Positions 1 to 64,000 of a DNA stretch of 64,000 bases are shown here, one piece after another. The notes beneath the pieces are model-generated. The model ran no database searches. It saw only the letters and a program-made list of their open reading frames with translations, and was not told where the DNA came from. Made by a program: the position numbers and the translations under genes. The first letter of the stretch is position 1, and each line of letters begins with the position of its first letter. Source of the DNA: Yoonia sp. (lineage in GTDB: Bacteria > Pseudomonadota > Alphaproteobacteria > Rhodobacterales > Rhodobacteraceae); NCBI RefSeq assembly GCF_014859355.1, contig NZ_JACUUJ010000011.1:1-64000 (forward strand), in the 5' to 3' direction.

Positions 1-523
1 CCGCCTGCCAGCGGGGTGCGCCGGGGGCCTGTGGGTCGTCGGGGTGCGGCAGCGACGGCAACGATGCAATTCGCCAGCGGTCGCGCGCGGCGCTCAGATC
101 GGGTGCGGCCGCGCGGCGGATCAGCCAGCAGGGGGTTGCACCGGCCTCTGCACGGATCGCCAGCCGCTTGGTTGCGGTAAAATTCAACGCAGGTGGATTG
201 CCCCAGATTTCGGCGATGACACAAGACAGCGCCTTGCAGCGCAATCCTTCCTCGATCGCCCAAAGCACATCCGCGGCGCGGCTGACATCGACCCGGATCA
301 CGGATTTGCGGCGCAATCCGGGCAGATATGGCTGGCCCGTTTCGCGTTGCGACAGCCGGTCCTGCACCCACAGGATTGGTGCATCGGTCTGCGCCGCACG
401 TGACAGCACAAAACCCACGATGCCCGCATCTGTCGCGGTTGCGGAAAATGCCTCTGACAGGGTATGCCGCAGCACCGGCACAGCCACCTGCCAGGGGGCG
501 TCTTTTGCAATGTTCAAAATCAT
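1..523 (-). CDS. imuA: ImuA-like SOS mutagenesis protein (partial, C-terminus off window)
   Basis: The reverse strand is open from an ATG at 523 (MILNIAKDAPWQ) to the window edge, about 174 residues without a stop; the ORF track missed it because it runs off the end. The blocks ILWVQDR, PYLPGL, GLRCKALSCVIAEIW and LNFTATKRLAIRAEA match the layout of ImuA/RecA-like proteins of alphaproteobacterial imuA-imuB-dnaE2 cassettes, which support translesion synthesis. A GTTC-N7-GTTC LexA box lies upstream, which independently supports the call. An in-frame GTG ten codons upstream is an alternative start. The neighbouring imuB and dnaE2 would lie beyond the left edge and cannot be seen. Confidence 0.75.
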   Translation of the reverse strand, partial: MILNIAKDAPWQVAVPVLRHTLSEAFSATATDAGIVGFVLSRAAQTDAPILWVQDRLSQRETGQPYLPGLRRKSVIRVDVSRAADVLWAIEEGLRCKALSCVIAEIWGNPPALNFTATKRLAIRAEAGATPCWLIRRAAAPDLSAARDRWRIASLPSLPHPDDPQAPGAPRWQA

Positions 524-547
524 GCACGCACAGCGATTCCCATGTAT

Positions 548-562
548 GTTCACTTTATGTTC
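548..562 (-). promoter_or_regulatory. LexA (SOS) box upstream of imuA-like gene
   Basis: GTTC-ACTTTAT-GTTC is an exact match to the alphaproteobacterial LexA consensus GTTC-N7-GTTC (read on the minus strand as GAAC-N7-GAAC). It lies 25 bp before the chosen ATG of the imuA-like gene. A TATTAT -10-like hexamer lies just upstream of it on the minus strand, so bound LexA would cover the transcription start. The alternative GTG start of the gene falls inside or next to the box, which favours the ATG at 523. Confidence 0.8.
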
Positions 563-693
563 TATAATATCCCGGATGCTGTCACAACAGGCCGCAAGGG
601 CTGATCCAGCCGTTGTGATTGCGTCGTTTCGCCATTGTCCCCATCTGTCAGGCATGAAAAACTATGCGTGGCAAGATAAGGTAGGCTGACGGC

Positions 694-1398
694 ATGGGTG
701 AAATCTGGCAGGGACTGGTTGCGGGGTTATGGCTTGTCGTGACGATGGACGCTGACCTTGTGAATATCACGCTGCGGTCCTTGCAGGTCACACTGTCGGC
801 GGTGGTCATTGCTTCGGCGATCGGGCTGCCATTCGGGGCGTGGCTGGCGATCCGGCGGTTCCGGCACCGGCGCACGACGATTGCCCTGCTCAACGCGCTG
901 ATGGGGCTGCCGCCGGTGGTGGTGGGGCTGGTGGTCTACCTGCTGTTGTCCCGTTCGGGGCCGTTCGGGGTGTTTGGCTTGCTGTTCACCCCCACGGCCA
1001 TGATCATTGCGCAGGTGATCATTATCACGCCACTGATTGCGTCAATCGCGCATCAAGCGGTTCGCGACTTATGGGCGGAATATCATGACCTTCTGCTGTC
1101 TTTTTCAACGACGAAAAGGCAGCGGATCATGACCCTGCTGTGGGATGGGCGGCGGGCGCTGATGACGGCATCGCTGGCCGGATTTGGCCGTGCGATCGGC
1201 GAGGTTGGCGCGATCATGATCGTTGGCGGCAATATCGATAACGCCACCCGCGTGCTGACCACGGCCATCGCGCTGGAAACCGGCAAGGGCGATTTTGCGC
1301 TGGCACTTGGCCTGGGGTTTGTGCTGATCGGACTGGCGATTGCCGTCAACATCGCAACCCACATGATTGGCCGCACCGAAAGCGAGGGCAAATGGTGA
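694..1398 (+). CDS. tupB: Tungstate ABC transporter permease TupB
   Basis: This 234-residue inner-membrane permease has about five to six hydrophobic segments. The cytoplasmic coupling region contains GRAIGEVGAIMIVGGNI, the EAA-type loop typical of TupB/WtpB and related molybdate and tungstate permeases. The end overlaps the ATPase gene by 7 bp, and the substrate-binding gene follows, so this is a three-gene operon. The tungstate (rather than molybdate) assignment rests mainly on the TupA-type binding protein at 2105. The start is an ATG 4 nt after a stop-containing TGAC; no strong Shine-Dalgarno sequence is seen. Confidence 0.88.
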   Translation: MGEIWQGLVAGLWLVVTMDADLVNITLRSLQVTLSAVVIASAIGLPFGAWLAIRRFRHRRTTIALLNALMGLPPVVVGLVVYLLLSRSGPFGVFGLLFTPTAMIIAQVIIITPLIASIAHQAVRDLWAEYHDLLLSFSTTKRQRIMTLLWDGRRALMTASLAGFGRAIGEVGAIMIVGGNIDNATRVLTTAIALETGKGDFALALGLGFVLIGLAIAVNIATHMIGRTESEGKW

Positions 1399-2108
1399 AG
1401 CCGATCCTGCCGCTGACAATGAAAGGCGGCGTTATCAAACGGCGTGGCAAGATCCTGCTGGGGCCGGTGGATTTTACCGTGTCCGCGCAGGGATTCACGA
1501 TTGTGATGGGGCCGAACGGGGCGGGCAAGACAACGCTGCTGCGCGCCTTGCACGGGTTGGAAAAACTGGCAGCGGGGCGGGTGGACTGGCAGGTGCCGGT
1601 AGCTGACACGCTGCAAAGGCAGGCGTTCGTCTTTCAGACCCCGATCATGCTGCGCCGGTCGGTGCGCGACAATCTGGCCTATCCGCTGATCCTGCATGGT
1701 ATGCCCAAGGCGCAGGCCCATGCGATGGCCGCCGACTGGGCCGCGCGAGTCGGGCTGGGGGCGGCGCTGGACCAACAGGCGCCGCGCCTGTCGGGCGGTG
1801 AAAAACAGAAGCTTGCCTTGGCCCGCGCGCTGATGCGCAACCCCGATATCGTATTTCTGGACGAACCCTGCGCCAGTCTGGACGGCCGCGCCACCCGTGA
1901 GATTGAAACGATCTTGAAAACGGCGCAGGCGGATGGCACACGTATACTTATGTCCACCCATGACATTGGGCAGGCAAAACGTCTGGCCAGTGATATCGTG
2001 TTTCTGATGCATGGCCAAATCATTGAAACGGCGCAGGCGCAGGCATTTTTCAATGCGCCCAAAACGCGGCAAGCCGCGGCATTACTCAAGGGAGAGATCG
2101 TAGAATGA
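1392..2108 (+). CDS. tupC: Tungstate ABC transporter ATP-binding protein TupC
   Basis: A 238-residue ABC ATPase that powers oxyanion import through TupB. Walker A GPNGAGKTT is at residues 40-48, the ABC signature LSGGEKQ at 133-139, Walker B IVFLDEP at 153-159, and the switch histidine is in MSTHD. It overlaps tupB by 7 bp and tupA by 4 bp (ATGA), consistent with coupled translation. It lacks the C-terminal MOP/TOBE domain found in ModC, which fits the compact Tup family. Confidence 0.88.
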   Translation: MVKPILPLTMKGGVIKRRGKILLGPVDFTVSAQGFTIVMGPNGAGKTTLLRALHGLEKLAAGRVDWQVPVADTLQRQAFVFQTPIMLRRSVRDNLAYPLILHGMPKAQAHAMAADWAARVGLGAALDQQAPRLSGGEKQKLALARALMRNPDIVFLDEPCASLDGRATREIETILKTAQADGTRILMSTHDIGQAKRLASDIVFLMHGQIIETAQAQAFFNAPKTRQAAALLKGEIVE

Positions 2109-2902
2109 AGCATATTCTGGCACTGGTTCTGGGGCTGGCGGGCAGTATGGCCGCAGCCGAAGACATGAAAATGGCGGTAACAACGTCGTTCAACAATTCG
2201 GGACTGGCGGAAATACTGCTGCCCGCGATCGCCGAGGATACGGGCATCAACGTGCAACTGCTGGTCGTGGGCACAGGACAGGCGCTGCGTTTGGGTGAGG
2301 GCGGTGATGTCGATGCGGTTCTTGTGCATGCGCGTGCCGCCGAAGAGGCGTTTGTCGAAGCAGGCTACGGCACCCACCGTCGCGAAATCATGTACAACGA
2401 TTTCGTCTATATCGGGCCGTCGGATGACCCCGCCGCCATTGCGCAGGCTGATACAGCCGCCGACGTGCTGGTGCGGATTGCGCAGACAGAATCGGTTTTT
2501 GTCAGCCGTGGCGATGACAGCGGTACCCACAAAAAGGAACTCTCGCTGTGGGATACGGCCGGTGTCCAGCGTGGCGGCGACTGGTATCGGCCTGTTGGCG
2601 CAGGCATGGGGGCATCGCTGAACACGGCGGCAGGCATGAACGCCTATATTCTGGCCGACCGGGCAAGCTGGCTGAATTTTGGCAACAAGGGCGATCTTGC
2701 ACTGCTGTTTGCGGGCGATCCGGTGTTGTTCAACCAATACGCCTATCTTCCTGTGAACCCCGAACGCCACCCCCACGTAAAGACCGATCTTGTGGTGCAA
2801 CTGGAAGAATGGCTGACATCACCGCGTGCGGCGGAGCTGATCAACGGCTACACGATCAACGGTGAGACCTTGTTCACCTATAATGCGCAGCCTGAGTCGT
2901 AA
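2105..2902 (+). CDS. tupA: Tungstate-binding periplasmic protein TupA
   Basis: A 265-residue periplasmic solute-binding protein with an N-terminal signal peptide (MKHILALVLGLAGSMAAAE, likely cleaved after AAA). TTSFNNSGL near the mature N-terminus, VGTGQAL, VDAVLVHA and MYNDFVYIGP are hallmarks of the TupA family, which binds tungstate with high selectivity over molybdate. The gene closes the tupBCA operon and sits between an SOS gene and a formate dehydrogenase region, suggesting that it supplies W (or Mo) to that enzyme. Metal selectivity cannot be proven from sequence alone. Confidence 0.9.
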   Translation: MKHILALVLGLAGSMAAAEDMKMAVTTSFNNSGLAEILLPAIAEDTGINVQLLVVGTGQALRLGEGGDVDAVLVHARAAEEAFVEAGYGTHRREIMYNDFVYIGPSDDPAAIAQADTAADVLVRIAQTESVFVSRGDDSGTHKKELSLWDTAGVQRGGDWYRPVGAGMGASLNTAAGMNAYILADRASWLNFGNKGDLALLFAGDPVLFNQYAYLPVNPERHPHVKTDLVVQLEEWLTSPRAAELINGYTINGETLFTYNAQPES

Positions 2903-2908
2903 GCATCT

Positions 2909-2950
2909 GGCGAGGGCGCACAAATTTAGCTAAATTTGTGCGCCCTCGCC
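2909..2950. terminator. Perfect 42-nt palindrome between convergent genes (probable bidirectional terminator)
   Basis: Two 21-nt arms (first arm GGCGAGGGCGCACAAATTTA plus G) are exact reverse complements with no spacer. It begins 6 nt after the tupA stop and ends directly against the stop codon of the convergent minus-strand gene. Transcripts from either side would form a very stable hairpin. It has no classic U-tract outside the stem, so its role as a terminator or mRNA 3'-end stabiliser is inferred. Confidence 0.6.
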
Positions 2951-3454
2951 TCAATGTTGATGCGGCTCGTCGTCCAGCGACCCGTGGATCGCGAATTGGT
3001 CCAGCCCGGCACCCTGGGGTTCAATGCTGCGATACCCTTCGCGCACACCCGCACCTGTTAATTCCCGTGATACCATCAGCAGCGTGTTGGGTGCCTGCCC
3101 GTCACACAGGTCGATCATATGCGCGATTTCATCCGCCGCCACACCGCGCGCGGCATCGACCGAAGGCGCCCCGTAATGGCTGACAAAATGCGCCGCCAGC
3201 GCATCGGTCAGCGCCGCAATCTCGGCCGGTTCGACCTTGGTCACCGCCACGACGGAAACCCGCCCGAATGTTTCCAGCCCCAGCCAGCCATTGCTGAACG
3301 CCTGTTTCGCCTTACCTGACAGATCGCCTTCGGACCAGTTGGAAAATTCGAATCCTCCCGAGATGCACCATTCGCCCGTGCGCGCGGGCGCGTGAAAGAT
3401 GTTCATGTCGCTGTCGTCGAAATGGATGGCGCGGGCCAGGTATTGGTCGGTCAT
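2951..3454 (-). CDS. DUF6505-like protein in formate dehydrogenase region
   Basis: A 167-residue protein starting MTDQYLARAIHFDDSD; I chose the ATG at 3454 because it overlaps the upstream stop as ATGA, whereas the longer ORF start would reach 61 bp into the previous gene. It has no signal peptide or membrane segment. The pattern (DMNIFHAPARTGEWCISGGFEF, FSNGWLGLETFGR) fits a small conserved family I recall as DUF6505 from Rhodobacterales formate dehydrogenase clusters. Function is unknown. It is the last gene of the minus-strand block and its stop abuts the palindrome at 2909-2950. The family name is from memory. Confidence 0.65.
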   Translation of the reverse strand: MTDQYLARAIHFDDSDMNIFHAPARTGEWCISGGFEFSNWSEGDLSGKAKQAFSNGWLGLETFGRVSVVAVTKVEPAEIAALTDALAAHFVSHYGAPSVDAARGVAADEIAHMIDLCDGQAPNTLLMVSRELTGAGVREGYRSIEPQGAGLDQFAIHGSLDDEPHQH

Positions 3455-4125
3455 GATTGCCCTAACAAAGTGGTTAACGGGATCAATGTGGTGGTTGGGC
3501 CGCTGCGGCACAACTGGCCGAAATCCTGATCAAGGCCGATGAAATCCCCCTGACCCAGCCCATACATCAATCCCTGCAGTTCGGCATGCAGCGGCTTTGC
3601 GCCTTCATCGTCCCAGCGGTTGATCCAGACCAGCGTGTGCCGCGCCCAGCTTTCCAGCAGATTCACCGGGTCCACCTCGGCGCAGCCTTCGGCATAAAGC
3701 GCTGTTTCATCGGGGGTTTGCCCCGGATCGTCGGATGCGGGCCACAGTTGCAGGTGCAGCCCGATGATCAGCCAGTCCGGCACTGCCGCCGGATCACGCC
3801 CCGACGCACGCGGTTTCAGCCGACCGCAAATACCCCCGTTCAGCCGGATCGCACCGTTCCAATCCAAATGCACGGCGACTTCGGGCGGGGCTGTGGCGCC
3901 CAAGGCGTTCTGAAACCCGATGCCGCAGGCGGGCAGCATCGCCATGGCCTGCGCCAGTGGCACCTCGGGGGCAAAGATAATGGCCGCGCGCAGGTCATTG
4001 CCGGTCAGGTTATACACAACCGTGCCCGCGTCGCAGCCGTCTGACGCCATTGCCACCGCGACCGCCAGCGGATCATCCACCGTGGCCACGCCGGTCAGCA
4101 GCGGCGGAAACACCGGTGCTGTCAT
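3451..4125 (-). CDS. Biotin/lipoate protein ligase-like protein (DUF4444-type)
   Basis: A 224-residue cytoplasmic protein resembling the BPL_LplA_LipB fold variant found in alphaproteobacteria: an N-terminal FPPLLTG...DDPLAVA region, a central AVHLDWNGAIRLNGG that is the likely equivalent of the W-P-N/D ligase core, and a C-terminal DUF4444-like tail (GEFIGLDQDFG-type ending, here GDFIGLDQDFGQL). It overlaps both neighbours by 4 bp, so it is co-translated with the Mrp ATPase and the DUF6505-like gene. No lipoylated partner is encoded nearby, so its substrate in a formate dehydrogenase cluster is unclear. Ligase activity is not established from this sequence. Confidence 0.7.
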   Translation of the reverse strand: MTAPVFPPLLTGVATVDDPLAVAVAMASDGCDAGTVVYNLTGNDLRAAIIFAPEVPLAQAMAMLPACGIGFQNALGATAPPEVAVHLDWNGAIRLNGGICGRLKPRASGRDPAAVPDWLIIGLHLQLWPASDDPGQTPDETALYAEGCAEVDPVNLLESWARHTLVWINRWDDEGAKPLHAELQGLMYGLGQGDFIGLDQDFGQLCRSGPTTTLIPLTTLLGQS

Positions 4126-5189
4126 GCGTTGCCGCCTGCGATCAGGTCGCGCGCCACCTGGCGGAACGCCTGCGCGGCGGCACTGTCGGGTTTCGACACC
4201 ACGATCGGCGCGCCCCCGTCGGCGGCCAGCCGGATATCCAGTTGCAGCGGCAATTCAGCCAGCAGTGGCACGCCCAGTTTTGCCGCCTCTGCCGCGACCC
4301 CGCCGTGACCAAATGTATGTTCCTCGTGGCCGCAGTTTGAACAGATATGCGTGCTCATGTTTTCGATCATGCCGATAATCGGCGTGCCCAACTGGTTGAA
4401 CATGTCGATCCCCTTGCGCGCGTCGATCAGCGCGACATCTTGCGGGGTGGATACGATGACCGCACCGGTCACGTCGAATTTCTGTGTCAGGGTCATCTGC
4501 ACATCGCCTGTGCCCGGCGGCAGATCGACGATCAAAACATCCAGCGCGCCCCATTGCACCTGATTCATCATCTGCTGCAGCGCCCCCATCAGCATCGGAC
4601 CGCGCCAGACGACCGCCTGATCGTCGTTCTGCATCAGCCCGATCGACATCATCGTCACACCGTGGTTGCGCATCGGCAGGATCGTCTTGCCATCGGGTGA
4701 AGCGGGCCGCCCCGACACGCCCAGCATACGCGGCTGTGACGGGCCGTAGACATCGGCATCCAGCAGGCCGACGCGCCGCCCTTCGGCGGCCAGCGCGCAG
4801 GCCAGATTGGCGGATACGGTGGATTTTCCCACGCCGCCCTTGCCGGATGCAACGGCGATGATCCGGTCAACGCCCGGCACCTTTTGCGGGCCCTTGGGTT
4901 CTGCGCTGCGTTGCGGTTTCAGATCGGGCGGGGCGGCGGGTGTGCTGTGGGCGGTCATGATCGCCGACACGGTGCCGATGCCATCCAGCGCCTTTAGCGC
5001 GGTCTCGGCTGCGGCGCGCACGGGTTCCATCTGGCTGGCCATGGATGGCGCGACTTCGAACACGAAACGCACGTTGCCGCCGTCCACGTTCAGGGCGCGC
5101 ACCAGTCCGGCGGCCATGATGTCATCACCCGAAACAGGGTCTGTGATCGTTTTCAGGGTCGCAATGACCGCATCGCGGGTGATGCTCAC
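4122..5189 (-). CDS. mrp: Mrp/NBP35-type P-loop ATPase, Fe-S carrier
   Basis: A 355-residue cytoplasmic protein. Residues 1-80 form a MIP18/DUF59-type domain (DPVSGDDI). The deviant Walker A SGKGGVGKST lies at 115-124, DADVYGPSQPRM is the Mrp signature at 145-155, VDLPPGTGD is at 221-229, and a CSNC metal-binding pair (C283, C286) follows. The family (Mrp/ApbC/Ind1) carries or transfers [4Fe-4S] clusters. The start is GTG, immediately after the upstream TGA. In this operon it may load clusters onto the HdrA-like protein or onto formate dehydrogenase; that partner choice is an inference. Confidence 0.88.
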   Translation of the reverse strand: MSITRDAVIATLKTITDPVSGDDIMAAGLVRALNVDGGNVRFVFEVAPSMASQMEPVRAAAETALKALDGIGTVSAIMTAHSTPAAPPDLKPQRSAEPKGPQKVPGVDRIIAVASGKGGVGKSTVSANLACALAAEGRRVGLLDADVYGPSQPRMLGVSGRPASPDGKTILPMRNHGVTMMSIGLMQNDDQAVVWRGPMLMGALQQMMNQVQWGALDVLIVDLPPGTGDVQMTLTQKFDVTGAVIVSTPQDVALIDARKGIDMFNQLGTPIIGMIENMSTHICSNCGHEEHTFGHGGVAAEAAKLGVPLLAELPLQLDIRLAADGGAPIVVSKPDSAAAQAFRQVARDLIAGGNA

Positions 5190-5384
5190 TCAGTCGTCCT
5201 TTCCGGTGATCTTGCCAGTGATGACATGTTCCAGCCCCAGTTCGGGAATTGTCAGGACCATTTTGGCCTCGAAGGTTTTTCCGGCTGTGTCCGCATCGCG
5301 CATCGCCTCTTCGATGGCTTGCTGGGACGTGACGCCGACCTGCTTGAGGAATTTGCGCATCGACATGTTGAAATCTTCGCTCAT
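5190..5384 (-). CDS. DUF6494-like small protein
   Basis: A 64-residue soluble protein (MSEDFNMSMRKFLKQVGV...TGKITGKDD) with one predicted helix pair and a short beta-rich C-terminal half. It matches my memory of DUF6494, a small family found beside formate dehydrogenase Fe-S genes in Rhodobacterales. It sits 36 bp downstream of the HdrA-like gene and directly abuts the mrp start (TGAGTG), so the three are probably one transcript. A GGAGAAAACCC Shine-Dalgarno-like stretch precedes the ATG. Function unknown. Confidence 0.7.
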   Translation of the reverse strand: MSEDFNMSMRKFLKQVGVTSQQAIEEAMRDADTAGKTFEAKMVLTIPELGLEHVITGKITGKDD

Positions 5385-5420
5385 GGGTTTTCTCCTGATT
5401 AGTGAATGATCGCGGGGATA

Positions 5421-7388
5421 TCAGTGATCCTTGCGCTTTGACAGATAGTCATCGGATGTGCGCACACGCGGGCGTTCTGCCCCTGCGAAGGGGTTGTTCT
5501 GGGAATGATACTGCGCCTGTATGCGGCAATTGTCGCACATCTGGATCATCCGCACCGTGTCGGGGTTGGCAAACATCGCGTGTTTGCCGGCCAGCTTTTC
5601 GGTGATCTTTTCGATGGTGGATTTCACGCCGAACAGGCTGCCACATTCGACGCAGGCAAAGGGTTCTTCCTCGTGCAGCACCTGCTGGGCAAAGGCGGCA
5701 TCTGTCAGGTTCAACTGCGGTTGCAGGGTGATCGCCTTTTCAGGGCAGATATTGCTGCATAGCCCGCATTGCAGGCAGGCGTCTTCCTGAAACCGCAGTT
5801 GCGGGCGGTCTTCGTTATCGATCAGCGCGCCCGACGGGCAGAGCGAGACACATGACAGGCACAGCGTGCAGGCATCGGTATCGACCAGCACCGCGCCATA
5901 GGGGGCGGTGTCGGGCAGGGGGATCACATCGGCGTCGGTTAGCGCCTTGGCGGCGGTGCGGGCGACCTGCCGCCGCGTGCCCATGGGCAGCATCGGCGTG
6001 GCGATGGCCTGTGCGTCGCTGCCCTGAAACAGCAGATCAGACAACGCGTCGGGGTCGGCCATGTCCAGCAGGCGGATCGTGCGGGCGCTGATCGCCTGCG
6101 CCAGCGCGGTTTCACGGTCAATCGTGTCGCGGTCGGATTTGGGCGACAGCAGGACATCGACGCAGGCAAACCCTGCACCAAGTGCAGCGAGCATTTCGGC
6201 GTGGCCGAACCCCGCCAGTGCCGTCACCTCTAGCGGGATGACATCGGCGGGCAGGCCGTTGCCGTAGCGGGCGGCAAGCTGGATCATCTCGATGCCGTGG
6301 GTATCATCGTGGACCAGCAGGCGGGGGTTGATGCCACCGGCCTTGCGAAAGGTTTCTGCCAGCGTCTGGATGCGGCGAAAGACATGATCGACCGGCGGCG
6401 CGTCATAGGTGATTGCGCCCGACGGGCACAGCGCGGAACAGGCCCCACAGCCTGCACAGATCATCGGATCAATCGCCACCGTATCCCCGGCTGACGTTAT
6501 TGCACCGGTGGGGCAGGCGTTCAGGCAGTTTGAACAGGCGGGCTGTTCGGCCCGTGAATGGGCGCAAAGTGCCGGTTCCAGCCGCACATACAGCGGCTTT
6601 TCAAAGGTGCCGACCATTTGCGCGGCCGCAAACACTGCATCGGCCACTGATGGAGCATGCCGTGGGTCGGCGCGCAGATAGCCGTCCCGCTTTTCATGGG
6701 CGGAAAACAGCGGGGTATCACCCGTCAGGTCAAGAATGATATCGCATTGCGATTTCGCCCCGTCACGCGCCGCGCCGAACTGCGGCTGCCCGCGCCCGCC
6801 GGGTTCGAGGGCCTGCACCGCGTCAATGCGCAGGTTGAAATTGCCAAAGCTGCCGCTGGCCTGCGTCAGGCGCCCCCGGATGATGTCAAAGCCGCCTGTC
6901 ACCGGTGGCGCTGAGTCATCTGTCAACAAGAGCGTAACGCTCAGCGTATCTTGGAGTTTCCGCGCCGCCGCGACTGCGACTTCGCCCGCGCCGATAATCA
7001 GGCAGACGCCATCGGATGTCACATCGCGCACTTTCGGTTCTGCGGGGCGCAATGCTGCCTCTGCGGCAAGGGCGGCCATCTTGGGTGCCTGCGACAATTT
7101 GTCAGCCGACCATCCGGCCCGATCACGCAGATCGACGAAAACGGGTAAATCTGCCCCGATTTCGGCGGCAATTTCGGCAAAACGGGCCTGTTCCTGACCG
7201 CAGGCAATTATGACGTTGCCCGCAGCGATCGCCTTGGTGGCCAGATCGCTTTGTTGTGTACATAAATTTGTGTGGAGCTTGGAACATTTCAGCCCGGTGA
7301 CATCTTCGATTTTCGTCGTATCAATTGACTGACTTCCCAGACAATCACATAATATCAACTGCTTAGCGGTATCTGACGAAGATGACAT
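5421..7388 (-). CDS. HdrA-like multi-[4Fe-4S] protein of the formate dehydrogenase region
   Basis: A 655-residue cytoplasmic protein. I use the ATG at 7388 because GGAG lies 8 nt upstream; the track's start at 7778 would cross the divergent promoter. Residues 1-120 resemble the HdrA N-terminal domain (CDC at 14-16, C43, VIIACG). Residues 127-160 are a Rossmann-like GAGEVA segment, degenerate compared with HdrA's FAD motif. Ferredoxin-like clusters follow at C275/C285/C288/C292 and C311-C321. Residues 350-415 resemble an MvhD/FlpD-type domain. Two full CX2CX2CX3CP motifs are at C507-C517 and C538-C548. CxxC pairs at 579/582 and 618/621 end the protein. It probably relays electrons; partners are unknown. 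Confidence 0.82.
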   Translation of the reverse strand: MSSSSDTAKQLILCDCLGSQSIDTTKIEDVTGLKCSKLHTNLCTQQSDLATKAIAAGNVIIACGQEQARFAEIAAEIGADLPVFVDLRDRAGWSADKLSQAPKMAALAAEAALRPAEPKVRDVTSDGVCLIIGAGEVAVAAARKLQDTLSVTLLLTDDSAPPVTGGFDIIRGRLTQASGSFGNFNLRIDAVQALEPGGRGQPQFGAARDGAKSQCDIILDLTGDTPLFSAHEKRDGYLRADPRHAPSVADAVFAAAQMVGTFEKPLYVRLEPALCAHSRAEQPACSNCLNACPTGAITSAGDTVAIDPMICAGCGACSALCPSGAITYDAPPVDHVFRRIQTLAETFRKAGGINPRLLVHDDTHGIEMIQLAARYGNGLPADVIPLEVTALAGFGHAEMLAALGAGFACVDVLLSPKSDRDTIDRETALAQAISARTIRLLDMADPDALSDLLFQGSDAQAIATPMLPMGTRRQVARTAAKALTDADVIPLPDTAPYGAVLVDTDACTLCLSCVSLCPSGALIDNEDRPQLRFQEDACLQCGLCSNICPEKAITLQPQLNLTDAAFAQQVLHEEEPFACVECGSLFGVKSTIEKITEKLAGKHAMFANPDTVRMIQMCDNCRIQAQYHSQNNPFAGAERPRVRTSDDYLSKRKDH

Positions 7389-7533
7389 TGTTTTCTCCAG
7401 GGTGGTCTGCGGTGCGCAGTCGGCGAAGTTAAGCCATGGTTTGGGGGTAACGTAAACCGAAAATGATGACAGTTTGCGCTGCGATGCAGCATAGTTTTGT
7501 GCAAGAAAGCCCTTTTCGAACCGCGTGTTGTGG

Positions 7534-7555
7534 GGCATGATGTATGCCACGGCAT
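7534..7555. promoter_or_regulatory. Candidate regulator site in the divergent fdh promoter region
   Basis: The 219-bp gap between the HdrA-like gene (minus) and the DUF3305 gene (plus) must hold both promoters. Within it GGCAT-gatgt-ATGCC-ac-GGCAT carries three alternating half-sites forming two overlapping inverted repeats. This arrangement suits a dimeric regulator controlling both transcripts. A separate GCTGC-gat-GCAGC dyad lies at 7479-7491. No clear sigma-70 hexamers were found. The regulator is not encoded in the visible neighbourhood. Confidence 0.4.
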
Positions 7556-7607
7556 TCTGAAAACCCAGAGCAAAATAGTGATCCATAATCCTGACCAATA
7601 TCAAACC

Positions 7608-8141
7608 ATGCCTGTGGGTGTTGTCGTGCAGCGACGCCCTGGCGTGACGCGTTGGGCCAAGTGGGCATGGAAAGTCACGGCTGTTTTGCCCGGTGCGGCA
7701 CAGGCTGACTGGGCGGTTTTGCGCGATACAGGTGATGTGGCCGAATACCACGCCGCCACCCGCCCCCTGGAACTGCACGGTGCCGAATCAGAATCCTATA
7801 TGGCCGGTCTTTCCGCGAAAATGCCCGCGCTTTATGTCGTGATGCGCCGCCGCGATGATGCGCTGCGCCCGTTTGACGTGGTCTTGGTCACAGCTTCGCC
7901 TTATGAAGCGCAGGATTATATGGATAACGGTGAGGACATCGTCGAAAAGGTCGCGATGCCGGACGGGGTGATCGGCTGGGTGCGCGAATTTACCGACCGG
8001 TTTTTCGAAGAAGAAGTGTTTATCAAGCGCCGCCGTGACAAGCAGCGCGTTGATGGTGTGCAGGACGGGATCGGCGACAGACGTATCGCGCAGCTGACGG
8101 ATGTGTATCGCGCGCCGCAGCGCAAGGGGTCGGCGGTATGA
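7608..8141 (+). CDS. DUF3305 family protein
   Basis: A 177-residue soluble protein starting MPVGVVVQRRPGVTRWAKWAWKV, the characteristic DUF3305 N-terminus; the upstream ORF extension (from 7497) lacks this character and is rejected. Arg- and Lys-rich at the C-terminus (FIKRRRDKQ). The family is found almost only next to formate dehydrogenase and DUF3306 genes in proteobacteria; its biochemical role is unknown. It overlaps the DUF3306 gene by 4 bp (ATGA) and opens the plus-strand fdh operon. Confidence 0.85.
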   Translation: MPVGVVVQRRPGVTRWAKWAWKVTAVLPGAAQADWAVLRDTGDVAEYHAATRPLELHGAESESYMAGLSAKMPALYVVMRRRDDALRPFDVVLVTASPYEAQDYMDNGEDIVEKVAMPDGVIGWVREFTDRFFEEEVFIKRRRDKQRVDGVQDGIGDRRIAQLTDVYRAPQRKGSAV

Positions 8142-8704
8142 ATGTATCGCAAACCGATTTCTGGTCGCGCCGCAAGGCAAAGGTCGCACAAGAGGCCGAA
8201 GCCGAAGAGGTTGTGCAGGACCTGCCGCAGGAAGATCTGACAGATGCGGAAATTCTGGCGAAATTCGATTTGCCTGATCCCGAAAGCCTGAAACTGGGTG
8301 ATGATATCAAGGGCTTTATGTCCAGGGCCGTGCCCGAACATCTGCGCCGCCGCGCCCTGCGAAAGCTGTGGCGCACCAATCCGGTGCTGGCCTGTTTGGA
8401 CGGTTTGAACGACTACGAAGACGATTTCACCGATGCCGCGACGGTCATGCCGGGCATGAAAACCGCATATCAGGTTGGCAAGGGTATGTTGGCCCACCTG
8501 CAGGATGTTGCGCAAAAGGCCGATGAACTGCTGGCGGCCGATGATCACGGCGTTGATCTGGATCAGGTTGAAAAGGTGCAAGATATGCCGTCATCGGACG
8601 ATGAACCGACAGTGGTGGCAAAGGCCGATGCGGCCACCGCTGAAACGCCGCAGCCTGTTGTCCGCCGGATGCGTTTTGAATTTGAACAGGATGCCACATC
8701 ATGA
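8138..8704 (+). CDS. DUF3306 family protein
   Basis: A 188-residue protein with the DUF3306 hallmark FWSRRKAKV near the N-terminus and PEHLRRRALRKLWRTNP in the middle, followed by an acidic, low-complexity tail. It has no signal peptide or membrane helix. It is always paired with DUF3305 in formate dehydrogenase loci, and here it overlaps both DUF3305 and the chaperone gene by 4 bp. A role in assembly or electron transfer to the enzyme is likely but unproven. Confidence 0.85.
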   Translation: MNVSQTDFWSRRKAKVAQEAEAEEVVQDLPQEDLTDAEILAKFDLPDPESLKLGDDIKGFMSRAVPEHLRRRALRKLWRTNPVLACLDGLNDYEDDFTDAATVMPGMKTAYQVGKGMLAHLQDVAQKADELLAADDHGVDLDQVEKVQDMPSSDDEPTVVAKADAATAETPQPVVRRMRFEFEQDATS

Positions 8705-9312
8705 CTGCGATGCCCGACATTGATCCGGTCACCCCCGAAGACCGTCTGCGGGCGGATCTTTATAATTATCTCGGGCTGATGCTGTCAGGGCCACCCGATG
8801 AAATGCTGCTGGTGCAAACGGCCGATCTTCATGGCGATGACAGCGCGCTGGGTCAGGCGATCACGCAGCTGGCGCGGGTGGCAAGGGTCTGCAAGCCAAA
8901 GGCGGTGCGCAGTGAATACAATGCGCTGTTCATCGGGCTTGGCAGGGGTGAATTGCTACCTTTTGCCAGCTATTATCTGACGGGTTTCCTGAATGAAAAA
9001 CCGCTTGCCGCCTTGCGTGCCGACATGGCGGCGCGGGGCATCGGGCGTGCGCCCAACGTGTTTGAACCCGAAGACAACATCGCGTCGCTGATGGAAATGA
9101 TGGGCGGAATGATCGTGGGCCGCTTTGCCGGCCCGCCAGCGGATCTGCAAACGCAGAAAGCATTTTTCAACAAACATATCGGATCATGGGCCGGACATTT
9201 TTTCAGCGATCTGGAAGCTGCGAAAAATTCGGTTCTTTATGCCTCGGTCGGGGCGGTGGGCCGGAATATGATGGACATCGAACGCGAGGCGTTTCGCATG
9301 ATTGCGGAGTAA
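8701..9312 (+). CDS. TorD/DmsD-family molybdoenzyme chaperone
   Basis: A 203-residue all-helical cytoplasmic protein. The core SEYNALFIGLGRGELLPFASYYLTG corresponds to the family motif E-Y-x2-L-F followed by G-x-P/L-x-P/F-x-S-x-Y. Members bind Tat signal peptides of molybdenum or tungsten enzymes and hold them back until the cofactor is inserted. The obvious clients are FdhA (Tat signal at its N-terminus) and possibly the tiny Tat protein next door. ATGA overlap with DUF3306. Confidence 0.87.
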   Translation: MTAMPDIDPVTPEDRLRADLYNYLGLMLSGPPDEMLLVQTADLHGDDSALGQAITQLARVARVCKPKAVRSEYNALFIGLGRGELLPFASYYLTGFLNEKPLAALRADMAARGIGRAPNVFEPEDNIASLMEMMGGMIVGRFAGPPADLQTQKAFFNKHIGSWAGHFFSDLEAAKNSVLYASVGAVGRNMMDIEREAFRMIAE

Positions 9313-9365
9313 TCCGTTAACAAGACGGCGGTTTGCCCGCCTTAGGAAAGAAAAGGAAGGCTCTG

Positions 9366-9551
9366 ATGGCCAACGAAAACAAAGATGGTGCAAGCCGTCG
9401 CGATTTTCTGAAACTGGGTGTCGCGGCACCGGCGGCGGTGGCAGCTGCCACAACCGGCACGGCAGCAGCGGCGCAACCGGTCGATCTGTTATCCAACAAG
9501 ATGCAGGATACCGAACACACCCGCGCCTATCTGGCCAGCGCCCGTTTTTAA
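9366..9551 (+). CDS. Formate dehydrogenase region Tat-target small protein
   Basis: A 61-residue protein with a twin-arginine motif SRRDFLKLG, an Ala-rich hydrophobic stretch ending TAAAAAQP, and a mature part of only about 25 residues (DLLSNKMQDTEHTRAYLASARF). This matches the small 'formate dehydrogenase region TAT target' family. The start is the ATG at 9366 preceded by AAGGAAG. It sits between the chaperone and fdhA. It may be an accessory subunit, a decoy or escort for Tat export, or a membrane-anchored peptide if the signal is not cleaved. Confidence 0.82.
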   Translation: MANENKDGASRRDFLKLGVAAPAAVAAATTGTAAAAQPVDLLSNKMQDTEHTRAYLASARF

Positions 9552-9564
9552 GGAATTTCGGGGT

Positions 9565-9602
9565 ATCGTCCGAAACAACGCAACCCAGCCAGCCCGGACG
9601 AT
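9565..9602 (+). other. Inverted repeat in fdhA leader (mRNA hairpin)
   Basis: ATCGTCCG and CGGACGAT are exact 8-bp complements separated by 22 nt, lying between the tiny Tat gene and the GGGAGAG ribosome-binding site of fdhA. As RNA it would form a hairpin just upstream of that site. It could tune the higher expression of FdhA relative to upstream genes, or bind protein. There is no U-tract, so it is not an intrinsic terminator. Confidence 0.45.
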
Positions 9603-9626
9603 CCGGGGCCAGCAAGGGAGAGAGAC

Positions 9627-12500
9627 ATGTTAAAGAAAAAAACCAATGGGGTCGCACGGCGCGCAAGCATCGACACACCGACCGCAAAAGGTACTGTTGA
9701 CCGCCGCACATTTCTGCGCGGTTCTGGTCTGACCATCGGCGGGTTGACCGCGATTGCCGCAACTGGCGGCACCGTCACGGCGGCAAATGCGCAGGCCGTC
9801 GATAGCGCGGTTCAGACGATCAAATCGGTCTGCACCCATTGTTCGGTCGGTTGCACCGTGGTGGCAGAGGTCCGCAACGGCGTCTGGACGGGGCAGGAAC
9901 CCGGCTGGGACAGCCCGTTCAACCTTGGCGCCCATTGCGCCAAAGGCGCGGCAGTGCGGGAACACGCGCACGGCGAACGCCGCCTGAAATACCCGATGAA
10001 GAAAGAAAACGGCGAATGGGTGCGCATCAGCTGGGAACAGGCGATTGACGAAATCGGCGACCAGATGATGCAGATCCGCGACGAAAGCGGCCCAGACAGC
10101 GTTTATTGGCTTGGCTCGGCCAAGCATAACAACGAACAGGCCTATCTGTTCCGCAAGTTTGCCTCTTATTGGGGCACTAATAACGTGGACCATCAGGCGC
10201 GGATTTGTCATTCGACCACTGTTGCGGGTGTGGCGAACACATGGGGCTATGGCGCCATGACCAACAGCTACAACGACATGCACAAGTCCAAGGCGATTTT
10301 CCTGATCGGTGGCAACCCCGCCGAGGCGCACCCTGTGTCGCTGCTGCATATGCTGAAAGCCAAGGAAGAAAACAACGCCCCGCTGATCGTCTGCGATCCG
10401 CGCTTTACCCGCACGGCAGCCCATGCGGACGAATACGTGCGTTTCCGGCCTGGTTCTGACGTAGCGCTGGTTTGGGGGATTCTGTGGCACATTTTTGAAA
10501 ACCGCTGGGAAGATGCGGAATTCATCCGCACCCGTGTCTGGGGCATGGACCAGATCCGCGACGAGGTTAAAAAATGGACCCCCGAGGAAGTGGAGCGCGT
10601 CACCGGCGCGCCGGGTGAACAACTGCGCCGCGTGGCCTTTACGCTGGCCAACAACCGCCCCGGCACTTTGATCTGGTGTATGGGCGGCACGCAGCACTCG
10701 AACGGCAACAACAACACCCGCGCCTATTGCATACTGCAACTCGCGCTGGGGAATGTCGGTGTCGCCGGTGGTGGCACCAATATTTTCCGTGGGCACGACA
10801 ACGTGCAGGGCGCAACCGACCTTGGGGTGCTGGCTGATACGCTGCCCGGATATTATGGTTTGGCCCCCGGCGCATGGGCGCATTGGGCGCGTGTCTGGGA
10901 AGAAGACCTTGACTGGCTCAAGGGGCGTTTTTCTGATGCGTCTTACGGCGACACCTCGATGATGAACCTGAACGGGATCACGGTCAGCCGCTGGATTGAT
11001 GGCGTGCTGGAAGACAAGGAAAACATCGACCAGCCAGACAACACCCGCGCCATGGTGCTGTGGGGGCATGCGCCCAACAGCCAGACCCGGCAAAAGGAAA
11101 TGAAGACGGCGATGGAAAAGCTCGACCTTTTGGTCGTGGTTGATCCATACCCGACCGTGTCTGCCGTGTTGCAGGACCGCACCGATGGTGTGTATCTGCT
11201 GCCCGCTTGCACGCAGTTCGAAACGCGCGGGTCCGTCACCGCATCCAACCGGTCGCTGCAATGGCGCGACAAGGTGGTGGAACCGCTGTTTGAATCGCTG
11301 CCCGATCACACGATCATGGCAAAGTTTTCGGAAAAATTCGGCTTCCACGACAGGATCTTCCGCAACATCGCGATTGATGAGGGCGGAGAGCCGAACATCG
11401 AGGACATCACCCGCGAATTCAACCGCGGCATGTGGACCATCGGCTATACCGGCCAAAGCCCGGAGCGGCTGAAGCTGCATATGGCCAACCAGCACACATT
11501 CGACCGCACGACGTTGCGCGCAGTGGGTGGCCCTGCTGACGGTGATACCTACGGTCTGCCTTGGCCTTGCTGGGGTACAGCGGAAATGAACCATCCCGGG
11601 TCTGCGAACCTTTATGACATGTCGATCCCTGTGGCGCAGGGTGGCATGGGTTTTCGCGCCCGTTTCGGGGTTGAACGCGACGGTGACAATCTGCTGGCTG
11701 AAGGGGTTTACCCTGTCGGGTCCGAAATTCAGGACGGATACCCTGAATTCACCATGCAGATGCTGATGGATCTGGGATGGGATGGTGACCTGACGGCGGA
11801 TGAACGCGCTGCGATCGACGCGGTGGGCGGCCCAACCGCCAACTGGAAAACCGACCTGTCGGGCGGGATCCAGCGTGTTGCGATCAAACATGGCTGCGCC
11901 CCTTACGGCAACGCCAAGGCCCGCACAGTCGTGTGGACCTTCCCCGATCCGGTGCCGCTGCACCGCGAACCCCTGTATAGCAACCGCCGCGATCTGGTGG
12001 CCGATTATCCCACCTATGAGGACCGCAAATTCTGGCGTGTGCCAACACTTTACAAATCGATCCAGGAAAACGATTTTTCGCAAGAATATCCGATCATCCT
12101 GACATCGGGGCGTCTGGTGGAATACGAAGGTGGCGGCGATGAAACCCGGTCAAACCCTTGGCTGGCCGAATTGCAGCAGGACATGTTCGTTGAAATCAAC
12201 ATCCGCGACGCCAACAACCTTGGTGTGCGTGACGGCGCACAGGTCTGGGTCGAAGGCCCCGAAGGCGGAAAGGTCAAGGTGATGGCAATGGTGACCGAAC
12301 GGGTGGGCAGTGGCGTGGCCTTCATGCCTTTCCACTTTGGTGGGCACCTTGAAGGTGTTGATTTGCGGCACAAATACCCCGACGGCGCTGACCCCTATGT
12401 CTTGGGCGAAAGCACCAACACCGCACAAACCTATGGCTATGATTCAGTGACCCAGATGCAAGAGACCAAAGCGACTCTTTGCAAAATCTGGGCAGCGTAA
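9627..12500 (+). CDS. fdhA: Periplasmic formate dehydrogenase catalytic subunit (Mo/W-bis-MGD)
   Basis: A 957-residue member of the formate dehydrogenase-N/O family. It has a Tat signal (DRRTFLRGSG, residues 25-34), so it is exported folded. Cysteines C69, C72, C76 and C104 bind the proximal [4Fe-4S] cluster. RICHST places the metal ligand as cysteine (C194) followed by the conserved histidine, so it is a Cys rather than selenocysteine enzyme. The molybdopterin guanine dinucleotide folds follow, and a dinucleotide-binding domain ends the protein. It oxidises formate to CO2 and passes electrons to FdhB. The neighbouring tungstate importer suggests W use. Confidence 0.93.
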   Translation: MLKKKTNGVARRASIDTPTAKGTVDRRTFLRGSGLTIGGLTAIAATGGTVTAANAQAVDSAVQTIKSVCTHCSVGCTVVAEVRNGVWTGQEPGWDSPFNLGAHCAKGAAVREHAHGERRLKYPMKKENGEWVRISWEQAIDEIGDQMMQIRDESGPDSVYWLGSAKHNNEQAYLFRKFASYWGTNNVDHQARICHSTTVAGVANTWGYGAMTNSYNDMHKSKAIFLIGGNPAEAHPVSLLHMLKAKEENNAPLIVCDPRFTRTAAHADEYVRFRPGSDVALVWGILWHIFENRWEDAEFIRTRVWGMDQIRDEVKKWTPEEVERVTGAPGEQLRRVAFTLANNRPGTLIWCMGGTQHSNGNNNTRAYCILQLALGNVGVAGGGTNIFRGHDNVQGATDLGVLADTLPGYYGLAPGAWAHWARVWEEDLDWLKGRFSDASYGDTSMMNLNGITVSRWIDGVLEDKENIDQPDNTRAMVLWGHAPNSQTRQKEMKTAMEKLDLLVVVDPYPTVSAVLQDRTDGVYLLPACTQFETRGSVTASNRSLQWRDKVVEPLFESLPDHTIMAKFSEKFGFHDRIFRNIAIDEGGEPNIEDITREFNRGMWTIGYTGQSPERLKLHMANQHTFDRTTLRAVGGPADGDTYGLPWPCWGTAEMNHPGSANLYDMSIPVAQGGMGFRARFGVERDGDNLLAEGVYPVGSEIQDGYPEFTMQMLMDLGWDGDLTADERAAIDAVGGPTANWKTDLSGGIQRVAIKHGCAPYGNAKARTVVWTFPDPVPLHREPLYSNRRDLVADYPTYEDRKFWRVPTLYKSIQENDFSQEYPIILTSGRLVEYEGGGDETRSNPWLAELQQDMFVEINIRDANNLGVRDGAQVWVEGPEGGKVKVMAMVTERVGSGVAFMPFHFGGHLEGVDLRHKYPDGADPYVLGESTNTAQTYGYDSVTQMQETKATLCKIWAA

Positions 12501-12513
12501 GGAGACCAATAAG

Positions 12514-13107
12514 ATGGCAAGAGCAAAGTTTCTCGTCGATGCCGAACGCTGCATTGAATGCAATGCCTGCGTGACAGCGTGTAAAAACGAACACGAAGTG
12601 CCTTGGGGCATTAACCGCCGCAAGGTGGTGACGATCAATGACGGCAAGCCGGGCGAACGCTCGATTTCGGTCGCTTGCATGCATTGTTCCGATGCGCCCT
12701 GTATGGCGGTCTGCCCGGTCGATTGCTTTTATCAGAACGAAGAAGGGATCGTGCTGCACTCCAAGGATCTGTGCATCGGGTGTGGCTACTGTTTTTATGC
12801 GTGCCCCTTTGGTGCGCCGCAGTATCCGCAGGCTGGCAACTTCGGGTCACGCGGCAAGATGGACAAATGCACCTTCTGCGCCGGTGGCCCCGAGGAAAAC
12901 CACAGCCAGGCTGAGTTCCAGAAATACGGCCGCAACCGGATCGCCGAAGGCAAACTGCCGATCTGTGCGGAAATGTGCGCGACCAAGGCCCTGCTGGCCG
13001 GTGACGGTGCCGAAGTGTCGGACATCTACCGCGAACGGGTGGTTGCCCGTGGTTTCGGGTCCGGCGCATGGGGCTGGGGCACGGCCTATCAGATGAAGGC
13101 CCAGTAA
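12514..13107 (+). CDS. fdhB: Formate dehydrogenase iron-sulfur (beta) subunit
   Basis: A 197-residue protein with sixteen cysteines arranged for four [4Fe-4S] clusters: C13/16/19/23, C55/58/63/67, C87/90/93/97 and C119/122/151/155. It wires FdhA to the cytochrome b subunit in the periplasm. It has no Tat or Sec signal, so it is expected to be exported in complex with FdhA. Unlike FdnH/FdoH it lacks a C-terminal membrane helix, as in FdhB of shorter periplasmic enzymes. It lies 13 bp after fdhA. Confidence 0.92.
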   Translation: MARAKFLVDAERCIECNACVTACKNEHEVPWGINRRKVVTINDGKPGERSISVACMHCSDAPCMAVCPVDCFYQNEEGIVLHSKDLCIGCGYCFYACPFGAPQYPQAGNFGSRGKMDKCTFCAGGPEENHSQAEFQKYGRNRIAEGKLPICAEMCATKALLAGDGAEVSDIYRERVVARGFGSGAWGWGTAYQMKAQ

Positions 13108-13127
13108 CCGCTTCGCCGACATCTCAC

Positions 13128-13151
13128 GGGGCGGCCTTTCGGGGCCGTCCC
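13128..13151 (+). terminator. GC-rich hairpin between fdhB and fdhC (attenuator or mRNA stabiliser)
   Basis: GGGGCGGCC and GGCCGTCCC pair over 9 bp (one G-U) around a 6-nt loop in the 73-bp fdhB-fdhC gap. It is followed by TTCGTCTTT, a poor U-tract. The hairpin may reduce read-through or protect the fdhAB transcript end so that fdhC is made at a lower level. It is unlikely to be a full stop because fdhC has no visible promoter of its own. Confidence 0.45.
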
Positions 13152-13180
13152 TTCGTCTTTCCAGCCACAGGATCTGACCT

Positions 13181-14383
13181 ATGCTCCGCCTGATCGCCAC
13201 TTGCCTGTTCTGCTTCATTGCCGCCGCTGCCCCCGCGCAAGACCGCGCGCCAAATGACAGCACCGTCTTGACCAACCCGGCGGTGTCGGGCCTAGAGGAT
13301 ATTTTGCGCCGTCAGCAAGCGTTGAAAACCGCCGATGGCGCAGAACGTGCCACCCAAATCGGTGATCCCGCTGTTGCATCACCCGAAACGGATCAACTGG
13401 GCACGCTTGGCGGTGCATCCGATGCCGACCTGTGGCGCGCCTATCGGTTCAATGCGGCCGATATCTACACACAGTCACGGGGTCCGGCCAGCACGACGCT
13501 GATCCAGGACAGCGGCATGTGGTGGCTGGCAGTCCGCGAAGGACCACTGGCCACTTATGGCGCATGGCTTTTGGTCGGCACGATCGGCCTGCTGGCGCTG
13601 TTCTATCTGTTGCGCGGGCGGGTGCGGATCGATGGCGAAAAGACAGGCCGCACGATCACGCGTTTCAAATCCTTTGAACGGTTCGGTCACTGGCTATTGG
13701 CGGGGTCGTTCGTTGTTCTGGGGATCACCGGGTTGATTTCGCTGTTTGGACGCAAGGTGATGATCCCGTTGTTCGGGCATGATAGTTTTTCTATCCTCGC
13801 GATTGCGTCGAAATGGGTGCACAACAACATTTCATGGGCCTTCATGATCGCGCTTGTATTGATCTTTTTCATGTGGGTGCTGGAAAACATCCCCAATCGG
13901 CTGGATCTGAAATGGATCGCCGTGGGCGGCGGGCTGTTCAAAAAGGGCGTGCACCCGCCCGCCAAGAAATTCAATGCCGGCCAAAAGGTGATATTCTGGT
14001 CGGTAATCGTGCTAGGCACCTCGATTTCGGTGTCGGGGCTGGCGCTGCTGTTTCCGTTCGAACTGCCGATGTTCGGGAAAACCTTTGGGGTGCTCAACGC
14101 GACCGGGCTGCCGGAACTGATGGGACTGGGTGTGCTGCCGACCCAACTGACCCCGCACGCGGAAATGCAGTTTTCGCAGCTCTGGCATGCCATCATGGGG
14201 TTCGTCCTGATGGCGATCATTCTGGCGCATATCTATATCGGGTCGGTTGGCATGGAAGGCGCGTTTGATGCCATGGGGTCCGGCGAGGTCGAAGAGCAAT
14301 GGGCGCGCGAACACCACAGCCTGTGGGTGGACGAGGTGAAGGCGAAAGAGACGTCTACCGCCGCAGCCACGCCAGCTGAATAA
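13181..14383 (+). CDS. fdhC: Formate dehydrogenase cytochrome b subunit (gamma)
   Basis: A 400-residue membrane protein. A cleavable signal peptide (MLRLIATCLFCFIAAAAPAQ) precedes a ~100-residue periplasmic domain, then about five membrane helices. Histidines in FGHWLL, KWVHNN, LWHAIM and LAHIYI are placed to bind two b hemes, as in FdnI-type subunits. It passes electrons from FdhB to quinone. The extended N-terminal periplasmic domain distinguishes the alphaproteobacterial and epsilonproteobacterial form from the shorter E. coli FdnI. It ends in an Ala-rich tail. Confidence 0.9.
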   Translation: MLRLIATCLFCFIAAAAPAQDRAPNDSTVLTNPAVSGLEDILRRQQALKTADGAERATQIGDPAVASPETDQLGTLGGASDADLWRAYRFNAADIYTQSRGPASTTLIQDSGMWWLAVREGPLATYGAWLLVGTIGLLALFYLLRGRVRIDGEKTGRTITRFKSFERFGHWLLAGSFVVLGITGLISLFGRKVMIPLFGHDSFSILAIASKWVHNNISWAFMIALVLIFFMWVLENIPNRLDLKWIAVGGGLFKKGVHPPAKKFNAGQKVIFWSVIVLGTSISVSGLALLFPFELPMFGKTFGVLNATGLPELMGLGVLPTQLTPHAEMQFSQLWHAIMGFVLMAIILAHIYIGSVGMEGAFDAMGSGEVEEQWAREHHSLWVDEVKAKETSTAAATPAE

Positions 14384-14395
14384 AGGATACAGATC

Positions 14396-14521
14396 ATGAA
14401 ACCGATGCTGATTGCCTTTGTCGTGGCCGGGCTGATTGCGTTTGGTGCGGATTATGGGCTGGATTATGCTGGCTTTACCTCGCAAGAACGCACAGCCGGT
14501 GCGGCGGTCCGGCTGGACTGA
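14396..14521 (+). CDS. 41-residue membrane peptide downstream of fdhC (not in ORF track)
   Basis: An ATG at 14396 opens a 41-codon frame (MKPMLIAFVVAGLIAFGADYGLDYAGFTSQERTAGAAVRLD). AAAGGA lies 8 nt before the ATG, an excellent Shine-Dalgarno, and the gap to the fdhC stop is only 12 bp, so it is probably translated from the fdh mRNA. One N-terminal membrane helix and a short polar tail are visible. It may be a small stabilising subunit of the FdhC membrane part. I do not know a named family for it. Confidence 0.65.
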   Translation: MKPMLIAFVVAGLIAFGADYGLDYAGFTSQERTAGAAVRLD

Positions 14522-14631
14522 CGCGCCACACTGCACTTGCCGGTTGTACGCGTAAAAAGTTGCGGAAGGGGCTGGTCGACAGTTTCTAAATCGTTATCGT
14601 CGCTGTGAAGCCGCGTAAGGAGACCCGCACG

Positions 14632-15783
14632 ATGACGCACCAAAACCCTATTCGCCTTGGTATGGTAGGGGGCGGCAATGACGCCTTTATCGGCGGGGTC
14701 CACCGGATTGCGGCGCGTATTGACGGGCGGTTCACGCTGGTTGCCGGGGCGCTGTCATCGACGCCAGAAAAGGCGCGCGCATCCGGTGCGGCACTGGGGC
14801 TGGACCCCGCGCGCACCTATGACGATTTCAAGGCCATGGCGATCCGCGAGGCGCGGCTGAAAGACGGGATCGCGGCGGTGGCGATCGTCACCCCCAACCA
14901 CGTGCATTATGCTGCGGCGCGTGAATTTCTCAAACGCGGCATCCACGTGATCTGCGACAAACCCCTGACCGCGACGATGGCAGACGCTCGTAAACTGGCC
15001 AAGGCCGCCCAAGACAGCGACGCGCTGTTCGTTCTGACGCATAATTACACCGGCTATCCGATGATGCGGCAGGCCCGACAGATGGTGGCCGATGGCCAGT
15101 TGGGTAACCTGAATGTGGTGCAGGTGGAATATGCCCAGGATTGGCTGACGCGGGCGGATGACAGTAAACAGGCAGCGTGGCGGACGGACCCCGCGCAATC
15201 GGGTCTGGGCGGGGCGACGGGCGATATCGGCACCCATGCGTTCAATCTGGCCAGTTTCGTCACCGGGCTGGAACTGGACAGCCTGTCGGCGGATTTGCAG
15301 GCCTTTGTCAGCGGGCGGCAGTTGGATGACAACGCCCACGTGATGCTGCGGTTCAAAGGCGGCGCGCGCGGGATGCTGTGGTGCAGCCAGGTCGCGCCCG
15401 GCAATGAAAACGGGCTGCGGTTGCGGATCTATGGCGACAAGGGCGGGCTGGAATGGGCGCAGGAAAACCCCAACCAGCTGTGGTTCACGCCCTTTGGTGA
15501 ACCCAAGCGCCTGTTGACGCGCGGCGGCGCGGGCGCGGGTGATGCGGCCAACCGTGTCACCCGTATTCCTGCTGGCCACCCAGAGGGCTATCTGGAAGGC
15601 TTTGCCACAATCTATCGCGAGGCGGCGGATGCGATTGTGGCCCATCGTGACGGGCGCGATGTGGCGGCGGATGTGACCTATCCGACCATTCAGGACGGTC
15701 TTGCAGGTATGCAATTCGTCGATGCCTGCGTGCGGTCGTCGAAACGCAACGGCGCTTGGGTAAGGCTGGTTTCAGCTGGATGA
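14632..15783 (+). CDS. Gfo/Idh/MocA-family oxidoreductase
   Basis: A 383-residue NAD(P)-dependent oxidoreductase. RLGMVGGGNDAFIG is the N-terminal dinucleotide-binding motif, ICDKPLT matches the family's E/D-K-P catalytic-region motif, and GDIGTHAFNLASF the substrate-binding histidine region. I use the ATG at 14632 because AAGGAG lies 9 nt upstream; the track's GTG at 14605 lacks a ribosome site. Members act on sugars and inositols, but this substrate is unknown. It stands alone between the fdh cluster and a small membrane protein. Confidence 0.82.
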   Translation: MTHQNPIRLGMVGGGNDAFIGGVHRIAARIDGRFTLVAGALSSTPEKARASGAALGLDPARTYDDFKAMAIREARLKDGIAAVAIVTPNHVHYAAAREFLKRGIHVICDKPLTATMADARKLAKAAQDSDALFVLTHNYTGYPMMRQARQMVADGQLGNLNVVQVEYAQDWLTRADDSKQAAWRTDPAQSGLGGATGDIGTHAFNLASFVTGLELDSLSADLQAFVSGRQLDDNAHVMLRFKGGARGMLWCSQVAPGNENGLRLRIYGDKGGLEWAQENPNQLWFTPFGEPKRLLTRGGAGAGDAANRVTRIPAGHPEGYLEGFATIYREAADAIVAHRDGRDVAADVTYPTIQDGLAGMQFVDACVRSSKRNGAWVRLVSAG

Positions 15784-15976
15784 CATGCGATCCGCAGACC
15801 GCGTGTCGATCCCGCGACGCGTTGCGCGTGCCCTTCCGCACAACGGGAATCAGTAAATCCGGTTAAAACAAAAACAATCCCATGCGACAGAACCGTTGTG
15901 CCAGCCGTTAAACTGCTGTAATCTAGCTGGGTTACGCGCAGGGTTAACTGCGGACATCACCCAAAGTTCTCATGCA

Positions 15977-16225
15977 ATGTTTCTGATGCGTTTTGCTGCC
16001 TATGAGCAGCAGATGAAGTGGGCCGCAGTGGTGCTGGGCATTGCCAGCACGATCTGCGTCGTGCAGGGTTGGCAACTGGGCGCAATGATGTTGAGCCTGC
16101 CGTTTTGCATGATCTGGATGTATTGCGGATGGCTGCGCCGCGAGCCGCAATTGAAATACATCAACATGCTGTTTGCCGTGCTTTATGTGTACGGAATAGC
16201 AAGGTATTTTATCGTCGCGGATTAA
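15977..16225 (+). CDS. Small membrane protein, unknown function
   Basis: An 82-residue protein (MFLMRFAAYEQQMKWAAVVL...) with three hydrophobic segments: AAVVLGIASTICVVQGW, MMLSLPFCMIWMYCGW and MLFAVLYVYGIARYF. The start is uncertain; ATG 15977 gives the most family-like N-terminus, and the track's 15896 start adds a non-hydrophobic leader. No clear Shine-Dalgarno is seen. It is a lone gene facing the convergent pqi operon. I recall similar short membrane proteins in Rhodobacteraceae but cannot name the family with confidence. Confidence 0.6.
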   Translation: MFLMRFAAYEQQMKWAAVVLGIASTICVVQGWQLGAMMLSLPFCMIWMYCGWLRREPQLKYINMLFAVLYVYGIARYFIVAD

Positions 16226-16272
16226 AGCGTTGCGACAGACAAGCAGTTGGCGCTTTTTGGGGGTGGATCAGC

Positions 16273-16833
16273 CTAACGCGCAAGGGTCCGCGCGATCTGT
16301 TCGGACAATCCCAGCAGCGCGCGTGCCTGCGCCTCTGCGATGCTGCCAAGGCTGAGGTCGGGCATCGGCACCGCAATGGCAAAGCGGTGGGTGGAATTGC
16401 GATAGGCGATGCGGTCACCACCAACATAATACTGCCCTGCCAACCGGAATGTGCCATCGGCGCCTGCCAGCATTTGCGCCACGCGCACGTCAACGGCCAC
16501 ATCGGCCAGTTCGACAAAGGGCCAGGGTTCCGGCCCGACGTCGATGTTAAGGATATCCGACAGGTTGCGCGTCAGCACCAGCGTGACGGCGCGCTGCGGA
16601 TCGTCCGCCCAGAACACATTCTGATTGGCGCCGATCAACCCGGCGGGGGTTTCAACGGCGATTTCGTCGACCGCGGCATAGGTGGGCAGGGACACCGTGC
16701 GCAAAAGCGCGCTGTTCACCCGTGGTTGCAGTTGCAGTTGCGATTGCAGCGCAGGCATGGCCAATCTGTCAGCCGGTGGTGTGCAGCCCGCGACCAGCGC
16801 CGTTATCGCCACGATTGTCATTTTTTTCAGCAT
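16273..16833 (-). CDS. pqiC: PqiC-type outer-membrane-associated lipoprotein
   Basis: A 186-residue lipoprotein: MLKKMTIVAITALVAGC is a lipoprotein signal with lipobox LVAGC. The body (FWADDPQRAVTLVLTRNL and ...YYVGGDRIAYRN) resembles the PqiC/ABC-type auxiliary lipoprotein family. PqiC partners with the PqiB tube that bridges inner and outer membranes for lipid movement. It starts 1 bp after the pqiB stop and is the last gene of the minus-strand pqi operon. Confidence 0.8.
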   Translation of the reverse strand: MLKKMTIVAITALVAGCTPPADRLAMPALQSQLQLQPRVNSALLRTVSLPTYAAVDEIAVETPAGLIGANQNVFWADDPQRAVTLVLTRNLSDILNIDVGPEPWPFVELADVAVDVRVAQMLAGADGTFRLAGQYYVGGDRIAYRNSTHRFAIAVPMPDLSLGSIAEAQARALLGLSEQIARTLAR

Positions 16834-16834
16834 C

Positions 16835-18928
16835 TTAGCGTCCTGTGATCAGGGAATTGGGATTGCGCTGGATCGCGCGTGACAGGGCCGATACCGCATC
16901 GGCGGCCCGTTGGATTTCGCGCAGCGTGGCTAGCGTTTCGGCGTTGAAACGCGACCGTTCGCCATAGCTGTTGATCACAGCCTCGGTCTGGCGGACCAAT
17001 GCGCTGGCCTGTGCCGACAGGGCGGGCAGGGTGCCGACGGCCTGTTGTACGGCGCGCGCGGCCTCATTGGCAGATGCCAGTGCGGCGTTCACGTTTTCGA
17101 TGGCCCCGCCTTCGCGGACCTCGGCCAGAAAGCCGCGCATCTGGTCCAGCGCGCCGTTCAGCGATGCGGGCAGGGCGGCGGTATCGTCGCTTCCGACCAG
17201 CCGGTCGATGGAACCCAGCGTTTGCGTGGCCGATGCGATCAACGCCTCGAATTCAAGGCTGTTTGCGCGGGCGGTCAGCGCTTCGATCTGGGCCGTGATT
17301 TCGGGCAGGTTGCGGGTGGCCTGTTCGACATTCGCGGCCGCTTGCGTGGCGACAGCCAGCGCGGCATCAAGATTGCCGACCAGATCGGCCTCGGATGCGC
17401 TGGCGATAATGGTATCAATGGTGTTGATGACCTGCCGCAGATCGCCGGGGATGGCTTGCGTGTCTTCTGCGGTGACCAGCGCGCGCGCGTCTTGCAAAAG
17501 GGTCAGCAAAGCTTGGGGCGCGTCGCGGGTGGCCTGATTGGCCACCAGTTGATCAAGACTGTCCATCAGGTCGATCGCGCCGGTCATCAGGTCTTCGACG
17601 GGCAGGGCGTTGATGCGGGCCAGCACATCTTCGGCGGTGGCGGCCACATCGGAAATTTGCGATTCTGTCGTGGGGATGACCGGGTAAGCGCCAGAGGTCA
17701 GGTTGATGATGGCGGGCAGCGCGTCTTCGATTTCGACCAGTTCAACGTTGAGCGATCCCGACAGGATGTTGCCCGTCACCATGCGTGCCCGCAGCCCGCG
17801 GGTAACAAAATCAGACAGTAACGCAAGCGCATCCTCCGGCGTTGCGGCCGCCCCCATGCCCAGCCGGTTCGGCTCGATCGCAAGGATCGCTTGCAGGCGC
17901 ACATCAGCGGTTTCACCTTCGCCCACGACAATCGCGCTTAGCGTCCTGACCTGCCCTATACGGATCCCCTGAAACCGCACGTCGGACCCGGCGGATAATC
18001 CGCTGACGGATTCCGCAAACAAGACGGCAACTTCCAGCACATCGGCATTGGGGTCGTTGAACAGGCTATCGCGGGCGGTTTCGCGATTGCTGAAGATATC
18101 AAAGGTTTGTCCGTCAACGATGGGCTGTCCCCCGGATACGATTGTATCAAAGGCCACGCCGCCTTCGATCAGCGAAGCCAGTGAATTCACATCCAGCGAC
18201 ACGCCCCCCGCGCCCAGCGACACGCTGAACCCTGAAGTATCCCAAAACCTGGTATTGGTGGTGATGCGGCGGTCATAGGGGCTTTCGATAAAGGCATTGA
18301 CGATGACCTGATTGCCATCGGACGATAATTCCGGCGTCTCTAGATAGCCGACCTGCAAGCCTTTGTGCAGCACGGGTGCGCCTGCCGCAATCGACCCGCC
18401 ATCAGAGGCGCGCAACACCACATGGGTGCCACGCTGTCCTGCGCGTGTCAAAGGCGGGCGTTCACGGCCCGTGAAAGCGAATTGCTGCACGTCGGGGTCC
18501 GTGTCCCAGTTGCCTTCGATATAAACGCCAGACAGGACCGTATCCAAGCCGCTGATCCCGCGCACCGACACATTCGGGCGCACCACCCAGAATTGTGCGT
18601 CATCATCCAGATATGGGGCCACTTCGTTGTCAATGCGCGCATGGACCAACACTTCGCCCAGGCCGGGGGCGAATGTCACATCCTCGACACGGCCCACGGT
18701 GACATCGCGGTATTTGACCAGCGTTTCGCCAGCTGAGATGCCCGATGCGTTTTCAAAGCTGATCGTCACCAAAACCCCGCGATCCAGATAGTTTTGCCAT
18801 GCAGCCCCCAGTGACACCGCCAACGCGACGACAGGCACCAGCCAGACCAGCGAAAGACGCCGCCAGATGCGTTGCTTTACGGCGCGCACATCAAGTGGCG
18901 CGGGGCCTGTTGGGTCTATGTCATTCAT
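16835..18928 (-). CDS. pqiB: PqiB, MCE/MlaD-domain trans-envelope protein
   Basis: A 697-residue protein with one N-terminal membrane helix (LSLVWLVPVVALAVSLGAAW) and three MCE/MlaD domains, beginning at about residues 45, 160 and 285 (GVLVTISFENASGISAGE; AVLFAESVSGLSAGSDV). A long helical C-terminal part of about 300 residues follows, rich in Ala, Leu and Gln. PqiB forms stacked MCE rings with a helical tunnel across the periplasm. It overlaps pqiA by 4 bp and precedes pqiC. Confidence 0.88.
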   Translation of the reverse strand: MNDIDPTGPAPLDVRAVKQRIWRRLSLVWLVPVVALAVSLGAAWQNYLDRGVLVTISFENASGISAGETLVKYRDVTVGRVEDVTFAPGLGEVLVHARIDNEVAPYLDDDAQFWVVRPNVSVRGISGLDTVLSGVYIEGNWDTDPDVQQFAFTGRERPPLTRAGQRGTHVVLRASDGGSIAAGAPVLHKGLQVGYLETPELSSDGNQVIVNAFIESPYDRRITTNTRFWDTSGFSVSLGAGGVSLDVNSLASLIEGGVAFDTIVSGGQPIVDGQTFDIFSNRETARDSLFNDPNADVLEVAVLFAESVSGLSAGSDVRFQGIRIGQVRTLSAIVVGEGETADVRLQAILAIEPNRLGMGAAATPEDALALLSDFVTRGLRARMVTGNILSGSLNVELVEIEDALPAIINLTSGAYPVIPTTESQISDVAATAEDVLARINALPVEDLMTGAIDLMDSLDQLVANQATRDAPQALLTLLQDARALVTAEDTQAIPGDLRQVINTIDTIIASASEADLVGNLDAALAVATQAAANVEQATRNLPEITAQIEALTARANSLEFEALIASATQTLGSIDRLVGSDDTAALPASLNGALDQMRGFLAEVREGGAIENVNAALASANEAARAVQQAVGTLPALSAQASALVRQTEAVINSYGERSRFNAETLATLREIQRAADAVSALSRAIQRNPNSLITGR

Positions 18929-19575
18929 AAAGATGGTGTCCTGTTTGCATCCCAGATCAGCCGGGCGTCGAAACTTTGTGCGGCGAGCATGGTAAAGATC
19001 ACGGAAAGGGCAAAGCTGACGGCCGCAATGCCGGGGTTGATCGTCGCAATAGTGTCAAACTGCACCAGTGCCGACAGGATCGCAACGACAAACACGTCGA
19101 TCATGGACCAGCGCCCGACGAACTCTACCGCCTCAAATGCCTTGTGGCGGGCATGCCGGCTTGCGACAGAGCGGCGCTGCACACTGATCGCCAAATAGCC
19201 GACGGCAATGAATTTTCCGATCGGTATGATAACCGAGGCGATAAACACGATGGCGGCAATCCCGATTGACCCGTGCTGGACCAGTTCGATCACACCGCCG
19301 ACAATCGTGCTTTCGCTGCGTTCGATCAGTGTCGATGTCAGCAGCATCGGATAGATATTGGCAGGGATATAGGCAATCATCCCTGCAATCAGCCAGGCCC
19401 AGACCTTTTGCAGGCTTTTTTCATCACGGCTGACCAAGGGGCCGTCACACCTTTTGCAGGTCTGCGTTCCCATTTGATGCACTTGCCCACAGCGTTGGCA
19501 GGCCACCAGACCCGCATCGCGCGCCGTGATCAGGTGTTGCGGTGGTCCAGAGCTTCCCAAATTGAATACCTGCAA
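18925..19575 (-). CDS. pqiA: PqiA-type inner-membrane protein (second copy)
   Basis: Up to 216 residues with a zinc-ribbon-like CQRCGQ...CKRCDG near residue 26-43 and four membrane helices. The PqiA family is the inner-membrane partner of PqiB. The predicted start is TTG, 46 bp inside the previous gene; a second in-frame TTG lies 15 bp downstream. Translational coupling with the first pqiA is likely, and the exact start is undecided. The split into two half-length proteins corresponds to the two halves of E. coli PqiA. Confidence 0.8.
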   Translation of the reverse strand: MQVFNLGSSGPPQHLITARDAGLVACQRCGQVHQMGTQTCKRCDGPLVSRDEKSLQKVWAWLIAGMIAYIPANIYPMLLTSTLIERSESTIVGGVIELVQHGSIGIAAIVFIASVIIPIGKFIAVGYLAISVQRRSVASRHARHKAFEAVEFVGRWSMIDVFVVAILSALVQFDTIATINPGIAAVSFALSVIFTMLAAQSFDARLIWDANRTPSL

Positions 19576-20159
19576 ATCATTGTGTCTTTTAGCACCGTGA
19601 TCAGCACGACGCCTGTGAATGCCCAGAATGCCGGACCGATGGTGACAGCGGCAAGGCCCGACACTTTGATCAGCGCGACCGTCACGCCGACGATGAAAAT
19701 TTCAGCCATGCTCCACGGGCGCAAGCGTTCTGCGATGCCAAAGGCGATGCGCGCTCTGGCATCGCCCGGCTGTTCGCGGACCAACGGCCCCAAGGCAAAT
19801 ATCAGCGCACCCAGCCGCATCAAGGGGATCACGACAATAAAGCACCCCACCGCAATCGCCAGCGGCAAGGCCAGCCCGTCGTTGAAGGCCATGATTGCGT
19901 CGATAACAGAGGTCGCGTTGTGAAACCCGCCAGCGTCCAGTGTCAGAAACGGAAAGCTGATGGCGGCAAGCAGCATGATGAAAGCGGTCAGCGCAAGGCT
20001 GAGGATGCGCGCAATCGCCGCAGGTTGTGATGTCATCAACAGCACCCCGCAGCGCTGGCAATAGGCCCGTGTCCCCGGGGGTAGATCTGTCGCTGCGTGC
20101 AACGTGTCGCACTGATGGCAGGCAACCAGATCATTCAATGGCGGCAATGGCGCTGTCAC
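19530..20159 (-). CDS. pqiA: PqiA-type inner-membrane protein (first copy)
   Basis: A 209-residue protein. I place the start at GTG 20159 because AAGGAG lies 5 nt upstream; the track's 305-residue version starts far upstream and would include antisense sequence of the FAH gene. ACHQCDTLH and CQRCGV form the zinc-ribbon-like pair, followed by four membrane helices. Together with the second copy it makes the equivalent of a full-length PqiA. First gene of the pqiA-pqiA-pqiB-pqiC operon. Confidence 0.82.
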   Translation of the reverse strand: MTAPLPPLNDLVACHQCDTLHAATDLPPGTRAYCQRCGVLLMTSQPAAIARILSLALTAFIMLLAAISFPFLTLDAGGFHNATSVIDAIMAFNDGLALPLAIAVGCFIVVIPLMRLGALIFALGPLVREQPGDARARIAFGIAERLRPWSMAEIFIVGVTVALIKVSGLAAVTIGPAFWAFTGVVLITVLKDTMICRYSIWEALDHRNT

Positions 20160-20273
20160 GCTGGCTCCTTGCGGTTTGCGGGCATTTCGCCCATGGATTT
20201 GAACGACGATACCGGTCTGCGGCGGGATATGCCACAGTTCCGGCCCACGCAATTCAACTATCAGAGAGCCTGC

Positions 20274-20966
20274 ATGAACAATACGCTGTTCCCCCCCCGT
20301 CCCGCACCCGTGATCCCCGTCAAGGGCATGGCCGGTTTTCCCGTCGCACGCATTTTTTGTGTCGGGCGCAACTATGCGGCCCATGCCATTGAGATGGGCA
20401 ATGAAGTAGACCGTGAAGACCCCTTTTATTTCACGAAATCCGCCCATGCTGTGCTGCTGTCGGGGCGCGACATGCCCTATCCGCCGCGCACCGCCGATTT
20501 ACATCATGAAATGGAACTGGTCGTCGCGATCGGGGCCGAGGCGCGCAATATCGCCCCCGCCGCCGCGCTGGGTGTCGTGCTTGGCTATGCCTGCGGGCTG
20601 GACATGACGCGCCGCGACCTTCAGACGCAGGCCAAGGAAAAGCGCAGGCCGTGGGACACTGGCAAGGATTTCGAAAATGCCGCGATCATCGCCGCGATCA
20701 CGCCAAAGGATCAGCTTGGTCTGCTTGATGATCTGCCCATCCGGCTGACCGTGAACGGCGCTGTCACGCAAGCGGCCATTCTATCTGATATGATTTGGTC
20801 GGTGCCGGAAATCATTGCTGACCTGTCAACGCTTTATACCTTGCAACCGGGTGATCTGATCATGACCGGCACACCGGCTGGCGTCGGGCCTGTTGTCGCT
20901 GGTGACGTGCTGTATGGCACGATTGGTGGCCTTGATCCGGTTGAAACGCGGATCGTCCGCGCTTGA
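20274..20966 (+). CDS. Fumarylacetoacetate hydrolase (FAH) family protein
   Basis: A 230-residue soluble enzyme. FCVGRNYAAHAIEMGNE, FYFTKSAHAV and LHHEMELVVAIG give the conserved glycine, lysine and metal-binding acidic residues of the FAH fold, and MTGTPAGVGPV is the C-terminal signature. Length fits the short fumarylpyruvate hydrolase/NagK-like branch. The start is the ATG at 20274; the track start at 20097 runs antisense through the pqiA promoter. It is divergent from pqiA, and the specific substrate is unknown. Confidence 0.85.
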   Translation: MNNTLFPPRPAPVIPVKGMAGFPVARIFCVGRNYAAHAIEMGNEVDREDPFYFTKSAHAVLLSGRDMPYPPRTADLHHEMELVVAIGAEARNIAPAAALGVVLGYACGLDMTRRDLQTQAKEKRRPWDTGKDFENAAIIAAITPKDQLGLLDDLPIRLTVNGAVTQAAILSDMIWSVPEIIADLSTLYTLQPGDLIMTGTPAGVGPVVAGDVLYGTIGGLDPVETRIVRA

Positions 20967-20976
20967 TCACAGCGGG

Positions 20977-21624
20977 TCAGGCCGTGACAGTGCGGCCTGG
21001 CTGACCGTCAAGCGAAAAATCGCAGGGTAAGGCATTTTCAATAACGCGCATAGCATTGGGAATATCAATGCCTTCGGCGCGGCGTGTCGCGACAGAAGGG
21101 GAATAATTCAGGCTCAACCAGCGCTGGATCAACCGCGCGCGCAGTTCGGGCATTGGCACGCTGATCCGCGCTGTCACATCCCATAATGTGGCAAGATCAG
21201 CCCAAGGGGTTTCCTTGAACATCAGATAATCACCTTCGACGATCACGATCGCGGCGTCTTGCGGCACCGCCACGGCACCCGCGATAGCCATATCCCGGGC
21301 GCGATCAAATGCGGGCGCATAGATTTTTTCGCCCGCGCGCAACGCCTTGATCATCCGGATGAATCCCGGCGCATCATAGGTTTCCGGCGCACCTTTGCGC
21401 GCGCGCAACCCTTCGCTGTCCAGCACGCTATTATCCAGGTGAAACCCGTCCAGCGTAACTATGGCTGTCTTGCGTTTTTGCAGGGTCAGACGGCGTGCAA
21501 GCTCGCGCGCCAGCGTGGATTTGCCGCACCCCGGCGCACCGGTGATGGCCACAAGTTGCGATGTATCAGGACGGTCACGCAAATGATCCGTCAAAAGATT
21601 GACGTGATGGGTGAGTGTGGACAC
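20977..21624 (-). CDS. P-loop nucleoside/sugar kinase-like protein
   Basis: A 215-residue protein with Walker A GAPGCGKST near residue 28, then VTLDGFHLDN and VIVEGDYLM, the layout of the uridine kinase/phosphoribulokinase-like and pantothenate kinase-like group. I use GTG 21624, which has AGCAGG 8 nt upstream; the longer track start adds a basic leader with no support. It faces the FAH gene with only 10 bp between stops. A sugar or nucleoside substrate is likely but not identifiable. Confidence 0.78.
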   Translation of the reverse strand: MSTLTHHVNLLTDHLRDRPDTSQLVAITGAPGCGKSTLARELARRLTLQKRKTAIVTLDGFHLDNSVLDSEGLRARKGAPETYDAPGFIRMIKALRAGEKIYAPAFDRARDMAIAGAVAVPQDAAIVIVEGDYLMFKETPWADLATLWDVTARISVPMPELRARLIQRWLSLNYSPSVATRRAEGIDIPNAMRVIENALPCDFSLDGQPGRTVTA

Positions 21625-21835
21625 TGGTTTACCTGCTGTTCGTCGGCTTTGCCGTTGTTTTTCAACTCTATCGCGGTTGCCCCCCACGCGCGATCAGTTT
21701 TTGCGCGGGATAGGCAAAGCTGTGGCTTCTGCGCTAAGACAGCGATGAAAAGTGGCAACTGCCGCCTCTTTGCCCTAGGTTGCAGAAAAGACGTTAAGAA
21801 AAGAGGGTCGTGCGCTGTTACAAAAGGGTCTTTGG

Positions 21836-22717
21836 TTGTGGCGCGTGCTGTTCGCTGTCGGGCAAACCGCCGGTGAAAAGCACATTGGCCTGATCGCCGC
21901 CGGTGTGGCATTTTTCGGCATTTTCGCCATTTTTCCCGGCATTGCTGCCGTGATCGCAATTTTTGGCCTGATGGCCGACCCGATCGTCATTGCCGAACAA
22001 CTGACCTTAATGGATGACATTATCCCACCGGATGCCTATCGGTTGCTGTCAAACCAGATCAACGGGCTGGTGAATGCGGGCAGGGGCACGCTGGGCTGGG
22101 CGACGGTGGTGTCGATCGCGCTGGCGCTGTGGTCGTCGCGCGCGGGGGTCAGCGCGCTGATCGGCGGGTTAAACGCGATCGCAGGCCAGCGGATGCGCAA
22201 CGGGATCTGGCAGATGGTCGTGGCGCTGTTGCTGACCTTTGCGCTGGTCGCGCTTGCGATTGTGGCAATGACCGTTGTTGTCGTGCTGCCAATCGTGCTG
22301 GCCTTTATTCCGCTGGCCACATCAACCGCGTGGCTGCTGGAAGCCGTGCGCTGGATCATCGCGCTGGTCGTTTTGCTGACGGGGCTAAGCCTGCTTTACC
22401 GGTTCGGCCCCGCCCGCATGGAGGCCACGCGCGGGCGCTGGATCACCGTGGGGGCCTTTGTGGTGGTGATCCTTTGGGTCGTGGCCTCGGTAGGGTTATC
22501 GTATTATCTGACCAATTTCGGCAGTTATAACGAGGTATATGGCTCGATCGGGGCGGTGATCGGTCTGCTGATGTGGCTTTATGTCAGCGCCTATCTGATC
22601 CTGCTGGGGGCGGCGCTGAACGTGGCGGTGCATGGCTATGGCAAACCTACGTCACAGCTGCCCGCTGCTGATACACCGGATCATCCCACAGACGGTTCTG
22701 CATCACATCCGCAATGA
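21836..22717 (+). CDS. YihY/BrkB-family inner-membrane protein
   Basis: About 293 residues with six membrane helices. IAAGVAFFGIFAIFPGIAAV, LLYRFGP and the GSIGAVIGLLMWLY helix are typical of the YihY/virulence factor BrkB family, whose molecular function is not settled. The start is uncertain: the track start is TTG 21836 and the frame is open further upstream without ATG. Its 3' end overlaps the convergent kynU gene by 71 bp. Confidence 0.85.
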   Translation: MWRVLFAVGQTAGEKHIGLIAAGVAFFGIFAIFPGIAAVIAIFGLMADPIVIAEQLTLMDDIIPPDAYRLLSNQINGLVNAGRGTLGWATVVSIALALWSSRAGVSALIGGLNAIAGQRMRNGIWQMVVALLLTFALVALAIVAMTVVVVLPIVLAFIPLATSTAWLLEAVRWIIALVVLLTGLSLLYRFGPARMEATRGRWITVGAFVVVILWVVASVGLSYYLTNFGSYNEVYGSIGAVIGLLMWLYVSAYLILLGAALNVAVHGYGKPTSQLPAADTPDHPTDGSASHPQ

Positions 22718-23840
22718 CGGCGATTGCGCGGCCCACGTCGCCCGCGTCGATGAACAGCGGGGTAAAGCCGAACCGCATGATATCTGGCGCGCGAAAATCC
22801 CCCACCAGCCCGCGTGCGATACAGGCCTGCATCGCGGCATAGCCATCGGCAAAGCGGAACGACACCTGACTGCCGCGTTGGGCCGCATCGCGCGGGCTGG
22901 CGAGTGTCAGCATGGGGCAGGCGGCCTCGACCCCTGTGATAAACTGTTCGGCCAACGCGATGGAGGCGCGGCGCAGGGCGGCCATATCGACCGTATCCCA
23001 GATATCCATCGCGGCATCGAGTGCTGCCATCTGCAACACCGGCGGCGTGCCGACACGCATCCGTTCGATGCCCGCGCCAGGGCGGTAATCCAGATCGAAG
23101 GCAAAGGGTTTTTCATGCCCCAGCCAGCCTGACAGCGCAGGCTGGCACCGGTCAACGTGACGCGGGGCCACATAGATGAACGCAGGCGCGCCCGGCCCGC
23201 CGTTGAGGTATTTATAGGTGCAACCGACTGCGAAATCGGCGTTGCTCCCCGCCACATCGACCGCCAGCGCGCCCGCGCTATGGGCCAGATCCCAGACCGT
23301 GACGGCGCCCGCCGCATGGGCGGCCTGCGTCAGCGTGGGCATATCGTGCAACCGCCCCGTGCGATAATCGACCTGCGTCAGCATCAGCACCGCCAGATCG
23401 TCGTTGATGTGGTTGGCGACATCTTCGGGGGCGACAACGCGTAATTCATGCCCGCGCCCGAGTGATTTGATCAGCCCCTCGGCCATATAGATGTCAGACG
23501 GGAAATTGCCGCTGTCAGTGACGATAACCTTGCGGTCGCCCGCCAGATCAATCGCGGCGGCCAGCGCCTGATAGACCTTGATCGACAGGGTATCCCCCAG
23601 AACGACGTGGCCCGGTTCCGCCCCGATCAACCGCCCGATCCGGTCGCCCAGGGCGCTGGGCTGCGCCATCCAGCCTGCGCGGTTCCAGCCCGTGATCACC
23701 ATCTCGCCCCATTCATCGTTCACGGTCTGCGCGACGCGCGCGGCGGTCGCCTTGGGCAGGGGCCCCAGCGAATTGCCGTCAAGGTAAATCATCCCCTCCG
23801 GCAGGTGAAAAAGCGCCTTGGTTGCTGCAAAATCGGTCAT
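22647..23840 (-). CDS. kynU: Kynureninase
   Basis: A 397-residue PLP enzyme that cleaves kynurenine to anthranilate and alanine. YLDGNSLGPLPK at the N-terminus, SGNFPSDIY, VWDLAHSAG and the PLP lysine in CTYKYLNGGPGAPAF (K210) are diagnostic. I use the ATG at 23840 (MTDFAATK), which shares one base with the stop of the upstream SDR gene; the track start adds 23 residues without support. No tryptophan 2,3-dioxygenase or formamidase gene is in view. Confidence 0.93.
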   Translation of the reverse strand: MTDFAATKALFHLPEGMIYLDGNSLGPLPKATAARVAQTVNDEWGEMVITGWNRAGWMAQPSALGDRIGRLIGAEPGHVVLGDTLSIKVYQALAAAIDLAGDRKVIVTDSGNFPSDIYMAEGLIKSLGRGHELRVVAPEDVANHINDDLAVLMLTQVDYRTGRLHDMPTLTQAAHAAGAVTVWDLAHSAGALAVDVAGSNADFAVGCTYKYLNGGPGAPAFIYVAPRHVDRCQPALSGWLGHEKPFAFDLDYRPGAGIERMRVGTPPVLQMAALDAAMDIWDTVDMAALRRASIALAEQFITGVEAACPMLTLASPRDAAQRGSQVSFRFADGYAAMQACIARGLVGDFRAPDIMRFGFTPLFIDAGDVGRAIAVIADVMQNRLWDDPVYQQRAAVT

Positions 23841-24598
23841 TATACTTGTCCTCCAGAAATTTCGATTGTCTGCCCGTTCACGCTGCGCGCCGCATCCGAA
23901 CACAGCCACATCGCAGCACCCGTGGTTTCATCCACCTGCAACAGGCGGCGGTGGCGGTTGCCTTTGGCGATGATGTCGATGGCCCCCTGTTCATCAACAT
24001 CAAAGCGGCGCATGAGGCCGGGCAACTGGCCCCGCACGATTGCCGTGTCCACGTATCCGGGGCACAGCGCGTTAAAGGTAATGGGGCGGCGCATGTATTC
24101 CTCGGATAGGCCACGGATCAACCCGATCACACCATGTTTGGTGACAGTATAGGGAATCGCGTTTTTCAGCCCGCGCACCCCGGCGATGGAACTGACCACG
24201 ATCATGCGCGCGGCATCATCATCGCCCAGCGTGGCAAGGGCGGCCTGAAAGGTCAGAAAAGCGCCATCAAGGTTCGTCGCCATCATGTGGCGCCAGTCGG
24301 CCAGCGTGGTCTGGGCAAAAGGGCCGCCTTCGGCGATGCCCGCATTGGCCACACAAATCCGCACCGGCCCGCGGAGGGCGGCGGCGGCGGCGATACCCTC
24401 GCGCACCGATGCTTCGTCCGTCACATCCATTTCCAGCGCGTTCAGGCGTGGGTGCAAGGCGGCGGCTGTGGCCAATGTGTCAGCACGGCGCCCGGTGATC
24501 GTCACCTCGGCCCCGGCATGGGCCAGCGCAAGGGCGATTCCCTTGCCGATACCGCTGCCGCCACCTGTCACCAGCGCATGTTTGCCTGCATGTTCCAT
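23840..24598 (-). CDS. Short-chain dehydrogenase/reductase (SDR)
   Basis: A 252-residue classical SDR. TGGGSGIGKGIA is the NAD(P)-binding motif, NAGIAEGG the stabilising motif, and S-x12-Y-x3-K is seen around VVSSIAGVRG and YTVTKHG. The start is the ATG at 24598 (MEHAGKHALVTGG). It resembles 3-hydroxybutyrate dehydrogenase and 3-oxoacyl reductases, without a specific substrate signature. It is translationally coupled to kynU by a 1-bp overlap, so it may act in the same catabolic setting. Confidence 0.85.
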   Translation of the reverse strand: MEHAGKHALVTGGGSGIGKGIALALAHAGAEVTITGRRADTLATAAALHPRLNALEMDVTDEASVREGIAAAAALRGPVRICVANAGIAEGGPFAQTTLADWRHMMATNLDGAFLTFQAALATLGDDDAARMIVVSSIAGVRGLKNAIPYTVTKHGVIGLIRGLSEEYMRRPITFNALCPGYVDTAIVRGQLPGLMRRFDVDEQGAIDIIAKGNRHRRLLQVDETTGAAMWLCSDAARSVNGQTIEISGGQV

Positions 24599-24676
24599 GA
24601 TCCGTCCTTTCGTTGCGGCTATGCTAACGCGAAAGGGGGCGTGGACAAGTCCGAAACCAATCGGCAATAAGGGGGT

Positions 24677-25126
24677 ATGAAATGGATTGATATTCCCCCC
24701 GTTTGGCTGTTGCTGGCGCTGATCATGACGTGGTTGATCAGCGATCTGCAACCCATGTCGCTTGCCGTTGGTGGCCCGGTGACAGACCTTGCCGGCGGTC
24801 TGCTTGTCGGGGCCGGTCTGGTGCTGATGTTGCTGGCCGTCGCCGAAATGCGCAAGCGGCGCACGACTTTCGTGCCGCATCAGGAAGCCAGCGCGCTGGT
24901 GACAAGCGGGATATTCAAGCGCACCCGCAACCCGATCTATCTGGGCGATGCCCTGATCCTTGCCGGATTGGCACTGCGCTGGGAAGCGCCGGTCGCGCTT
25001 GTTTTGGTGCCGTTGTTCATCGGGACGATCACCCAGCGTTTCATTATTCCCGAAGAAAACATGCTGCGGCGCAAGTTTCGCGCCGAATTTGCCCGCTATT
25101 GCGAAAAGACCCGCCGCTGGGTGTGA
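24677..25126 (+). CDS. Isoprenylcysteine carboxyl methyltransferase-like membrane protein
   Basis: A 149-residue membrane protein with about four helices. GIFKRTRNPIYLGDALIL and IPEENMLRRKFRAEFARYCEKTRRW are the conserved SAM-binding region of the ICMT/phospholipid N-methyltransferase group. Bacterial members methylate unknown small hydrophobic substrates. It is divergent from the SDR-kynU pair and precedes the pntAB promoter. Confidence 0.8.
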   Translation: MKWIDIPPVWLLLALIMTWLISDLQPMSLAVGGPVTDLAGGLLVGAGLVLMLLAVAEMRKRRTTFVPHQEASALVTSGIFKRTRNPIYLGDALILAGLALRWEAPVALVLVPLFIGTITQRFIIPEENMLRRKFRAEFARYCEKTRRWV

Positions 25127-25165
25127 CTTTTAACGCATGATACAAAAGAACTCGCGCCTGCATGT

Positions 25166-25193
25166 CTTGTGAAATATTCTTCCGCAAGATAAT
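25166..25193 (+). promoter_or_regulatory. Possible pntAB promoter
   Basis: CTTGTG and GATAAT are separated by 16 bp, 36 bp before the pntA GTG. GATAAT is a good -10 match; the -35 is weak. The 103-bp gap has no other candidate of similar quality. Confidence 0.4.
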
Positions 25194-25229
25194 CGTTTAA
25201 ACTGCAAGAACGCATATGGGGGACAGTCC

Positions 25230-26804
25230 GTGAAAGTCGGCACACCAAAAGAGATATTTCAAGGCGAAGACAGGGTCGCAATGACTCCGGCCTCGGCCAG
25301 GGATCTGCAAAAACTTGGCTATGATTGCGTGATCGAAGCCGGGGCCGGGGCGGCTGCTGGCTTTTCTGATCAGGCTTACAAGGACGCCGGCGTCGATGTG
25401 GTGAAAACCGCAGCGGCCCTTTACAAGGCCGCCGATATCGTCGCCAAGGTGCGCCCGCCATCGGATGCCGAGGTCAAGCGCCTCCGCGAAGGCCAAACCC
25501 TGATTTCCTTTTTCTATCCTGCGCAAAACAAGGCCTTGATGGAGGCCGCCAACGCCAAGGGTGCAACCGTTATCGCGATGGACATGGTGCCGCGCATTAG
25601 TCGCGCGCAAAAAATGGATGCGCTGTCGTCCATGGCCAACATCGCAGGCTACCGCGCCGTGATCGAGGCGGGCAACAATTTCGGCCGTTTCTTTACCGGG
25701 CAGATCACTGCCGCCGGCAAGGTGCCCCCGGCCAAAGTGCTGGTGGTCGGCGCAGGTGTGGCCGGATTGGCCGCAATCGGCACATCGACGTCGCTGGGCG
25801 CAATTACATACGCCTTCGACGTGCGCCCAGAAGTGGCCGAACAGGTCGAATCAATGGGCGCGGAATTCGTATTCCTTGATTTCGAGGAAGAACAACAGGA
25901 CGGATCGGCCACCGGCGGCTATGCGGCGGTGTCCAGCCCTGAATTTGCGGCGGCGCAATTGGCCAAGTTCCGCGAAATCGCGCCGGACATGGATATCGTG
26001 ATCACCACCGCGCTGATCCCCGGGCGCGATGCGCCGGAACTGTGGACCAAGGATATGGTCGACAGCATGAAACCCGGTTCGGTCATCATCGACCTTGCGG
26101 CGGAACGCGGCGGCAACTGCAAGCTGACGGTCATGGACGAAAAGATCGTCACCGACAACGGCGTGACGATCATCGGTTACACCGATTTCCCCAGCCGGAT
26201 GGCGGCACAGGCATCCACGCTTTATGCAACGAACGTGCGCCACATGCTGACGGACCTGACCCCGGATAAAAACGGCGCGCCTGCTCACAACATGGATGAC
26301 GACGTGATCCGTGGCGCGACAGCGACGCACAAGGGTGAAATCACCTTCCCGCCGCCACCGCCAAAAGTGGCCGCGATTGCCGCAGCCCCAAAAAAGGAAA
26401 AGCCAAAAGAACTGACCGCCGAGGAAAAGAAGGCGCAGGAAGTCGCGGCATTCAAACAGCAGACCCGGAATCAGGTGACGTTGCTGACCGTTGGCGCGGT
26501 GCTGCTTTTGGGCGTGGGCCTTGTCGCGCCGGCCAGCTTTATGCAGCACTTTATCGTGTTTGTCTTGGCCGTCTTTGTCGGGTTCCAGGTGATCTGGGGC
26601 GTGGCCCATTCGCTGCACACGCCGCTGATGGCGGTCACGAATGCGATTTCGTCGATCATCATTCTGGGTGCGCTGACGCAGATCGGATCAGGGTCATTCC
26701 TGGTCATCATCCTTGCGGCGCTTGCGGTTTTCATGACCGGCATCAACATATTCGGTGGCTTTCTGGTCACGCGGCGCATGCTCGCCATGTTCCAGAAGTC
26801 ATAA
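25230..26804 (+). CDS. pntA: Proton-translocating NAD(P) transhydrogenase subunit alpha
   Basis: A 524-residue protein that, with PntB, uses proton-motive force to reduce NADP+ with NADH. The N-terminal NAD(H)-binding domain I (GTPKEIFQGEDRVAMTP, VLVVGAGVAGLAAIG) covers about residues 1-380. A Pro-rich, charged linker (PPPPPK...KKEKPKE) follows, then four membrane helices. The alpha subunit is a single polypeptide, as in E. coli, rather than split into PntAA/PntAB as in Rhodospirillum. The start is GTG; a GGGGGACAG stretch precedes it. Confidence 0.95.
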   Translation: MKVGTPKEIFQGEDRVAMTPASARDLQKLGYDCVIEAGAGAAAGFSDQAYKDAGVDVVKTAAALYKAADIVAKVRPPSDAEVKRLREGQTLISFFYPAQNKALMEAANAKGATVIAMDMVPRISRAQKMDALSSMANIAGYRAVIEAGNNFGRFFTGQITAAGKVPPAKVLVVGAGVAGLAAIGTSTSLGAITYAFDVRPEVAEQVESMGAEFVFLDFEEEQQDGSATGGYAAVSSPEFAAAQLAKFREIAPDMDIVITTALIPGRDAPELWTKDMVDSMKPGSVIIDLAAERGGNCKLTVMDEKIVTDNGVTIIGYTDFPSRMAAQASTLYATNVRHMLTDLTPDKNGAPAHNMDDDVIRGATATHKGEITFPPPPPKVAAIAAAPKKEKPKELTAEEKKAQEVAAFKQQTRNQVTLLTVGAVLLLGVGLVAPASFMQHFIVFVLAVFVGFQVIWGVAHSLHTPLMAVTNAISSIIILGALTQIGSGSFLVIILAALAVFMTGINIFGGFLVTRRMLAMFQKS

Positions 26805-26818
26805 AGGGGTAAAGAGCA

Positions 26819-28252
26819 ATGGAATACGGTTTTACGACAGCGGCATATGTTGTCGCGGCAGTTCTCTTTATCCTTTCGCTTGGCGGGTTGTCGGGACAAG
26901 AAAGCGCGAAACGCGCGGTTTGGTATGGCATTGCGGGCATGGCGCTGGCAATTGCGGCAACGCTGTTTGGCCCTGGTGCTGGTCTGTGGTTGTTGTCGCT
27001 GGTCCTGATCGCCAGCGGCGGGATCATCGGCTTTCAACTGGCCACCAAAGTGAAGATGACCCAGATGCCCGAACTGGTTGCAGCGATGCACAGCCTTGTC
27101 GGTCTGGCGGCAGTTTTCGTGGGCTTTATCGCGCATTTCGAACTGGGCCGCGTTCTGGCGATGGACGCCAGTGGCAAGGCGGCACTGGAAGGGTTCGCCG
27201 CCCTTTTGGCCAAGAAGGATATTGTTGAAATCAACATCCTGCGGGTTGAATTGTTCCTTGGCGTGTTCATCGGTGCAGTTACATTCACCGGATCGGTCAT
27301 CGCCTATGGCAAGCTGGCGGGCAAGGTGAACACCGCCGCGAACAAACTGCCGGGCGGTCACATGTTGAACGCCGGTGCGGCAGTGATTTCGGTGCTGGCG
27401 TTGATCTGGTATTTCAACACCGGTGGGTTTTTCCCGCTGTTCATCATGACGCTAGCCGCACTGTTTATCGGCTATCACCTGATCATGGGGATCGGCGGGG
27501 CGGATATGCCTGTGGTCGTGTCGATGCTGAACAGCTATTCCGGCTGGGCGGCGGCGGCGATTGGTTTCAGCCTTGGCAACGACCTGCTGATCGTGGTGGG
27601 TGCGCTGGTGGGCTCAAGCGGGGCGATCCTGTCTTATATCATGTGCAAGGCGATGAACCGCAGTTTCATCAGCGTGATCCTGGGCGGCTTTGGCGGCCCA
27701 TCTGGTGAACAGATGTCGGTCGAGGGTGAGCAGATCGCGATTGACGTCGATGGCGTTGCGACCCTGCTGAACGAGGCGGACAGTGTGATCATCATCCCCG
27801 GTTACGGCATGGCGGTGGCACAGGCGCAGGCGGCGGTGGCCGAACTGACCCGCAAGCTGCGCGCCAAGGGCAAGAACGTGCGTTTCGCCATTCACCCGGT
27901 TGCGGGTCGTCTGCCCGGCCACATGAATGTGCTGCTGGCCGAGGCCAAGGTGCCCTATGACATCGTGATGGAGATGGACGAAATCAACGAAGATTTCCCA
28001 ACCACTGACGTGGCCATTGTGATCGGGTCCAACGACATCGTGAACCCGGCTGCCCAGGACGACCCCAACAGCCCTATCGCCGGGATGCCCGTACTGGAAT
28101 GCTGGAAGGCCAAACAGGTGATCGTGTCGAAACGCGGGCAGGGGACGGGATACTCGGGTATCGAAAACCCCCTGTTCTACAAGGACAACACGCGGATGTT
28201 CTATGGTGACGCCAAGGCGTCACTGGATGCGCTGCTGCCCAAGATCGAATAA
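26819..28252 (+). CDS. pntB: Proton-translocating NAD(P) transhydrogenase subunit beta
   Basis: A 477-residue protein. The N-terminal half carries about nine membrane helices forming the proton channel, and the C-terminal domain III binds NADP(H) ([38 protein letters not shown]). It follows pntA by 14 bp with GGGGTAAAGAG as ribosome site. PntAB supplies NADPH for biosynthesis. The transcription unit probably ends at the hairpin at 28293-28319. Confidence 0.96.
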
Positions 28253-28292
28253 AGATACGACAGGTAAGATGGGTGATATCACCTATCCTATG

Positions 28293-28319
28293 GCCCCGCT
28301 GGCAACGGCGGGGCTTTTT
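28293..28319 (+). terminator. Rho-independent terminator after pntB
   Basis: GCCCCGC pairs with GCGGGGC over 7 bp around an 8-nt loop, directly followed by TTTTTC. It lies 40 bp after the pntB stop and fits a standard intrinsic terminator. Confidence 0.8.
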
Positions 28320-28380
28320 CTTTGTCGCATGGACAAAGCCCCGTCTGACGCCATATGTCAGACAAGAACTGGAGAAGCCC

Positions 28381-29544
28381 ATGCCCATCAAGAACCGTTT
28401 TGCCGAAATGCTGCCCGAGATCACTGCCTGGCGGCGCGACCTGCACGAAAACCCTGAAATCCTGTTTGACACCCACCGCACCGCGCAGGTGGTTGCGGAC
28501 AAGCTGACCTGTTTTGGCTGTGATGAGGTCGTAACAGGGATCGGGCGCACTGGCGTCATCGGCGTGATCAGGGGCAAGCAGGATACTATGGGCAAGGTGA
28601 TCGGGTTGCGTGCCGATATGGATGCGCTGCCCATCCACGAGGCGACAGGGCTTGACTATGCATCGAAAACACCCGGCGCGATGCATGCTTGCGGGCATGA
28701 CGGGCATACCGCGATGCTGCTGGGGGCCGCGCAATATTTGGCGGAAACGCGGAATTTCGACGGCACTGTCGTGGTGATCTTTCAGCCCGCCGAAGAAGGC
28801 GGCGGCGGCGGCCGCGAAATGTGCGCAGACGGCATGATGGACCGCTGGAACATTCAAGAGGTATACGGCATGCACAATTGGCCCGGCATACCGCTGGGGC
28901 AGTTCGCCATCCGCGAAGGCGCGTTTTTTGCCGCGACCGACCAGTTTGATATCACGATCAAGGGGCGCGGGGGCCACGCCGCCAAGCCGCATGAAACGGT
29001 CGATGCCACGGTGGTGGCCGCGCATCTGATCACCGCGCTGCAAACGATCGCCAGCCGCAACGCGGACCCGGTGGATCAGGTGGTGGTGTCGGTCACGTCG
29101 GTCGCGTCATCATCCAACGCCTACAACGTCATCGCGCAAGAGGTGCATCTGAAAGGCACCGTGCGCAGCATGTCACCCGCGATGCGCGCCCTTGCCAAGG
29201 AACGCCTGACCGCGATTGCGCGGCTGACCGCGGAAAGTCTGGGTGCGGTCGCCGAAGTCGTCTATCATCCGGGCTATCCGGTGATGGTGAACCACGCTGC
29301 ACAAACAGATTTTGCCGCCGCTGTCGCCCGATCCGTTTCCGGCAAGTGTGATCCGGCGCCGCTGATCATGGGGGGCGAGGATTTCGCCTATATGCTGGAA
29401 GAACGCCCCGGCGCCTATATCCTTGTTGGCAATGGCGACAGCGCGCCTGTGCATCATCCTGCCTATAACTTCAACGATGACGCGATCCCTGCGGGCTGTT
29501 CCTGGTGGGCGGGCATCGTTGAACAGCGGATGCCGGTCGCCTGA
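28381..29544 (+). CDS. M20-family amidohydrolase (hippurate hydrolase/IAA-amino acid hydrolase-like)
   Basis: A 387-residue metallopeptidase-fold hydrolase. RADMDALPI, HACGHDGHTAM and PAEEGGGGG provide the two-metal site of the M20 aminoacylase/hippurate hydrolase branch, and a dimerisation domain occupies the middle. I use ATG 28381, with GGAGAAG just upstream; the longer track start runs back through the terminator. It removes acyl groups from N-acyl amino acids. The next gene overlaps its stop by 1 bp. Confidence 0.88.
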   Translation: MPIKNRFAEMLPEITAWRRDLHENPEILFDTHRTAQVVADKLTCFGCDEVVTGIGRTGVIGVIRGKQDTMGKVIGLRADMDALPIHEATGLDYASKTPGAMHACGHDGHTAMLLGAAQYLAETRNFDGTVVVIFQPAEEGGGGGREMCADGMMDRWNIQEVYGMHNWPGIPLGQFAIREGAFFAATDQFDITIKGRGGHAAKPHETVDATVVAAHLITALQTIASRNADPVDQVVVSVTSVASSSNAYNVIAQEVHLKGTVRSMSPAMRALAKERLTAIARLTAESLGAVAEVVYHPGYPVMVNHAAQTDFAAAVARSVSGKCDPAPLIMGGEDFAYMLEERPGAYILVGNGDSAPVHHPAYNFNDDAIPAGCSWWAGIVEQRMPVA

Positions 29545-30143
29545 TGTGGGAAGAACGTTACCGCGAAAACGACGGCTATCTGTTCGGAACGGAACCGGCG
29601 GGGGTGCTGTCGGATAATCCTTGGCTGATCCTGCCGGGGCAATCCGTGCTGTGCGTGGCTGATGGTGAAGGGCGCAACAGCGTGCATCTGGCCCGTGCGG
29701 GAATGCAGGTGACGGCATTCGATACCGCCGCGACCGCCGTGACCCGTGCCAACGCGTTGGCGACGGATGCAGGGGTGCAGGTCGATGCGCGTGTTTCAGC
29801 TTGGGATGATTGGGACTGGTCGCGCCAGTTCGATATGGTGGTGGCGATCTTTATTCAGTTTGCCAACCCTGCGTTTCGCGCGCGTCAGTTCGTCGATATG
29901 CAGCGCGCCCTACGCCCCGGTGGGCGTATTGTGTTGCATGGTTACCGGCCCGAACAGGTGGGGCGTGGCACAGGCGGGCCGCCGCATATTGAAAACATGT
30001 ATGCTGCTGCGGAACTGACGGCGGCGTTTGGCGGCTGGCAGATCGAACGCTGCGCAGCCTATGAACGCGACCAGCGATCAGGGCGGGGGCATGTGGGGCA
30101 GGCGGCATTGCTTGACTATATCGCCCGAAAGCCCGGCATCTAG
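29544..30143 (+). CDS. Class I SAM-dependent methyltransferase (TehB-like)
   Basis: A 199-residue protein. WEERYRENDGYLFGTEPAGVL is typical of small TehB/thiopurine-like methyltransferases. The SAM-binding loop is CVADGEGRNSVHLA, and the later motif is LRPGGRIVLHGY. The ATG shares the A of the preceding TGA (TGATG), so it is co-translated with the amidohydrolase gene. Substrate unknown. Confidence 0.82.
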   Translation: MWEERYRENDGYLFGTEPAGVLSDNPWLILPGQSVLCVADGEGRNSVHLARAGMQVTAFDTAATAVTRANALATDAGVQVDARVSAWDDWDWSRQFDMVVAIFIQFANPAFRARQFVDMQRALRPGGRIVLHGYRPEQVGRGTGGPPHIENMYAAAELTAAFGGWQIERCAAYERDQRSGRGHVGQAALLDYIARKPGI

Positions 30144-30160
30144 CGCGCGGTCCGGCGAAA

Positions 30161-31165
30161 TTATCCGCCGGTGTGCGACATGTGGCGACTGACCTGCCCA
30201 TCGACCTTTTGGCGCGAATAATCGAAATCATGGCCCTTCGGTTTCAGGGCAATTGCGGCGCGAATGGCAGCTTCCAGATCGGCGTCCGCCTCTGACGCGC
30301 GCAGGGGCGCGCGCAGGTCGGAATGGCCTTCCTGTCCCAGACAGGTATAGATTTCGCCGGTGCAGGTGATCCGCACGCGGTTACAACTTTCGCAGAAATT
30401 ATGGGACAGCGGTGTGATGAACCCGATTTTCTGGCCCGTGTTTTCCACCCGCACATAGCGCGCAGGTCCGCCCGTGCTTTCGGGCAGGTCGGTCAGGGCC
30501 GACCGTTCGGCCAGCCGCGCGCGCAGGTCTTTCAGCGACCAGTATTGGCCGATCCGGTCTTCGTTGCCAATATCGCCCATCGGCATCACCTCGATGAATG
30601 TGATGTCGATGTCACGCGACGCGCACCAATCGGTCAGGGTGAACAATTCGTCTTCGTTGAACCCTTGCAGGGCGACTGTGTTGATCTTGACCCGCAGACC
30701 GGCCTTTTGCGCGGCATCAATCCCGCGCATCACCTGCGGCAGGCGGCCCCAGCGCGTGATGCGGGCGAATTTTTCCTCGTCCAATGTATCAAGCGAGATA
30801 TTGATCCGCCGCACACCTGCGGCGTACAGATCATCCGCGTATTTTTCCAACTGGCTGCCATTGGTCGTCAGCGTCAGTTCGCGCAGCGCACCACTGTCCA
30901 GATGGCGGGTCATGGCGCGAAAAAAGGTCATGATATCGCGCCGCACCAGCGGTTCACCGCCCGTGATGCGCAGTTTGCGCACGCCCAGACGGATGAATGC
31001 CGAACACATGCGGTCCAGCTCCTCTAGTGTGAGCAATTCCTTTTTGGGCAGGAACTGCATGTTTTCGGACATGCAGTAAACGCAGCGGAAATCACAGCGG
31101 TCCGTCACGGATACCCGCAGGTATTCGATAGCGCGCGCGAAGGGGTCGATCAATGCTTGGGTCAT
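30161..31165 (-). CDS. moaA: GTP 3',8-cyclase MoaA (molybdenum cofactor biosynthesis)
   Basis: A 334-residue radical SAM enzyme for the first step of molybdopterin synthesis. The radical SAM cysteines are C24, C28 and C31 (CDFRCVYC), the motif [13 protein letters not shown] binds SAM, and a C-terminal [4Fe-4S] site uses [13 protein letters not shown] plus a later cysteine. The protein ends in the GG pair that is essential in MoaA. It supplies the cofactor needed by enzymes such as FdhA in this window. Its other pathway genes are not in view. Confidence 0.96.
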
Positions 31166-31238
31166 GATGTCAAGTTATGCCCCGTCGCGGGGTTTCGCAA
31201 GCCCGATCGGCACACGTCAGGGCGGGTTTCAGCCCGGC

Positions 31239-31922
31239 CTAGGGGGCCAGATGCGCGGCGGCCGCTTTCGCTGTGGCAGGGGGCATAGTATCACCGTAGG
31301 TGTCCAGAAAGGCGCGCACGCGGTCGGGGTCATGTTTGGATAAATCGCGCAACCAGCCTGCCAGCGCACGCGCGACGATGCGGTCAGGGTCGGCGGCAGA
31401 TTGCGCCGCCCAGTCCAGCACACGTTCGCGCAGGGCAAGATCGCCCGCTTTGGGGTGGTTCAGTTTTGCCCATGGCAGGGTCATGGCAAAGGCGGGCCGC
31501 CGCATCCACGGATTGTCTGACGTGATCCATGTTGCAACAAGATCCAGCCGCGCAGGATCTGCCACCAGCCGTTTCTGCCCCGCAGTGCAAACCGCGTCGG
31601 CAATGGGCAGGCTGTCGCAGTCGGGCAACCATGCAACGATCATGTTCCATGCGTCGCTGTCATCGGGGCGGATGCGCGCCTGCGTCAGCAGTTTGGCGGC
31701 GATAATGCGCGCCTCGTGGATATTACTTTTCCACAGGCCCCGCGCCAGCACCAGCCGCGTGTCCGGATCAAGGGCGGCGCGCCAATCCTTGGCCAGCGCA
31801 TCAATCACCGGGTTCGTCACGCCCAGATAGGGGCGGTCTACCTTGTGATAGCGGTGCGCGGCAGAGGCTTTGGCCGGGGCGGCGTGGTCGCGCAGGGCGG
31901 CGAGGGCATCAGATGTTTTCAT
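31239..31922 (-). CDS. DNA alkylation repair protein (AlkD-like)
   Basis: A 227-residue all-helical protein built of HEAT-like repeats (YLGVTNPVIDALAKDW, ARGLWKSNIHEARIIAAKLL, WITSDNPWMRRPAFAMTL). It matches the AlkD-type glycosylase superfamily, which removes alkylated bases. Its ATG overlaps the glmS stop (ATGA), so it rides on the glmU-glmS transcript. Whether it retains glycosylase activity is not determinable by eye. Confidence 0.85.
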   Translation of the reverse strand: MKTSDALAALRDHAAPAKASAAHRYHKVDRPYLGVTNPVIDALAKDWRAALDPDTRLVLARGLWKSNIHEARIIAAKLLTQARIRPDDSDAWNMIVAWLPDCDSLPIADAVCTAGQKRLVADPARLDLVATWITSDNPWMRRPAFAMTLPWAKLNHPKAGDLALRERVLDWAAQSAADPDRIVARALAGWLRDLSKHDPDRVRAFLDTYGDTMPPATAKAAAAHLAP

Positions 31923-33742
31923 TCGACAGTCACCGATTTGGCAAGGTTGCGGGGCTGGTCTACATCCGTGCCTTTGGCAATGGCGGTATGATAGGCCAGC
32001 AGTTGCGCGGGAATGGCATACAGGATCGGCGCAAGGAACGGGTCGATCGGTGGCATCAGGATCGTGTCCCAGACGCCGGCGCCAGCCTCGGCAGCGCCCT
32101 TTTCATCGGTGATCAACAAAACCTTGCCGCCCCGCGCCATGACCTCTTGCATATTGGAAACCGTCTTGTCGAACAGCGCATCGCGCGGGGCCATGACGAT
32201 CACGGGCACGTTTTTATCGACCAGCGCGATGGGGCCGTGTTTCAATTCGCCAGATGCATAAGCTTCGGCATGGATATAGCTGATTTCCTTTAGTTTCAGC
32301 GCGCCTTCCAGCGCCAGCGGATACATCGCGCCGCGCCCCAGAAACAGGATATCGCGCGCCTCGGCCAGTTTGCGGGCCACGTCGCGGGTCTTGTCCGCGA
32401 TCCCCAGCGCAAGGTTCATCACCCCCGGCAGGCCGCGCAGGGCCGCCAGTTTTTCGGCCAGTTCCGCCGGGCTGACCCGGCCCCGCACCGCTGCGGCGTG
32501 CAGCACCAGAATGGCCATCGTTGTCAACTGGCATGTGAATGCCTTGGTCGAGGCGACGCCAATTTCCGTGCCCGCCAGAATGGGCAGCGGCAAATCGCTT
32601 TCGCGCGCGATGGAACTTTCGGTGACGTTGACGACCGACACGATTTGTTGCGCTTTGCCCGCCATATAGCGCAGAGCAGCCAGCGTATCGGCGGTTTCAC
32701 CCGACTGGCTGACAAAAATGGCGACGGTGCCGGGTGTGACAGGCGGTTCACGATAGCGGAATTCGGACGCGACATCGACCTCGACAGGGATACCGGCGAT
32801 CTGTTCGAACCAGTATTTCGCGACCATGCAGGCGTAAAATGCGGTGCCGCAGGCCACTAACGTCAGGCGTTCGATCTTCGTGAAATCCAGCCCTGGTGCG
32901 GGCAGGGTAATCGCCGTGGCATCGGCGTTGATATATTGGGCCAGCGCGCCTTGCAGCACGGTGGGCTGTTCGGCGATTTCCTTGGCCATAAAGTGTTTAT
33001 AGCCGCCCTTGTCCACGCGGGCGGCATCGACCTGAATCGTCTTGATCGGGCGCTGCACCGCAGCGCCACTGGCATCGCGGATGTCCAGCGTGTTGCGGGT
33101 GATGACGGCCCAGTCGCCTTCGTCCAGATAAGTCAGCTTGTCGGTCATCGGAGCCAGCGCGATGGCGTCAGACCCGACGAACATTTCACCATCCCCATGC
33201 CCGATTGCCAGCGGTGACCCCTTGCGCGCGGCGATCAACAGATCGTCGTGGCCTTCGAACAGAAAACACAGCGCATAGGCACCTTCCAGCTTTGCGATGG
33301 TCGCGGCGGCGGCGTCTTGCGGGGTCATGCCCTGATCAAGGAAATATTGCGCCAGCAGGGCCACTGTTTCGGTGTCGGTGTCGGTTTCATAGCTGATGCC
33401 ATGATCCGCCAGAAACGCGCGCAAGTCGCGGAAATTTTCGATGATCCCGTTATGCACCACCGCCACGCCGCCGGCGCGATGCGGATGCGCGTTGCCAACG
33501 TTGGGCGCGCCATGTGTGGCCCAGCGGGTGTGGCCGATGCCTGATTTGCCCGCCAGCGGGTCATGCACCAGCAAATCCTGTAAATTCAACAGCTTGCCTA
33601 CCGCGCGCCGCCGGTCAAGCACACCATCGTTCACCGTGGCGATGCCCGCACTGTCATAGCCGCGATATTCCAGCCGCTTCAGCGCCTCAACCAGAATAGG
33701 TGCAGCCTCGTGCTGACCCAGAACCCCGATAATGCCACACAT
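31919..33742 (-). CDS. glmS: Glucosamine-6-phosphate synthase (glutamine amidotransferase)
   Basis: A 607-residue enzyme that makes glucosamine-6-phosphate from fructose-6-phosphate and glutamine. The N-terminal class II glutaminase begins MCGIIGVLG, with Cys2 as nucleophile. Two SIS domains follow, with VSQSGETADT and the C-terminal PRNLAKSVTVE. Length matches E. coli GlmS (609). It starts 3 bp after glmU; together they open the UDP-N-acetylglucosamine route for peptidoglycan and LPS. Confidence 0.97.
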   Translation of the reverse strand: MCGIIGVLGQHEAAPILVEALKRLEYRGYDSAGIATVNDGVLDRRRAVGKLLNLQDLLVHDPLAGKSGIGHTRWATHGAPNVGNAHPHRAGGVAVVHNGIIENFRDLRAFLADHGISYETDTDTETVALLAQYFLDQGMTPQDAAAATIAKLEGAYALCFLFEGHDDLLIAARKGSPLAIGHGDGEMFVGSDAIALAPMTDKLTYLDEGDWAVITRNTLDIRDASGAAVQRPIKTIQVDAARVDKGGYKHFMAKEIAEQPTVLQGALAQYINADATAITLPAPGLDFTKIERLTLVACGTAFYACMVAKYWFEQIAGIPVEVDVASEFRYREPPVTPGTVAIFVSQSGETADTLAALRYMAGKAQQIVSVVNVTESSIARESDLPLPILAGTEIGVASTKAFTCQLTTMAILVLHAAAVRGRVSPAELAEKLAALRGLPGVMNLALGIADKTRDVARKLAEARDILFLGRGAMYPLALEGALKLKEISYIHAEAYASGELKHGPIALVDKNVPVIVMAPRDALFDKTVSNMQEVMARGGKVLLITDEKGAAEAGAGVWDTILMPPIDPFLAPILYAIPAQLLAYHTAIAKGTDVDQPRNLAKSVTVE

Positions 33743-33745
33743 GGG

Positions 33746-35089
33746 TTAACCTTTCCTTGCTTTGAGATCGCGCAGTTTCTGTATCAGACGGCGGGCAAGG
33801 CCCGGTTTGTTGACCTGCCGCGCGCGCCCGATGGCCAGATCACCCGCGGGCACATCGCTGGTAATGACCGACCCGCTGCCGGTCATGGCAGAATCGCCGA
33901 CGCTGACAGGGGCGACCAGCATGGTGTTGGATCCGATAAATGCATCGGCCCCGATCACCGTTTTGTGCTTGAACACCCCGTCATAATTGCAGGTGATCGT
34001 GCCTGCACCGATATTGGTGCGCGCGCCGATGTCCGCGTCACCGATATAGGTCAGGTGGTTGACCTTGGCCCCTTCGGCGATCTGTGCGTTTTTGATTTCC
34101 ACGAAATTGCCGACCTTGACGCCTTCTGCCAGTTCCGCACCGGGGCGCAGCCGCGCAAAGGGGCCGACGACCGCGCCGCGGCTGACGTGGCAGCCTTCAA
34201 GATGGGAAAACGCCAGGATCGTGGCACCCGATTCGACGGTGACACCAGGGCCAAAGACGACGTTGGGGGCGATAATGCTGTCGCGGCCGATCACCGTGTC
34301 ATGGGCGAAAAACACCGTTTCGGGGGCGGTCAGGGTCACACCGTCGTCTTGCGCTGTGCTGCGGGCGCGGGCCTGAAACTGCGCCTCTGCCATGGCCAGT
34401 TCGGCGCGCGAATTGATTCCCCGCGTTTCGGCCTCATCACATTGCACCACGGTCGCGCGCAGGCCTTGGGCGCGGGCGATGCCCACGATGTCGGTCAGAT
34501 AGTATTCGCCCGCTGCATTGTCGTTATTCACCTTGTCGATCAGCGCGAAAAGGGTGGCGGCATTTGCCGCGACCACACCGCTGTTGCAGAGGGTCACGGC
34601 GCGTTCATCGGCTGTGGCATCCTTGAATTCCACAATCCTGTCCAACTGGTCGTCTTTCAGGATCAACCGGCCATAGCGCGCAGGGTCAGTGGCATCAAAC
34701 CCCAGCACGACGATATCATGCGTCAGCCGTGCCGCGGCCATCGCGGCCAATGTCTCGGGTGTGATGAACGGTGTGTCGCCATAAAGCACGATGGCATCGC
34801 CATCAAAGCCCGCCAGCGCATCACGCGCCTGTGCGACGGCATGGGCGGTGCCCAACTGTTCGTCTTGCAGCACAATTACCGCGTCAGGGTCATAGTCCTG
34901 CGCGGCCCTGGCCACGGCATCGGCCCCATGACCTGCCACAATGACAGTGCGCGCGGGGTCAAGCGCGCCGCCTGCCTTCATCGCATGCACCAGCATCGGC
35001 GCGCCTGCGATGTCATGCAGCACCTTGGGCCGGTCCGAATTCATGCGCGTGCCCATGCCTGCGCCAAGGATGATTAGTGCGGTCGCCAT
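33746..35089 (-). CDS. glmU: Bifunctional N-acetylglucosamine-1-P uridyltransferase / GlcN-1-P acetyltransferase
   Basis: A 447-residue enzyme. The uridyltransferase domain starts with LGAGMGTRMNSDRPKVLH; the C-terminal half is a left-handed beta helix with hexapeptide repeats (VVFGPGVTVESGATI, GAGTITCNYDGVFKHKT). It converts glucosamine-1-phosphate to UDP-GlcNAc in two steps. It is the first gene of the glmU-glmS-alkD-like operon, transcribed leftward from the 130-bp region shared with the divergent phosphatase gene. Confidence 0.96.
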   Translation of the reverse strand: MATALIILGAGMGTRMNSDRPKVLHDIAGAPMLVHAMKAGGALDPARTVIVAGHGADAVARAAQDYDPDAVIVLQDEQLGTAHAVAQARDALAGFDGDAIVLYGDTPFITPETLAAMAAARLTHDIVVLGFDATDPARYGRLILKDDQLDRIVEFKDATADERAVTLCNSGVVAANAATLFALIDKVNNDNAAGEYYLTDIVGIARAQGLRATVVQCDEAETRGINSRAELAMAEAQFQARARSTAQDDGVTLTAPETVFFAHDTVIGRDSIIAPNVVFGPGVTVESGATILAFSHLEGCHVSRGAVVGPFARLRPGAELAEGVKVGNFVEIKNAQIAEGAKVNHLTYIGDADIGARTNIGAGTITCNYDGVFKHKTVIGADAFIGSNTMLVAPVSVGDSAMTGSGSVITSDVPAGDLAIGRARQVNKPGLARRLIQKLRDLKARKG

Positions 35090-35135
35090 TTCTGCCTCGA
35101 ATTCCGGTCTTGTTGATGACGCTTCTAGCGGGATG

Positions 35136-35148
35136 TGTGATGATCACA
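35136..35148. promoter_or_regulatory. Palindrome TGTGATGATCACA in the glmU/gph divergent promoter
   Basis: TGTGAT-G-ATCACA is an exact 13-bp palindrome located 47 bp from the glmU start and 71 bp from the gph start. Its size and symmetry suit a GntR-type regulator operator. No regulator gene is adjacent. Binding is inferred only. Confidence 0.35.
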
Positions 35149-35219
35149 AGGGCAGGGGGTTCACATCAGTTTACAGGGCGTTACAGAAGGCGGGCAAAGA
35201 ATTTATGGGACAGGGCGGA

Positions 35220-35882
35220 ATGCGCACAGTGATTTTCGATCTCGACGGCACGTTGGCCGATACCAGCGGCGATTTGATCGCGGCGGCGAATCATTGTTTT
35301 CGCGGGCTTGGCCTGGGCGATCTGCTGGACCCTGCACATGATGCCGCCACGGCCCTGCGCGGCGGGCGGGCGATGCTGACGCTGGGGTTCAGCCGCGTGG
35401 GCGGATTTGATGCGGCCCATGTCGATGCGCAATACCCTGTGCTGCTGGCCGCCTATGCCGATGCGATCGACACCCACACAGTGCTTTACCCCGGCGCGAT
35501 GGATGCGGTGGCGCGGTTGCGCGCCGATGGCTATGCCGTGGGTATCGCCACCAACAAACCCGAAGGTCTGGCCGAAACCCTGATGCGCAGTCTTGGGGTG
35601 CGCGATGAATTTGCATCATTGATCGGGGCCGATACGCTGCCGGTGCGCAAGCCCGACCCTGAACACCATTTCGAGGCCGTGCGCCGCGCAGGCGGCGATG
35701 TGCGCCGGTCGCTGTTGGTGGGCGATACCGCGACCGACCGCGACACATCGCGCAATGCAGGCGTGCCGTCGGTGCTGGTGACCTTCGGACCGGGCCGCGA
35801 AGCGGTGCTGGCGCTGGACGCCGAGGCAACGATCGACAGCTATGACGAACTGCCCGGCGTGGTGGCCCGCCTGATCGGTTGA
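35220..35882 (+). CDS. gph: HAD-superfamily phosphoglycolate phosphatase
   Basis: A 220-residue HAD hydrolase. The nucleophile motif is VIFDLDGTLADT at the very N-terminus, motif II IATNKPEGLAE, and motif III-IV KPDPEHH...LLVGDTATDRD. It dephosphorylates 2-phosphoglycolate arising from DNA repair or Rubisco side reactions. I start at ATG 35220 (MRTVIFD), since motif I belongs within the first ten residues; the track ORF begins far upstream. Confidence 0.88.
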   Translation: MRTVIFDLDGTLADTSGDLIAAANHCFRGLGLGDLLDPAHDAATALRGGRAMLTLGFSRVGGFDAAHVDAQYPVLLAAYADAIDTHTVLYPGAMDAVARLRADGYAVGIATNKPEGLAETLMRSLGVRDEFASLIGADTLPVRKPDPEHHFEAVRRAGGDVRRSLLVGDTATDRDTSRNAGVPSVLVTFGPGREAVLALDAEATIDSYDELPGVVARLIG

Positions 35883-35920
35883 GGATTGACGGGGCGCTTG
35901 CGGGGCCACAAGATCAGGCG

Positions 35921-37126
35921 ATGACAGAGAATTTCACAGGCAGTTTCACCCAACAGGAACCGATTCCCGAAGAAGGCATCGCAGGGGCGGTTGCCATCAT
36001 GCAAACGGGGCGCCTGCACCGCTATAACACCGCACCGCACGAGGTGTCGCAGACGGCCCTGCTGGAGGAGGAATTTGCTGCCAGCGTCGGTGCGGCATAC
36101 TGCCTTGCCGTGGCATCGGGTGGTTACGCCATGGCGACGGCCCTGCGCGCCTGCGGGGTAAAGCATGGGGACACGGTGCTGACCAACGCCTTTACGCTGG
36201 CGCCTGTGCCCGGTGCCATTGCTGCCGTGGGGGGCGTGCCGATCTATGTCGGTGTCACCCCTGATCTGGTGATCGACCTTGAAGATCTGGCGGGCAAACT
36301 GGACCGCGCGCGCGTGTTGCTTTTGTCGCACATGCGCGGGCATATCTGCGATATGGACAGGCTGATGGCGCTATGCAACGCCGCTGGTGTGACCGTGATC
36401 GAGGATTGCGCGCATACAATGGGTGCCGCATGGGATGGCACGCCCAGCGGGCGCTGGGGCAAGTTCGGCTGTTATTCCACCCAGACCTACAAACACATCA
36501 ATTCCGGCGAGGGCGGATTGCTGATCAGTGACGATGCCGACGGTATGGCGCGGGCAATCATCCTGTCAGGCAGTTATATGCTGTATGAAAAACACCGTGC
36601 AGCACCACCACCCGAAACATTCGCGCAGATCAAATATGAAACGCCCAATATCTCGGGGCGGATGGACAATCTGCGCGCCGCGATCCTGCGCCCGCAACTG
36701 CGCGATCTGGCCACGCAAGCACGGCGCTGGAACGACCGTTACCGCGTGTTGGAAACCGGGCTGGCCGATACGCCGGGGCTGCGGCTGATCCCGCGCCCCG
36801 ACAAGGAACATTTCGTCGCCTCGTCGTTCCAGTTTCTGTTGCTGGATTGGGCGGCGGATGCGGTGGCCGATGTGCTGCGCCGGTGCGCCGCGCGCGGGGT
36901 TGAGCTGAAATGGTTCGGCGGGGCAGAACCCACTGGATTTACCTCGCGCTATGACAGCTGGCGCTATGCGCCTAGCCCGCCGATGCCGCAAACCGACCGC
37001 GTGCTGGCAGGCATCATCGACATGCGCCTGCCGTTGACATTCAGCCTTGACGACTGCGCCCTGATTGCACGCATCATCCGGGCAGAGGTGTCAGCCGTGT
37101 ATCAGCGACCGGCCGCCGCCCAATAA
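35921..37126 (+). CDS. DegT/DnrJ/EryC1/StrS-family aminotransferase
   Basis: A 401-residue PLP enzyme. The PLP lysine lies in STQTYKHINSGEGG (K191), and EDCAHTMGAAW and GRMDNLRAAIL are family motifs. Members usually aminate nucleotide sugars for polysaccharides or antibiotics, but no sugar-nucleotide genes accompany it. GTG/ATG choice: I use ATG 35921 with MTENFTGSF. It follows the phosphatase gene by 38 bp. Confidence 0.83.
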   Translation: MTENFTGSFTQQEPIPEEGIAGAVAIMQTGRLHRYNTAPHEVSQTALLEEEFAASVGAAYCLAVASGGYAMATALRACGVKHGDTVLTNAFTLAPVPGAIAAVGGVPIYVGVTPDLVIDLEDLAGKLDRARVLLLSHMRGHICDMDRLMALCNAAGVTVIEDCAHTMGAAWDGTPSGRWGKFGCYSTQTYKHINSGEGGLLISDDADGMARAIILSGSYMLYEKHRAAPPPETFAQIKYETPNISGRMDNLRAAILRPQLRDLATQARRWNDRYRVLETGLADTPGLRLIPRPDKEHFVASSFQFLLLDWAADAVADVLRRCAARGVELKWFGGAEPTGFTSRYDSWRYAPSPPMPQTDRVLAGIIDMRLPLTFSLDDCALIARIIRAEVSAVYQRPAAAQ

Positions 37127-37168
37127 TCGTGTAAAAATGACTCGACAGATGTGACCCCACAAGCCTAC

Positions 37169-37188
37169 AACTGAACAAGCGTTCAATT
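37169..37188. promoter_or_regulatory. Probable TetR-type operator before the leucine degradation operon
   Basis: AACTGAAC-AAGC-GTTCAATT is a 20-bp inverted repeat with 7 of 8 positions matching in each arm, ending 15 bp before the ivd ATG. A palindrome with GAAC/GTTC arms and a 4-bp centre is a typical operator of TetR regulators of acyl-CoA catabolism. It would overlap the core promoter or transcript leader, giving repression until substrate appears. The regulator gene is not visible. Confidence 0.6.
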
Positions 37189-37203
37189 AACCGGAGCCGC
37201 GCC

Positions 37204-38367
37204 ATGTTTCATGCCTCAATGACATTCGATCTGGGCGAGGATGTGAACGCCCTGCGCGATATGGTCCACGACTGGGCGCAGACCCGCGTGAAACCGATGG
37301 CGGCGCAAATTGACCGCGACAATCTCTTTCCCCCTGAACTCTGGCCCGAAATGGGCGAATTGGGCCTGCTGGGTGTGACAGTGGGTGAAGAATACGGCGG
37401 CGCGGGCATGTCATACCTTGCCCATACCGTCGCGGTAGAGGAAATTGCCCGCGCCAGCGCATCGGTGTCGCTGTCCTATGGGGCGCATTCCAACCTTTGC
37501 GTCAACCAGATCAAGCTGAACGGGAATGATGCACAAAAGGCGAAATACCTGCCGCGCCTGATTTCGGGCGACCATGTGGGCGCGCTAGCGATGTCAGAGG
37601 CAGGGGCCGGGTCTGACGTGGTGGCGATGTCGCTGCGGGCGGAAAAGCGCAACGATCATTACCGCCTTAACGGCAACAAATACTGGATCACCAACGGCCC
37701 CGATGCCGACACGCTTGTTGTCTATGCCAAGACCGATCCTGATGCGGGGTCAAAAGGGATCACGGCGTTTTTGATCGAAAAAGGAATGACGGGTTTCAGC
37801 ACTAGCCCGCATTTTGACAAGCTGGGGATGCGCGGGTCGAACACGGCTGAACTGGTTTTCGATGATGTGGCCGTGCCGTTCGAAAACGTGCTGGGCGAAG
37901 AAGGGCGCGGTGTGCGTGTTCTGATGTCCGGCCTCGATTACGAACGTGTCGTGCTGGCGGGGATCGGGCTGGGGATCATGGCGGCCTGTCTGGATGAAAT
38001 CATGCCTTATCTTGCGTCGCGTAAACAATTCGGCCAGCCCATCGGAAACTTCCAACTGATGCAGGGCAAGATTGCCGATATGTATACGGCGATGAATTCT
38101 GCCCGCGCCTATGTTTATGAGGTGGCGCGCGCCTGCGACCGAGGCACCGTGACGCGGCAAGACGCTGCCGCCTGCTGCCTTTATGCCAGTGAAGAGGCGA
38201 TGAAACAGGCGCATCAGGCGGTGCAGGCGATGGGCGGCGCGGGGTTTCTGGCCGACGCGCCCGTCGCGCGGCTGTTCCGCGATGCGAAACTGATGGAAAT
38301 CGGCGCCGGCACGTCCGAGATCAGGCGGATGCTGGTGGGCCGCGAATTGATGGGGGCGATGGGGTGA
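37204..38367 (+). CDS. ivd: Isovaleryl-CoA dehydrogenase
   Basis: A 387-residue FAD enzyme that oxidises isovaleryl-CoA to 3-methylcrotonyl-CoA. [45 protein letters not shown] and the C-terminal [24 protein letters not shown] are acyl-CoA dehydrogenase signatures; assignment to the isovaleryl branch comes from the downstream mccBA and mvaB genes. Electrons go to ETF. It opens the operon and ends with a 4-bp overlap (GTGA) onto the next small gene. Confidence 0.93.
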
Positions 38368-38660
38368 AACGCTGGATGGTCTTTATCCCCGTCGCCGCGC
38401 TGGCCGTCTTTGCCGGGGTGCTGGGGTTGCGGATGGGGCAGGTGCCGTCCGAGACAGAGATTATCAACCGCTATGCCGCCGCCTATCTGGATATGTCGCC
38501 CGCCGGGGCCAGCCTGACCGATTGCGCCGCCACCACGCACCCTGATCCCGGCGTGCGCATGGTGATTACCTGCGTGCATCCCAACGGCGTTGCCACGACA
38601 TTTTACGCGGGTCCGCGCGGTGAACCACTGCCCGACCCACACCAAGGACCAGCCGCATGA
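38364..38660 (+). CDS. Small signal/anchor-containing protein between ivd and mccB
   Basis: A 98-residue protein starting GTG within the ivd stop (GTGA). It has an N-terminal hydrophobic segment ([19 protein letters not shown]) and a soluble remainder with two cysteines ([18 protein letters not shown]), so it is probably periplasmic or membrane-anchored. It overlaps mccB by 4 bp as well. It has no catalytic motif I recognise. Tight coupling on both sides suggests it is translated with the leucine genes, though it is unlike any known step. Confidence 0.65.
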
Positions 38661-40219
38661 GCGATGCCGAGATTCACCTTGCCGCGTTGAAAAAGGTGCG
38701 CGATGCGGCAGAACAGGCCGCCCTTGGCGGCGGCGAAAAATCCCGCACGCGTCATGTTTCGCGGGGCAAGATGCTGCCGCGTGACCGTGTGGCCAGCCTG
38801 CTGGACACCGGCAGCCCATTTCTGGAAATCGGTGCAACGGCAGCGCATGACATGTATGACGGGGCCGCCCCCTGTGCCGGTGTGATCGCGGGTGTGGGGC
38901 TTGTGAATGGCGCGCAGGTGATGGTTGTCTGCAACGATGCGACGGTCAAGGGCGGCACCTATTACCCGATGACGGTGAAAAAACACCTGCGCGCGCAAGA
39001 AATCGCTGCGGCCTGCCGTCTGCCCTGCGTCTATCTGGTCGATAGCGGCGGCGCGAACTTGCCCAATCAGGACGAGGTGTTCCCCGACCGCGACCATTTC
39101 GGCCGTATCTTTTACAATCAGGCGCAAATGTCGGCGGCGGGTATCCCGCAGATTGCGGTTGTCATGGGATCCTGCACGGCAGGCGGCGCCTATGTGCCGG
39201 CGATGGCCGATGTGTCAATCATTGTGCGGGATCAGGGCACGATCTTTCTGGCCGGTCCGCCGCTGGTCAAGGCCGCGACGGGTGAGGTGGTGAGCGCCGA
39301 GGCGCTGGGCGGCGGCGATGTGCATACCCGCCTGTCCGGTGTGGCCGATTATCTGGCCGAAGATGACGCCCATGCGCTCGCACTCGCGCGGCAGGCGGTG
39401 GCGTCTTGCAATCTTGATAATATTTCGAATGTCAATCGCTTGTCATCCGAACCCCCGGCACTTGATCCGGCGACATTGTTCGATGTGATCCCCGCCGACC
39501 TGCGCACGCCCTATGATATCCGCCAGGTGATTGGCCGGATAGTGGACGGGTCGCGCTTTGACGAATTCAAGGCGCGGTTTGGCGAAACGCTGGTTTGCGG
39601 GTTCGCCCATATTGACGGCTGGCCCTGTGGGATCGTGGCCAACAACGGGGTGCTGTTTTCCGAAAGCGCGCAAAAGGGTGCACATTTTGTGGAACTGTGC
39701 AGCCAGCGGAAAATTCCGCTGGTGTTTTTGCAAAACATCACGGGCTTTATGGTCGGGCAGAAATACGAAAACGAAGGCATCGCGCGTCACGGGGCCAAGA
39801 TGGTGACAGCGGTGGCAACCACGAAGGTGCCCAAGATCACGATGGTCGTGGGCGGATCATTTGGCGCGGGAAATTATGGCATGTCTGGTCGGGCTTACAG
39901 CCCGCATTTCATGTGGTCGTGGCCGACCAGCCGGATCAGCGTGATGGGCGGCGAACAGGCTGCGGGCGTGCTGGCGACAGTGAAACGCGATGCCATCGAA
40001 CGGGCGGGCGGTGAATGGTCGGCGGCAGAGGAAGCGGCCTTCAAACAGCCTACGATTGATATGTTCGCGCAGCAATCGCACCCGCTTTATGCCAGCGCGC
40101 GGCTGTGGGACGATGGAATCATCGACCCGCGCAAATCGCGCGAGGTGCTGGCGCTGTCGCTCGCCGCCGCCTGTAACGCGCCAATAGAGGAGACACGTTT
40201 CGGCGTGTTCCGGATGTAA
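38657..40219 (+). CDS. mccB: 3-methylcrotonyl-CoA carboxylase beta subunit
   Basis: A 520-residue carboxyltransferase that moves the carboxyl group from biotin to 3-methylcrotonyl-CoA. It has GKMLPRDRV near the N-terminus, a central [13 protein letters not shown] and [12 protein letters not shown], and [23 protein letters not shown] plus [15 protein letters not shown] in the C-terminal half. Length is slightly shorter than the usual 530-535 residues. Its stop shares one base with the mccA start (TAATG). Confidence 0.93.
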
Positions 40220-42135
40220 TGGCCATGTTTGACAAGATCCTCATCGCCAACCGGGGCGAAATTGCCTGCCGGATCATACGCACCGCGCTGGCCATGGGGG
40301 TGCGGACGGTGGCGGTGTATTCCGATGCGGATAACATGGCATTGCATGTGCAGCTGGCGGATGAGGCGGTGCGGCTGGGTCCAGCCCCCGTGGCTGACAG
40401 TTACCTGCGGGGTGACCTGATTATTCAGGCGGCGTTGGATACCGGCGCACAGGCGGTGCATCCGGGCTATGGGTTTTTGTCCGAAAACCCTGATTTCGTT
40501 GATGCGGTGACGGCGGCGGGGCTGGTGTTTATCGGCCCGTCGGCGGATGCAATTCGGGCGATGGGGCTGAAGGATGCGGCCAAGGCGCTGATGGCAAAGG
40601 CAGGCGTGCCTGTCGTGCCGGGGTATCATGGCAATAATCAGGAGCCGGATTTTTTAGCTAAAAAAGCCGATGAGACCGGCTATCCGGTCTTGATCAAGGC
40701 GGTTGCGGGGGGCGGCGGCAAGGGCATGCGCCTGGTCGAGACGCGACCAAGTTTTCGCGAAAATTTGGCCTCTGCCCAGGCCGAGGCGCGCACGGCCTTT
40801 GGCAACCCCGATGTGCTGATCGAAAAATACATCACCACCCCCCGCCATATAGAGGTGCAGGTGTTCGGCGATGGCACGGATGCGGTGCATCTGTTCGAAC
40901 GCGATTGTTCGCTGCAACGCCGCCATCAAAAGGTGATCGAGGAAGCCCCCGCACCGGGCATGACCGACGCGATGCGCAAGGCTATGGGCGACGCGGCGGT
41001 GACGGCAGCAAAGGCGATTGGCTATGCTGGCGCAGGCACCATCGAATTCATCGTGGACGGCTCTGACGGGCTGCACCCTGACCGCTTCTGGTTTATGGAA
41101 ATGAATACGCGGTTGCAGGTGGAACATCCCGTGACAGAGGCGATCACCGGCGTTGATCTGGTCGCGTGGCAATTGCGCGTCGCCGCAGGCGAGGCGCTGC
41201 CCGCACGGCAAGAAGATCTGGCAATCACAGGCCACGCGTTCGAGGCGCGGCTATATGCCGAGGACGTGCCAGCAGGGTTCCTGCCCGCCACAGGCGTGAT
41301 CGAGCATCTGGAATTTCCCGATAACGCCCGCATCGACAGCGGCGTTGTTGCCGGGTCCGAGGTTTCACCATGGTATGACCCCATGATCGCCAAGGTCACA
41401 GTTCACGGGGAGGATCGCGCAACTGCGCTGCGGGCGCTGTCGGCGGCGCTGGATCAGACGCAGGTGGCGGGCACGGTGACCAACATCGGTTTCCTGCGGG
41501 CGCTGTCGCGCGATCCGGGGTTTGTTTTGGGCAAGGTTGATACCGGGCTGATTGCGCGCGAACAGGCGCGGCTTTGCGCGGCGCCTGTGCCGGATGCGCT
41601 TGCAGTTGCGGTCGCGGCTGTTGTGGCGGCGGGGATCGGGCGGGATGCGCTGGCGGGCTTTACGCTGTGGGAACCGCTGGGCCGGGATATTTTGCTGGCC
41701 CATGCGGGCGCGGATGTTGCCGTGCGGCTGATGGTTCATGCGGGTGGCCGTTGTGATGTGACGGTGGGCGCTGAACATATGGCATTGCGCTGGCGCGGCG
41801 ATGACTGGGGCCTGCCTGCGGTGCGGCATGGCGGGCGTGTCACGGTTTTTGGCCCGCAAACGCTGACCTTTGATATTGTCGATCCGCTGGCGCGCGCCGG
41901 CGATGCCTTTGGCGGTGACACGGTGCTGGCCCCGATGCCGGGGCTGGTGCATGATGTGGCCGTCAGCGTCGGGCAGCCGGTCTGCGCGGGCGACCGATTG
42001 GTGGTGTTGGAGGCGATGAAGATGGAACATGTGCTGCGCGCGCCCCGCGACGGGGTGATTGCCAGCGTTGCAGTGGCAAAGGGCGACCAGGTGACGGCGG
42101 GGGCGCTGATGGTGGCGCTGGAGGCGGTGGAATGA
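40219..42135 (+). CDS. mccA: 3-methylcrotonyl-CoA carboxylase alpha subunit (biotin carboxylase + BCCP)
   Basis: A 638-residue protein. The biotin carboxylase domain (ILIANRGEIACRIIRTA, KAVAGGGGKGMR, MEMNTRLQVEHPVTE) covers about 1-445; a linker follows and the C-terminal biotinyl domain carries the biotinylation site VLEAMKMEH. It carboxylates its biotin using ATP and bicarbonate. A second ATG (MFDKIL) 6 bp in is also possible. A perfect AT palindrome (TTTTTTAGCTAAAAAA at 40650-40665) sits in its coding sequence. Confidence 0.94.
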   Translation: MAMFDKILIANRGEIACRIIRTALAMGVRTVAVYSDADNMALHVQLADEAVRLGPAPVADSYLRGDLIIQAALDTGAQAVHPGYGFLSENPDFVDAVTAAGLVFIGPSADAIRAMGLKDAAKALMAKAGVPVVPGYHGNNQEPDFLAKKADETGYPVLIKAVAGGGGKGMRLVETRPSFRENLASAQAEARTAFGNPDVLIEKYITTPRHIEVQVFGDGTDAVHLFERDCSLQRRHQKVIEEAPAPGMTDAMRKAMGDAAVTAAKAIGYAGAGTIEFIVDGSDGLHPDRFWFMEMNTRLQVEHPVTEAITGVDLVAWQLRVAAGEALPARQEDLAITGHAFEARLYAEDVPAGFLPATGVIEHLEFPDNARIDSGVVAGSEVSPWYDPMIAKVTVHGEDRATALRALSAALDQTQVAGTVTNIGFLRALSRDPGFVLGKVDTGLIAREQARLCAAPVPDALAVAVAAVVAAGIGRDALAGFTLWEPLGRDILLAHAGADVAVRLMVHAGGRCDVTVGAEHMALRWRGDDWGLPAVRHGGRVTVFGPQTLTFDIVDPLARAGDAFGGDTVLAPMPGLVHDVAVSVGQPVCAGDRLVVLEAMKMEHVLRAPRDGVIASVAVAKGDQVTAGALMVALEAVE

Positions 42136-42782
42136 TCCGGTTGCATCACTGCCCTCAGACCCGGTCGATGCGCAGTCTTTGGTTGCTGTATGAAGTCGGG
42201 GTGGATTTCGAACTGGTTGTCTACCCGTTTGATAAGACGCTGCGCGAAGAACCTTACCGGTTGCTAAACCCTACGGGCCGGGTGCCGACGCTGGAGATTG
42301 ACGGCGTTGTGCTGACCGAAAGCGGGGCCATCGCGCAATACCTGTGCGCGCGCTTTCCTGCGGTGGGCCTTGGGCGCGGGCCGGCTGATGCGGAATGGGC
42401 GGCGTGGCTGAACTGGATTCATTTTGCCGAAACCATCAGCCAGCATTGCGCGGCACTGACCCAGCAGCATGTTGCCCTGCGCGATGATCATATGCGCAGC
42501 CCGATCATCATGCAGCTGGAGGCCAAGCGACTTGTACGCACGCTGGGCACGGTCGAGGCAGCGTTTCAGGCAGACTATCTTTTGTCGTCTTTTTCGGCCG
42601 CGGATGTGGGCGTGGGGCAGGCGGTTTACATGGCGGCGCATTTTGTCAAACTTGAAGGGTTTCCGAAGGTTGCGGCGTGGTATGGCCGGTTACAGGAACG
42701 GCCTGCGTTTCAAAAGGCATTGCCGGACGGTCCAGGCCTATATGCGCAGAGTTTTTATCCGGCCTGGGATGTGGCGCCATGA
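42132..42782 (+). CDS. Glutathione S-transferase family protein
   Basis: A 216-residue protein with an N-terminal thioredoxin-like domain (HHCPQTRSMRSLWLLYEVG, NPTGRVPTLEIDG, LTESGAIAQYL) and an all-helical C-terminal domain with FSAADVGVG. It overlaps mccA by 4 bp, so it belongs to the leucine operon transcript. Its role there is unclear; it may detoxify reactive enoyl-CoA intermediates or act as a maleylacetoacetate isomerase relative. Confidence 0.85.
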   Translation: MIRLHHCPQTRSMRSLWLLYEVGVDFELVVYPFDKTLREEPYRLLNPTGRVPTLEIDGVVLTESGAIAQYLCARFPAVGLGRGPADAEWAAWLNWIHFAETISQHCAALTQQHVALRDDHMRSPIIMQLEAKRLVRTLGTVEAAFQADYLLSSFSAADVGVGQAVYMAAHFVKLEGFPKVAAWYGRLQERPAFQKALPDGPGLYAQSFYPAWDVAP

Positions 42783-42819
42783 GGGGCGCGCGGCCCCCGT
42801 CCCGGCCTTTGGCATGCAC

Positions 42820-42845
42820 ACCCCCGGGATATTTATGCTCGGAAG
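42820..42845 (+). repeat. CCCCCGGGATATTT-type intergenic element
   Basis: The gst-mvaB gap contains ACCCCCGGGATATTTATGCTCGG. Closely similar CCCCCGGGATATTT-plus-purine-rich elements are, from memory, scattered between genes of many Rhodobacteraceae, often just before a start codon. Here the purine-rich 3' end (GGAAGATG) overlaps the translation start region of mvaB. Only one clear copy is seen in this window, so its repeat status must be checked genome-wide. Confidence 0.45.
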
Positions 42846-42857
42846 ATGCGGGGCGTC

Positions 42858-43718
42858 ATGGCTGAGTTTGTGCGGATTCACGAGGTTGGCCCGCGTGACG
42901 GGTTGCAGAATGAACCGGCGCTGATTGGGGTGGACCGCAAGGTCGCGCTGATTGATCTGCTGGGCACATCGGGTTTGCGCGATATCGAGGTGGGCAGTTT
43001 CGTCAGCCCCAAGTGGGTGCCGCAGATGGCCGATACCGATCGCGTGCTGGCCCGGCTGCGCCCTGTTGCGGGTGTGCGTTACGGTGTGTTGGTGCCCAAT
43101 CTGCGCGGCTGGGACGGGTTTGTTGCAGCCCGCGTGCCCGGTGTCACCTACGAGGTGGCGGTGTTCATTTCCGCATCCGAAGGGTTTTCGCAAAGCAACC
43201 TGAATTGTTCCATCGCCACATCGGTGGAACGTCTGACGCCTGTGGTGCACGCGGCGCAGGCGGCGGGGGTTGGTGTGCGGGGGTATATTTCCTGTGTCAC
43301 AGATTGCCCGTTCGATGGCCCGGTGCCGCCCGAAGCCGTGGCGCGCGCGGCGGCAATGTTGCGAAAGGTGGCGCCGATGCAGGTGTCACTGGGCGACACG
43401 ATCGGAAAGGGCACGCCCGCGCGTGTGGCGGCGATGCTGGATGCGGTGATGGTGGTGGTGCCTCTGGCGGATCTGGCGGGGCATTTTCATGATACCGGTG
43501 GTCGCGCGCTTGCCAATGTAAAGATGGCGCTGGACATGGGCCTGCGCGCCTTTGACAGCGCGGTGGGGGGGCTTGGCGGGTGCCCCTATGCGCCGGGTGC
43601 GCCGGGCAACCTTGCAACCGAGGCGCTGCTGGAACTGGTGCATGGGTTGGGCTTTACCACGGGCGTGGACGTGGATGTGATTGCCAAAGCGGCTGAGATG
43701 GCGAGGGCGATGCGATGA
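42858..43718 (+). CDS. mvaB: Hydroxymethylglutaryl-CoA lyase
   Basis: An enzyme of 286 residues from ATG 42858 (or 290 from ATG 42846, MRGVMAEF). It cleaves HMG-CoA to acetoacetate and acetyl-CoA, the last step of leucine breakdown. EVGPRDGLQNE binds the metal and substrate, GYISCVTDCPFDGPV and the signature GGLGGCPYAPGA with the catalytic cysteine are diagnostic. GGAAG lies just before the first ATG. It overlaps the enoyl-CoA hydratase gene by 4 bp. Confidence 0.93.
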   Translation: MAEFVRIHEVGPRDGLQNEPALIGVDRKVALIDLLGTSGLRDIEVGSFVSPKWVPQMADTDRVLARLRPVAGVRYGVLVPNLRGWDGFVAARVPGVTYEVAVFISASEGFSQSNLNCSIATSVERLTPVVHAAQAAGVGVRGYISCVTDCPFDGPVPPEAVARAAAMLRKVAPMQVSLGDTIGKGTPARVAAMLDAVMVVVPLADLAGHFHDTGGRALANVKMALDMGLRAFDSAVGGLGGCPYAPGAPGNLATEALLELVHGLGFTTGVDVDVIAKAAEMARAMR

Positions 43719-44485
43719 TTGATCTGACAGTCGACGGGCGCGGCGTGGCGACCCTGGCGCTGGCGCGGCCCGAAAAACATAATGCGTTGTCACAGGCGCT
43801 GATTGACGCAGTGCGCAAGGCCACTGACCGAATCGCCGCTGACCGAGGGGTCCGCGTTGTTGTGTTGACCGGGCGGGGCGTTTCTTTTTGTGCGGGTGGC
43901 GATCTGGGATGGATGCGCGACCAGATGGCCGGTGACGCGGTGATGAAACGGGCAGCGGCCCGGTCTTTGGCGGATATGTTGGGCGCGCTGAATACACTGC
44001 CACAGCCGGTCATTGGCCGTTTGCAGGGAAATGCCTTTGGCGGTGGGGTGGGGCTGGCCTGCGTTTGTGATGTGGCAATTGCCACGGATCACGCGAAATT
44101 CGGGCTGACGGAAACGAAACTGGGTCTGATTCCCGCAACGATCGGCCCTTATGTGCTGGCGCGGATGGGCGAAGCGCATGCGCGGCGTGTGTTCATGTCG
44201 GCGCGGGTGTTTGATGCAGCCGAGGCTGTGACGCTGGGGATTGTCGCCAAAGCAGTCCCAGCCAGTGCGTTGGACGCGGCGGTTGCGGCCGAAGTCGCGC
44301 CTTATCTGTCATGCGCACCGGGGGCGGTGGCGGCGGCCAAGGCTTTGGCGCGCAGCCTTGGCCCTGTCATTGATCCTGCAACGGTTGCCCGGTCGGTCGA
44401 TGCCCTGATCGCACGCTGGGAAAGCGATGAAGCCGCGCAGGGGATTGCGGCGTTTTTCGGTAAAAAACCTGCCCCTTGGGCATGA
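43715..44485 (+). CDS. liuC: Methylglutaconyl-CoA hydratase (enoyl-CoA hydratase family)
   Basis: A 256-residue crotonase-fold enzyme. ALARPEKHNALSQALIDAV and SFCAGGDLGWM give the CoA- and oxyanion-hole motifs, and GNAFGGGVGLACVCDVAIA and FGLTETKLGLIPATIGPYV contain the catalytic region. Position at the end of ivd-mccBA-mvaB points to hydration of 3-methylglutaconyl-CoA to HMG-CoA; the specific activity is inferred from context. The operon ends here, 147 bp before nuoA. Confidence 0.88.
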   Translation: MIDLTVDGRGVATLALARPEKHNALSQALIDAVRKATDRIAADRGVRVVVLTGRGVSFCAGGDLGWMRDQMAGDAVMKRAAARSLADMLGALNTLPQPVIGRLQGNAFGGGVGLACVCDVAIATDHAKFGLTETKLGLIPATIGPYVLARMGEAHARRVFMSARVFDAAEAVTLGIVAKAVPASALDAAVAAEVAPYLSCAPGAVAAAKALARSLGPVIDPATVARSVDALIARWESDEAAQGIAAFFGKKPAPWA

Positions 44486-44549
44486 TGTCGGCGCGGGCCA
44501 GTGGCAAGATGACGCCCTGAAAAACACCGTGAATCAGGCTTGGCTTTGG

Positions 44550-44578
44550 TTGACCGCGCTGGGGTGCGGGGGTATGCA
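44550..44578 (+). promoter_or_regulatory. Sigma-70 promoter for the nuo operon
   Basis: TTGACC (-35, 5/6) and TATGCA (-10, 4/6) are separated by exactly 17 bp, 55 bp before the nuoA start in the only sizeable gap upstream of the operon. This is the best promoter candidate in the region. Confidence 0.65.
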
Positions 44579-44632
44579 ACACACAGTCGCTTTGATCCGC
44601 CGTGTGGCGTACCGTGCTGAAAGGAACTTCCT

Positions 44633-44998
44633 TTGCAGGAAATGTTGTCCGAATATCTGCCGATCATGATCTTTCTGGGGCTGGCGATCGCGCTGGGCCT
44701 GATCCTGATTCTGGCTGCGGCCATTGTCGCCGTGCGTAACCCCGACCCTGAAAAGGTGTCGGCCTATGAATGTGGTTTCAACGCCTTTGACGATGCGCGG
44801 ATGAAATTCGATGTCCGGTTTTATCTGGTGTCGATCCTGTTCATCATCTTCGATCTTGAGGTCGCGTTCCTGTTCCCATGGGCCGTCGCGTTTGGCGATA
44901 TTTCAATGACGGCATTTTGGTCGATGATGGTATTTCTGGGCGTGCTGACGATTGGCTTTGCCTATGAATGGAAGAAAGGGGCGCTGGAATGGGAGTGA
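44633..44998 (+). CDS. nuoA: NADH-quinone oxidoreductase subunit A
   Basis: A 121-residue membrane subunit with three helices near the quinone site. [36 protein letters not shown] is the conserved loop that shapes quinone binding. The start is TTG: AAGGAA lies 6 nt upstream of it, whereas the next ATG (44642) would be 15 nt away. Its end overlaps nuoB. It opens the complex I operon behind the promoter at 44550. Confidence 0.95.
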
Positions 44999-45519
44999 TG
45001 ACCGGAACCGCCGTGGGGGCCGACAAGGAACACGCCACGCAAACCCTGAACCGCGAATTGCAGGACAAGGGGTTTCTTGTCACCAGCACCGCTGACATCA
45101 TCAACTGGGCGCGCACCGGATCGCTGCACTGGATGACATTTGGTCTGGCCTGTTGTGCGGTCGAAATGATGCATACATCCATGCCGCGCTATGATCTCGA
45201 ACGGTTCGGCACCGCGCCGCGCGCCAGCCCGCGCCAGTCTGATCTGATGATCGTGGCGGGCACGCTGACCAACAAGATGGCGCCGGCCCTGCGCAAGGTC
45301 TATGACCAGATGCCTGAACCACGTTACGTGATCTCGATGGGGTCGTGTGCCAATGGTGGCGGGTATTATCATTACAGCTATTCCGTGGTGCGGGGCTGTG
45401 ACCGGATCGTGCCGGTGGATATCTATGTGCCGGGCTGCCCACCTACGGCAGAAGCGCTGCTTTATGGTATCCTGCAATTGCAACGCAAGATGCGCAGAAC
45501 CGGGACAATCGTGCGCTGA
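44989..45519 (+). CDS. nuoB: NADH-quinone oxidoreductase subunit B
   Basis: A 176-residue peripheral subunit that holds cluster N2, the last Fe-S centre before quinone. The tandem [10 protein letters not shown] cysteines, MGSCANGG and the PGCPPTAEA cysteine are the four N2 ligands. I use ATG 44989 (AAGGGG 8 nt upstream); ATG 44998 ([10 protein letters not shown]), overlapping the nuoA stop, is an alternative. Overlaps nuoA by 10 bp. Confidence 0.95.
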
Positions 45520-45571
45520 TCGCCCGGCGGCGTGACAAGCGTGCGTCAGGCACCTGTGAAAAGGAATTACG

Positions 45572-46183
45572 ATGACCGAAGCCTTGCAAGAACTTGGCAC
45601 CCATCTGGAAATGAAACGCACAGACTGTGTGTTGTCATGGCATGTCGTGCATGACGAACTGACGGTGACTGTCGCGCCGTCATCGCTGGTCAGCTTTGTC
45701 GAGTTTCTCAAGTTGGACCAAGGGTGCCAGTTTTCGACGCTGGTGGATATCACGGCGGTGGATTATCCCAGCCGGGCCAAGCGGTTCGATGTCGTCTATC
45801 ATTTCCTGAGCATGTATCAGAACCAGCGTATCCGCCTGCGGGTGCAAATCCGCGAAGAAGATGTGTTGCCGTCGATCCTGTCGGTGCATCCTGCCGCAAA
45901 CTGGTTCGAACGTGAAGTATTTGACATGTTCGGCATTCTGTTTTCGGGCCACCCTGATTTGCGCCGCATCCTGACCGATTATGGTTTCCGCGGGCATCCG
46001 CTGCGCAAGGATTTTCCGACAACAGGCTACACCGAGGTGCGATACGACGAGGTGCAAAAGCGTGTCGTCTATGAACCTGTCAGCCTTGTGCAGGAATATC
46101 GCCAGTTTGATTTCATGTCGCCTTGGGAAGGGGCCCAATACATTCTGCCGGGCGATGAAAAGACCAAGGAGGCCGCGAAATGA
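45572..46183 (+). CDS. nuoC: NADH-quinone oxidoreductase subunit C
   Basis: A 203-residue soluble subunit (30 kDa subunit). [28 protein letters not shown] and the signature [27 protein letters not shown] identify it. It has no cofactor and scaffolds NuoB and NuoD in the connecting arm. A 52-bp gap follows nuoB, with AAAAGGAA as ribosome site. It overlaps nuoD by 4 bp. It is separate from nuoD, unlike the fused NuoCD of E. coli. Confidence 0.96.
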
Positions 46184-47418
46184 TGGACGGCGATATCCGG
46201 GTGAATACCTATGATGACGGATCCACTGACGCTGTGAGTGGCGAACAGAAGATACGTAATTTCAACATCAACTTTGGCCCGCAACACCCTGCCGCGCATG
46301 GTGTTTTGCGGCTGGTGCTGGAACTGGACGGTGAAATCGTCGAACGCTGTGACCCGCATATTGGCCTGCTGCACCGTGGCACCGAAAAGTTGATGGAATC
46401 GCGCACCTATCTGCAAAACCTGCCCTATCTGGACCGGCTTGATTACGTGTCGCCGATGAACCAGGAACATGCTTGGTGTCTGGCCATCGAACGGCTGACC
46501 GGCACGCAGGTGCCGCGCCGCGCCAGCCTGATCCGGGTGCTGTATTCCGAAATCGGGCGCATTCTGTCGCATCTGCTGAATGTCACGACACAGGCCATGG
46601 ACGTTGGTGCGCTGACGCCGCCGCTTTGGGGCTTTGAAGAACGCGAAAAGCTGATGGTGTTTTACGAACGCGCCTGCGGGGCGCGTTTGCACGCCGCCTA
46701 TTTCCGCCCCGGCGGGGTGCATCAGGATCTGCCGGATCAACTGGTCGAAGACATCGATGCATGGGCCGTGGCGTTTCCCGGGGTGTTGGATGACATCGAC
46801 GGGTTGCTGACGGAAAACCGCATTTTCAAACAGCGCAACGCCAATATCGGGATCGTGACCGAAGAGGACATTCAGGAATGGGGCTTTTCGGGAGTCATGG
46901 TGCGCGGGTCTGGCCTTGCATGGGATTTGCGGCGCGCGCAACCTTATGAATGCTATGACGAATTTTCGTTTCAAATCCCCGTTGGCAAGAATGGCGATTG
47001 TTATGACCGCTATCTTTGCCGGATGGCGGAAATGCGCGAATCCACGTCCATCATCCGTCAGGCCTGCGAAAAGTTGCGCCACGAAAAAGGCGATGTGATG
47101 GCGCGCGGCAAAATGACCCCGCCGACCCGTGGCGAAATGAAAACCTCGATGGAGGCGTTGATCCATCACTTCAAGCTTTATACCGAAGGGTTCCATGTGC
47201 CCGCAGGCGAAGTCTATGCCGCGGTTGAAGCGCCCAAGGGGGAATTTGGTGTATACCTTGTGGCGGACGGCACCAACAAACCTTACCGCGTCAAACTGCG
47301 CGCGCCGGGCTATCTGCATTTGCAAGCGATGGATCATGTCTGCAAAGGGCACCAGCTGGCTGATGTCAGCGCCGTGATCGGCACGATGGATGTTGTGTTT
47401 GGTGAAATCGACCGATGA
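46180..47418 (+). CDS. nuoD: NADH-quinone oxidoreductase subunit D
   Basis: A 412-residue 49-kDa-type subunit that forms the quinone cavity with Nuo[23 protein letters not shown] and [12 protein letters not shown] carry the conserved His and Tyr region, and the hydrogenase-like core continues to [16 protein letters not shown] overlaps lie at both ends: with nuoC and with the small membrane ORF that follows. Confidence 0.97.
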
Positions 47419-47609
47419 CCATGGTTGATGTTCTGATCGGGTTTATGATCGCAGGTGGGTTTTTTGTTTCGGCGATTGTGTCGCGGATGTTTCGCCGGAC
47501 TGCAGCGGGTGTTGTGATTGGTGGGGTTGCGGGCATCTTGGTATCGGTGCTGGTCCTGTATTACGGTTTGGGTGGCACGACCTTCCCCGACGCCGCACCG
47601 CTGGAATGA
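47415..47609 (+). CDS. Small two-helix membrane protein in nuo operon (URF)
   Basis: A 64-residue protein overlapping the nuoD stop by 4 bp. Two hydrophobic helices ([18 protein letters not shown] and [20 protein letters not shown]) are joined by a basic loop (RMFRRTAAG). It has no motif of a known complex I subunit. Interrupting URFs at this position are a known feature of Rhodobacter and Paracoccus nuo/nqo operons. It may be a membrane assembly or supernumerary subunit. Confidence 0.65.
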
Positions 47610-47616
47610 TGTGGCC

Positions 47617-47775
47617 ATGATGACATTGACGCTGAATTACTGGCTGTTGATTTACGGCGCACTGGCCGGCTTTGGTGCTGCTTTGGCGGCGCGGGGCGGC
47701 AACCGTTTGGTCAAAGCGGCGGTTGTTGGCGCAATCATCGTCTTTGTGGTGGACGTTGTGCGTGGCCTGTTGTGA
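47617..47775 (+). CDS. Small two-helix membrane protein in nuo operon (URF, not given as such in the track)
   Basis: A 52-residue frame from ATG 47617 (or 47620): MMTLTLNYWLLIYGALAGFGAALAARGG, then a second helix VKAAVVGAIIVFVVDVVRGLL. The track lists it only as part of a longer frame from 47518 that overlaps the previous gene out of frame. It follows that gene by 7 bp. It resembles its neighbour in design (two helices, basic loop) but not in sequence. Function unknown. Confidence 0.55.
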   Translation: MMTLTLNYWLLIYGALAGFGAALAARGGNRLVKAAVVGAIIVFVVDVVRGLL

Positions 47776-47816
47776 CTGTGACCCGGCTTTATAACGCAAA
47801 GAAAGTGAAAAGACCT

Positions 47817-48095
47817 ATGAAACCTTCTCTGATCCTTGTGTCACTGTTTGCGCTGGCTGCCTGTGCCGATGGTATGCCCACCGCGATGTCCGGCGGCTCT
47901 GCCGAGGCGCGGTTCGTGTCAGCGGTGGAAAATAACGGCTGTATCCTCAATCAGGCGAACACGGCACGTGTCCTGAACCAGGCGCAAGTCACCCCGGAGC
48001 AAGTGACCGAGATTGTCACAAAGTTGGCGGGTGAGGGTAAGATCGAAACCTCAATGGGGGCATCGCTGCGGCTGACCACACCAGCTTGTAGTTGA
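47817..48095 (+). CDS. Small lipoprotein in nuo operon, unknown
   Basis: A 92-residue lipoprotein: MKPSLILVSLFALAACADG has the lipobox LAAC. The mature part (ARFVSAVENNGCILNQANTARVLNQAQVTPEQVTEIVTKLAGEGKIE) is helical with a second cysteine and a short C-terminal cysteine (TTPACS), so a disulfide is possible. I start at ATG 47817; the longer track start lacks a signal. It lies between the small membrane URFs and nuoE. Confidence 0.6.
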   Translation: MKPSLILVSLFALAACADGMPTAMSGGSAEARFVSAVENNGCILNQANTARVLNQAQVTPEQVTEIVTKLAGEGKIETSMGASLRLTTPACS

Positions 48096-48216
48096 TGACA
48101 ATTGGTTTGCCCGGCACGTTCCTTGTGCTAGGGCAAGCATGAACCGTGGTGGGGCGTTGCCTTGCTGCCTTGTTTGCGCTGATGATTGGCGCTGCCATGA
48201 TGACCGGAATGAATGA

Positions 48217-49320
48217 ATGCTACGCCGCCTTTATCACGACCAGCCCGAAACCTTTGCCTTCACCCCAGATAACCTGAAGTGGGCGGAAGCGCAGATCAAG
48301 AAATTTCCCGAAGGCCGTCAGGCCAGCGCCATCATCCCTATTCTTTGGCGCGCGCAGGAACAGGAAGGCTGGCTGACCCGGCCCGCGATTGAATATGTGG
48401 CCCAAATGCTGGATCTGGCCTATATCCGCGCGCTGGAAGTCGCGTCTTTCTATTTCATGTTCCAGTTGCAGCCGGTCGGTTCGGTCGCGCATATTCAGGT
48501 CTGCGGCACGCTAACCTGCATGATCTGCGGCGCCGAGGATCTGATCGGCGTTTGCCGTGACAAGATCGCGGACAAGCCTTTCGCGCTGTCGGCTGATGGC
48601 AAGTTTTCGTGGGAAGAGGTGGAATGTCTGGGGTCATGCACAAATGCGCCGATGGCCCAGATCGGCAAGGATTATTACGAAGATCTGACCGCGGAACGTC
48701 TGGGCGAAATCATTGATGAACTGGCCGCAGGCCGCGTGCCTGTGCCCGGTCCGCAAAACGGGCGGTTTGCTGCGGAACCGCGCAAGGGGCTGACCAGTCT
48801 GCGCGGCTACGAAAGCGGCAAGACGGAATATAACGCCAGCGCGCAACTGGCCGTGGATATTGGCGATACCGTCAAACGGATTGACGGCACCGAAGTGCCT
48901 TTGCTGACGCCATGGATCGCGGGTGGCGGGAAAAAAGCCGTAGCTGGTAAAAAAGCCAAAGAACCCAAGCCAGCGGCAAAAGTGCCCGCCGACAGCACAG
49001 GCGTGACCAAGCAAGAGGCGCAAGCGACATCTGAGGCCAAGCCGGTGTCAAAATCGGATCCGGGGGATACAGCCGAACAGCAACCCGAAACAATCGCACA
49101 GCCGCGCAGCGGTGGGGCGGATGACCTGAAAAAAATCAGCGGCGTCGGCCCAAAATTGGAAGCCGTGCTGAATGAATTGGGGTTCTGGCACTTTGACCAG
49201 ATCGCGAAATGGACAGAGGCCGAGGTGGCTTGGGTTGACAGCCGCTTGAAATTCAAGGGGCGGATCACACGGGATAACTGGATGGCACAGGCTGCGGCGC
49301 TGGCAAAAACAAAAGATTGA
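48217..49320 (+). CDS. nuoE: NADH-quinone oxidoreductase subunit E with C-terminal helix-hairpin-helix extension
   Basis: A 367-residue protein, about twice the usual 160-180 residues. Residues 1-185 are the standard 24-kDa subunit; C96, C101, C137 and C141 ligate the [2Fe-2S] cluster N1a. A Pro/Lys/Ala-rich, disordered linker follows (residues 235-300), then [18 protein letters not shown] starts a helix-hairpin-helix domain (302-365). The same domain recurs in the membrane protein at 49495. It forms the NADH-oxidising module with NuoF. Confidence 0.93.
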
Positions 49321-49494
49321 CGTGGCTTTGGGCCAAAAAGAGCTTGAACAGTGCGTCACGTCAAAGTGGTTCATTTTTTAGCGTAAATCAGCTAAATATG
49401 TCGCAAGAGATTTTAACCGTCGCGCAGGCATGATGCTGGTCTGAATTGTCATGCGCATTATGTTTTGAAGTGCCCAGACAAGGGGGGATAAGTC

Positions 49495-50010
49495 ATGATT
49501 AATTTCAATGCGCCTGCATCAAAGTTTGAAGGGATTGTCGCGGTTGCGGCCCTGTTTGCAATCATCGCCATCGGCGTGGCGTTTGTTTTGTATGATTACA
49601 GCTTTATCGCTGCGGTGTTTGTCGGGGCGGTGGTTGGCGTTGTCACTGGTGGCGTGTTGTTTCTGGGCTGGCGGGAACCTGCGCCCGGTCCACAGGCTGC
49701 GCCGAAACCGGCGGTTGCTACGGCCCAAACCACAGCAACGATTGTTCCGCAGGGGTCTGATGGAAAACCGACATTTCTGCGTGCTGCGCGCGACAGCGGG
49801 TCTGATGATCTGAAGCTGATCAAAGGCGTGGGGCCAAAGCTGGAAAAGATACTTCATGATATGGGTGTGTTCCATTTTGACCAGATTGCCGCCTGGGGCC
49901 CCGCAGAGGAGGCATGGATGGATGATAACCTTGAAGGCTTCAAAGGGCGTGTCACGCGTGATGACTGGGTTGCGCAGGCCAAAGCATTGGCCAATGGTGC
50001 GCACAGCTAG
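49495..50010 (+). CDS. Membrane-anchored helix-hairpin-helix protein, paralogous to the NuoE tail
   Basis: A 171-residue protein with two N-terminal membrane helices (IVAVAALFAIIAIGVAFVLY, FVGAVVGVVTGGVLFLGW), a Pro/Ala-rich linker and a C-terminal domain DDLKLIKGVGPKLEKILH...FKGRVTRDDWVAQA. By eye about 41 of 63 positions are identical to the NuoE C-terminal domain. It is separated from nuoE by a 174-bp gap with no gene. Likely a complex I accessory or assembly factor; function is inferred from position. Confidence 0.75.
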   Translation: MINFNAPASKFEGIVAVAALFAIIAIGVAFVLYDYSFIAAVFVGAVVGVVTGGVLFLGWREPAPGPQAAPKPAVATAQTTATIVPQGSDGKPTFLRAARDSGSDDLKLIKGVGPKLEKILHDMGVFHFDQIAAWGPAEEAWMDDNLEGFKGRVTRDDWVAQAKALANGAHS

Positions 50011-50055
50011 GTTTTGACGAAGCAGGGGGCTGCGTTTGCGAATGCGGTTTGGTTC

Positions 50056-50286
50056 ATGGCACAGTCCGGGCAAAAAGATCAGGCAAGGGCGGGACGACGC
50101 ATCGCGTTGACGGTGGCAGGAACAGGTGTTTTCTGGATTATGGCGTCCTTGATCGGGTCGGAATATAACTGGTTAAATCGCACACGCGCGTTTTTTGACC
50201 TTGCAGCGCTGGCCGGTTTCGGCTTTGCGCTGTGGCAGACATTTCAACTCTGGCGCGCGCGCCAGAATGACAAGGGCGATAGCTGA
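50056..50286 (+). CDS. DUF5337-like small membrane protein of the nuo operon
   Basis: A 76-residue protein from ATG 50056 ([24 protein letters not shown]) with two helices ([15 protein letters not shown] and [18 protein letters not shown]) and a charged N-terminus. This layout matches the DUF5337 family that I recall from Rhodobacteraceae nuo operons. The track's TTG start (50014) adds a leader without a ribosome site. Its stop shares a base with nuoF. Function unknown. Confidence 0.7.
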
Positions 50287-51572
50287 TGCTCAAAGACCAA
50301 GACCGGATTTTTACCAACCTTTACGGGATGCACGACCGCAGCCTTGCCGGCGCGCAACAGCGCGGGCATTGGGATGGCACGGCCGATATCATCAAGAAGG
50401 GGCGTGACTGGATCATCAACGAAATGAAGGCGTCGGGCCTGCGCGGGCGCGGCGGTGCGGGCTTTCCCACGGGTCTCAAGTGGTCTTTCATGCCCAAGGA
50501 AAGCGATGGGCGCCCGGCCTATCTGGTGGTCAACGCCGACGAATCCGAACCGGGCACCTGCAAAGACCGCGAGATCATGCGCCACGACCCGCACACGCTG
50601 GTAGAAGGGTGCTTGATTGCCAGCTTCGCAATGAATGCCCACGCCTGCTATATTTACATTCGCGGTGAATACATCCGCGAGAAAGAGGCGCTGCAAGCCG
50701 CCATTGACGAAGCCTATGCCGCTGGTCTGGTCGGCAAGAATGCCTGCAAATCCGGCTGGGATTTCGATATTTATCTGACCCATGGCGCCGGTGCTTATAT
50801 CTGCGGCGAAGAAACAGCCCTGCTGGAAAGCCTTGAGGGTAAAAAGGGCATGCCGCGGATGAAACCGCCATTCCCCGCGGGTGCGGGTCTTTATGGTTGC
50901 CCGACGACGGTGAACAATGTGGAATCAATCGCCGTGGTGCCCACGATCCTGCGGCGCGGTGGGGCGTGGTTTTCCGGCATGGGCCGTCCAAACAATGCAG
51001 GCACCAAACTGTTCGCGATTTCCGGCCATGTGAACAACCCATGTGTCGTAGAAGAGGAAATGTCGATCCCCTTCGAGGAATTGATCGAAAAGCACTGCGG
51101 CGGGGTCAGGGGCGGTTGGGATAACCTCAAGGCCGTGATCCCCGGCGGGTCGTCCGTGCCCTGCGTGCGTGGCGAAAACATGCGCGACGCGATCATGGAT
51201 TTCGATGCGCTTAAGGAAAAAGGGTCTTCGTTGGGCACGGCTGCGGTGATCGTGATGGACCAGTCCACCGACATGATCAAAGCGATCTGGCGGCTGTCGA
51301 AATTCTACAAGCACGAAAGCTGCGGCCAATGCACGCCTTGCCGCGAAGGCACAGGCTGGATGATGCGCGTGATGGCGCGGCTGGTCGAAGGCAACGCAAG
51401 CGTCGAGGAAATCGACATGCTGCTGGACGTGACAAAACAGGTCGAAGGGCATACGATCTGTGCGCTGGGCGATGCGGCGGCATGGCCAATTCAAGGTCTG
51501 ATCAAGAATTTCCGTGACGAGATCGAGGACCGGATCAAACATAAACGGATGCCCGGGATGGCGGCAGAGTGA
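50286..51572 (+). CDS. nuoF: NADH-quinone oxidoreductase subunit F
   Basis: A 428-residue flavoprotein that binds NADH and [16 protein letters not shown] is the NADH-binding glycine loop, [20 protein letters not shown] binds FMN, and [16 protein letters not shown] plus HTICALGD provide the four ligands of [4Fe-4S] N3. It shares one base with the DUF5337-like stop and overlaps the next gene by 4 bp (GTGA). Confidence 0.97.
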
Positions 51573-51982
51573 TTTTGCGCGCGGGCATGGTTGCCGCAGC
51601 TTTGGCATTGTCAGCCTGCGCGATGGGCTTGCAAGCGGCGCGGCCGTTTGACGATCAGGCGGTGCAAAAGCTGTATAATCTGACAACACCGGAATATTAT
51701 GCCACCACTGGTTTGGGCAGTCTGATTGCCCAGAAATGTGCGCGCTATACTTACGATTCCGTGCTGGATGTGCAGGTCAACGAAAAGCGTAACGAGGTCG
51801 GGCGCGGGTCGTTGTCTGCGATGGCGCTGCGCGATGCGATTGATCTGGAAACCGATGTGACCAAACGCAGTTTTGCCGCCAAACATGGCGTTGACATGGA
51901 TGCGGCCGACGATCTGTGCGCGGCGGCTGATGGGGAAATGCTGGAAGGTTCTGCGCTCAGCGCGGTGCTGATTCCCGTGTGA
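51569..51982 (+). CDS. Putative lipoprotein after nuoF, unknown
   Basis: A 137-residue protein, GTG start inside the nuoF stop (GTGA). [13 protein letters not shown] is a lipoprotein signal with lipobox LSAC. The mature part is mostly helical with two cysteines ([18 protein letters not shown]). I do not recognise a family. Tight coupling to nuoF means it is made at the same time as complex I. The terminator at 52005-52034 follows it. Confidence 0.6.
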
Positions 51983-52004
51983 TCGCGCAAACTGTGATGT
52001 CTTG

Positions 52005-52034
52005 AAAGGTCGCAAGCAATTGCGGCCTTTTTTT
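52005..52034 (+). terminator. Rho-independent terminator inside the nuo operon
   Basis: AAAGGTCGCAA pairs over 11 bp (one T-G) with TTGCGGCCTTT around a GCAA tetraloop, immediately followed by four more T. It has a canonical intrinsic-terminator form and lies 22 bp after the lipoprotein stop, upstream of the DUF5333 gene and nuoG. It implies partial termination or attenuation between the nuoA-F part and the nuoG-N part. Confidence 0.82.
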
Positions 52035-52157
52035 GTCTGATGACATGCCGCGATGGGCGTAATCCCATCTGTTTGGTGTCGTGTTATTGAATATCCGACG
52101 CTCAAGCGCGATCTCTGTCCATATAACAGATCCCGACAGGCGGGGCAGGAGCGGACA

Positions 52158-52559
52158 ATGAACAAGATACGCGCATTCGTTACAGCCTTGGGCCTTGTGA
52201 TACTGGCGGGGGGCCTTTCGGCGCAAACGGAACTGAAAGATGTGGCCGAGGTCCGCGATGGCATCATCCATGTCGGCATGGCCTATGAGATTTCGCAAGA
52301 ATGCGACGGTATCCGCGCGCGCACCTTTCGGGGTATCGGTTATTTGCAATCGCTCAAGAATCGGGCGCGTGAACTGGGGTATTCAGCCGAAGACATCGAC
52401 GCCTACGTGAATGATCGCGCCGAAAAGCGCCGGTTGGAACAAATTGCGCGCGATCGACTGGCGGCCCTTGGGGCTGTCGCAGGAGACGCGGAAACATATT
52501 GTGCCGTGGGTCGTGCGCAGATTGATGCAGACACGCGCGTGGGGTGGCTCTTGCGTTAA
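52158..52559 (+). CDS. DUF5333-like secreted protein of the nuo operon
   Basis: A 133-residue protein with signal peptide MNKIRAFVTALGLVILAGGLSAQ. ELKDVAEVRDGIIHVGMAYEISQECDGIRAR and CAVGRAQI match my memory of DUF5333, a periplasmic family next to nuoG in Rhodobacteraceae. Two conserved cysteines may form a disulfide. It follows the intrinsic terminator by 123 bp, so a promoter for the second half of the operon may precede it; no strong hexamers were found. Confidence 0.7.
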   Translation: MNKIRAFVTALGLVILAGGLSAQTELKDVAEVRDGIIHVGMAYEISQECDGIRARTFRGIGYLQSLKNRARELGYSAEDIDAYVNDRAEKRRLEQIARDRLAALGAVAGDAETYCAVGRAQIDADTRVGWLLR

Positions 52560-52697
52560 AAACACATGCAAACTGCGGAATATGACAGGTTTTTTGTCGA
52601 TCCGGCTGGCATCGTCCCCGATGTCGCGTTAGAACGCGATCAACGCCGTGGCCCGATCACGATGGGGGCTACGCGACTGGGAACATAAAGGCGTGCC

Positions 52698-54713
52698 ATG
52701 TCTGATCTGCGCAAAGTCATCATTGATGGAAAAGAGGTCGAAGTTGACGGGGCAATGACCCTGATTCAGGCCTGTGAAGTGGCGGGAATTGAAATTCCCC
52801 GGTTCTGCTATCATGAACGTTTGTCCATCGCGGGTAACTGCCGCATGTGTCTGGTCGAGGTTGTGGGCGGCCCACCCAAACCCGCCGCATCCTGCGCGAT
52901 GCAGGTCAAGGATCTGCGCCCGGGCCCTGAAGGGCAGCCGCCCGTGGTGAAAACCAACAGCCCCATGGTGAAAAAGGCCCGTGAGGGCGTGATGGAATTC
53001 CTTCTCATCAATCACCCGCTGGATTGCCCGATCTGCGATCAGGGGGGCGAATGCGACCTGCAGGATCAGGCGATGGCGTATGGCGTTGATTTCAGCCGCT
53101 TCCGCGAACCAAAACGTGCGACCGAGGATCTGGATCTGGGGCCGCTGGTCGAAACCCACATGACCCGCTGCATTTCCTGCACCCGCTGCGTCCGATTCAC
53201 CACCGAAGTTGCGGGCATCACCCAGATGGGCCAGACCGGGCGCGGTGAAGACGCGGAAATCACCAGTTATCTGGGTGAAACGCTCGACAGCAACATGCAG
53301 GGAAACATCATTGATCTGTGTCCGGTTGGCGCGCTGGTGTCGAAACCCTATGCCTTTACCGCCCGTCCCTGGGAATTGACCAAGACCGAATCCATCGATG
53401 TGATGGATGCGCTGGGGTCCAGCATCCGGGTTGATACCAAGGGCCGCGAAGTCATGCGTTTCCTGCCGCGCAACCATGATGGCGTGAACGAAGAGTGGAT
53501 TTCCGACAAGACCCGTTTCGTCTGGGACGGGCTGCGCCGCCAGCGGCTGGATACCCCCTATATCCGCGAAAATGGCAAGCTGCGCAAAGCGGGCTGGGAT
53601 GAGGCGCTGCAAGTGGCCGCCGCTGCAATGCAGGGCCGTAAACTGGCCGGTCTGGTCGGTGATCTGGCCCCGGTCGAGGCGGCGTTCGCGCTTAAGCATT
53701 TGGTTGAAGGGCAGGGCGGTGTTGTTGAATGTCGCACCGATGGGGCAAAACTGCCCATCGGAAACCGGTCGGCCTATGTCGGCACGGCGACGATCGAGGA
53801 CATTGATGCGGCCAGGCAGGTGTATCTGATCGGCACCAACCCCCGCGTCGAAGCCCCAGTGCTGAACGCGCGTATTCGCAGGGTCTGGACGCGTGGTGCG
53901 GATGTAACATTGGTGGGTGAGGCGGTTGATCTGACCTATGACTACACCCACGCGGGTGCCGATCGTGCGGCATTGGTGGCGCTTGCGGCGCAAGATTTTA
54001 ACGCGGTGAAAGATCAGCCCTCTGTCGTGATCGTCGGGCAGGGTGCGCTACGCGAAGCCGATGGCGCGGCGGTTCTGGCTCATGCGATGAAGCTGGCGGA
54101 AATGTCGGGTTCCGGCTTGCTGGTGTTGCACACCGCTGCGGGTCGTGTCGGTGCGATGGATGTGGGTGCTGTGGCAGAGGGTGGCATGGATGCGGTCAAG
54201 GAGGCGGAAGTTATTTATAATCTTGGCGCGGACGAAGTTGATATCGCACCGGGCGCGTTCGTGATTTATCAGGGCAGCCACGGGGACCGTGGTGCGCATC
54301 GCGCCGATATCATCCTTCCGGGTGCCGCCTATACCGAAGAAAACGGCCTGTTCGTGAATACTGAAGGGCGGCCGCAACTGGCGCTGCGTGCCAGCTTCCC
54401 GCCGGGCGAGGCCAAGGAAAACTGGGCCATTCTGCGGGCGCTGTCTGCGGAACTGGGGGCCACGCTGCCATTCGACAGCATGGCGCAATTGCGTCAGGCG
54501 CTGGTCGCCGCGCACCCGCATCTTGGCAAGGTGGATCAGGTGCCTGAAAACGATTGGAATCCGCTGCCTGTTAAAACGCCAGGCAAGGCTGATTTCATCA
54601 ATGCGATCAGTGATTTTTACCTGACAAACCCGATTGCGCGGGCGTCAACATTGATGGCCGAATTAAGCGCAAACGCCAAGGCGCGCAGGTCAATACCGGT
54701 TGCGGCGGAATAA
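52698..54713 (+). CDS. nuoG: NADH-quinone oxidoreductase subunit G
   Basis: A 671-residue 75-kDa-type subunit. The N-terminal domain holds [2Fe-2S] N1b ([15 protein letters not shown]), [4Fe-4S] N5 ([16 protein letters not shown]) and N4 ([10 protein letters not shown] plus a later cysteine). The rest is a molybdopterin-enzyme-like fold without cofactor. Length equals Paracoccus Nqo3, shorter than E. coli NuoG (907). It has 138 bp of leader after the DUF5333-like gene and 108 bp before nuoH. Confidence 0.96.
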
Positions 54714-54821
54714 GTGACGGGCCTGGCCCGGAAAATTGCCTGTCAAGGGCTGGCATCTGCGGCGCGGATTGGTTACGCGCTGGATCATAAAGACACCGCA
54801 AGACCGGTGTGAGGGACAAAG

Positions 54822-55862
54822 ATGATTGAATTCTTTACCAATACCAACCTTGGCATTGTCCTTGTGATATTGGGGCAAAGCCTTTTGGTGCTTGTTCCAC
54901 TGCTCTTGGCGCTGGCATTTCTGATGTATGCGGACCGCAAGGTCTGGGCCGCTGTGCAAATGCGCAAGGGTCCGAACGTGGTGGGCGCCTTTGGCCTGCT
55001 GCAATCCTTCGCAGATTTCCTGAAATACATCGTCAAGGAAATCGTCGTGCCTGCGGGCGCTGACAAGTTTGTCTTCTTCCTTGCGCCAATGATTGCCTTT
55101 GTGCTGGCTGTCATCGCATGGGCTGTGATCCCCTTCAACGACGGCTGGGTGCTGGCCGATATCAACGTTGCGATCCTGTATATCTTTGCGATCTCCAGCC
55201 TTGAGGTTTACGGCGTCATTATGGGCGGCTGGGCGTCAAACTCCAAATACCCGTTCCTGGGGTCGTTACGGTCGGCGGCACAGATGATTTCTTATGAAGT
55301 GTCGATCGGTCTGATCATTGTCGGTGTCATTATTTCCACGGGGTCGCTGAACTTTGGCGATATCGTGGCGGCACAGGACGGGGCTGGCGGTATCTTCAGC
55401 TGGTATTGGGTCGCACATTTCCCGATGCTGTTCTTGTTCTTTATCAGCGCGCTGGCCGAAACCAACCGCCCGCCGTTCGATCTGCCCGAGGCGGAATCGG
55501 AACTGGTGGCGGGTTATCAGGTGGAATATTCATCAACTCCGTTCTTGCTGTTCATGATCGGCGAACTGATGGCCGTCGTGCTGATGTGCGCGCTGGTGTC
55601 GCTGTTGTTCCTTGGCGGTTGGCTGTCACCCATTCCCGGCCTGCCGGACGGTATTCTGTGGATGGTGCTGAAGATGGGGTTCTGTTTCTTTATCTTCGCG
55701 ATGGTCAAGGCGATCACGCCCCGCTACCGCTATGACCAGTTGATGCGGATCGGTTGGAAAGTGTTCCTGCCGATGTCGCTGGCATGGGTCGTGATCGTTT
55801 CGTTTCTTGCAAAATACGAGGTTCTGGGGGGCTTTTGGGCCCGCTGGACGATGGGAGGCTAA
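54822..55862 (+). CDS. nuoH: NADH-quinone oxidoreductase subunit H
   Basis: A 346-residue membrane subunit (ND1) with about eight helices. It joins the arm to the pump and forms the quinone entry tunnel. [33 protein letters not shown] and [27 protein letters not shown] are the invariant loops. The leader contains a 6-bp stem (ACACCG/CGGTGT) just before the ribosome site GAGGGAC. It lies 3 bp before nuoI. Confidence 0.96.
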
Positions 55863-55865
55863 GCA

Positions 55866-56360
55866 ATGACCCAGATGGATTATACCCGCGCGGCCAAGTA
55901 TTTTCTGCTACAGGATGTCTGGCAGGGCTTTAGACTGGGGATGAAATATTTCTTTGCCCCCAAGGCCACGCTGAACTACCCACATGAAAAGGGGCCGCTT
56001 AGCCCGCGTTTTCGTGGTGAACATGCGCTGCGCCGCTATCCAAATGGCGAAGAACGCTGCATCGCCTGCAAATTGTGCGAGGCCGTGTGCCCCGCGCAGG
56101 CGATCACGATCGACGCTGAACCGCGCGATGACGGTTCGCGCCGCACGACCCGCTATGACATCGACATGACCAAATGCATCTACTGCGGTTTTTGCCAGGA
56201 GGCCTGCCCGGTGGATGCGATTGTCGAGGGGCCGAATTTCGAATTCAGCACCGAAACCCGTGAAGAACTTTATTATGACAAGGCCAAACTGCTGGAAAAC
56301 GGTGACCGCTGGGAATCCGAGATTGCGCACAACCTTGAACTGGATGCGCCCTACAGATGA
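55866..56360 (+). CDS. nuoI: NADH-quinone oxidoreductase subunit I
   Basis: A 164-residue ferredoxin-like subunit carrying N6a and N6b: [18 protein letters not shown] and [17 protein letters not shown]. It passes electrons from the NADH module toward NuoB. It starts 3 bp after nuoH and overlaps the carboxymuconolactone decarboxylase-like gene by 4 bp (ATGA). Length is as in Paracoccus Nqo9. Confidence 0.96.
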
Positions 56361-56758
56361 CCGATCAGAACAACCCTTTTGATGCGATGATGAAGATGGG
56401 CCAGGACTGGGCCAAGTCGATGAATATCGACATGGATGCCTTTACGCCAAAAGGGTTTGAAAACCTTTGGCCAACCATGTCCAAGGATATGATGGAGGCG
56501 TTTTTCGGCAAGGGGATCAACCCGGATGGTCTGGATGCGAAAACGCGGCTGCTGTTGACACTGGCAGGGCTGACCGTGCTGGGCGCGCAGGCCGAGGCGC
56601 AGATCAGGTTGACCGTGCGCCATCTGGTCGAGGCCGGGGCAACGAAACAGGAAATCGCCGAAGCGATTGCCCAGATGGGGCTGTTTGCGGGCATGCCCGC
56701 CATGACCAAAGCCATGACACTGGCCAATGAAGTGCTGGAAAAGGACGAAACCGAATGA
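56357..56758 (+). CDS. Carboxymuconolactone decarboxylase-family protein inside nuo operon
   Basis: A 133-residue all-helical protein. [44 protein letters not shown] is the CMD/AhpD-like domain (about residues 60-115). It lacks the AhpD CxxC redox pair, so thiol peroxidase-type chemistry is not expected. ATGA overlaps at both ends tie it to nuoI and nuoJ. Its role is unknown; co-translation suggests an accessory function in complex I assembly. Confidence 0.75.
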
Positions 56759-57360
56759 CAGTTTTCGCGTTTACCTTCTATCTGTTTGCGATCACGACAG
56801 TGATCGGCGGGCTGTTTACGGTCGTCAGCCGCAACCCGGTGCATTCGGTGCTGTGGTTGATCCTTGCGTTTTTGTCATCTGCGGGGTTGTTCGTCACGCT
56901 GGGTGCCGAATTTGTCGCCATGCTGCTGATCATTGTCTACGTTGGTGCGGTCGCGGTGCTTTTCTTGTTCGTGGTCATGATGCTTGACGTGGATTTTGCC
57001 GAACTCAAGGCCGAAATGGCGAAATATATGCCGCTGGCTCTGCTGATTGGTGTGGTGATCATCATGCAATTGGCGATTGCCTTGGGCGCGTGGGAATTTT
57101 CGGACGGGTTCGAGACGCGCGTTGCCAGCCCGGCGGGTGACATGACGAATACAGCAGCACTTGGGATGCTGATTTACGACAAATATATCATGCTGTTCCA
57201 ACTGGCGGGTCTGATCCTGTTGGTGGCGATGATTGGTGCGATTGTGCTGACCCTGCGCCACCGGGTCGATATCAAGCGCCAGAACGTATTGGAACAGATG
57301 TATCGTGATCCCGCCAAGGCCATGGAATTGCGCGATGTAAAGCCGGGGCAGGGGTTGTGA
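56755..57360 (+). CDS. nuoJ: NADH-quinone oxidoreductase subunit J
   Basis: A 201-residue membrane subunit (ND6) with five helices. [54 protein letters not shown] holds the conserved third helix region with the pi-bulge area and a glutamate. The C-terminal tail has [12 protein letters not shown]. It overlaps the CMD-like gene by 4 bp and nuoK follows after a 42-bp leader. Confidence 0.95.
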
Positions 57361-57402
57361 TGAGAAAATCTGCGTTGCTCCGAAAATCAAAGGACTGTGC
57401 CA

Positions 57403-57708
57403 ATGATCGGACTTGAACACTATCTGGCCGTTGCGGCGGCGCTGTTTGTGATTGGCATTTTCGGCCTGTTTCTGAACCGCAAGAACGTGATCATCCTGCT
57501 GATGAGCATTGAATTGATGCTGCTGGCGGTGAACATCAACTTTGTCGCGTTTTCCAGCTATCTGGGCGATCTGGTGGGGCAGGTCTTTACCCTGTTCGTG
57601 TTGACAGTCGCCGCCGCAGAGGCCGCGATTGGCCTTGCAATCCTTGTTTGTTTCTTCCGCAACCGCGGGACCATCGACGTTGAAGACGTCAACGTGATGA
57701 AGGGCTGA
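57403..57708 (+). CDS. nuoK: NADH-quinone oxidoreductase subunit K
   Basis: A 101-residue subunit (ND4L) with three helices. [30 protein letters not shown] contains the first conserved membrane glutamate, and [20 protein letters not shown] the second. The start is ATG 57403 with AAAGGA 8 nt upstream; the track's GTG at 57397 adds two residues. nuoL follows after 4 bp. Confidence 0.96.
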
Positions 57709-57712
57709 CCAA

Positions 57713-59773
57713 ATGGAAACCATCATCCTCTTTGCCCCGCTTGTCGGTGCGATCCTCTGCGGCTTTGGCTGGAAGGTCTTTGGCGAAAAGGCGGCCCAGT
57801 GGACAGCCACCGGCCTGTTGTTTGTGTCGGCGTTTCTGTCGTGGATCGTGTTCCTGACATTTGACGGCACCACCGAAAATATCCAGATCCTGCGCTGGAT
57901 CGAAAGCGGCACATTGTCTGCCGATTGGGCGATCCGCATGGACCGGCTGACTGCGATCATGCTGATCGTGATCACCACGGTGTCGGCGCTGGTGCATCTG
58001 TATTCCTTTGGCTACATGGCGCACGATCATAACTTCAAAGAATCTGAAAGTTACCGCCCCCGGTTTTTTGCCTATCTGTCGTTCTTTACCTTCGCGATGT
58101 TGATGCTGGTGACCGCCGATAATCTGGTCCAGATGTTCTTTGGCTGGGAAGGTGTCGGGCTGGCATCTTACCTGCTGATCGGGTTCTACTTTCGCAAACC
58201 CAGCGCAAATGCCGCCGCGATCAAGGCGTTTGTGGTCAACCGGGTGGGTGATTTCGGTTTTGCACTGGGGATTTTCGCGCTTTATCTGGTGACAGACAGC
58301 ATCCGGTTCGAAGATATCTTTGCCGCGATGCCGGGTTTGCAGGATCACACGATTACCTTCCTCTGGGCCGACTGGAACACTCTGAACCTGATTGCCGTGC
58401 TGTTGTTCATCGGGGCGATGGGTAAATCCGCGCAATTGTTCCTGCACACATGGTTGCCCGACGCGATGGAAGGCCCGACACCGGTGTCGGCCCTGATTCA
58501 CGCGGCCACGATGGTAACGGCGGGTGTGTTCCTGATTTGCCGAATGTCGCCGCTGATGGAATATGCCCCGCAAGCGACCGCGTTCATCGTGTTCATTGGT
58601 GCGACGACAGCGTTTTTTGCAGCGACCGTGGGCTTGGTGCAGAACGATATCAAGCGCGTGATTGCCTATTCGACGTGTTCGCAGCTTGGTTATATGTTCG
58701 TTGCTGCCGGGCTGGGCGTTTATTCGGTTGCCATGTTCCACCTGCTGACGCACGCGTTTTTCAAGGCGATGCTTTTCCTTGGCGCCGGGTCTGTCATACA
58801 CGCGATGCACCATGAACAGGACATGCGGAACTATGGCGGCTTGCGTCACAAAATCCCCAAGACGTTCTGGATGATGATGATCGGCACGCTGGCGATCACC
58901 GGCGTGGGGATTCCGCTGCTATACGTGGGTTTCCCCATCGGGTTTGCGGGTTTCGTGTCTAAAGATGCCATCATCGAAAGCGCCTATGCAGGCACGGCGG
59001 GCGGTTATGCCTTCTGGATGCTGGTGATCGCCGCGCTGATGACCAGTTTCTACAGCTGGCGGCTGATGTTCATGACATTCTATGGCACCCCGCGCGGGGA
59101 TGCGCATACGCATGACAATGCCCATGAAAGCCCCAATTCGATGCTGGTGCCGCTTTATGTGCTGGCGATTGGCGCTGTATTCAGCGGCATGGTCTGGTAT
59201 GGGGCGTTCTTTGGGTCGAATGACAAGGTCGGCAAATTTTTTGGCGTGCCCTATGCCGCAGCCGAAGCCGCAGCCGAGGGCGACCATGGCAAGCTGCACT
59301 ACAATCTGGTTGGCGCGCCCGGTGAAGGGGCCATTCATAACAGCCCCGACAACCATGTGCTGAACGACGCACATGCCGTGCCTGTCTGGGTCAAGCTGTC
59401 ACCTTTCGTGGCGATGCTGGCCGGTCTGGCCTTGGCCTATCAGATGTATATCCGCCGTCCTGATCTGCCTGGTAAACTGGCGCGACAGCAGGCACCGTTG
59501 TATAACTTCTTGCTGAACAAATGGTATTTTGACGAATTGTATCACTTCATTTTCGTCAAACCGGCCTTGGCGCTGGGGCGTTTCCTATGGAAACAGGGCG
59601 ACAGCAGATTGATTGACGGCGGGATCAACGGGTTGGCCATGGGGATCATCCCATTCTTTACACGGCTCGCGGGGCGGGCGCAGTCCGGTTACGTGTTTAC
59701 CTATGCCTTGGCTATGGTGCTGGGGATCGCGGCCTTGCTGACTTGGGTGACGTTGACCGGGGGGGCAAACTGA
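57713..59773 (+). CDS. nuoL: NADH-quinone oxidoreductase subunit L
   Basis: A 686-residue antiporter-like pump subunit (ND5) with about 16 helices and a C-terminal lateral helix. [50 protein letters not shown] and [17 protein letters not shown] contain the proton-path Glu, Lys and His residues. It carries an Ala/Glu-rich loop ([11 protein letters not shown]) before the end. It overlaps nuoM by 1 bp (TGATG). Confidence 0.96.
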
Positions 59774-61314
59774 TGGGCAATATCCTTTCACTGACGACAT
59801 TTATCCCTATGTTGGGGGCTGTCATTTTGGCGCTGTTCTTGCGCGGCGATGATGTTGCTGCACAAACGAACGCCAAATGGGTGGCGCTGGTCACGACGGT
59901 TGTCACCTTTATCTGTTCGATCTTCATCCTTGCCAACTTTGATCCTGCGAATACCGGATTTCAGATGGTGGAAAGCCGGCCTTGGTTGCTTGGCCTGCAA
60001 TACAAGATGGGTGTGGACGGGATCAGCATTCTGTTTGTCATGCTGACAACCTTCCTGATGCCGCTGGTGATCGCGGCCTGCTGGAACGTCACGACGCGGG
60101 TCAAGGAATACATGATCGCGTTTCTGGTTCTGGAAACCCTGATGCTGGGTGTGTTTCTGGCGCTTGACCTGGTGCTGTTTTATCTGTTCTTCGAGGCTGG
60201 CCTGATCCCGATGTTCCTTATCATCGGGATATGGGGCGGCAAGAACCGGATTTACGCATCGTTCAAATTTTTCCTTTATACGTTCCTTGGCTCGGTGCTG
60301 ATGCTGGTGGCGATGGTGGCGATGTTCGCGGATGCGGGGACAACCGATATTCCAACGCTGATGACCCACAGCTTTGGCACTGAAAACTTCAGCGTGCTGG
60401 GCATTCAGATCGTCGGCGGTATGCAGACATTGCTGTGGCTCGCCTTTTTTGCCAGCTTTGCGGTCAAACTGCCGATGTGGCCGGTGCATACATGGTTGCC
60501 TGACGCACACGTTCAGGCACCCACTGCGGGGTCGGTCGTGTTGGCGTCGATCATGTTGAAAATGGGCGGCTATGGGCTTTTGCGGTTTAGCCTGCCGATG
60601 TTCCCTGTCGGATCAGAGGTGATGGGCCCGCTGGTGCTGTGGATGTCAGCGATTGCCATTGTCTATACGTCCTTTGTGGCGCTTGTGCAGGAAGACATGA
60701 AAAAGCTGATCGCCTATTCGTCCGTCGCGCACATGGGATATGTGACGATGGGGATATTTGCGGTCAACCAACAAGGGATCGACGGCGCAATTTTCCAGAT
60801 GATCAGCCACGGCTTTATCGCTGGCGCCTTGTTCCTGTGCGTAGGCGTGATCTATGACAGGATGCACACCCGTGAAATCGACGCCTATGGCGGTTTGGTC
60901 AACCGTATGCCGGCCTATGCGCTGATCTTCATGTTCTTCACGATGGCGAACGTTGGCCTGCCGGGTACATCGGGGTTTGTTGGTGAATTCCTGACGCTGG
61001 TGGGCATTTTCCAGGTCAATACATGGGTGGCCGTGGTGGCAACATCCGGGGTGATCCTGTCGGCGTCTTATGCGCTGTGGCTGTATCGCCGGGTTGTGCT
61101 GGGCGACCTGATCAAAGAAAGCCTGAAAACCATCAAGGACATGTCGGGACGTGAAAAGCTGATTTTCGCCCCTCTGGTGGCCATGACGCTGATCCTTGGC
61201 GTTTATCCGGCGCTGGTTCTTGACATCATCGGCCCAAGCGTGACCGCGCTTGTCGGCAATTATGACACTGCATTGGCCACTTTTGATGCCGCCACGCAGT
61301 TCGCATCGCAGTAA
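59773..61314 (+). CDS. nuoM: NADH-quinone oxidoreductase subunit M
   Basis: A 513-residue antiporter-like pump subunit (ND4). [44 protein letters not shown] and [15 protein letters not shown] are its key motifs. The start is ATG 59773, overlapping the nuoL stop; the track's longer start from 59743 is in nuoL coding sequence. nuoN follows after 12 bp. Confidence 0.96.
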
Positions 61315-61326
61315 GGAACGGACTCA

Positions 61327-62763
61327 ATGATCGCTTCTGACATCCAAATCGTCATGCCAGAGATCCTGCTGGCGGTTTATGCCATGCTGGCGCTGCTTGG
61401 CGCGGTTTATACCACCAAGGACGGTGCCGCATCGCTTCTGACGTGGGTGACATCTGGGTTGTTTGTGCTGCTTGCCCTGTGGATCGGGGTGAACGGACAA
61501 GGCACGCAGCAGGCCTTTGATGGCATGTTTGTTGATGACGGTTTTGCCCGTTTTGCCAAGGTCACGGTGCTTTTGTCTGCGGCTGCCGTATTGTTGATGT
61601 CGGAAAGCTATCTGAAGCGCCGCGGTCTATTGCGGTTTGAATACCCGGTATTGGTGGCCCTGGCCGTGGTGGGCATGATGGTGATGGTCAGCGCAGGCGA
61701 CTTGATGGCGCTTTACATGGGGTTGGAACTGCAATCGCTGGCGCTTTACGTGGTGGCATCATTGCGCCGCGACAGTGTGAAATCGACAGAGGCAGGGTTG
61801 AAATATTTTGTTCTGGGCGCGTTGTCATCGGGTTTGTTGCTGTATGGGGCATCGCTGACTTATGGGTTTGCCGGGACGACATTGTTCAGCGGCATCATCG
61901 ACGCAACCGCGAATGACCCGTCGCTTGGGCTTTTGTTTGGTCTGGTTTTCCTGATTGCGGGCATTGCGTTCAAAGTGTCGGCGGCCCCTTTCCATATGTG
62001 GACGCCGGACGTTTACGAAGGATCGCCCACGCCGGTTACTGCGTTCTTTGCCACGGCCCCCAAAGTGGCAGCCATCGCGTTGTTCGCGCGTGTCGTGCAT
62101 GATGCCTTTGGCGGGATCGTGGGGGACTGGCAGCAAATCGTGGCATTCCTGTCTGTTGCGTCGATGTTTCTGGGGGCAATTGCCGCGATCGGCCAGCGCG
62201 ATATCAAACGGCTGATGGCCTATTCATCCATTGCGCACATGGGCTTTGCCTTGATGGGGCTGGCCGCCGGCACAGCGTTTGGCGTGCAGGCGATGTTGAT
62301 CTATATGGCGATTTACGTGACGATGAACGTTGGCACCTTTGCCTTTATTCTTGGTATGGAACGCGACGGGGTGCCGGTGACAAACATTGATAGCCTGCGC
62401 CAATATAGCAAGCGCCAGCCGTTAAGTGCCTTGGCCATGCTCGTGCTGTTGTTCAGCCTTGCAGGCGTGCCGCCCATGGTCGGGTTTTTCGGAAAATTTT
62501 ATGTTTTGCGGGCAGCTTATGACGGTGGGCTTGCATGGTTGGCTGTGGCCGGTGTGGTCGCATCGGTGATTGGCGCCTTCTATTACCTGCGGGTCGTCTA
62601 TTACATGTATTTCGGCCAAGAAGGGCTCGGGTTGGATGGCAAGCTGAACCCGGTGCTGTGGACTTTCCTGATGGGGTCGGCATTGATCATGGTGGTCGGT
62701 GTGGTCAACCTGTTCGGGATCGAACCCTTGGCCGCCGCCGCGGCAGCCACGCTTGTCAACTGA
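61327..62763 (+). CDS. nuoN: NADH-quinone oxidoreductase subunit N
   Basis: A 478-residue antiporter-like pump subunit (ND2). [51 protein letters not shown] and [17 protein letters not shown] are its motifs. It completes the 14-subunit set in the order A-B-C-D-E-F-G-H-I-J-K-L-M-N. It overlaps the next gene by 11 bp if birA starts at TTG 62753. Confidence 0.96.
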
Positions 62764-63514
62764 CGGCAACAGCCATGGGCAGTGGCCCGACGGTTATGCC
62801 CGGGTCGTTTTGGACAGCGTGGACAGCACCATGGCCGAGGCTGCACGGCGGGTGGCCACGATTGACCGTCCTACATGGATCATGGCGCATGAACAGACGG
62901 CGGGGCGCGGACGGCGCGGGCGCGCATGGATTGCACCACACGGCAACCTGAACGCCACCTTGGTTTTCCGCCCCCAGGCGACCCCGGCCGAGGCGGCGAA
63001 ACGGTCGTTCATGGCGGCGAATGCGCTGTATGCGGCCTTGTCGATCTATGTGCCTTCAGAAAAGCTAAGCCTCAAATGGCCCAATGATGTGCTTTTGTCC
63101 GGGGGCAAGGTTGCAGGCATCCTGCTGGAAAGCAGCGGGCAGGGGCGGTTCGTGGATTGGTTGGCGATCGGGTTTGGCGTCAACCTGGCCCAAGTGCCTG
63201 ATCGCGTGGCCGGTGCCGGTTTTCCCCCCATCAGCCTGAAGGCGGCAGGCGGCTGGGATGTGGAACCGCTTGATTTTCTGGCCACCCTTGCCGATGCCTA
63301 TGCCACGCAGGAAGACAAACTGGCGCATCTTGGCTTTGCGCGGATCCGGCAGGATTGGCTGCGCCATGCCGCGCGTCTGGGCGAAGTCATCACCGCCCGT
63401 ACCGGCAAGCAGGATATCACGGGTATTTTTGACAGCATCGACGTTGACGGTAACCTTGTGCTGATCACCGGCACCGGGCCTTGCGCCATTTCGGCTGCCG
63501 ATGTGTTTTTTTAG
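62753..63514 (+). CDS. birA: Biotin--[acetyl-CoA-carboxylase] ligase
   Basis: A 253-residue enzyme that attaches biotin to carrier proteins such as the MccA biotin domain in this window. [12 protein letters not shown] starts the ligase fold, GRGRRGRAW binds biotinyl-AMP and [20 protein letters not shown] is the core motif. It has no N-terminal DNA-binding domain, so it is not a repressor. The start is uncertain: TTG 62753 ([14 protein letters not shown]) is the most suitable in frame. Confidence 0.92.
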
Positions 63515-63525
63515 GGGGGCTTGCC

Positions 63526-64000
63526 ATGCTTTTGGCGATTGACTGCGGCAATACCAACACCGTGTTTTCGATCTGGGATGGCACGCGGTTTATCGCCACA
63601 TGGCGCACCGCAACCGAATGGCAGCGGACGGCGGATCAGTATTATGTCTGGCTATCCAGCCTGATGCATTTCCAGAAACTTGATGTAAAGATCGACGAGG
63701 TTATCGTCAGTTCCACCGTGCCGCGTGTTGTGTTCAACCTGCGCGTCTTTGCCGACCGTTATTTCAATTGTCGCCCGTTGGTGGTGGGCAAGCCTGATTG
63801 CCTGTTGCCCACGCAGCCGCGTGTGGACGAAGGCACACAGGTTGGCCCTGACCGTCTGGTGAATGCGGCGGGTGCCTTTGACAGGCATGGCGGCAATCTG
63901 ATTGTGGTGGATTTTGGCACAGCCACGACATTTGACGTGGTTGATGTGGATGGGGCCTATGTGGGCGGGGTCATCGCACCGGGCGTCAACCTGAGCCTTG
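63526..64000 (+). CDS. coaX: Type III pantothenate kinase (partial, C-terminus off window)
   Basis: From ATG 63526 (MLLAIDCGNTNTVFSIWDG) the frame is open to the window end, about 158 residues; it is missing from the track because it has no stop. DCGNTNT is the phosphate-binding loop and VDFGTATTFDVVD with GGVIAPGVNLSL follows, as in CoaX. It starts coenzyme A synthesis. GGGGGGC precedes the ATG, 11 bp after birA. This nuo-birA-coaX order is typical of Rhodobacteraceae. Confidence 0.93.
   Translation, partial: MLLAIDCGNTNTVFSIWDGTRFIATWRTATEWQRTADQYYVWLSSLMHFQKLDVKIDEVIVSSTVPRVVFNLRVFADRYFNCRPLVVGKPDCLLPTQPRVDEGTQVGPDRLVNAAGAFDRHGGNLIVVDFGTATTFDVVDVDGAYVGGVIAPGVNLSL

Follow-up and report, generated by a model that had tools for sequence, protein, structure and literature searches.

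What does a protein predicted to stay in the cytoplasm do for a formate dehydrogenase that is exported across the membrane? The question is raised by the window, the whole 64,000-nucleotide stretch of Yoonia sp. DNA analysed here, in which a 655-residue ORF lies divergent from a formate dehydrogenase gene cluster. The ORF had been placed at positions 5421-7388 in a preliminary description made from the DNA letters, and it is present exactly there, conserved and well modelled. Orthologues with 59-73% identity span its full length, so it is not a chance ORF, and its cluster-binding cysteines are practically invariant in family alignments of 29 and 91 members, which argues that the gene is under selection. 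In public plasmid records, the gene is annotated only as encoding a '4Fe-4S binding protein'. Literature searches returned no experiment on the family and no paper giving its domains or function, and searches on fitness data or on an HdrA-like protein with a periplasmic formate dehydrogenase returned no study of this gene. The parts recognized in the gene are as follows.

5421..7388, (-) strand: whole gene, from an ATG at 7388 to a stop at 5421, encoding a predicted flavin-less composite (HdrA-MvhD-HycF) iron-sulfur protein of 655 aa
7035..7388, (-) strand: residues 1-118, HdrA N-terminal Fe-S domain with C14, C16, C43 and C63
6573..7034, (-) strand: residues 119-272, truncated remnant of the HdrA thioredoxin-reductase (Rossmann) domain, without FAD motifs
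6414..6566, (-) strand: residues 275-325, HdrA-type C-terminal ferredoxin with two clusters, the first motif being C-x9-CxxCxxxCP
5979..6383, (-) strand: residues 336-470, MvhD/FlpD-like fold without conserved cysteines
5721..5894, (-) strand: residues 499-556, 2[4Fe-4S] ferredoxin of the HycF/NuoI type
5508..5669, (-) strand: residues 574-627, HycF-like Cys quartet C579/C582/C618/C621, a putative single-metal site

Pfam recognizes only ferredoxin-type Fe-S domains in the protein, Pfam and NCBIfam give no match beyond the ferredoxins over the N-terminal, Rossmann and MvhD-like regions, and a viral fold library gave no match. Sub-threshold NCBIfam matches, to HdrA over residues 247-345 and to the formate hydrogenlyase iron-sulfur subunit model PRK12387 over residues 503-628, hint at two origins. 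An AlphaFold2 model built with the 91-sequence alignment as input has a pLDDT of 93.9 and a pTM of 0.89, and the best Foldseek matches of this model in the PDB are HdrA chains (8rvy_A, E 7.5e-12; 5odc_A, 9.5e-10), followed by HycF (7z0s_F, E 3.1e-6, probability 1.00) and, lower down, by the MvhD-type subunit 8rvu_F (probability 0.99, TMt 0.59). All three matches are strengthened by a second model, of the homologue L149 (pLDDT 91.6), with an E-value of 7.8e-15 for HdrA and TMt values of 0.75 for HycF and 0.73 for MvhD (5odh_D). Owing to a different domain arrangement, TM-scores against HdrA as a whole are only 0.2-0.3, and the HdrA fold matches therefore count only as local, co-linear similarity. 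Three architectures are found in the family: full length, in Alphaproteobacteria and others; full length with an inserted ferredoxin, in the betaproteobacterial type; and a form without the HdrA N-terminal domain, which is missing from all gammaproteobacterial-type loci and a few others. Lineage labels outside the Alphaproteobacteria, given as '-type', are our own reading and hence provisional.

Plain HMM searches over residues 1-160 and 350-415, the check proposed in the preliminary description, find neither HdrA nor MvhD, but the more sensitive profile-profile and structure comparisons do, and an hmmsearch of the N-terminal family profile against PDB chains gave no match; the relation to both proteins is thus remote. 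Family sub-alignments were compared by hhalign with segments of solved HdrA and MvhD chains, with 60 column shuffles, reversed templates and cross-pairs as controls. The N-terminal domain matches HdrA 1-139 with a probability of 69.6% and a score of 32.8 (at most 4.7% in 60 shuffles), pairing CxC with CxC, LC with MC, AC with AC and NIRE with NIRE, so that C14, C16, C43 and C63 are all aligned; none of these four varies among the members that possess the domain. For the Rossmann part, the probability is 59.6% and the score 30.1, and for residues 336-470 against MvhD they are 48.7% and 29.6; the 60-shuffle maxima were 20.4 (N-terminal), 16.8 (Rossmann) and 16.0 (MvhD), with reversed templates at or below 12.7 and cross-pairs at or below 15.0. 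The HdrA-type N-terminus of the preliminary description is thereby borne out by a specific profile match and by the best fold match, although Pfam and NCBIfam are silent on it. In betaproteobacterial-type members such as L141, L143, L144 and L149, a ferredoxin (CxxCxxCxxxCPE ... CxxHxxCxxxC) is inserted directly after GxxGxF, the same place as in HdrA, which makes true HdrA descent hard to doubt; this insert is absent from the window protein.

The flavin site itself has been lost. HdrA 551-649 aligns with residues 242-340, a span that includes the C-terminal two-cluster ferredoxin typical of HdrA, and HdrA up to about residue 345 aligns with the residues before 242, the latter alignment being weak alone. 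About 200 HdrA residues (approximately 346-550) have no counterpart, among them the region of E356 and K409, which are reported to stabilise FAD (PMC12054007), and the HdrA segment GGRMxQL..FPTxDCSxCIL is also missing. None of the 91 aligned members has GxGxxG, 14 have GxGxx[A/G], and at the loop position only the first glycine, G133, is kept. The loop GAGEVA, to which the preliminary description had drawn attention, is present in the window protein but is not a conserved feature of the family; its further suggestion, that the FAD site is lost and the reaction differs from that of classical HdrA, agrees with these data. With the FAD-stabilising pair deleted and GxGxxG absent, classical flavin bifurcation by this protein is very unlikely.

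The four [4Fe-4S] motifs previously listed are practically invariant, with the correction that the first is irregular, C275-x9-C285-x2-C288-x3-C292-P. At the position of residue 314, in the second motif, one cysteine is replaced by A, V or I in eight gammaproteobacterial-type members that lack the N-terminal domain (L146-L148 and L150-L154); these proteins may therefore have a [3Fe-4S] cluster there or have lost the cluster. The MvhD-like region, which is borne out by its fold and by a co-linear profile similarity specific against the controls, extends over approximately residues 346-470 rather than the 350-415 first proposed, and it lacks the MvhD cluster cysteines, its single invariant residue being one glycine (alignment A5). 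The FlpD profile PF02662 matches none of 29 members and nothing in the genome.

It is the C-terminus that proved most informative. The family profile aligns residues 512-634 with HycF 36-162 (E 3.1e-14) across both terminal CxxC pairs. The preliminary description had noted these pairs, conserved without exception in all 91 members, and had missed both their equivalence to the HycF Cys quartet and the HycF-like module as a whole. Their spacing is 32-38 residues, mostly 35, and in HycF and its relative HyfH (formate hydrogenlyase subunit 6) a 2[4Fe-4S] ferredoxin is likewise followed by such pairs, as CxxC-x34-CPxC in HycF. In E. coli HycF, the quartet ligates a single metal, tentatively assigned as iron, near the interface with FdhF, and has been proposed to tune FdhF binding through a redox-dependent partner affinity (PMC9474812). 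Residue 584, equivalent by eye to HycF Arg122, is S in the window protein, whereas 54 of the 91 members have K or R there. Unlike HycF, the window protein is fused to a large HdrA/MvhD part, its partner formate dehydrogenase is exported, and no hydrogenase was noticed in the window cluster. As judged from its modules, the ancestor of the protein was a relay of the HdrA-MvhD type to which a HycF-type module was joined.

The genes that surround it are predominantly of an assembly type.

694..2902, (+) strand: TupB-TupC-TupA-like tungstate ABC transporter, the best TupA and TupB matches being below the equivalog cut-offs
2951..3511, (-) strand: DUF6505 protein
3451..4125, (-) strand: lipoate/biotin ligase-like protein (PF16917)
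4122..5189, (-) strand: Mrp/ApbC-type Fe-S carrier ATPase, just downstream and on the same strand
7608..8141, (+) strand: DUF3305 gene, divergent from the composite gene
8138..8704, (+) strand: DUF3306 gene
8701..9312, (+) strand: TorD/DmsD-type chaperone
9627..12500, (+) strand: FdhA, Tat-exported Mo/W formate dehydrogenase alpha subunit, with a Cys ligand (RICHS) and the Tat signal RRTFLRG
12514..13107, (+) strand: FdhB, FDH3 beta (NF038355, 343 bits, cutoff 240)
13181..14383, (+) strand: FdhC, cytochrome b gamma subunit

The gene is indeed divergent from DUF3305-DUF3306-TorD-FdhABC, and FdhA has a Tat signal. The pairing of a cytoplasmic protein with a periplasmic enzyme, made in the preliminary description, is supported: the composite protein has no signal peptide, consistent with a cytoplasmic location, and FdhA carries a twin-arginine signal in 87 of 89 related loci, the two exceptions being short ORFs. 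DUF3305 matches the NCBIfam MobA-DUF3305 fusion model NF011058 below its cut-off, pointing to a link between this gene set and Mo/W cofactor assembly. Tup-like genes adjoin the cluster here and in about half of the related large-context loci, and the window enzyme may therefore use tungsten.

The partner, described at first as unknown, can be named. In a sample of 289 alphaproteobacterial genomes, 43 have the composite gene and 39 have FDH3_beta over its cut-off, and all of the 39 are carriers (Fisher p about 4e-44), leaving four with the gene and no FDH3-type formate dehydrogenase; the protein is accordingly tied to FDH3. DUF3306 occurs in 41 of these genomes, 40 of them carriers, and DUF6505 in 28, of which 25 are carriers (p 2e-21). 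DUF6505 and the PF16917 ligase-like gene accompany FDH3 well beyond the Rhodobacteraceae and may be additional accessory genes of FDH3; in the sulfur-oxidising sHdr systems, HdrA is likewise accompanied by lipoate ligases. FdhD is present in 51 of 53 carriers tested. FdhE is absent from 43 of 43 alphaproteobacterial and 32 of 33 other carriers (75/76); within the Alphaproteobacteria alone, its absence from carriers is not significant (p = 0.23), and the anti-correlation is suggestive only.

Neighbours in related loci were scored solely for the window's own gene families. All 61 large-context loci have DUF3305 and DUF3306; FdhABC is found in 60, TorD in 59, the lipoate-ligase-like gene in 57, DUF6505 in 56, Mrp in 55 and Tup genes in approximately 30; these loci are the closest relatives, mostly Rhodobacteraceae, so the Mrp, ligase-like and DUF6505 counts are not independent. 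In gammaproteobacterial-type loci, the composite gene is not divergent and lies inside the operon, between DUF3305/3306 and TorD. In four rearranged FDH3 clusters (L102, L104, L107 and L109), it stays together with DUF3305/3306 and the Fdh genes, with varying order and strand. Two short divergent homologues (L155:8285-9829 and L157:8704-10398) adjoin Tat-exported PhsA/ArrA-like molybdoenzymes, not a formate dehydrogenase, and the beta subunits there are DsrO/QrcC/ArrB-like. From these two loci, the partner class would be exported molybdoenzymes rather than formate dehydrogenases alone.

Among characterised proteins, HdrA (the soluble heterodisulfide reductase subunit A; PDB 5odc, 8rvu, 7bkb) shares the N-terminal CxC...C...C domain with its NIRE motif, the first Rossmann unit with GxxGxF, the C-terminal ferredoxin and, in betaproteobacterial-type members, the inserted ferredoxin. 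The window protein differs from HdrA in being about 200 residues shorter, in having no FAD motif, in its fusion to MvhD-like and HycF-like modules, and in that no HdrBC partner was seen in loci scored for the window's families. With MvhD/FlpD, the delta subunit of the methyl-viologen-reducing hydrogenase, it shares the fold and co-linear profile noted above, without a Pfam FlpD match or any conserved MvhD cysteine. NapF is also cytoplasmic, has four [4Fe-4S] motifs and is encoded with a Tat-exported Mo-bis-MGD enzyme, but its architecture differs, and the window protein scores 39.8 bits against the TIGR00402 cut-off of 102.2. FdhE, likewise an accessory to periplasmic formate dehydrogenases, has CxxC-type iron sites; the window protein has no PF04216 (FdhE_N) match, and the FdhE family is also absent from the genome. 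As at least one tested defining feature of each of HdrA, MvhD and NapF is lacking, the protein was filed in none of these families, nor was it filed under HycF, which is defined by its place in a complex I-like hydrogenase, genes for which were not noticed in the window cluster; the protein is a new variant built from known parts. The search for DUF3305/DUF3306 with formate dehydrogenase returned one paper, which gives no function; a DUF3305-DUF3306-dmsD/torD-fdhGHI operon in that paper has a fer4 gene drawn as a 4Fe-4S protein, probably the same gene, for which no domain analysis or function was seen (PMC4464133).

FdhA is exported folded and the composite protein has no signal peptide, so that any direct action on FdhA must precede export. 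NapF, cytoplasmic with four [4Fe-4S] clusters, is reported to be required for reconstitution of the Fe-S cluster in exported NapA (PMC10609526). On this precedent, and with the assembly-type neighbours and the HycF-like C-terminus, we propose that a protein that has lost its FAD motifs, kept its cluster cysteines and clusters with FDH3 and assembly-type genes would act in the cytoplasm before export, and without a flavin, as a factor for the redox and Fe-S maturation of an exported Mo/W enzyme, in this case the FDH3-type formate dehydrogenase (probability about 0.58). The HycF-like C-terminus, with the metal of its Cys quartet, would dock on FdhA before Tat export much as HycF faces FdhF, and the [4Fe-4S] chain would deliver electrons to the [4Fe-4S] cluster and W/Mo-bis-MGD site of FdhA, or would insert or protect them, during sulfuration of the cofactor by FdhD and with the TorD-type chaperone on the Tat signal. 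A cytoplasmic partner would probably be bound by the HdrA N-terminal domain and the MvhD fold, or would supply them with electrons; as the gammaproteobacterial-type members do without the N-terminal domain, not all of this is indispensable. Against maturation, the HdrA/MvhD part exceeds in size what a role like that of NapF requires, the window protein has S at residue 584, and the patterns of co-occurrence and synteny would suit turnover no less than assembly.

The main rival is a working electron-transfer protein bound to FdhC at its cytoplasmic side, or to a pool of FdhAB that is not exported, which would link formate or the quinol pool with an acceptor of low potential in the cytoplasm. 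HdrA, MvhD and HycF are all relay subunits of cytoplasmic-side complexes with a hydrogenase or formate dehydrogenase (PMC9012536, PMC9474812), and HycF itself is a working electron-transfer subunit and not a maturase. We nevertheless regard this role as unlikely: FdhA is destined for export, the divergent homologues adjoin enzymes of the respiratory reductase type, and a dedicated acceptor (HdrBC or a hydrogenase) was not noticed in loci scored for the window's gene families, the only CCG-domain protein of the genome being encoded on another contig, unlinked to the composite gene.

Less likely still, the protein and the neighbouring Mrp ATPase together would donate Fe-S clusters to FdhA and FdhB. 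The annotation of Mrp/ApbC proteins is that of Fe-S cluster carriers, and in 52 of the 61 large-context loci the next scored gene on the strand of the composite gene is Mrp. Nearly all of the loci with Mrp are of the Rhodobacteraceae type, however, and Mrp is mostly not beside the composite gene elsewhere, whether in other alphaproteobacterial loci or in those of the betaproteobacterial and gammaproteobacterial types. The specific Mrp partnership of the preliminary description is thus a lineage feature, and a general one was rejected. Ferredoxin-type clusters bound by CxxCxxCxxxCP motifs, moreover, usually serve in electron transfer and not in donation.

A role in redox sensing or in regulating the fdh operon, with the Cys quartet reporting cellular redox state or iron, would fit the divergent orientation in Rhodobacteraceae-type loci and the redox-dependent affinity proposed for HycF (PMC9474812), but Pfam finds no DNA-binding domain and Foldseek no such fold, and the location within gammaproteobacterial-type operons makes this role highly improbable. 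Least probable is flavin-based bifurcation, in which an HdrA would use electrons from formate to reduce ferredoxin, rejected on the lost FAD site despite the HdrA fold match and the existence of HdrA-MvhD fusions (PMC12054007), there being also no adjacent HdrBC noticed in loci scored for the window's gene families, and a partner enzyme across the membrane.

For formate dehydrogenases, a review discusses FdhD, FdhE and FdhM. As supplier of electrons or Fe-S clusters to these enzymes ahead of Tat export, the composite family provides a specific, testable candidate in many marine and soil Proteobacteria that have FDH3 enzymes, and it may be a missing part for heterologous production of the W/Mo formate dehydrogenases used in CO2 reduction. 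The family also illustrates a route by which a bifurcating protein loses its flavin and is reused. More tentatively, with the odds somewhat against so broad a claim, HdrA/MvhD bifurcation modules that lost their flavin and joined a HycF module may have given rise, in a widespread proteobacterial family, to a dedicated pre-export redox maturase for Mo/W enzymes, which would replace FdhE in the FDH3 class and also serve other Tat-exported molybdoenzymes.
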